Source of the DNA: a virus
DNA length: 23,301 nucleotides
Direction: 5' to 3' (one strand)
IMG/VR virus record: IMGVR_UViG_3300031696_000064
Location: 1 to 23,301 of that record
The notes beneath the pieces were generated by a model. That model saw only the letters and a program-made list of their open reading frames with translations. It made no database searches and was not told where the DNA came from. Positions 1 to 23,301 of this stretch are shown here, piece by piece; the stretch's first letter is position 1; each line of letters opens with the position of its first letter. The translations under genes and the position numbers were made by a program.

Positions 1-139
1 GCTATGTCTACACCATCAAACGTTGAGTTTGTAGTGATCGCTCCAGTCATTGCTCCGCCCGCTTTAGGTAGAGCAGCTCCAGCAGTAGTAGTAGTACTAG
101 TAAGTATACCGTCACGAGTCGCTATGTCTACACCATCAA
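1..139 (-). repeat. Two copies of a tail-fibre shaft repeat, 120-bp period
   Basis: The same 19 bases occur at 1-19 and 121-139, exactly 120 bp (40 codons) apart, in the reading frame of the fibre gene. They encode the VDGVDIA/FDGVDIA motifs. More copies may follow beyond the left edge. Confidence 0.6.
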
Positions 140-416
140 CAGTTCCTGTAACAACCAAAGAACCTACAGTAACGGCTCCTGCACTAAAGTTACCAGAAGC
201 GTCCCTAATAACTAATTTGCTTGCTGTATTTGCTGAAGCAGCACCATCAACAATAGAAGTGTAGTAAGTACCACCTATTGTAATAACACCTGTAGTGCCA
301 TCTGGATGACCTATGAAAAGTTTATCACTATTCCCTGAGTAAGCTAGTTCGCCTGCTACTAGTGAGGATGGTGCTGAGGTACTGTCACTTCTTTTGATTT
401 TAATCGTTTGAGCCAT
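1..416 (-). CDS. Tail fibre protein, N-terminal part (cut by window edge)
   Basis: The reading frame starts with ATG at 414-416 and stays open to base 1, so at least 138 residues are visible and the C-terminus is missing. A GGAG ribosome site lies 8 bases before the ATG. The N-terminus begins MAQTIKIKRSDSTSAPSSL and continues LVAGELAYS, a style I know from the virion-attached start of phage tail fibres and tail-associated structural proteins. After about 80 residues a Gly/Thr/Ala-rich repeat begins: a VDGVDIA motif and an FDGVDIA motif lie 40 residues apart. Such repeats usually form a trimeric beta shaft leading to a receptor-binding tip, which would be outside the window. It follows the other tip genes by 24 bases, consistent with co-transcription. 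The family call is from sequence style and place; receptor and exact fold are unknown. Confidence 0.75.
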   Translation of the reverse strand, partial: MAQTIKIKRSDSTSAPSSLVAGELAYSGNSDKLFIGHPDGTTGVITIGGTYYTSIVDGAASANTASKLVIRDASGNFSAGAVTVGSLVVTGTVDGVDIATRDGILTSTTTTAGAALPKAGGAMTGAITTNSTFDGVDI

Positions 417-440
417 TTTAGGTTCTCCGTATCTCTAGCC

Positions 441-839
441 TTAAAAGGCTCCTGCGTCAAGTATGTCAGAAGTATCTCCAGCTGCGCCTACTATTATAGG
501 TACCCACTGAAATACGCCTATGCTTGTCTCTCGGTATATTTTTAATTCATTATCGTCTGTATCGTACCAACTATCACCTTCTTGAACATTTGATCCAGTT
601 GGTGTAGAATCTGTGCGAAAATCTTGGTCAGCTAACTGCTCTAGAGCGTTTTGCACGTTAGTAGCTGTAAGGTTGCCATAGGGTGTGAAAGGCAAAGCAA
701 CAGCTTGACCAGAAGATATAGCTATACCTCTAGCCTCTATGGTCGTTACTGCCGGGGTTATATTGACTGTGGTATTATCTTCGGAAATGGTAACAGTAGT
801 TACAGAAGTAGATACATCTAAGGTAGTCCCATCTGACAT
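441..839 (-). CDS. Small tail-tip or fibre-associated structural protein
   Basis: A 132-residue acidic, Thr/Val-rich protein without signal peptide or membrane segment. Two motifs are typical of phage tail fibre and baseplate proteins: TATNVQNALEQLADQ at about residues 58-72, and GDSWYDTDDNELKIY at about 88-102, which in other phage proteins marks small beta modules near fibre attachment points. The N-terminal 45 residues are Thr/Val-rich and probably beta-structured. A very strong AGGAGGT ribosome site lies 9 bases before the ATG, inside the preceding gene. The ATG overlaps that gene's TAA by one base (TAATG), so the two are likely translated together. It sits between the Ig-like small protein and the fibre, so it may be an adaptor for the fibre. 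Precise function is not known. Confidence 0.7.
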   Translation of the reverse strand: MSDGTTLDVSTSVTTVTISEDNTTVNITPAVTTIEARGIAISSGQAVALPFTPYGNLTATNVQNALEQLADQDFRTDSTPTGSNVQEGDSWYDTDDNELKIYRETSIGVFQWVPIIVGAAGDTSDILDAGAF

Positions 840-1177
840 TATCTTGTTACCTCCTGAGTAACTGTTACCTCCCCGTAGAGCAGTCTGGACACCACAGCAT
901 CTCCGCTTGTGTACAGTTCTAAGTCGTAGTAGAATATTCCGGCAGTTACTGCAGAGGACACACTATTTCCTAAACTCATGACTATCTTACCATTAGCAGG
1001 AGTAGGAATAGTACAAGAGAAGCTGCCCGAAAGAATAGAAGAACTCTTCGTAGGGCGTAGTTGCGCCCTGGCAGAGTGTCCACTTAAGTCTTTAACTACT
1101 CCTGCCTCTTTAATTGTAAACTCTACGCTAAAGTCGGAACCTTGGTCAATAACCAAGTCGTATCGGGCTGCACTCAT
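839..1177 (-). CDS. Small beta-sandwich tail-tip protein (BppU N-terminal-like)
   Basis: A 112-residue protein with the opening YDLVIDQGSDFSVEFTIK, then DLSGHSARAQLR, and an end pattern GIFYYDLELY...VVSRLLYGEVTVT. This order (an N-terminal strand, a 'dL.g..ara.lr' strand, and a last strand pair ending in 'G.v.vt') matches small Ig-like proteins that attach fibres to tail tips, similar to the N-terminal domain of baseplate upper protein BppU. That assignment is by pattern memory, so the domain name is tentative. GGAG lies 8 bases before the ATG. It is the first gene after the consensus promoter at 1198-1226, so this protein, the 132-residue protein and the fibre can be made as a unit separate from the tip gene. 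The start also overlaps the stop of a possible 22-residue ORF (ATGA). Confidence 0.65.
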   Translation of the reverse strand: MSAARYDLVIDQGSDFSVEFTIKEAGVVKDLSGHSARAQLRPTKSSSILSGSFSCTIPTPANGKIVMSLGNSVSSAVTAGIFYYDLELYTSGDAVVSRLLYGEVTVTQEVTR

Positions 1178-1242
1178 TTGATTTTCTCCATTACAGAATT
1201 ATAGCTAAATTTAGATAGTATGTCAAGATTTATTTTTTTCAT
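1174..1242 (-). CDS. Possible 22-residue mini-ORF overlapping a promoter
   Basis: ATG at 1240-1242 opens a frame for MKKINLDILSKFSYNSVMEK plus two residues (I, K), ending with TGA at 1174-1176 that overlaps the ATG of the next gene (ATGA). The layout copies the tight packing of the other genes. Against it, the ribosome site before the ATG is weak, and the ORF covers the whole consensus promoter at 1198-1226, which explains the sequence better. From that promoter the mRNA would start inside the ORF, so only transcripts from upstream could express it. I regard it as a possibility only. Confidence 0.2.
   Translation of the reverse strand: MKKINLDILSKFSYNSVMEKIK
1198..1226 (-). promoter_or_regulatory. 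Consensus sigma-70 promoter for the tip/fibre genes
   Basis: On the minus strand TTGACA (complement of 1221-1226) is followed by 17 bases and TATAAT (complement of 1198-1203). Both boxes are perfect matches with optimal spacing. Transcription would start near 1191, giving a short leader that holds the GGAG ribosome site of the gene starting at 1177. It lies in a 76-base gap in an otherwise packed region. It allows extra expression of the small tip proteins and fibre, which are downstream of the very long tip gene. Confidence 0.85.
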
Positions 1243-1253
1243 GGTAGTATTTA

Positions 1254-4200
1254 TCATGATAAGTCTCCTATCTTGACTCTGACATTTCCACCTGCATATA
1301 CTTTGATTACATTATTCGTCCCGTCTAGATGTATCCTATCATTGCCCTGGTGGGAAGAGATTTCTAATTGCTCAGATTTAATAGCATCTGCTACAATTAT
1401 CCCTGTATCGATCAGAGCTTTAGCGACCCAGGCCGACCCACTGTATCTATAGCCTGCCTGCACTCCACTAGTATTCTCTACTATTGCTATCTGCCCAGTG
1501 GCAGGGGATGACGCGGTAATTTCGGAAGCTGCAGTACTATTAGTTCCTGAAAAGTAGTATAAGAAACCGCTTGGCCCCGTATCTCCATCAGTTCCATTAG
1601 AGGCTAGTAGTTGAGCACTACTCCAATCTGCTGCAACAACAGTGTCTGTGGTACCCGTAGATGCTACAATAGCAGTACAGACATAAAGGTTACCTGTTCC
1701 TGTCGGCACTACCGAATGCCAGCTATTGCCTAAAGCAGTAGTATTATTACCCCAAGAGCTAAATAAACCCGTAGCAAAGGTATAGATAACAGTAGTACCA
1801 GGCTTATCGCCGGGTGTAGTCGCTGCTCGTTTGTATGCAAATACTGGCGCAGTATTCATACCAGCAGCACCGTCCGAACCACTAGCTGCTAATAGCTGAG
1901 GACTGCTCCAGTCTCCTGCTTCTACAGTATCTGAAGCACCTGTACTTTGTGCTACGGCAGCACAAAAGTACAGGTCAGCAGTACCAGAAGGAAGGACTCC
2001 TGACCAACTATCTCCTAAAGCATTATTGCCCCAAGTACCTGTTGCAAAAGTCCATGCCCTAGCAGTGTCGGGCTTAGTAGTCAGAACACTTGCAGATCTT
2101 TGATACGCATAAACAACAGCAGTATTATTGCCTGCAGCGCCAGGACTGCCATCGGCACCGCCTGTAGACTTGGAAAAGGACTGTATGCGTCCGAAAGAGA
2201 TTGCTGAACCATCTGCACGTTTTCCTATTATATTATATACAATCTGTGCATTATTAGCATTCATGGAGGTATGATCTGCTACTGTTACATAGTTTCCACT
2301 AGCTGTAAGACCTCCTGCGGTGATACTAATTGCCGAAGCTGTTACCCTCCACCTAGAAGATGCACTACCTGTTCCATCATATATAAGCTCGGTGGTGCCT
2401 TCGAAAAGTTTAATAGTAGTTCCAGAACCTGTATAGGTAACAGTGCCTCCTGCTGTAGTAGGCAACACATGAGATTCATTACTCATAACTAATGTTAACC
2501 CGTGTACTCCTGGAGTACCATCGTCACCGCTAGCTGCTAATAAAGAAGCGCTACTCCAATCTGACGCAACTACTTCATCGGTACTTTGTGATGAAGAAGC
2601 AATCGCTGTACAAACATATAGATTATCTGTACCACTGAGACTCTCTACTGTTGACTTCCAACTGTTTCCTAAATCTGTATCATTGAATACACCTGTTGAG
2701 AAAGTATAATAACGGGCACTACTTGGCTTATTGTTGGGATTAGAAGTACTTCGCGTATAAGCAAATACGGGAGCAGTATTCACCCCATTAGCTGATAGTA
2801 GTTGAGGAGCACTCCAGTCCACCACTGCAACACTATCTGTTGCAGTGGTTGCAGCAGATACTGCGGCACAGAAGTATATGTCATCAGTACCAGAAGGTAT
2901 GACTCCTGTCCAACTATTTCCTAAAGCATTATTGCCCCAAGTACCTGTTGCAAAAGTCCATGTCCTAGCAGTGTCGGGCTTATTACTAGCGGCTAAGGTT
3001 GAGGATGAACGCTTGTAAGCATATACCGTAGCAGTATTTGTACCCACTCCCCCGTCTACACCATCGTAGCGTCTAGAATATATTACGGGAGTGGACCATG
3101 TGGTAGTGGCCGCAGTTTCCGTAGGAGAGCCGCTAAATAAGCCCACAGCCACATACACTACATCATTGTTAGCATCTAGAGTTGGAGGTGTCGTTGCCCA
3201 ATCCGTAGGGACAGTTAAAGTGCTGTTAGTAAAGTTATAAGAGCCTCCAGTATTGCCTGCTGAACTATTCTTCCTATAGATATATATTTCTGCTACTGCG
3301 GTACCTTCAACTTGATAAGGGTCGGAGTATGCCCAGGTGGAAGAACCTTCAGCTTTGGAAGCCTTACTAGCCCATAAAAGAGCAGTACCGCTTAAAGAAG
3401 CAACATCAGTTTCCCATGTAGATAAGTTAGCCGTAGTAGGTTTAGCAGGCTCAGTAGCGCTTCTTTTGAACAAGATGTCTACACTCGCACCTGTCACTCC
3501 ATCCGTAATATCAGTAGTAGTGGCAGAAACTGAGCCAACATACACAGAGTAAAGCTCTTTAGAGGCAGTTCCACTATTAACTACACTGTATCTAATCCAG
3601 TAGTAAAAAGTATCTGCACCTGTAACAATAGCGTCAGTATACTCAGCAGGACCACTTGCAATACCTGCTCTTATAGTATCTATCAAAGTTGCCGATGCTA
3701 TACTATTAGTAGTAGCTCTCCAGATTTCAGTAACATGGGTTGCAAAAGGGTTATACTTAGCAGAATTAGTCCATGTAAGCCTAGCACCTCCTTTCAGGCT
3801 ATCCGCAGGTATGGACAAGTTAGTAGGAGGTACTATGGTAATCGTACCAACACCTCCGGTAGTACCCGCCAGACTAGTTGACTCTATAGGAGATATAAGA
3901 AAGGCTAAAGGACTATGCTCCTCTGCGGTTACATTGACTAAGCAGTTCTCAGAAAATGTAAGATTGCTAATTCTGAATAAATGGTCTACCCAACCTAGCC
4001 TGGAGTTGGTTATTTTTATTAAGCTACCTGCAGTTAGTAGAAGCCCTTTAGGCTCCATTTTGAAAGCGACTTTTAAACCTTTACGAGATTCCTCAAGGTA
4101 TTGTTTTGCGTTAATGCGAGCATTATAATAGTTTGAGATATAGGGGGTTTTCATTGTCCCCTTTCTAGGGATATTACGGTCTTCCTTTAAATAGTTAGAA

Positions 4201-7200
4201 TTAAAGAAGTTAACAGAGCGACTCTTATATCTGCTCTGTGGGTCTGGTATAGAAACGGACACACTATTGAAAGTACCCTTCTGCCCCGCATCTTCTACAC
4301 CTATCTGACCAATTATATCATCGTCTCCGATACTTTGAACACTGCCATAAGTATCAGTAGCTGTTTTAACTACTATATCGTATTTCCCGTTAACATATCG
4401 TAATATGCCATTAAAGTGAGCCAGCATACCATTGATATTTTCAAAAACAGAACTAGTTGTTGCAATAGTACAATTGGTTTGGTGTCTTGTTACATAGCTT
4501 TGAAGAGGGGCATCCCAACCTAAATATCTCCAATATTTTACATTATCACAATCATATAAAGAATATCCTGTACCAAAACTAGCAGTAGTAGAGTTATACT
4601 TTTTAACTATAGGGTTTCCCTCAAAAGTCTCTTGCACAACTTCTATAGCTATAGTATCTGGCCCAGTACCTGATACTTTTGTAAGTGCATTGACACTATC
4701 TGAAGCAGCAGTAGGTGCAGAAGTGATCGACCCCGCCCCTTCTTTTTCGTAAATTTTGCCATTATGCCATACATATTCACCGTCCTGGTAAACTCTATAG
4801 TCCGCCCACTTGCTGGCAACTTTACCTATTACATCTGTAAAGGTTACCTCATCATACGCAGTGCCTCCTATTGTTACAGTAACAGGAGTAGACTTCACAG
4901 TACCCATGAACCTACATATACCATTAGTATCAGATAGTTTATAAATATCATTTACAGCTATATTAGTGTCAGCTAAAAGCAGGGTTACGTCAGAGCGAGT
5001 ATCACACTCACGTGCTGCCAGTTGGAATGCCGCAACATTTAAATCATCAGCAACATCTAAGCCTCTTCCATACTGTTTGTTTGTTAAGTAATCAACTGTT
5101 TGCATTACGGGATTAGTGGATATACGTTTGTCGCCTAGACTATATATTTTAAAAGCGTCCCCTGCTTGAGGTACAGCTATATCATCAAAGGGGCGGTCTA
5201 CTTTCGCTACGCGAGTTCCTCCATCGTAGTCCGTAATACGCCGCCTTTGTGTATGTGTAGTATTATCATTAAACTTTCGAGTAACTTCTATATCTAAGTT
5301 ATTATACTTATTATTATCAGGGCTAGATCCTGAGGATAATTGTATACAATCTTTGATTATAACTTTCGCAGTCGCAGGTAGTTGTGAAGCACCTGATATG
5401 CCTCCTATATCTGTGAGGGCTCCATAAACGGGGGTGAAGGTAAAAGTATTACCCATACTATCTATAATGGCTTCTATTGCTCCTGCAAGGTCTGCATTAT
5501 CAATTATAGATACGAAGTCAGACATTGCAACTGCTTCCTGTAACGCGGTTGAAGGGGTATCAAAAACTGCATTTATACTGTTGCCCCCACTGTGATCTGT
5601 GAAAGCAGTAACAGCAGTAAGAGTGTATGGAACAGAGCTATCTACATAGGTGTGATCATAGGTAACAAAATGATACTCATTTGTACCGTCTGTCATAAAG
5701 AAAGCAGTATCATCACCTAAAGTAAGACCTGTGAAACGTACTCTGAATACTTCCACATTATCTGTATTCTTATAGCTAGTAATATCAGCTATTCTAGCCG
5801 TATCTATAGTACTAGTAGTACCAGTTCTCTTAATTGTTACTAGATCTCCTTGTGTGAAGTTAGCAGTAGACTCACTTGTCCCAGAATATTGAGCGTCCTG
5901 GATATAAGAGTGATCATAGTCGTAGCAATCTAAAACTTTGCCTCGCACAATAAAGTCTAACTCAGGTATAGTAGTCTCGCCCTCTCCAATCGTATATTCT
6001 ACTGTGGCATATGCTGTGTCTAATAATCTATGTTGAGGACCCCAGTAATCACCGGTACCCTCATAGTAGTCTCTTTGTATTTTAAAGTTATTTCCTGCTG
6101 CAATACTTGATAAAGTATCATCAGATTTCTGAAAAGGCTTGCCTGTATGCATGGTGAGTTTCATAGGCAAAGGCTTCTCTATAGTAGTACCCTTGCCGTG
6201 AGTGATACCACCACCACCAGCAGCACCTACGGTTACCCCTCCGCCAACAGAGGCATTTGCCACAAGAGTTTTATTAGCGAGAAATAGAGGGTTTATACCA
6301 TCTGGAGCCCACCCACTCATATTCCAGGTGCCTCCAGTCGAGCCGAAAGAGCCTCTTACTCCAGCAAATATAATATCAGTATTTGTAGATATATCTCTAC
6401 CTGCCATTGTATCACCGCGCTCCATGCGCCCTGTACATATAACCTCAGCAGTTGTTGAACCAGCACCTCTAGTTGCTAAGTCATTTGCATCTATACAAAT
6501 AGAAGATTCATCCTCGATGTACACATCATACAAACCCCCTATTTCGCCCTCGCATATTGCATATGCAATGTATACTATATTACTGTCACTAAATAAAGTA
6601 TCTACGAATACAGGAAAGCTTTGAGTTCTTTGTACCCCGTAAATTACAGGTAGTCTTTTAGCATCGAGATTAAAACGTAAATCTACTTCACGCGCTTCCT
6701 CCTCTTGATACTCTACTTGCTTATACGACTTCATCCCTATAATATTTCTCTTCGTCTTTAACTTAGTCTTAGTAACCATTACATTGTAATTAGCTACAAG
6801 ATTGACTGCTTGTTCTGAGTGCATAAAACCCAGGTCGCTGCCATATTCAGGACGAAGCAGGGCTAGCTTATCCGACTGACCCTCGCCGTTTAAAGCTCTA
6901 TGTTCCCCATCTGAGGTGAGTCTGCCGTTGATACGAACAAAGTCACCCCAATGACTGGTAAGACTCCAAGTCACTTTGGAAGATTTTGTAGTATTTTCTG
7001 CTAGTTTACCTGTAGCGATTATACCTTTAAAGAGTAGGTAAGGAGCGCCTATTATTGAACCCACTGGATAAAGAACACTATCTATAGTCTCTTCTCTTGT
7101 ACGTATATGCGCTTTATATATAAATACTTCACGATTTATATAACCAGCATAGCCAGTTTCATCGCTATCAGCTAGCATACTTACGACTTCTTTTGAATCA

Positions 7201-7748
7201 AAAGTATAGGTATAGCTTGCTGACCCTGTAGCTAAAGTGGCTACACTGATAGCAGTATAGGCTGCTGTTTTATTATCATTAGAAAAAGAGTTAAATCGTA
7301 TAGTAACATTGTTATTTGCTGAACCCGTTAAACGAATTGTGTCTCCCTCGGAAAAGCCTGCATCTACAAGGCTTACTCCCGCTGTTATAGTAGTGGCGGT
7401 TACATTAGATACAGAAGTCAAAGTAGTATTTAAAGCTACTGCAGAGATTTCAAGGTTTATAGAGCTCGCCCTTGCCTGTATAGTTTCTTTTACAGAACCT
7501 ACCCTTAAAAGTCTATTTGCAATATAAACTTGTGGCCCATTCTCAACACCGTTAATATCTAAGCTATCATCATCCCAGGTCATATCAAAAGACCCATCGC
7601 TTATATATGCATAGTCTTTCGCAGCTTTAACAGGATAGCCTGTTGCAGTATTGATAGGTTTTTCAAATTTTACTAAATGTGCGTAGGAGAAGGCCTCATG
7701 GGCTATTAAAGAGGCTTCTAGGTCTTCGTGTAATGTTCTATGTGCCAT
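1254..7748 (-). CDS. Giant tail-tip hub / host-specificity protein (gpJ-like)
   Basis: A 2164-residue protein at the place of lambda J, after the tape measure and distal-tail-like genes. Residues about 1-330 (with SDGSFDMTWDDD and RINGRLTSDGEH) look like a hub domain that is often a separate gene in other phages. Residues about 1100-1290 resemble the gpJ-type hub, ending in a strand rich in small beta motifs (LTAGSLIKITNSRLGW, then a V.AEEHSP-like end). A fibronectin-III-like segment follows at about 1300-1400 (EIWRATT...FYYWIRY). Then come four related domains starting near residues 1571, 1657, 1875 and 1965, each with NTA-V-AY, F.TG, LG.SW and DWS motifs, and an Ig-like segment at about 1749-1860. 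Short Gly-X-Y stretches mark several borders. The end (NNVIKVYAGGNVRVKIGDLS) is like other J proteins. AAGGA lies about 11 bases before the ATG. Role: tail-tip closure, receptor binding and DNA exit. Confidence 0.85.
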   Translation of the reverse strand: MAHRTLHEDLEASLIAHEAFSYAHLVKFEKPINTATGYPVKAAKDYAYISDGSFDMTWDDDSLDINGVENGPQVYIANRLLRVGSVKETIQARASSINLEISAVALNTTLTSVSNVTATTITAGVSLVDAGFSEGDTIRLTGSANNNVTIRFNSFSNDNKTAAYTAISVATLATGSASYTYTFDSKEVVSMLADSDETGYAGYINREVFIYKAHIRTREETIDSVLYPVGSIIGAPYLLFKGIIATGKLAENTTKSSKVTWSLTSHWGDFVRINGRLTSDGEHRALNGEGQSDKLALLRPEYGSDLGFMHSEQAVNLVANYNVMVTKTKLKTKRNIIGMKSYKQVEYQEEEAREVDLRFNLDAKRLPVIYGVQRTQSFPVFVDTLFSDSNIVYIAYAICEGEIGGLYDVYIEDESSICIDANDLATRGAGSTTAEVICTGRMERGDTMAGRDISTNTDIIFAGVRGSFGSTGGTWNMSGWAPDGINPLFLANKTLVANASVGGGVTVGAAGGGGITHGKGTTIEKPLPMKLTMHTGKPFQKSDDTLSSIAAGNNFKIQRDYYEGTGDYWGPQHRLLDTAYATVEYTIGEGETTIPELDFIVRGKVLDCYDYDHSYIQDAQYSGTSESTANFTQGDLVTIKRTGTTSTIDTARIADITSYKNTDNVEVFRVRFTGLTLGDDTAFFMTDGTNEYHFVTYDHTYVDSSVPYTLTAVTAFTDHSGGNSINAVFDTPSTALQEAVAMSDFVSIIDNADLAGAIEAIIDSMGNTFTFTPVYGALTDIGGISGASQLPATAKVIIKDCIQLSSGSSPDNNKYNNLDIEVTRKFNDNTTHTQRRRITDYDGGTRVAKVDRPFDDIAVPQAGDAFKIYSLGDKRISTNPVMQTVDYLTNKQYGRGLDVADDLNVAAFQLAARECDTRSDVTLLLADTNIAVNDIYKLSDTNGICRFMGTVKSTPVTVTIGGTAYDEVTFTDVIGKVASKWADYRVYQDGEYVWHNGKIYEKEGAGSITSAPTAASDSVNALTKVSGTGPDTIAIEVVQETFEGNPIVKKYNSTTASFGTGYSLYDCDNVKYWRYLGWDAPLQSYVTRHQTNCTIATTSSVFENINGMLAHFNGILRYVNGKYDIVVKTATDTYGSVQSIGDDDIIGQIGVEDAGQKGTFNSVSVSIPDPQSRYKSRSVNFFNSNYLKEDRNIPRKGTMKTPYISNYYNARINAKQYLEESRKGLKVAFKMEPKGLLLTAGSLIKITNSRLGWVDHLFRISNLTFSENCLVNVTAEEHSPLAFLISPIESTSLAGTTGGVGTITIVPPTNLSIPADSLKGGARLTWTNSAKYNPFATHVTEIWRATTNSIASATLIDTIRAGIASGPAEYTDAIVTGADTFYYWIRYSVVNSGTASKELYSVYVGSVSATTTDITDGVTGASVDILFKRSATEPAKPTTANLSTWETDVASLSGTALLWASKASKAEGSSTWAYSDPYQVEGTAVAEIYIYRKNSSAGNTGGSYNFTNSTLTVPTDWATTPPTLDANNDVVYVAVGLFSGSPTETAATTTWSTPVIYSRRYDGVDGGVGTNTATVYAYKRSSSTLAASNKPDTARTWTFATGTWGNNALGNSWTGVIPSGTDDIYFCAAVSAATTATDSVAVVDWSAPQLLSANGVNTAPVFAYTRSTSNPNNKPSSARYYTFSTGVFNDTDLGNSWKSTVESLSGTDNLYVCTAIASSSQSTDEVVASDWSSASLLAASGDDGTPGVHGLTLVMSNESHVLPTTAGGTVTYTGSGTTIKLFEGTTELIYDGTGSASSRWRVTASAISITAGGLTASGNYVTVADHTSMNANNAQIVYNIIGKRADGSAISFGRIQSFSKSTGGADGSPGAAGNNTAVVYAYQRSASVLTTKPDTARAWTFATGTWGNNALGDSWSGVLPSGTADLYFCAAVAQSTGASDTVEAGDWSSPQLLAASGSDGAAGMNTAPVFAYKRAATTPGDKPGTTVIYTFATGLFSSWGNNTTALGNSWHSVVPTGTGNLYVCTAIVASTGTTDTVVAADWSSAQLLASNGTDGDTGPSGFLYYFSGTNSTAASEITASSPATGQIAIVENTSGVQAGYRYSGSAWVAKALIDTGIIVADAIKSEQLEISSHQGNDRIHLDGTNNVIKVYAGGNVRVKIGDLS
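1981..2076 (-). repeat. Tip-gene domain duplication, copy 2
   Basis: This 96-base stretch matches 2887-2982 with 91 identical bases by hand alignment, offset 906 bp; its last 63 bases have one mismatch. It encodes the FATGTWGNNALGxSW to PSGT core of the third of four related domains. Such identity at all codon positions suggests a recent duplication or gene conversion within the gene. Confidence 0.8.
2887..2982 (-). repeat. Tip-gene domain duplication, copy 1
   Basis: Partner of the stretch at 1981-2076. It encodes the same core of the first of four related domains in the tail-tip protein. Recombination between the two copies would delete or add 302 codons in frame. Confidence 0.8.
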
Positions 7749-7749
7749 T

Positions 7750-8463
7750 TTATAATGCTTCCTTTAATTTTAATGAGAAGGAGTATAACCCTTCTGCATT
7801 AAGAGAATATTGTTGTATGTCTCTTTCTAATAGTACCCTTACTAAAGGGTTATGAAATACCACTCCGGAGGCTACAGAGGTTACTGCTTTGGACAAGCCA
7901 GGAGTGAATTGTATGCGAATCTGGTTAGTTGTAGGCTGTGAGCCTGTATAGTCGCTATTGGTCTCTACTCTTGTTACTCTATAAGTCTTATTGTGATTCG
8001 AGTCTGAGATATTAAATAAGTCACCAGGCTTAGGAGTTTTATGCGTAGCAACAACATAGCTGGCGGCACTATTTGCAAGCAGTAATGTATTATTCCCTCC
8101 TGCTGTATCAGCAGTAGGGAATAAGTTAACAGGACCATCTACATAAGCTGCAAAGGTAGCATCTTGAGGTACTCTATTCTGGGGTAGAGACACATAAAAA
8201 GGCGTCATACGGCCCCTCTGAAGTATAAAGTTATAAACGGGTTCAAACTCTTCTCTTGTCATAGGATTATAACTTATGTTTATACTCCAATTTTGTTGGG
8301 ATATAGCGCGTGATACAACTCTACCAGAATTAGTCTGGTCAAACATAGTGGGAGAATTAGATGATAGAGATACAGACTTAAAGCCTTCGCCTCCAGTACC
8401 ACTAGCTTTACCAGAGTCTGTTATTAAGTTATTGGGGTCGGGTAGTATATCTGTATATGCCAT
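7750..8463 (-). CDS. Distal-tail-like minor tail protein
   Basis: A 237-residue protein between the tape measure and the tip gene. Residues about 45-95 show RAISQQNWSINISYNPMTRE followed by FEPVYNFILQRGRMTPFYV, and residues about 145-210 show KPGDLF...NKTYRVTRV...IQFTPGL...FHNPLVRVLLERD. I know this order (an 'R.w...i...pMtreEF..v..Fi..~rGr...F.v' block, then a 'pGD....n..y.V..v...P.l' block) from siphophage minor tail proteins that link the tube end to the tip hub. It is likely the distal tail ring or an adaptor of similar role. AGGAG lies 13 bases before the ATG, a long spacing. The ATG overlaps the TAA of the tape measure gene by one base, so coupling is likely. Exact structural place is inferred from order. 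Confidence 0.7.
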   Translation of the reverse strand: MAYTDILPDPNNLITDSGKASGTGGEGFKSVSLSSNSPTMFDQTNSGRVVSRAISQQNWSINISYNPMTREEFEPVYNFILQRGRMTPFYVSLPQNRVPQDATFAAYVDGPVNLFPTADTAGGNNTLLLANSAASYVVATHKTPKPGDLFNISDSNHNKTYRVTRVETNSDYTGSQPTTNQIRIQFTPGLSKAVTSVASGVVFHNPLVRVLLERDIQQYSLNAEGLYSFSLKLKEAL

Positions 8464-11400
8464 TAGTATCTAGTAGCTCCTGCTGTAGAGGGGGTATATA
8501 TTGAGGTATCTACACCTTCCATAAAGTCTTGACCGTGTGAGTTTGCGGCTTCTCTCATCATACCGATAAGAGTTCCTCTCTGATCTATAAGTAAGTCTTC
8601 CACTCCAGATGCATCTACAGCATTTATAGAGAAGTTAACATTTGTTGCACCGCCCATATCTTGCCCAGATGGTATGATATTTCCAGGTGTTTGAGGCATA
8701 AAGACTTCTGGTCCCTGCTCTCCAACTATATAACCACCGGAGGCTCTGCCTTGGTATCCAGCAAAGGCTGATGTAGGCTTGAAGTTGCCTGCTCCTCCAA
8801 CACCGGAGTCACCTCGTAAGTATCCTAGTTCTCCACTTGCAGACTTAGAACTAGCTAGGTCTACTTCGCTGCCTCTTTTTCCTATAGATACTGTAGAGGG
8901 GGCGGGTGCTGCACCTCCAACACTGCCTCCACCTTGGTAAGAAGTTCCTGCAATCAAAGCTAACTGAGCCGCGCCTACTCCAAGAATTATCCCGCTCATC
9001 ATACCTAAAACAGCCGCAAAAGCTACGGGAGCACCCGCTCCTGCTGCTACTGACGCTGCTGCTGCTGCTGCTGTTGCACTGGCCATCCCTGCGGCGGTAC
9101 TTACTACAACTTGAGCCATCATCAATTTTTTATTTATTGCAAAAGCTTTCTTTTTAACAGCCTCTTTCTTCTTCTCTAAGGCCGCTATTTTAGCCATACT
9201 AGCAACTGATTTTCCATCTCGTTTCTGTTCTGCTGCTATTTCTTTATCTATGCCGGCTATCTTGGCCTTACTAGCTGCTGCGACTATTCCGCCAATGGCA
9301 CCGATCATTGCTCCTACGGCTTGAAGTTTATCCGCTGTTGTAGCGGTACCTTCACCTATTTTTTCTGATAAAATGCCGAAAGATTCTGCCATTACCATAC
9401 TACCTTCTCCCAGCGAGGCTATTAGTTCCCCATCAGGGCCTAAAGCTCTCAAGTTAGCCATCATAGGAGCTAGCTGCTCGTTTACTACTGCTATTTTATC
9501 TGAGAATTCTAAGCTCTCAAACGTTATAGCAGGGATAGCGTCCTGTGCCTCGACTGCCGGTGTTGTAGCAGTGGCTGCTTTAGCCTTTACTGCCGCTACT
9601 GCTGTTCCTGCTAGAGCATCCGAAGTACTGCTAATCCTATCCGCAGTAGTAGCCCCCGTAGAAGCTCCTGTCACTATAGATTTCTTAGCATTCTCCTCTT
9701 TCTGCAATCCTTCTAAGGTTAGCTTCTTTTTTCTGAGGTCAAATTCTGTTGTAATATTAGCTTTTGTTATCTCAAGAGCACTATTCAGAGTTGCAATATA
9801 CCCGCTTAATCGTTTCTCTTCGTCAGGGTCAAGCATTTTTGCTGCGCGTAACTGTGCCATAATAAGTCTGAACTTCATTGCGACCATTTTACTATCTAAG
9901 TCTGCCATAGCCAACGCTGAAGTTTTCTGCAGTTCAAGCATAACTAAGGTATCGCTCTCTGTTCTTTTATGTATAAGATACACTTCATTTGCTGTGACAA
10001 CAGGAGCAGCTCGTCCAGATTTCTTACCGTAGTCTTTAAATGCATTTATTTGTGCATCAACCATAAGAGACTGCTTTTTAAGGCTCAAAGCCTTATCCTG
10101 CGCCTCTAATACTTTATTCGATAAGCCTAGAGCTTCTTTCTGGAGATTAAGGTCTAGCGTGGAGGCTTCCACAGCTGCTATACCTGAATCATTGAGTGCT
10201 TCTTCCAACACAACTTCAGCTAGTAATAAATCATTCTTTGCAATAGCATTTACGAGACCGTCATCATCTAAAGTTTTATTAGCAAACGCTGCCTGGTTAG
10301 CAAGTACAGTAGCATCATATAAGGCTCTTTTTTGCGCTACAGATTCTTTTTCAAGTACATGTTGTGCTTTCAAAGATACAAGACTAGATTTCTGAGTGCT
10401 TGCTATTAGCTTCTGTGCTTGCTTATTTACCTTCTGTACGCCTGCGAACTGCCTTATTGTCTTCAAAGAAGCCTTTAGATCTTTAACGTACTTTGTAACT
10501 TTCGAACCCGTGCCACCAAATATATCTGTAACTTTTGTACCTGTTAAAGCCTCTAAGTTAGCTATTGTACTATCTGCGAGAGCATCCCCCGCTTTAGCTA
10601 AGTCCAAAAACTGCATCTCTACGCCTTCTGCAGCTTTCAAAATCTCATCATAGGGAGTAGTAGCCTTAGCACCAAACTTATTCTGTGCCTTTTCCAACTC
10701 ACTAACGGCAGAGCCTATACCTTTTATAAAGCCTTCTACTGCGATGCCATCGTCTTGCATCTTCTTTATGGTAGTGTTAATTTCTTCGAGACCCGCCCCT
10801 GATGTTTTCAATTCTGTTAATTGATCAATCGCAGGTTGGAACAAGGTTTTCAGATCGCCATTAGACATTTCCGTTATTACTTTATCTATAGCACCAAGCC
10901 CTTCTTCGAGGGCTTTATCATCTCCAAGTGCTTTGGTTTCCGTTTCTGATGTGCTGGCAGCCAACGCTTCAGCTTTAGCTACAGTATAAGCTTCTCCTGT
11001 AAGGCGTCCTGTCTCAGTAGCCACTTTTAATTCATTTTGTAATGCAGCATTTTCCAAGGAGAACCAAGGGAGTGCTGCTATTTTCCCTTTAATTCTAGCA
11101 ATATTCGCTCCAGCATCTAAAGAGGCAACAAGAGCACTATCAGCTCCTTTCTTGGCGGCGACTGAGGCTTCTGTAGCTGTCTTTACAGCGGCTGCTTGCT
11201 CTCGTTTGTGTAGCGCTATTACTTCGGCTATCTTCTCTGCCTGCTGTTGCATAGCACCAGAAACCATACGAAGGCCTGCCATTTGCTTATCTACACCTGT
11301 TTTAAGGGTAGATTCATATTGCTTATGTATATCTCTTAGCTGCTCAATACTTTTTAATATCGCGTCTGTTCTATCTTTGACTAAATCCGGTGGAAAGAAC

Positions 11401-12950
11401 TTATCTTTCAGCAGCTCATATAAAGTATAAACTATGCTTGCCACAGCAGATACCCAACCAAAAGCACTAAGTGCCATAGCACCCGCAGCTTTTAATCCTA
11501 CACCTGTTGCAAAAGCAGCAGTTCTTAATGTATTTAGTACTCCAGTAAAGCCAGTGGCTTGTACTCCTGTAACAGTTAAGCTGGTACCATAATCTGTTAC
11601 TGATTTTCTCAAATCTGCATAACCTAACTTTAGATTAAAGTTTGAAAAATGTTGTATAGCACTAGATGCTGTTTCTTTGGCAGAGGCACGAAGATTCATT
11701 TGTTGAGCTACATATAGGTCTCTCTTTTTCTGAGTTAGGTCGGCTATGGCTCTTTTCTGCTTTTCCATTTCCGCAGTACCATCCTTATCCGCTTTCTTCA
11801 ACTTTTTGACCTGAACTTCATGCTGGGATATACTTCTATTTAGAGCTGTATGCCCTTCATCGGCATCCTCTATTGTCTTAGTCCCGTCCTCTAGACCTCC
11901 TATAAAAGAGTTCCAACCTTTGGCTCCCTTTGTAGTAGCACTTAAGCCATCTAGCTGAGATACTGCCATTTCTTTCGCAGCCAAGGCTGACGCATGCATA
12001 GCTGCGGCACTGCCAAATAGTACAGGCAAGAGCTTACCAGCTATAGTACTTACGAATAGAGCTACAACACCTACTAGAGCTCCCATATTCTCTGACAAGA
12101 ATGATGCTAATTTTCCGAACTTTAAAGTTTCATTTAAAAGCTTTACAAAAGCGTTTTTAAGGTTTACTAAAGACGCTATTAACTTATCATAAGGGTTGCT
12201 TTTGATTGCTTTACCTAGATCTCCGAACTTACTAGTTCCACTATCCAAGGTAGCGTTTGCAAATGCTTGGGTCTTTTCCACAGTGGTTAATTGAGTAGCT
12301 GTTTTGCCTAGTTCAATTGCATACGCTTCATAAGCTTGGTCAAGACGTACTATAATACCTAATTCATCCAAGATCTCAGGCTCTAGCTTTGCAGTACCAC
12401 GTATTAAACGATCAAAAGCATCGCCCATGTCTCTACCGAGAGCAAGCGAAGCGCCTCTTGCAACTTCTGCTAATCCTGTGATTTGTTCTGTTGAAAATCC
12501 TGCTGAGGTTCCAAGAGCCACACCGCGTAACGCAGCCTCAGTGCTGATAGCACCATCTGTTACCTCTTGAAGTTTTTTAACTGTTGAGTCTAAGCTTCTG
12601 CCTACCTCATTACCTAAGAACTGTACGGATTTTACCAGAGTCTCTGCTTGAAAGGCTCCTGAAAGAGCTGCGAATGCTGCTGTTAGAGCGAAAACGTTGG
12701 CGGCAAGAGTTGCGTAAGCAGCGACGAGGCCACTGCCATCGTCACCCATAACGTTACGCATTTTAGAAAAGCCTTTACCCGCAGATAGCCCAGCTTGACC
12801 AACACCTTTAAGACCTTTTACAGTTTTGGCATTAGACTTACCAAGCTTGTCCGTAGACTTGGCAACCTTATCGGCTTGTTGCGCGACTTTACCTAGTTTA
12901 CCGTCTTCTTTGACTTTATAGGTAACTTCAACAGTATTCTTTGTTGCCAC
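8463..12950 (-). CDS. Tail tape measure protein
   Basis: A 1495-residue protein that sets tail length and is released into the host envelope during DNA entry. It is Ala/Lys-rich and mostly helical, with charged coiled-coil-like stretches broken by hydrophobic segments at about residues 74-100, 288-313, 490-515 and 1273-1343. The last holds a poly-Ala run encoded by a GCA triplet repeat. The C-terminus has the GGYIVGEQGPEVFMP motif (about 1403-1418), a frequent end motif of tape measure proteins, after a Gly/Ser-rich region. At about 0.15 nm per residue the tail would be roughly 220 nm, an upper estimate. Start is GTG at 12948-12950, whose first base is the last of the preceding TAG (TAGTG). 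The position right after the chaperone pair is classical. No lytic transglycosylase or peptidase domain was recognised. Confidence 0.93.
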   Translation of the reverse strand: MATKNTVEVTYKVKEDGKLGKVAQQADKVAKSTDKLGKSNAKTVKGLKGVGQAGLSAGKGFSKMRNVMGDDGSGLVAAYATLAANVFALTAAFAALSGAFQAETLVKSVQFLGNEVGRSLDSTVKKLQEVTDGAISTEAALRGVALGTSAGFSTEQITGLAEVARGASLALGRDMGDAFDRLIRGTAKLEPEILDELGIIVRLDQAYEAYAIELGKTATQLTTVEKTQAFANATLDSGTSKFGDLGKAIKSNPYDKLIASLVNLKNAFVKLLNETLKFGKLASFLSENMGALVGVVALFVSTIAGKLLPVLFGSAAAMHASALAAKEMAVSQLDGLSATTKGAKGWNSFIGGLEDGTKTIEDADEGHTALNRSISQHEVQVKKLKKADKDGTAEMEKQKRAIADLTQKKRDLYVAQQMNLRASAKETASSAIQHFSNFNLKLGYADLRKSVTDYGTSLTVTGVQATGFTGVLNTLRTAAFATGVGLKAAGAMALSAFGWVSAVASIVYTLYELLKDKFFPPDLVKDRTDAILKSIEQLRDIHKQYESTLKTGVDKQMAGLRMVSGAMQQQAEKIAEVIALHKREQAAAVKTATEASVAAKKGADSALVASLDAGANIARIKGKIAALPWFSLENAALQNELKVATETGRLTGEAYTVAKAEALAASTSETETKALGDDKALEEGLGAIDKVITEMSNGDLKTLFQPAIDQLTELKTSGAGLEEINTTIKKMQDDGIAVEGFIKGIGSAVSELEKAQNKFGAKATTPYDEILKAAEGVEMQFLDLAKAGDALADSTIANLEALTGTKVTDIFGGTGSKVTKYVKDLKASLKTIRQFAGVQKVNKQAQKLIASTQKSSLVSLKAQHVLEKESVAQKRALYDATVLANQAAFANKTLDDDGLVNAIAKNDLLLAEVVLEEALNDSGIAAVEASTLDLNLQKEALGLSNKVLEAQDKALSLKKQSLMVDAQINAFKDYGKKSGRAAPVVTANEVYLIHKRTESDTLVMLELQKTSALAMADLDSKMVAMKFRLIMAQLRAAKMLDPDEEKRLSGYIATLNSALEITKANITTEFDLRKKKLTLEGLQKEENAKKSIVTGASTGATTADRISSTSDALAGTAVAAVKAKAATATTPAVEAQDAIPAITFESLEFSDKIAVVNEQLAPMMANLRALGPDGELIASLGEGSMVMAESFGILSEKIGEGTATTADKLQAVGAMIGAIGGIVAAASKAKIAGIDKEIAAEQKRDGKSVASMAKIAALEKKKEAVKKKAFAINKKLMMAQVVVSTAAGMASATAAAAAASVAAGAGAPVAFAAVLGMMSGIILGVGAAQLALIAGTSYQGGGSVGGAAPAPSTVSIGKRGSEVDLASSKSASGELGYLRGDSGVGGAGNFKPTSAFAGYQGRASGGYIVGEQGPEVFMPQTPGNIIPSGQDMGGATNVNFSINAVDASGVEDLLIDQRGTLIGMMREAANSHGQDFMEGVDTSIYTPSTAGATRY

Positions 12951-13354
12951 TATTTTTTTCTCTTTAGCTTATCATGTTCTCGTTTTAATTGATCTTGAGA
13001 ACTCTTAATAGCTCTTGAGTCTAACCAGTCTAATAATACTAGAAAAAACTCCTTGTCATCAGGCTCATATTGTTCTATAAAGTAAGGTAAATTTGTATAG
13101 TCTTTACCCATATAACCTATCTCGGGGTAAACACGGTTGCCTAGCATATTAAAAGTATTTAGCGCTGAATGAACAAGCTCTGGGAAGTCCTCCCAATCAG
13201 GAGGTATCTCATCCTCAATGGGCTCTTGCTCCATTTGCTCACACATCTTAAAATAACGCTCTCGCGTCATTTTGCTTTCGCTATTCTTGAAGTACTTTTC
13301 CAGCCTTTCTAGACACTGGGTCTTTTGGCTTTGATCGAAAGTTATCCAAATCAA
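12950..13354 (-). CDS. Tail assembly chaperone, extension frame (gpT-like), probably by frameshift
   Basis: This frame overlaps the end of the first chaperone gene and ends at the tape measure start, as gpT does in lambda. The listed end is a TTG with a GAGG 5 bases before it; an ATG at 13268-13270 (11 bases after the first gene's TAG) is another possible start, but its ribosome site is poor. Protein-like sequence exists upstream of that ATG (LERLEKYFKNSESK), which favours fusion to the first gene by frameshifting. The body has MTRERYFKMCEQMEQEPIED, then EIPPDWEDFP and YMGKDYTNLP, a pattern I recognise from second chaperone proteins in other phages, and the C-terminus is Lys-rich. The frame is +1 relative to the first gene. 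The best slip site I can see is TTT-CGA at 13335-13340. It probably binds tape measure protein and tube subunits during assembly and is absent from the virion. Confidence 0.75.
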   Translation of the reverse strand: MIWITFDQSQKTQCLERLEKYFKNSESKMTRERYFKMCEQMEQEPIEDEIPPDWEDFPELVHSALNTFNMLGNRVYPEIGYMGKDYTNLPYFIEQYEPDDKEFFLVLLDWLDSRAIKSSQDQLKREHDKLKRKK

Positions 13355-13730
13355 AGACTACCTCATTGAGCCAAGTATCAAATTCAGTTGAGGAACTTAC
13401 AAGAGTCTCTGCATTTTCTTCATTAAACTCTAGCTCTTTGGCAGGGTCTTGGCCTGTCATGTCTATTAGCAGTAAAGTTTCTAAGTGTATTAAACTTAGC
13501 CCCTTCCAATTCTTTACAACTGCTTTGGTAAATTCTGTTACGAACTTCTCTTCGTCTAGTGTCTCTACAGGTTGACGTGTCTTACGGTCATATTTTGTAG
13601 TAGTGCATTTCTTACGAAGACCTGTCAACTCTTTACGAGATAGATTAGCTACCTCTACCTCAAATCCTTCCAGTCCTGGGAAGTCAACCCAGACTGCTTT
13701 GGTATCAACCATTAGTGCTTTTAAATCCAT
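13281..13730 (-). CDS. Tail assembly chaperone, first frame (gpG-like)
   Basis: A 149-residue protein between tail tube and tape measure genes, the fixed place of tail assembly chaperones. Its pattern fits this family: an N-terminal VDFPGLEGFEVEVANLSRKE segment, LDEEKFVTEF, then VVKNWKGLS, and a C-terminal FNEENAETLVSSSTEFDTWL block followed by LDNF. It should coat the tape measure protein before tube assembly. A clear AGGA ribosome site is upstream of the ATG at 13728-13730. The last 25 codons overlap the extension frame; the normal product ends LQE at TAG 13281-13283, and a fraction of ribosomes probably shifts to give a fused longer protein of about 255-260 residues. Low-level fusion is normal for this family; the ratio cannot be told from sequence. 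Confidence 0.87.
   Translation of the reverse strand: MDLKALMVDTKAVWVDFPGLEGFEVEVANLSRKELTGLRKKCTTTKYDRKTRQPVETLDEEKFVTEFTKAVVKNWKGLSLIHLETLLLIDMTGQDPAKELEFNEENAETLVSSSTEFDTWLNEVVFDLDNFRSKPKDPVSRKAGKVLQE
13335..13340 (-). promoter_or_regulatory. Candidate +1 ribosomal frameshift site TTT-CGA
   Basis: In the overlap of the two chaperone frames the first frame reads AAC TTT CGA. A Phe-tRNA on TTT can re-pair with TTC one base on, and CGA is often a slow codon, so a +1 shift here leads into the extension frame. It is the best +1 site I see between the last extension-frame stop and the first gene's TAG. This is inference; a -2 shift elsewhere is also possible. Confidence 0.4.
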
Positions 13731-13741
13731 CTTTCTATCCT

Positions 13742-14659
13742 TTATGTGTGTATATAAGTAAGTTTACTACCGAGATCGGTAGTGTTGTCGTTCATTTTCC
13801 AGTCGTAAGTTTGTGTAAACACATCTTCCACACCGGACCTATTGGTAAAGCTGCAATTTGTTGCATCAAATCGGAAACCTTGTGTAGCACTCTCACCAGC
13901 TTTTATTATAAGAGGCACATCCGTTTTCCAAGTTTGTACATCGTTATTAAAATCGCTAGTGACATATTGCCCTATTGAACCTGAGAGGATTCGTTTCTCT
14001 AGCGTGAAATTCGAGGGATACATAGAAGTCGCTGCATTAGTGACTAATAGTGCATCATTGACGGTTTGGTATGGAGTCCATTTAATATCGTTCTGTAACT
14101 CTATACCAACCTTATACAGACCTTGTATAAGGTCTGTGGAGTCTACTTTAACATAAAGATAGTCTACCTTTTGCTCAGTCCGTGTGCCTCTAGTAGCACC
14201 TGCTAAACCAGGTATAGTTATAGTACTATCATTTGTCAGCTTTGACGCCTGCCCTTGAATGCCTAACTTGAGATTCTGTAATTTCTCAATTATGAATGTC
14301 CCATTAGTTATAACACATTTTTCAAGCTTATAAACGTCGTTTGGTAATTTTATATATAAATCAAAAGTATCTAAGGTATATGTACCTGTCTTAAAATCCA
14401 CTAATAGATTAAATATTGTATCTAAACTATCCTGTGTAAGTGCAGGTATAGTGAAGTCAAAAGAAGCAGGGTTAGCTTTTTTGATATTAGAGGAAGCATG
14501 TAGCTTATGTTGAGCATGTAGAGTCTTCTTAGAATATGTTTTATCCGTAAAAGTTTGACTAAAACTTATGTCCTCAGTGACATCCAGCCTAGTTGTAACA
14601 GCGGGAGACCCGTGTACAATGTAAAGCTCCGCCTCTTTTTTGAAGTTATAAGTTGCCAT
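13742..14659 (-). CDS. Second tail-tube-like structural protein
   Basis: A 305-residue protein between the major tail tube gene and the chaperones. The N-terminal half resembles a tube protein: FKKEAELYIVHG, then DISFSQTFTDKTYSKKTLH and IKKANPASFDFTIP, with alternating polar strands, and the C-terminal half could be a second related domain. Possible roles are a minor tube subunit, a tube-decorating or a tube-to-tip ring. A GGGGAG ribosome site ends only 2 bases before the ATG, a tight spacing. Its mRNA can start at the promoter at 14717-14745, and the leader contains the hairpin at 14678-14699, so expression is set separately from that of the major tube gene. No assured family; the tube call is from pattern and place. 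Confidence 0.6.
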   Translation of the reverse strand: MATYNFKKEAELYIVHGSPAVTTRLDVTEDISFSQTFTDKTYSKKTLHAQHKLHASSNIKKANPASFDFTIPALTQDSLDTIFNLLVDFKTGTYTLDTFDLYIKLPNDVYKLEKCVITNGTFIIEKLQNLKLGIQGQASKLTNDSTITIPGLAGATRGTRTEQKVDYLYVKVDSTDLIQGLYKVGIELQNDIKWTPYQTVNDALLVTNAATSMYPSNFTLEKRILSGSIGQYVTSDFNNDVQTWKTDVPLIIKAGESATQGFRFDATNCSFTNRSGVEDVFTQTYDWKMNDNTTDLGSKLTYIHT

Positions 14660-14677
14660 GTCTCCCCAAATAGTAAA

Positions 14678-14699
14678 AGGGGCTCAAAAAAGAGCCCCT
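14678..14699 (-). terminator. Hairpin after the major tail tube gene; terminator or leader element
   Basis: An 8-bp perfect stem (AGGGGCTC with GAGCCCCT) closes a six-base loop of T on the minus strand and is followed by TTTACTATTT, a moderate U-tract, with an A-rich stretch before the stem. It fits a Rho-independent terminator for transcripts from the major tail tube gene. It also lies 18 bases downstream of the promoter at 14717-14745 and directly before the ribosome site of the next gene, so it may limit or tune that gene. Confidence 0.75.
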
Positions 14700-14716
14700 A
14701 CTTTTTCTATTAACAT

Positions 14717-14745
14717 AGTATAGTCCAAAAGACTTCCCATGTCAA
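14717..14745 (-). promoter_or_regulatory. Near-consensus sigma-70 promoter for the second tube gene
   Basis: On the minus strand TTGACA (complement of 14740-14745), 17 bases, then TATACT (complement of 14717-14722). Start would be near 14710. It begins just after the stop of the major tail tube gene and precedes the hairpin at 14678-14699. It can drive the second tube gene, chaperones and tape measure independently of the capsid and tube transcripts. Confidence 0.8.
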
Positions 14746-14754
14746 GAAATATTT

Positions 14755-15927
14755 TTACGCACCTATGTACTTGATCGCTATCTCGTCAGTAGAACTAATA
14801 TCCGTGCCGAGAGCATGGAAAGTTACTTCCAAAGCAATTACGTCATCGATAGAGTGTGTTGGCACTTCTAAGTGACAAGCCTCCATATTGAACTCAATAC
14901 GAGGAGTAGAAGTAGCGCCACCAACTTTAAAGTTCAGATCGAACTTATTAGTAATAGTATCACTATCTTCAATTATGCGCTCGAATAGATCCATGCTAGA
15001 ATCAGCAGTAGAGTTCAAGTAGCAAGTGAAGCTTCCTCCAATAGTACGAGTTCCAGTTACGTGACCTAAAGGCTGGTTAACTACACCTAAAGTTTCGGGT
15101 GTTAGGAATGTCATATTATTAGAAATAGTAATGTTACCACCAGTTAAGGTTAGGTTGTAAGTTTCTGCATCAGAATCTCCATCATCATCCTCTCCAATAC
15201 TTCTCAAATGGTCATCAGCAGTAGTCATAACAAGCTGGGTTAGACGATTACGAATAAAGTTACTAGTAGAAGTGATACCTTCATAACGACTTCTTGTGGG
15301 AGCCGTAGCTTCAGTAATCATAGTACCCATTCCAGACCATGCGATAGTAGCGATGCCATCAATATCAAAATCCATTGAAGCCTCGTTCATGCAACAGTTT
15401 TCAATCTTATAAGTAGTAGCAGTTTCACCCACTTTACCTAGTACAAAGTAAATGTTTGCAGTTCCTAGTGTAGAAGTATTAGAGTCTGCAAAATCAATAT
15501 CTAAGTCAGTGCCGTCTTGAGTAAGTCCTTGAGCCCATACAGATACCTGAGATGCAGTCGGTACAGTATAACCTGCGCCCGCATTTCCTACCATCATAGC
15601 CCAAAGTGCTTCTTCTACAGCGTGGTGCGCTACTTGATTGTCTGCTCCGCCTGCTGCATAGGTTGCAGATTTGAAAGGTCTTGCATAAGTAGAAAAGCTC
15701 CACTCTGCTGGGGCGTAAGAGTCATTAAACATCTTGCGACCACGACGGCTTCCGCCACCTGATGCTTCCATTTCGTTCAAAGTTACTTCTGAACTGTTTG
15801 TTGCTTGTGAAAATGAGAAACCATCTAAAACAGGTATCTCCCAAATAGCGCCTGCTACCTCATTGCCATCTGTGAGGGGTGCGACATAGACTTTGGTGTC
15901 TCTGCTAAAAAATAATGTATCAGCCAT
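14755..15927 (-). CDS. Major tail (tube) protein
   Basis: A 390-residue protein in the major tail protein slot, after the tail terminator and before the chaperones. It starts MADTLFFSRDTKVYVAPLTD, then has EIPVLDGFSFSQATNSSEVT and SYAPAEWSFSTYARPF, the strand pattern of tube proteins of the HK97/lambda V type, and a later LTGGNITISNNMTFLTPE and RTIGGSFTCYLN block that looks like a second beta domain. Subunits stack in rings round the tape measure protein. The length exceeds common tube proteins of about 150-250 residues, so an added surface domain is likely. A clean AGGAG ribosome site lies 7 bases before the ATG. A 63-base gap upstream holds no promoter I trust. The hairpin after its stop suits a gene that is expressed strongly. 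Confidence 0.87.
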   Translation of the reverse strand: MADTLFFSRDTKVYVAPLTDGNEVAGAIWEIPVLDGFSFSQATNSSEVTLNEMEASGGGSRRGRKMFNDSYAPAEWSFSTYARPFKSATYAAGGADNQVAHHAVEEALWAMMVGNAGAGYTVPTASQVSVWAQGLTQDGTDLDIDFADSNTSTLGTANIYFVLGKVGETATTYKIENCCMNEASMDFDIDGIATIAWSGMGTMITEATAPTRSRYEGITSTSNFIRNRLTQLVMTTADDHLRSIGEDDDGDSDAETYNLTLTGGNITISNNMTFLTPETLGVVNQPLGHVTGTRTIGGSFTCYLNSTADSSMDLFERIIEDSDTITNKFDLNFKVGGATSTPRIEFNMEACHLEVPTHSIDDVIALEVTFHALGTDISSTDEIAIKYIGA

Positions 15928-15990
15928 AGTTATTCTCCTATGTTATCTTGAAAAGACATGGACGTGAACTTTTGCTCGTGCCAGTATTTT

Positions 15991-16443
15991 CTAATATTGA
16001 ACCTCTATCAGCATCTCACCGACACCTAAAGGTTCAAGTACACCTTCATCAGTATCAATACTGATTATTGTGATTTGTTGAGTATACTGGGTCGCACCAT
16101 TGCGATCCGTATACGTTAATCTTGAGTTCTCTTCCAATACCGTTTCTACGTCTTCCATAAGCTCGTCTAATGCTAGTACTGAATCTTCATCTTGCACGTA
16201 ACATCTTAATGTAATAGATAGAAACCTGTCTTTATAACCCCCACCCTGATACTCTCGTGTCTCTGAGCCGGCATTCAGGTGAATTGCAGGAAACTCCTCC
16301 ACTTCATCCCAAAATTTTAATCGAGGAGAGATATTTTCATTTAAATTAGTTAAATAGTCTCCTACCCCGTTGATGTCTTTTAATTTTTCTACAATAGCAT
16401 GTACTATACCTAGGCGTCTTGTAGTGTACGTTCTTTCTGCCAT
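15991..16443 (-). CDS. Tail terminator / tail completion protein
   Basis: A 150-residue protein with the pattern of tail terminators: an N-terminal helix (RLGIVHAIVEKLKDI), a PRLKFWDEVEEFPAIHLNAG segment, ETREYQGG, DRFLSITLRCYVQ strands, LDELMEDVETVLEENSRL helix, and TDEGVLEPLGVGEMLIEVQY at the end. This alternation fits the alpha/beta ring proteins of the gpU or gp10 neck type that cap the tail tube and join it to the head. The ATG overlaps the TAA of the preceding gene (TAATG) and a strong AGGAG lies 8 bases before the ATG inside it, so expression is coupled but not weak. Position directly before the major tail protein fits. Confidence 0.8.
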   Translation of the reverse strand: MAERTYTTRRLGIVHAIVEKLKDINGVGDYLTNLNENISPRLKFWDEVEEFPAIHLNAGSETREYQGGGYKDRFLSITLRCYVQDEDSVLALDELMEDVETVLEENSRLTYTDRNGATQYTQQITIISIDTDEGVLEPLGVGEMLIEVQY

Positions 16444-17777
16444 TATACTCTCCTAGTGTAGAATCTTCCCATGGCAAAACTTACTGCAATTTCTCGCATG
16501 GATTGATCAATTATTTTACGGGGGTCTCTTTCTGGACTCCCTTGAGCTCCTCCCATTTCGAAGGTTTGATAAGGGTTTCTTTGGTAAGTATACCCTACAC
16601 TATTAAGACCCCTGGGTGTTTTTACTATATCCGTAATTCTTACACTCTCGGCAAACCTACCTGTTCTATTAACTAGAGCGGGAGATTGCATATTACTCAT
16701 AACTTCTTGAGTTATTTTTGCATTAAACTTAGTCATCATCTCAGCCAAAGGCATACCTGCCGAGCCTTTCTTAGCTTTGTTGCCTTTTTTGACTTTAGAA
16801 GTTCGCTTTAATCCGGTAGCTGAAACACCTTTAGGCCCAAAAGACTCTTTCTTCTTAGCCTTAGATGTTTTAATATCTGTATTTTCTGTTGTTACCTTGA
16901 CATGCTTCTGCTTTTTAAACTGTTTTGTAGTATTTTTTATAAGTTTTTTGCGTCTTGTAGTCATAATACTATCAGAGCCTTTCAACTCCATGAAACTAAA
17001 AGCAGGGTTTTTTTGTAACTTTTCTAAAGCTGCTTCTAATACTTCTAATAGTTTCTTCTTCTTTCTTTGCACATCTTTTGCTTCTCGGTCATTGACTACT
17101 GAGGAGCCTAAAAAGACAGACATTGATTCTTTGCTTCCATCTCTTATTATTTCTATATCTACCTCTTGGCTTTTTAACCAAGCTAGTACGTCAGCTTTTC
17201 CTCTCTTGGCATCACTACTATCTGGATTTGTCAAGGCAGCTTCTAAAGAAGCCTGCATAGTAGTCTCTAAAATACCCATAAAGTGATCATGTTCCAGAGA
17301 AAAGGTAGAACCCCTTCGTTCAGCAAGTAAATCACTGCTAGCTTTAGCTTTTATTATCTTGAATAATCTGTTCAAAGGAACATTGTAAACACCTTTAATC
17401 CTTTTAAATACGTCTCCTCCAAGAAAAAATACAGCTACTATTAAAGCGGTAGCAGTGGACTCCACTACTCGCGACTTACCGCTCTGCCTTGGATGTTCAT
17501 ATTTTCTAGTTAGTGCACTAATAAAAGCTGTTATATCACTGGATAGAGAGTCAATCAAATCCTCGGCAAACTTGAGGTGCTTAGGGTCTGGTGGAAGAGG
17601 GATGCCCTTAAGTAGAGACTCCTCTATAGCCCTTTCTAATGCTCTATGGGTCACTGTAAACACTGTTGCTTTTCTATTATATAGCAAGCGTTGCGCAGCA
17701 TTACCCTCTTTATCTCCCTTAAGCTCAATTTCGGCTTTAAAAGCTGCTAAAAATTTAATCTGAGAGCCTCTACTCAT
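16443..17777 (-). CDS. Neck-like protein with long N-terminal extension
   Basis: A 444-residue basic protein between the head-tail connector and the tail terminator, the place of the neck protein. Its C-terminal 110 residues (ALVNRTGRFAESVRIT, SVGYTYQRNPYQTFEMGG, RDPRKIIDQSMREIA) are a block I recognise from phage head-tail joining or tail completion proteins. Neck proteins of this place are usually about 100-150 residues, so some 330 residues are extra. The extension has an N-terminal helical part, a hydrophobic patch near residues 106-122 (ATALIVAVFFLGG), and a Lys-rich linker at about 270-340 likely to be disordered and strongly basic. I do not recognise the N-terminal part. The ATG overlaps the connector's TAA (TAATG) with only a weak ribosome site, so translation is probably coupled. 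Confidence 0.65.
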   Translation of the reverse strand: MSRGSQIKFLAAFKAEIELKGDKEGNAAQRLLYNRKATVFTVTHRALERAIEESLLKGIPLPPDPKHLKFAEDLIDSLSSDITAFISALTRKYEHPRQSGKSRVVESTATALIVAVFFLGGDVFKRIKGVYNVPLNRLFKIIKAKASSDLLAERRGSTFSLEHDHFMGILETTMQASLEAALTNPDSSDAKRGKADVLAWLKSQEVDIEIIRDGSKESMSVFLGSSVVNDREAKDVQRKKKKLLEVLEAALEKLQKNPAFSFMELKGSDSIMTTRRKKLIKNTTKQFKKQKHVKVTTENTDIKTSKAKKKESFGPKGVSATGLKRTSKVKKGNKAKKGSAGMPLAEMMTKFNAKITQEVMSNMQSPALVNRTGRFAESVRITDIVKTPRGLNSVGYTYQRNPYQTFEMGGAQGSPERDPRKIIDQSMREIAVSFAMGRFYTRRV

Positions 17778-18349
17778 TAGTAGCTCTTGTACAAGTCTAA
17801 GACTCTTTTTATATGATCTGGGTATGCTATACTGCCAGCTGCATTTTGTAAGCTTGCACCACCCAGATGCTGTCGTTGTTTGTGTTCTTCTTTAAAGTAG
17901 TATTTAACTAAGTCAACTACTGCGAGTTTTAAGTCTTCAGGGCATGTCGCCCAACCTGCTTTGTATACTACTTCTACAGAGCCTGGCCCCAAAGGGAAGT
18001 TCTTATATCCAGTACCTGAATTAGACCTAAAGATGCTATCTGTTACAGTATCTAAGTAATAGTCCGTATTAGCAACTAAAGTAGTGTATGCGCTACTAAT
18101 TCCAGTACGTTCTTTAACTGTTACAATAGTGTTAACAGGACTTTCTGTTAACTGCACCGAACTTGATGTAAAGTTGATGCTGAATGTTTCCGTTTTATTA
18201 GCACTATAGTAGTCTACTATAGTGTTGTTACAATAAGTTTTTACTAATGCACTCACAGACGTAATTAAATTAGATATACGAGCATCGTCCCCAAGTCCAT
18301 TGATTTTGGAGGCTATCTTGTATTCGTCTAAAGTTATTAAATTTGCCAT
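17777..18349 (-). CDS. Head-tail connector (HK97 gp6-like adaptor)
   Basis: A 190-residue protein right after the capsid gene. It begins with ITLDEYKIASKINGLGDDAR and two helices (ISNLITSVSALVKTYC), then a beta region with PVNTIVTVKERTG and TDYYLD, then SVEVVYKAGWATCPEDLKLA and LVDLVKYYFKEEHK-type helix. This helix-bundle with a central beta arm ('V.YkaGw...Pe.l..a..~lv.~yy') is the gp6/gp15-type connector, which forms a ring under the portal. The spacing between capsid and this gene carries the terminator at 18372-18397, so this gene depends on read-through or on RNA from further upstream; no promoter was found between. The ribosome site before the ATG is weak. Confidence 0.85.
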   Translation of the reverse strand: MANLITLDEYKIASKINGLGDDARISNLITSVSALVKTYCNNTIVDYYSANKTETFSINFTSSSVQLTESPVNTIVTVKERTGISSAYTTLVANTDYYLDTVTDSIFRSNSGTGYKNFPLGPGSVEVVYKAGWATCPEDLKLAVVDLVKYYFKEEHKQRQHLGGASLQNAAGSIAYPDHIKRVLDLYKSY

Positions 18350-18371
18350 AAAGTTATAAGTCCATTAGTAA

Positions 18372-18397
18372 AAACTCGGGGGCGAACCCCCAAGTTT
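18372..18397 (-). terminator. Rho-independent terminator after the capsid gene, TTCG loop
   Basis: On the minus strand an 11-bp stem (AAACTTGGGGG with CCCCCGAGTTT, one U-G pair) closes a TTCG tetraloop, followed by two further T. The stable tetraloop and GC core make it a good terminator, though the U-tract is short, so partial termination is expected. It starts 17 bases after the capsid stop. The downstream genes are essential, so it likely lowers and does not stop expression, giving more capsid than connector. Confidence 0.85.
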
Positions 18398-18413
18398 AGT
18401 TACTCTTCTAAAA

Positions 18414-19784
18414 TTAAGATGCAGCGTATTCGATACGTACTGAAGGTGCATCACCGGCAGCGCCAGCGAACAACTCAGTAAAACCGAGAGACTGTGAAGC
18501 AACAATAGCAGTACGCTGTGCGGCTGTTTCATAGTCAGTTTCGATTGCAACACCGCGCAGACGAGGCACAACATAGTTGTGTACGTTTACAGCAATAGCA
18601 GCAGTCTTATTAGCAGCAATGCTAAACTGGTCACAGATAACTACTGGAGAACCGTAAACAGAACCCATAGCACCTTGTACCTTAGCAGCCATATCTGAAC
18701 CAACTTCACTAACATCAGAGAAGCCAGCGTCATTGATCAAGTTGTAATACTCACCAACACTAACGATATAAGCAACATCAGCAGGATTAACTCCATACTT
18801 GCCCATCTCACCACGTGCAGACATAAGCATTGCAGCAGTCAAAGGAACAGAGCCGTTAACAGCGATGTCAGTTACAGAAGTAGAATCAGCAGCTAGGAAT
18901 GAACCTGAACCGTCAGTTCCAGCTCCGCCACAAAGACCCACTATACTAGCGTTACCAATAGTCATTGCACCGTCAATTGCACGAGCGTGAGCACGAGCCA
19001 AAGCAGACAAGATCATTGGAAGGATTGTAACTACTACTTGCTCATCAGTATCATTACCGATGTAAGTACCAGAGATCAAACGCTTAGCAAGAGCAGTAAC
19101 TTCACGAAGTTCAAACTCGTTAGCAGCTACTTGGGTACGGTTTTCTAAGATACCGTCGCCAATGCCACCAGTAGCGAAAGAAGCAACGTTAGTGTCATCC
19201 ATCAAAGGAAGTACAGTTGCGCCAGAATTAACGTTCATTTCACGGAAAAGACCAGCAACCTTCTGCTGTAAACGTACTTCTTCTTCAAAGTGAGTAGCAA
19301 CGATAGTATCTAAAGTGCCTGCGTTAGTGTCAAACTGAACACCAGCTTTTTGCATAAGAGCTTGTCCAAATGCAGTTCCGTTCATGCCTTTCTTGGTAAT
19401 TTTACCAAGAACGTCAGCCATAAGGAATTCCTTACCGAACTTGCTAAGGTCTTGCTCACGTCCTGAGAAAGACTTCTTGCTGTTTTGCATAGCAGTGAGC
19501 TCAGAAGACTTCTCTTCAAGGTCAGCTTTGTGCTCTGCTAGGATTTTAGCGATGTCAGCGTCTTTAGCTTCCATCTTGGCTTCCATGTCAGCCATGAGTT
19601 GCTCAACGCCAGACTGAATACCAGTCTTAACTTTGATGTTTTGTGCTTCAACAACAGAAGCTTCTTTATCAGCTTCAGCTTTCTCAGCTGCTTTTTGCTC
19701 GGCTTGCTTCATTGCGATTTTAGCAGCTGTATCTTCAGCTACCTTCTTTGCAAAAGCTTCCAAGTCGATGTTTTGATTGTCCAT
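18414..19784 (-). CDS. Predicted internal-start capsid protein with scaffold domain (456 residues)
   Basis: Inside the fused ORF, in the same frame, ATG at 19782-19784 is preceded by AGGAG (complement of 19791-19795) with 6 bases between, as good a ribosome site as any in the window. Translation from here begins MDNQNIDLEAFAKK, precisely at the start of the scaffold-like segment, and gives a 456-residue capsid precursor without the protease. A phage needs hundreds of capsid copies and few protease copies, so an internal start makes sense, as the scaffold start does in the lambda C/Nu3 gene pair. This is inference from the site and its place; the usage is not shown. Confidence 0.6.
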   Translation of the reverse strand: MDNQNIDLEAFAKKVAEDTAAKIAMKQAEQKAAEKAEADKEASVVEAQNIKVKTGIQSGVEQLMADMEAKMEAKDADIAKILAEHKADLEEKSSELTAMQNSKKSFSGREQDLSKFGKEFLMADVLGKITKKGMNGTAFGQALMQKAGVQFDTNAGTLDTIVATHFEEEVRLQQKVAGLFREMNVNSGATVLPLMDDTNVASFATGGIGDGILENRTQVAANEFELREVTALAKRLISGTYIGNDTDEQVVVTILPMILSALARAHARAIDGAMTIGNASIVGLCGGAGTDGSGSFLAADSTSVTDIAVNGSVPLTAAMLMSARGEMGKYGVNPADVAYIVSVGEYYNLINDAGFSDVSEVGSDMAAKVQGAMGSVYGSPVVICDQFSIAANKTAAIAVNVHNYVVPRLRGVAIETDYETAAQRTAIVASQSLGFTELFAGAAGDAPSVRIEYAAS

Positions 19785-20405
19785 TTTGATCTCCTGATCT
19801 GTGGAGTCAAGCTCCACGCTTTTCGGTGTGTTATCCCTAGCTACATTTGAAGTATTAACTTCGTCCTTAGCCAGAGACTGACCGGCTAGATCTACACGAT
19901 TAGTGAAAGTTTTTTTGAAGGCTTCGTACTCATCAACTGAGTCAAAAGACTTCGCGAGCGAAAAAGTAGCTTCTTGATTACAGGGTACGGAAACAACCGA
20001 AACCTCAAACAACTCAGCGTCCTTAATCATTAGTCCATCGGTTTCTTTAATATAATCAGCATCCTTGACTCTGAAACCAACAGAAAAGGCTCCAAGAACA
20101 CCGTCTTTAACAAGCTCAGCTACGTTGCCAGGGGCACTCTTACTGATCTTGCATTCCAACTCTAAGCCCTCGGGACCAGCTTTCATCCCGGTAGCGCGAC
20201 CAATTGGTCTATCATAATCATGATTAAATAGAATAATTGGATTTTTTTCAAAGTTCTTCAAGCCACCTTTCTGCCAAGCCTCTACTGAGATTGAATCGCC
20301 TGCGCGATCAAAGTCAGAAGTACTTGCCATACCACGAATCATCACAGAGCCGTCTTCAGTCTCTGATGATTTAAACGTGGACGTAAGACTAAAAATCTTA
20401 TCCAT
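18414..20405 (-). CDS. Fused prohead protease and major capsid protein (HK97 type)
   Basis: A 663-residue ORF joining two proteins that are usually separate. Residues 1 to about 150 are an HK97-type (S78) prohead protease: NHDYDRPIG holds His62, GAFSVGFR holds Ser108, and ELFEVSVVSVP (131-141) is the conserved family strand. Residues about 150-207 are a linker. Residues 208 to about 310 are a charged, coiled-coil-like scaffold segment like the HK97 delta domain. From about 312 (FSGREQDLSKFGKEF) to the end is the HK97-fold capsid, with FEEEVRLQQKVAGLFREM, TVLPLMDD, EFELREVTALAKRLI and the C-terminal VRIEYAAS. A protease cut near Lys310-Lys311 is likely, by analogy. GGAG lies 7 bases before the ATG, which overlaps the preceding stop by 8 bases. 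A second start at 19784 inside the frame could supply capsid without protease. Confidence 0.92.
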   Translation of the reverse strand: MDKIFSLTSTFKSSETEDGSVMIRGMASTSDFDRAGDSISVEAWQKGGLKNFEKNPIILFNHDYDRPIGRATGMKAGPEGLELECKISKSAPGNVAELVKDGVLGAFSVGFRVKDADYIKETDGLMIKDAELFEVSVVSVPCNQEATFSLAKSFDSVDEYEAFKKTFTNRVDLAGQSLAKDEVNTSNVARDNTPKSVELDSTDQEIKMDNQNIDLEAFAKKVAEDTAAKIAMKQAEQKAAEKAEADKEASVVEAQNIKVKTGIQSGVEQLMADMEAKMEAKDADIAKILAEHKADLEEKSSELTAMQNSKKSFSGREQDLSKFGKEFLMADVLGKITKKGMNGTAFGQALMQKAGVQFDTNAGTLDTIVATHFEEEVRLQQKVAGLFREMNVNSGATVLPLMDDTNVASFATGGIGDGILENRTQVAANEFELREVTALAKRLISGTYIGNDTDEQVVVTILPMILSALARAHARAIDGAMTIGNASIVGLCGGAGTDGSGSFLAADSTSVTDIAVNGSVPLTAAMLMSARGEMGKYGVNPADVAYIVSVGEYYNLINDAGFSDVSEVGSDMAAKVQGAMGSVYGSPVVICDQFSIAANKTAAIAVNVHNYVVPRLRGVAIETDYETAAQRTAIVASQSLGFTELFAGAAGDAPSVRIEYAAS
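19791..19795 (-). promoter_or_regulatory. Internal ribosome site for the capsid start
   Basis: AGGAG on the minus strand, 6 bases before the in-frame ATG at 19782-19784. It lies within the linker between protease and scaffold-like segments, where coding constraint is low, so its presence is suggestive. Confidence 0.6.
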
Positions 20406-20736
20406 CTTTCTTCTCCACTTTAACTTTAGCAGGTTTAGCGGCTACAGGCTTATTAGCAGGTATTGGCTCCACGGGTGCTTTAGTTTCTACAGGTTCTACT
20501 GTAGGTTTTACTTCGGGCTTATCTAGGCACTTAACAAGTGGCCAAAACTGTGTATTAGCCTTTAGTGTTGTTATTGCACCTCTATAACCTCCAAAAATAC
20601 TATTAAGCGTAGAACCCATAACAGGCTGGTTTGAGCCTAGCTTGGCGTACGCCTCTTCCTTAAGAATTTTACCTTCTTTCAAGAAGTAAGTTGTTAAACT
20701 TTTAAGAGCTTTATTAATTTTTACTTTATTCGCCAT
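20398..20736 (-). CDS. Small basic protein of unknown function
   Basis: A 112-residue protein between portal and protease-capsid genes. I use the ATG at 20734-20736 because GAGG lies 9 bases before it; an upstream ATG at 20769 has no ribosome site and would lie further inside the portal gene. The start overlaps the portal end by 11 bases and the stop overlaps the protease start by 8. Residues 1 to about 75 look folded, with KALKSLTTYFLKEGKILKEE and the FGGYRGAITTL motif, which recalls the FG-[WY]-..A core of small repeats seen near homing nucleases, but this is weak. The C-terminal 35 residues are Pro/Lys/Val/Ala-rich (PVEPIPANKPVAAKPAK) and probably disordered. Similar short genes in this place are often of unknown function; it could be a head assembly or scaffold helper. 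Confidence 0.6.
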   Translation of the reverse strand: MANKVKINKALKSLTTYFLKEGKILKEEAYAKLGSNQPVMGSTLNSIFGGYRGAITTLKANTQFWPLVKCLDKPEVKPTVEPVETKAPVEPIPANKPVAAKPAKVKVEKKDG

Positions 20737-21910
20737 CTTCGTTGTCCTCAACTGGTCTGCCGCCTTCATTGGCGTCGACTGCAGATCCTGCGATGTTTGC
20801 AGGAACTCTGATCTCTGCGGTACCCTCTAGCTCTGGGAAACCTAGTCTTTCTCTGGCTTCAGCAGGAGTAATAATACCACCATTTACTAATGAAGTATAA
20901 TATGCTGAAGAGTCACTTAACTCTGGCTGCAAAGCCGGAATCTCGGTAATGTCTTCAACACACTCGAAACCATAAAATCGAGTCATTGCAAAATTGATTT
21001 TTCTAACTATAGGAAGGATAGTCTCCAAATAGTAGAGTCGTAAATTTGGACGAATGTTAGCATTATTTCCAGAGTCCAAAAGAATTGGAGGGACTCCGAG
21101 TGCCTTCAAAATTATCTTTTCATTGTCAGCTATGCTTTGTTGAAAATCCAAATCTTTAAAATTTACGTTTGAGATAGTATCTACTTCGATACCACCATCT
21201 AGAATTAGAGGTCGTCTTCCACCAGCATCTGGGCTATAACGTTGCTGCCAAGACAAGATCATACGTTCTTTGATCTTATCAGATAAAGTATTGGGTGACT
21301 TCAATACAAGACCAGGTACAGCACCGTTCTTAAAGAAGTTGTCTTGAAACTTACGCATAGATGAAATAAGATTCATCGTACGAGCTGCAGGACTTAGCCT
21401 AGGAACGCCTCTGTAAATAGAATGAAAAGAGTTTTCTTTGATATGAATGATTTCATCAGTACTAAAATCAACATCATTTAAAGAGTAGTGAGAGATATAA
21501 GTCTTGTCGTCTGCATGTATAATAACTTTTTCTGCAGGTAGATGGTACATATGAGCACCATCAAAATAGATAAAGATATTGCCGTCTACAATGAAATCTG
21601 TAATTAGGTTTCTTCGGAAGCTGTTAATATCTTGATAAGGGTTTGGTTCGCGGTTAAGTAGTGTCTCTACTTTAGTTCTCTTGATGCCTTTAACAACACC
21701 TTTAGTGTTAGTATTGGGTTTAACAAGAGTAGGAATCTCAGCACAATCGTCAACGATCATATTCACGCCACGATTGACTATCTCTAGTTCTTCATATGCC
21801 CGCGTATAGCTGAGGGTTAGCTCTCTAGAGCCTTCCTTTTTTCCAACATCAAATTGCTGGGCGGGATTCAACTTCTCGGTCCTACCTAATATATTACTGT
21901 ACCAAGCCAT
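20726..21910 (-). CDS. Portal protein (HK97 family)
   Basis: A 394-residue portal, the dodecameric ring at the head vertex through which DNA is packed and leaves. Typical features are an N-terminal helix with YEELEIVNRGVNMIVDDCAE, FRRNLITDFIVDGNIFIYFD, a HLPAEKVIIHAD strand, DEIIHIKENSFHSIYRGVPR, the long clip/stem part with MRKFQDNFFKNGAVPGLV, ILKALGVPPILLDSGNNANI and LETILPIVRKIN, and PAEARERLGFPELEGTAE near the end. Length fits the family. The ATG at 21908-21910 overlaps the end of the HNH gene by 17 bases, with a moderate AAGAG ribosome site 7 bases before it. It lies downstream of the 22296-22324 promoter, so portal, capsid and the others may be one transcript. Confidence 0.93.
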   Translation of the reverse strand: MAWYSNILGRTEKLNPAQQFDVGKKEGSRELTLSYTRAYEELEIVNRGVNMIVDDCAEIPTLVKPNTNTKGVVKGIKRTKVETLLNREPNPYQDINSFRRNLITDFIVDGNIFIYFDGAHMYHLPAEKVIIHADDKTYISHYSLNDVDFSTDEIIHIKENSFHSIYRGVPRLSPAARTMNLISSMRKFQDNFFKNGAVPGLVLKSPNTLSDKIKERMILSWQQRYSPDAGGRRPLILDGGIEVDTISNVNFKDLDFQQSIADNEKIILKALGVPPILLDSGNNANIRPNLRLYYLETILPIVRKINFAMTRFYGFECVEDITEIPALQPELSDSSAYYTSLVNGGIITPAEARERLGFPELEGTAEIRVPANIAGSAVDANEGGRPVEDNEDGE

Positions 21911-22262
21911 GTTTTTCTCTTTGAATCTGTACCCAGCGCATCTGCTTCTTTGCAGTACCTAACGAAGGATCCTTACCGTAAATTGAATGTAGCTTTAAGT
22001 GGTGTGTATGACAAATAGTAGTTGTATGGTCATAAAGCTCCGCATGGTGCTCTTCTATAAAGTCATCTCTAAGTGCTTGTATATACTCAGGATTATGTTT
22101 GTTAGCGATAAGCCACTGATTTAACAGGGGCGTTAAACTATAGTAGTGATGAAAGTCTAACTGCTCTGTCTCATCACAAATCTCGCAAGCCGAACCTTTA
22201 TTATACTTAGACTTAGCCTTGTCTCGTACATACTTTACAACATCACGCTTTAGCTTAGGCAT
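21894..22262 (-). CDS. HNH-family nuclease
   Basis: A 122-residue HNH-type protein next to the terminase. The visible motif set is C26-x2-C29, then LDFHHY with His38/His39, and later ICHTHHLKLHSIYG with C84, H87, H88 and H92. The four Cys/His (26, 29, 84, 87) look like zinc ligands, and His38 or 39 is the likely catalytic base. Small HNH proteins beside terL take part in cos cutting or genome packaging in several phages; this is the probable role, though a homing nuclease is another option since no intron or intein is seen. Between the two motifs is a helical part. It is the first gene after the promoter at 22296-22324 and its ribosome site is weak (AGGA about 12 bases upstream), so it is likely made at low level. 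Confidence 0.82.
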   Translation of the reverse strand: MPKLKRDVVKYVRDKAKSKYNKGSACEICDETEQLDFHHYYSLTPLLNQWLIANKHNPEYIQALRDDFIEEHHAELYDHTTTICHTHHLKLHSIYGKDPSLGTAKKQMRWVQIQREKHGLVQ

Positions 22263-22288
22263 TTTGGTTCAGGTTCCTGATTTTTCAT
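22250..22288 (-). CDS. Possible 12-residue leader peptide ORF
   Basis: ATG at 22286-22288 opens MKNQEPEPKCLS and ends at TAA 22250-22252, overlapping the HNH start. It would begin almost at the predicted transcription start, so translation would be leaderless. No supporting ribosome site. It may be chance, or it may modulate the HNH start. Confidence 0.12.
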   Translation of the reverse strand: MKNQEPEPKCLS

Positions 22289-22295
22289 TAGAAGA

Positions 22296-22324
22296 ATTAT
22301 ATCTTGTCTAACGTCGCTTGTCAA
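22296..22324 (-). promoter_or_regulatory. Consensus sigma-70 promoter after the terminase gene
   Basis: On the minus strand TTGACA (complement of 22319-22324), 17 bases, then TATAAT (complement of 22296-22301); both boxes are perfect. Start near 22289. It drives HNH, portal, protease-capsid and possibly beyond to the tail terminator. GACAAG occurs twice in and around the spacer, 14 bases apart, and a TCAGG..CCTGA inverted repeat sits downstream at 22269-22280; either might be an operator but the evidence is slight. Confidence 0.88.
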
Positions 22325-22347
22325 ACACTATTTTTGCTTAGGTATCG

Positions 22348-23301
22348 CTAGAAGGATATATTTGCAGTCTGAAACGAATAAAGTGCGTAGCGAAGTGCAT
22401 CGGCCATGTGTGAAGCCATGTTATGCTTAGGCTTTTCCTTTATTAGATTAGGGTTCGGATCCCATTGATAGGCATCTAGGCAACTTAAGGCCTGTTTGCA
22501 CTCCTGATCTATAAAGAGGGTTCCATTATCTACAATGGCTGCAACATGTCCGATTCCATCTAGTACGGACTTCTTAGCATTGATAGTAGAGATGTCATAG
22601 TTCTGTGCAAAGTCAAATCGTGTCTGCTGCGCCGCCGAGTCAATATAGATATAGTCTATATCCCATCTATCGATCAACTTCTGTATTTCAACAGCATGTT
22701 GTTCTGTAGTTCTCTCGTTATTAAGATACTCATCTACTAAGTAGTATTGCTCCGCATCCCAGTCATAGGCGATTACACACATTGCTGTCGGATCTTTGAA
22801 ACCTACGTCCAGGCCCGCGAACACGTCCATTTTACTAGTATCAAACTGAGACAAATCTTTTACGTTAGTCTCAAAGTCGAAACTCCATATCTGACCTTGA
22901 TAAGTATTAAAGTCAGCTTCATACTCTTGTTTGAATTCTGCCTCTGACATAGACTTACGCGCCTCTGATATGTCTGATTCCGACATACGTGGGTTATCTC
23001 TATACGTAGCTCTAATAGATACCCATTCAGGGAACTCATCAGAAAAGCCTCTATAAAAGAACTCGGAGAACCAGTTGTTGCGACCCCGTGGCGTGGAAAT
23101 AAACAATGCTTTTGAATTCGGTTTATCTAGTGTGGGTCTTAGTGCTACATTGAAAGCATCTTTGCCATCTGCTAGTGCTGCTTCGTCGAATATAATAAGA
23201 TCGTAAGAGCGACCAACACAAGAGTCAACTTGGTTTACAGAACCCATTCTCACCGTAGAGCCATTGGATATTTCTATGACTTTGTCTTTTGCATTGTCCT
23301 T
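22348..23301 (-). CDS. terL: Terminase large subunit, C-terminal part (cut by window edge)
   Basis: The frame is open to the right edge, so the visible 317 residues are the C-terminal part of the packaging motor; the Walker A part is outside. Visible are the Walker B strand LIIFDEAA, the coupling segment ALFISTPRGRNNW, and the RuvC-like nuclease with Asp in FAGLDVGFKDPT, IYIDSAAQQTRF and the final HNMASHMADALRYALY. The ATPase drives DNA through the portal and the nuclease cuts the concatemer at packaging start and end. The gene ends at TAG 22348-22350 and is followed by the promoter at 22296-22324. No hairpin terminator lies between. The small subunit would be further right. The type of packaging (cos, pac or headful) cannot be read from this part. 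Confidence 0.95.
   Translation of the reverse strand, partial: KDNAKDKVIEISNGSTVRMGSVNQVDSCVGRSYDLIIFDEAALADGKDAFNVALRPTLDKPNSKALFISTPRGRNNWFSEFFYRGFSDEFPEWVSIRATYRDNPRMSESDISEARKSMSEAEFKQEYEADFNTYQGQIWSFDFETNVKDLSQFDTSKMDVFAGLDVGFKDPTAMCVIAYDWDAEQYYLVDEYLNNERTTEQHAVEIQKLIDRWDIDYIYIDSAAQQTRFDFAQNYDISTINAKKSVLDGIGHVAAIVDNGTLFIDQECKQALSCLDAYQWDPNPNLIKEKPKHNMASHMADALRYALYSFQTANISF

Follow-up and report, generated by a model that had tools for sequence, protein, structure and literature searches.

A conserved UUU-CGN hexamer as the putative +1 frameshift signal of the tail assembly chaperone in T5-like phages

We identified a putative UUU-CGN +1 shift signal in the overlap of two tail genes of a T5-like virus, where it would give a gpG/gpGT-type tail assembly chaperone its long form, a predicted fusion of 259 amino acids (131 + 128); we assign this reading a probability of roughly 0.9. 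Comparison of homologous regions shows a conserved hexamer, coding constraint that sits in a defined frame on each side of it and the absence of an independent start for the second open reading frame (ORF), and from these we infer that the shift occurs, that the tRNA re-pairs in the P site and that the efficiency is low. Judged by sequence comparison, it is the known chaperone frameshift in a +1 version, and as such real, conserved and functionally convincing.

The window, by which we mean the whole analysed stretch of 23,301 bases (the virus record IMGVR_UViG_3300031696_000064), carries a T5-like head and tail module on its minus strand, as identified by PHROG and Pfam matches. It comprises tail terminator, major tail protein, p140-like baseplate tube protein, ORF1, ORF2, tape measure protein and distal tail protein (Table 1). 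By PHROG and Pfam the tube, p140-like, chaperone and tape measure proteins are homologous to those of T5 and follow in the same order, and it is on this homology and order of the tail module that the link of the window to T5-like phages (Demerecviridae) rests. ORF1 and ORF2 lie directly 5′ of the tape measure gene, overlapping and in different frames as in G/GT pairs, the open frame of ORF2 running from stop to stop between 13357 and 12950 on the minus strand. Phage T5 has the same gene arrangement, its ORF2 being annotated as 'ORF131'.

Table 1 Features of the chaperone region and its neighbours, in window positions (SD, Shine-Dalgarno)
Feature	Coordinates	Strand	Details
ORF1, short tail assembly chaperone form (gpG-like)	13281..13730	-	149 aa; ATG at 13730, stop at 13281
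Putative +1 shift site TTT CGA	13335..13340	-	P-site TTT 13340-13338, CGA 13337-13335, skipped base C 13337
ORF2 as read after the predicted shift, C-terminal gpT-like domain	12950..13336	-	128 aa + stop
Two-frame overlap, both frames open	13281..13340	-	Constraint no longer in ORF1 frame
Stop closing the +1 frame 5′ of the site	13358..13360	-	ORF2 opens at 13357
TTG, possible unconserved internal start	13352..13354	-	SD duplex -6.9 kcal/mol; usable in 36/126
First ORF2 ATG, without SD	13268..13270	-	Duplex -0.7 kcal/mol; ATGAC absent in 12/126
Tape measure protein gene, next downstream	8463..12950	-	PHROG_3779 tail length tape measure protein, E 3e-73
Upstream gene, T5 p140-like baseplate/tail tube protein	13742..14659	-	Pfam PF23779, E 1.7e-15

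Scans of IMG/VR together with 18 annotated phage regions yielded 316 loci besides the window. Three of the 317 sequences had no ORF1 by HMM; among the 314 that did, 133 were identical to another over a 500-nt region around the ORF1 end, leaving 181 distinct regions. ORF2 lies in the +1 frame in 126 of these and in the -1 frame in 52, and three (L121, L139, L283) were left unclassed because they are incomplete. Homologous regions share ancestry, so that these counts are not independent, and we also counted changes on a tree of 102 of the 178 rows (77 +1 and 25 -1, thinned at 6 % difference), which corrects for kinship in part. The +1 class includes phage T5 and phages of Vibrio, Providencia, Yersinia, Pantoea, Erwinia, Enterobacter, Pectobacterium, Salmonella and Klebsiella; within the first 80 loci, all 79 with a complete ORF1 were +1. 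A tblastn search with the window ORF2 reached 6 phage records only, while ORF1 queries gave wider reach. The +1 geometry proposed for the window by a first-pass annotation is correct (13730-13354 = 376, remainder 1), ORF2 being +1, or equivalently -2, relative to ORF1. Its companion claim, that a classical -1 slippery site cannot operate here, also stands: near the end of ORF1 the -1 frame stays open for 13 codons only, and the window and 125 other regions have ORF2 in +1.

Each of the 126 distinct +1-class regions, T5 included, contains exactly one in-frame TTT CGN in the ORF1/+1 overlap. This retention of the in-frame hexamer bears out the earlier choice of TTT-CGA in the window as the best +1 candidate, and the synonymous conservation that had been suggested as a check in related phages is evident: at the site codon TTT stands to TTC as 126:0, whereas eight other Phe columns lie between 45:10 and 111:15, the most mixed being 73:46. 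The site Arg is encoded exclusively by CGN, while AGA/AGG make up about a quarter to a half at four other Arg columns. On the tree, no TTT/TTC change falls on the site within the 77 +1 rows, compared with 7-20 at each of the eight other Phe columns, and no CGN/AGR change, compared with 13-16 at the four other Arg columns. Records fetched after the motif had been defined fitted it in 6/6 cases, among them Proteus phage Stubb. In a 13-sequence alignment of ORF1, F131 and R132 are invariant and the tails beyond them unalignable, and in two regions the ORF1 stop comes directly after CGN. The conserved unit is more than TTT-C, because other in-frame TTT C sites mostly precede C, A or T: there, the dinucleotide after TTT is CC in 50 and CA in 6 cases in ORF1 (0/56 CG), and CC in 122, CT in 33, CA in 10 and CG in 3 cases in ORF2. 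In a sister lineage with ORF2 in -1, described below, the homologous Phe is followed by Ser or Thr (in one case Asn), so Arg is not demanded by the protein fold as such. On the strength of these alignments, conservation of the hexamer exceeds that of a bare Phe-Arg pair in the protein and is far beyond chance. The codon before TTT varies (AAC 72, ACT 30, AAT 15; TAC, TCT, ACC, TCC and ACG together 9), and the A-site codon is CGT in 109, CGC in 9, CGA in 8 and CGG in 0 of the regions. CGT, CGC and CGA are decoded by one inosine tRNA. A preference for these three A-site codons only was considered and rejected as not significant, since CGG, at 0/126 here, is also rare at other Arg columns.

The frame of coding constraint flips at the hexamer. 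In every 15-nt bin of 74 aligned marine sequences variability is highest at a third codon position, that of the ORF1 frame before the site and that of the +1 frame from the site on; the T5-type set (10 kept) shows the same shift in periodicity, less clean. Upstream of the site, the synonymous share of single-base codon differences is 0.82 for the ORF1 frame and 0.08 for the +1 frame (39 disjoint pairs); downstream (+6 to +54) it is 0.21 and 0.52, respectively, and in the same pairs no stop is gained or lost in the +1 frame over this stretch. Both tests are confined to regions at a fixed distance to ATGAC (81/126, 74 after thinning; 39 pairs). The stretch from +6 to +54 lies entirely 5′ of the first ORF2 Met. 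As the substitutions in the relatives indicate, constraint acts on the +1 frame from the hexamer onward, which upholds the earlier suggestion of coding sequence 5′ of the first ORF2 ATG (13270).

If ORF2 were translated separately it should carry a start. ORF1 begins with ATG in 126/126 regions, with a median SD duplex of -6.4 kcal/mol (99 % at -4 or better), whereas at the ATGAC of ORF2 the median duplex is -0.4 kcal/mol (5 % reach -4 or better), random ORF2 positions giving -1.7. In 84/126 regions the open +1 frame holds no ATG, GTG or TTG up to and including the site. As read from its sequence, ORF2 is without an initiation signal of its own and has the fusion-only character of the second part of G/GT pairs. 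Initiation at Met (13270) had been named as the outcome that would speak against a fusion, and it is very improbable that ORF2 is a separate protein made from this internal ATG through weak initiation or termination coupling, with the overlap incidental. ATGAC is kept at the same place in 114/126 regions, in many marine relatives 7-10 nt 3′ of the ORF1 stop, and an internal start is what most T5-like records give for ORF2; but it lacks an SD, is missing from the other 12 regions, and stands at a distance from the ORF1 stop that spans -23 to +73 nt, so that coupling is no conserved feature. Between site and Met the sequence is moreover under +1 protein constraint and folds as a confident helix in AlphaFold models, and a start at the ATG accounts for neither the invariant TTT CGN nor the flip of frame there. 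Some separate ORF2 product may arise from the ATGAC kept in these 114 regions. In marine relatives the first ORF2 ATG lies under a strong hairpin (window 13250-13273; median MFE -8.35 kcal/mol, 68 distinct) that could hide it, the median MFE in the T5-type set being 0 (n = 11); we set this hairpin aside as evidence, since it lies in coding sequence that is conserved (MTRERYF in the window).

An internal TTG start at 13354 with GAGG upstream, also raised by the first-pass annotation, does exist in the window, in frame, open and with the strong duplex given in Table 1. The idea fails among the relatives and has very little chance of being right: a homologous TTG or CTG start without a stop before the site is present in 36/126 regions only, the window among these, and an internal TTG therefore cannot be the conserved mechanism. 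The +1 frame opens merely 5 nt before TTT in 80/126 regions, which places a stop after the TTG position, phage T5 has no such TTG start, and GAG GTA and TTG are codons of a conserved E-V-V-F-D-L stretch.

Under the +1 shift that we favour, most ribosomes would read ORF1 and terminate at 13281 to give the short form. A minority would pause with Phe-tRNA on the P-site UUU and CGN awaiting in the A site; the Phe anticodon GAA would slip one base forward from UUU to UUC, and reading in +1 would yield the fusion. The invariance of TTTC fits this model because re-pairing of GAA from UUU to UUC requires exactly TTTC. By analogy with lambda, the short form and the N-terminal part of the fusion would coat the tape measure protein while the C-terminal part recruits tail tube subunits. 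A -2 shift at or before the hexamer, listed earlier as an alternative, reaches the same frame and is the type of shift that PMC3498833 gives for phage Mu. We hold it to be highly improbable, as by inspection of the contexts a -2 slip at AAC TTT leaves the Phe-tRNA without pairing, and the invariant third T and the invariant C after TTT, which it leaves unexplained, fit re-pairing from UUU to UUC. Transcriptional slippage would also reach ORF2, but T runs near the site extend to 3 in 79/126 and to 4 in 47/126 regions, too short for transcriptional slippage as generally described, and its probability is close to negligible.

Of the stimulators for which we looked, none was found conserved at the predicted +1 site. 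The A-site codon is CGN in 126/126 regions, so there is no stop codon of the prfB type, nor is a prfB-like SD seen by eye just 5′ of the site; the P-site codon is TTT in 126/126, not a proline codon as in phage PSA; and no conserved downstream RNA fold was found in either group of relatives. A weak upstream pairing (-24..+2) in the marine relatives, at z -3.6 against column shuffles, was dropped for its lack of covariation: 0/8 pairs change on both sides, four being invariant and four varying one-sidedly, and it lies on conserved codons. In neighbouring genes TTT-CGN is observed 40 times against 57.8 expected, with at least one copy in 34/125 loci. As it is at most mildly avoided, either shifting is infrequent or the hexamer is helped by a context that we did not recognise. 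From the missing stimulator and this mild scarcity we would expect no more than a few per cent of ribosomes to shift; such a level would fit a chaperone, the ratio in lambda being 30:1 according to PMC5009743. The window alone has 2 in-frame TTT-CGN pairs against 3.1 expected, the shift site counted in; the other, TTT CGC, is inside the ORF at 441-839.

The -1 class (L114-L138 and L238-L317, from IMG/VR) has A_AAY_TTY at the homologous codons in 52/52 distinct regions, for example in GGA AAC TTT TCG. A_AAT_TTT (10/52) is a canonical heptamer and A_AAC_TTY (42/52) is not a perfect one. Its 25 rows form one side of a single branch on the tree (100/99; 1 change). Periodicity flips to the -1 frame just past A_AAY_TTY in one length group (26 sequences) and is mixed until about +45 in a second (15 sequences). 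With midpoint rooting the lineage is placed beside the marine +1 clade, with the T5 and Vibrio +1 phages outside, which would mean one switch from +1 to -1; as the placing of the root is uncertain and the tree has flagged long branches, the switch may have gone the other way. An alignment-wide search of genome contigs gave no usable pattern.

The identity of the two proteins was assessed in structure and PHROG runs on 48 sequences out of the 92 listed (the window and 91 others). ORF1 homologues match PHROG_313 'Tail assembly chaperone' in 48/48 cases and ORF2 homologues, as a mixed +1/-1 set, match PHROG_3914 'tail assembly chaperone' in 48/48, so that ORF2 of the -1 lineage is homologous to that of the +1 class, and we infer a chaperone function for both. 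Pfam Phage_TAC_5 scores below its cut-off against ORF1 (18.3 against 27 bits). The best fold matches of ORF1, both at low Z, are YqbN 3klu (Z 5.3) and the HK97 tail assembly chaperone 2ob9 (Z 4.5), which rank 1 and 2 among 489 aligned structures, and a search of solved structures by sequence with ORF1 returned two chance matches only (E 0.5 and 0.73). For the ORF2 fold there was no convincing match among 40 aligned chains (best Z 3.1). The AlphaFold model of ORF2 has a pLDDT of 90.5, with a helix at 2-21 straight after the junction (helix pLDDT 85-90) that lies between the junction and the first ORF2 Met. In the ORF1 model the final helix (115-133) includes site residues 131-132, and the tail past it is of low confidence. 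PHROG_313 is a single profile of 258 positions with an ORF1-like and then an ORF2-like part in order, ORF1 aligning at 23-148 and T5-type ORF2 at 170-255, which suggests that some phages encode both parts in one reading frame.

The pair resembles lambda gpG/gpGT in its two overlapping ORFs between the tail tube and tape measure genes, in the short form and rarer C-extended form that are expected and in a second part without its own start. It differs from lambda in being +1 rather than -1 and in having UUU_CGN instead of the lambda -1 slippery sequence, and no sequence similarity to lambda gpG/gpGT was found in this analysis. According to the review by Atkins 2016, tailed phages use -1, -2 or +1 shifts, and the G-T type chaperone of the haloarchaeal virus HSTV-2, whose host is archaeal, is 'very likely +1' (PMC5009743). 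Listeria phage PSA and phage SPP1 likewise have +1 shifts in a tail gene (PMC5009743, PMC3498833), but as described there these fall in the major tail protein and give a tail shaft variant, not a chaperone, and that of PSA takes place on a proline codon adjoining a stop or pseudoknot (PMC5009743).

The closest likeness of the signal itself is to influenza A PA-X, UCC_UUU_CGU, described as a +1 shift with UUU in the P site, CGN in the A site and no obvious stimulator (PMC3498833). The same source places PAX-like sites in fijiviruses, chronic bee paralysis virus and amalgaviruses, notes that other predicted PAX-like sites also favour CGN, argues for PA-X the re-pairing of Phe-tRNA from UUU to UUC that we propose here, and reports for PA-X that changing UUU_CGU to UUC_AGA abolishes shifting and that the efficiency is about 0.7-1.3 %. 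In our +1 class, UUU in the P site, CGN in the A site and a +1 ORF open from there are found together in 126/126 regions, and the exact PA-X nonamer TCC TTT CGT occurs in Pectobacterium phages DU_PP_V and My1 (L229, L232). The T5 family differs from PA-X in its bacterial ribosome and in its free preceding codon, and the likeness is convergent because the genes are unrelated. Within the literature covered, and as far as seen, the UUU_CGN signal has been known from eukaryotic viruses; what the A-site codon contributes, and whether cellular genes employ such motifs, are questions that Firth 2012 did not settle (PMC3498833). CGU is a common E. coli codon (table in PMC3498833), so the idea of a slow A-site codon put forward for PA-X is not simply applicable, and a working site there would argue against simple codon rarity as the cause. 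We lean slightly towards the view that UUU_CGN is an intrinsically +1-prone codon pair for the ribosomes of more than one domain of life, that the T5 family has used it without a stimulator since its common ancestor and that one lineage swapped to or from a -1 site at these codons.

One annotated relative carries a comparable product. Salmonella phage Sw2 (MH631454.2, L319) has the same pair as a joined CDS named 'Tape Measure Chaperone Frameshift Product', whose length of 835 nt fits +1 or -2; the entry as seen gives no site, direction or conservation, and the main text of the Sw2 paper contains neither 'frameshift' nor 'chaperone'. Sw2 is the only one of 23 annotated T5-like records with a joined frameshift product, one further record carrying no annotation, and in the RefSeq record of Salmonella phage NR01 (L086 1902-2416) ORF2 is unannotated. 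A paper on a T5-like phage states of the tape measure chaperone that no frameshift signal was predicted there, 'similar to T5', and cites Zivanovic 2014 (PMC6256483). We found no description of a T5-family site in the open-access literature searched. T5 is a classic model phage. The missing signal of T5 would be the +1 site, which shows how the long chaperone form is probably made, and the annotation of many records would be corrected, 885 of them holding an ORF1 relative. Studies of the UUU_CGN motif would also gain, in the T5 family, a bacterial system with easy genetics.

Two further records with T5-like sequences stand out by their labels or size. OR848532.1 (5,281 bases), named Listeria phage LM 4-14-1, carries a T5-like ORF2 with 89 % identity to a Salmonella-type T5 phage, and its label looks doubtful. 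PP355768.1, a Klebsiella phage record with a T5-like chaperone region, is at 261 kb over twice the usual T5 genome size and is perhaps a joined assembly.
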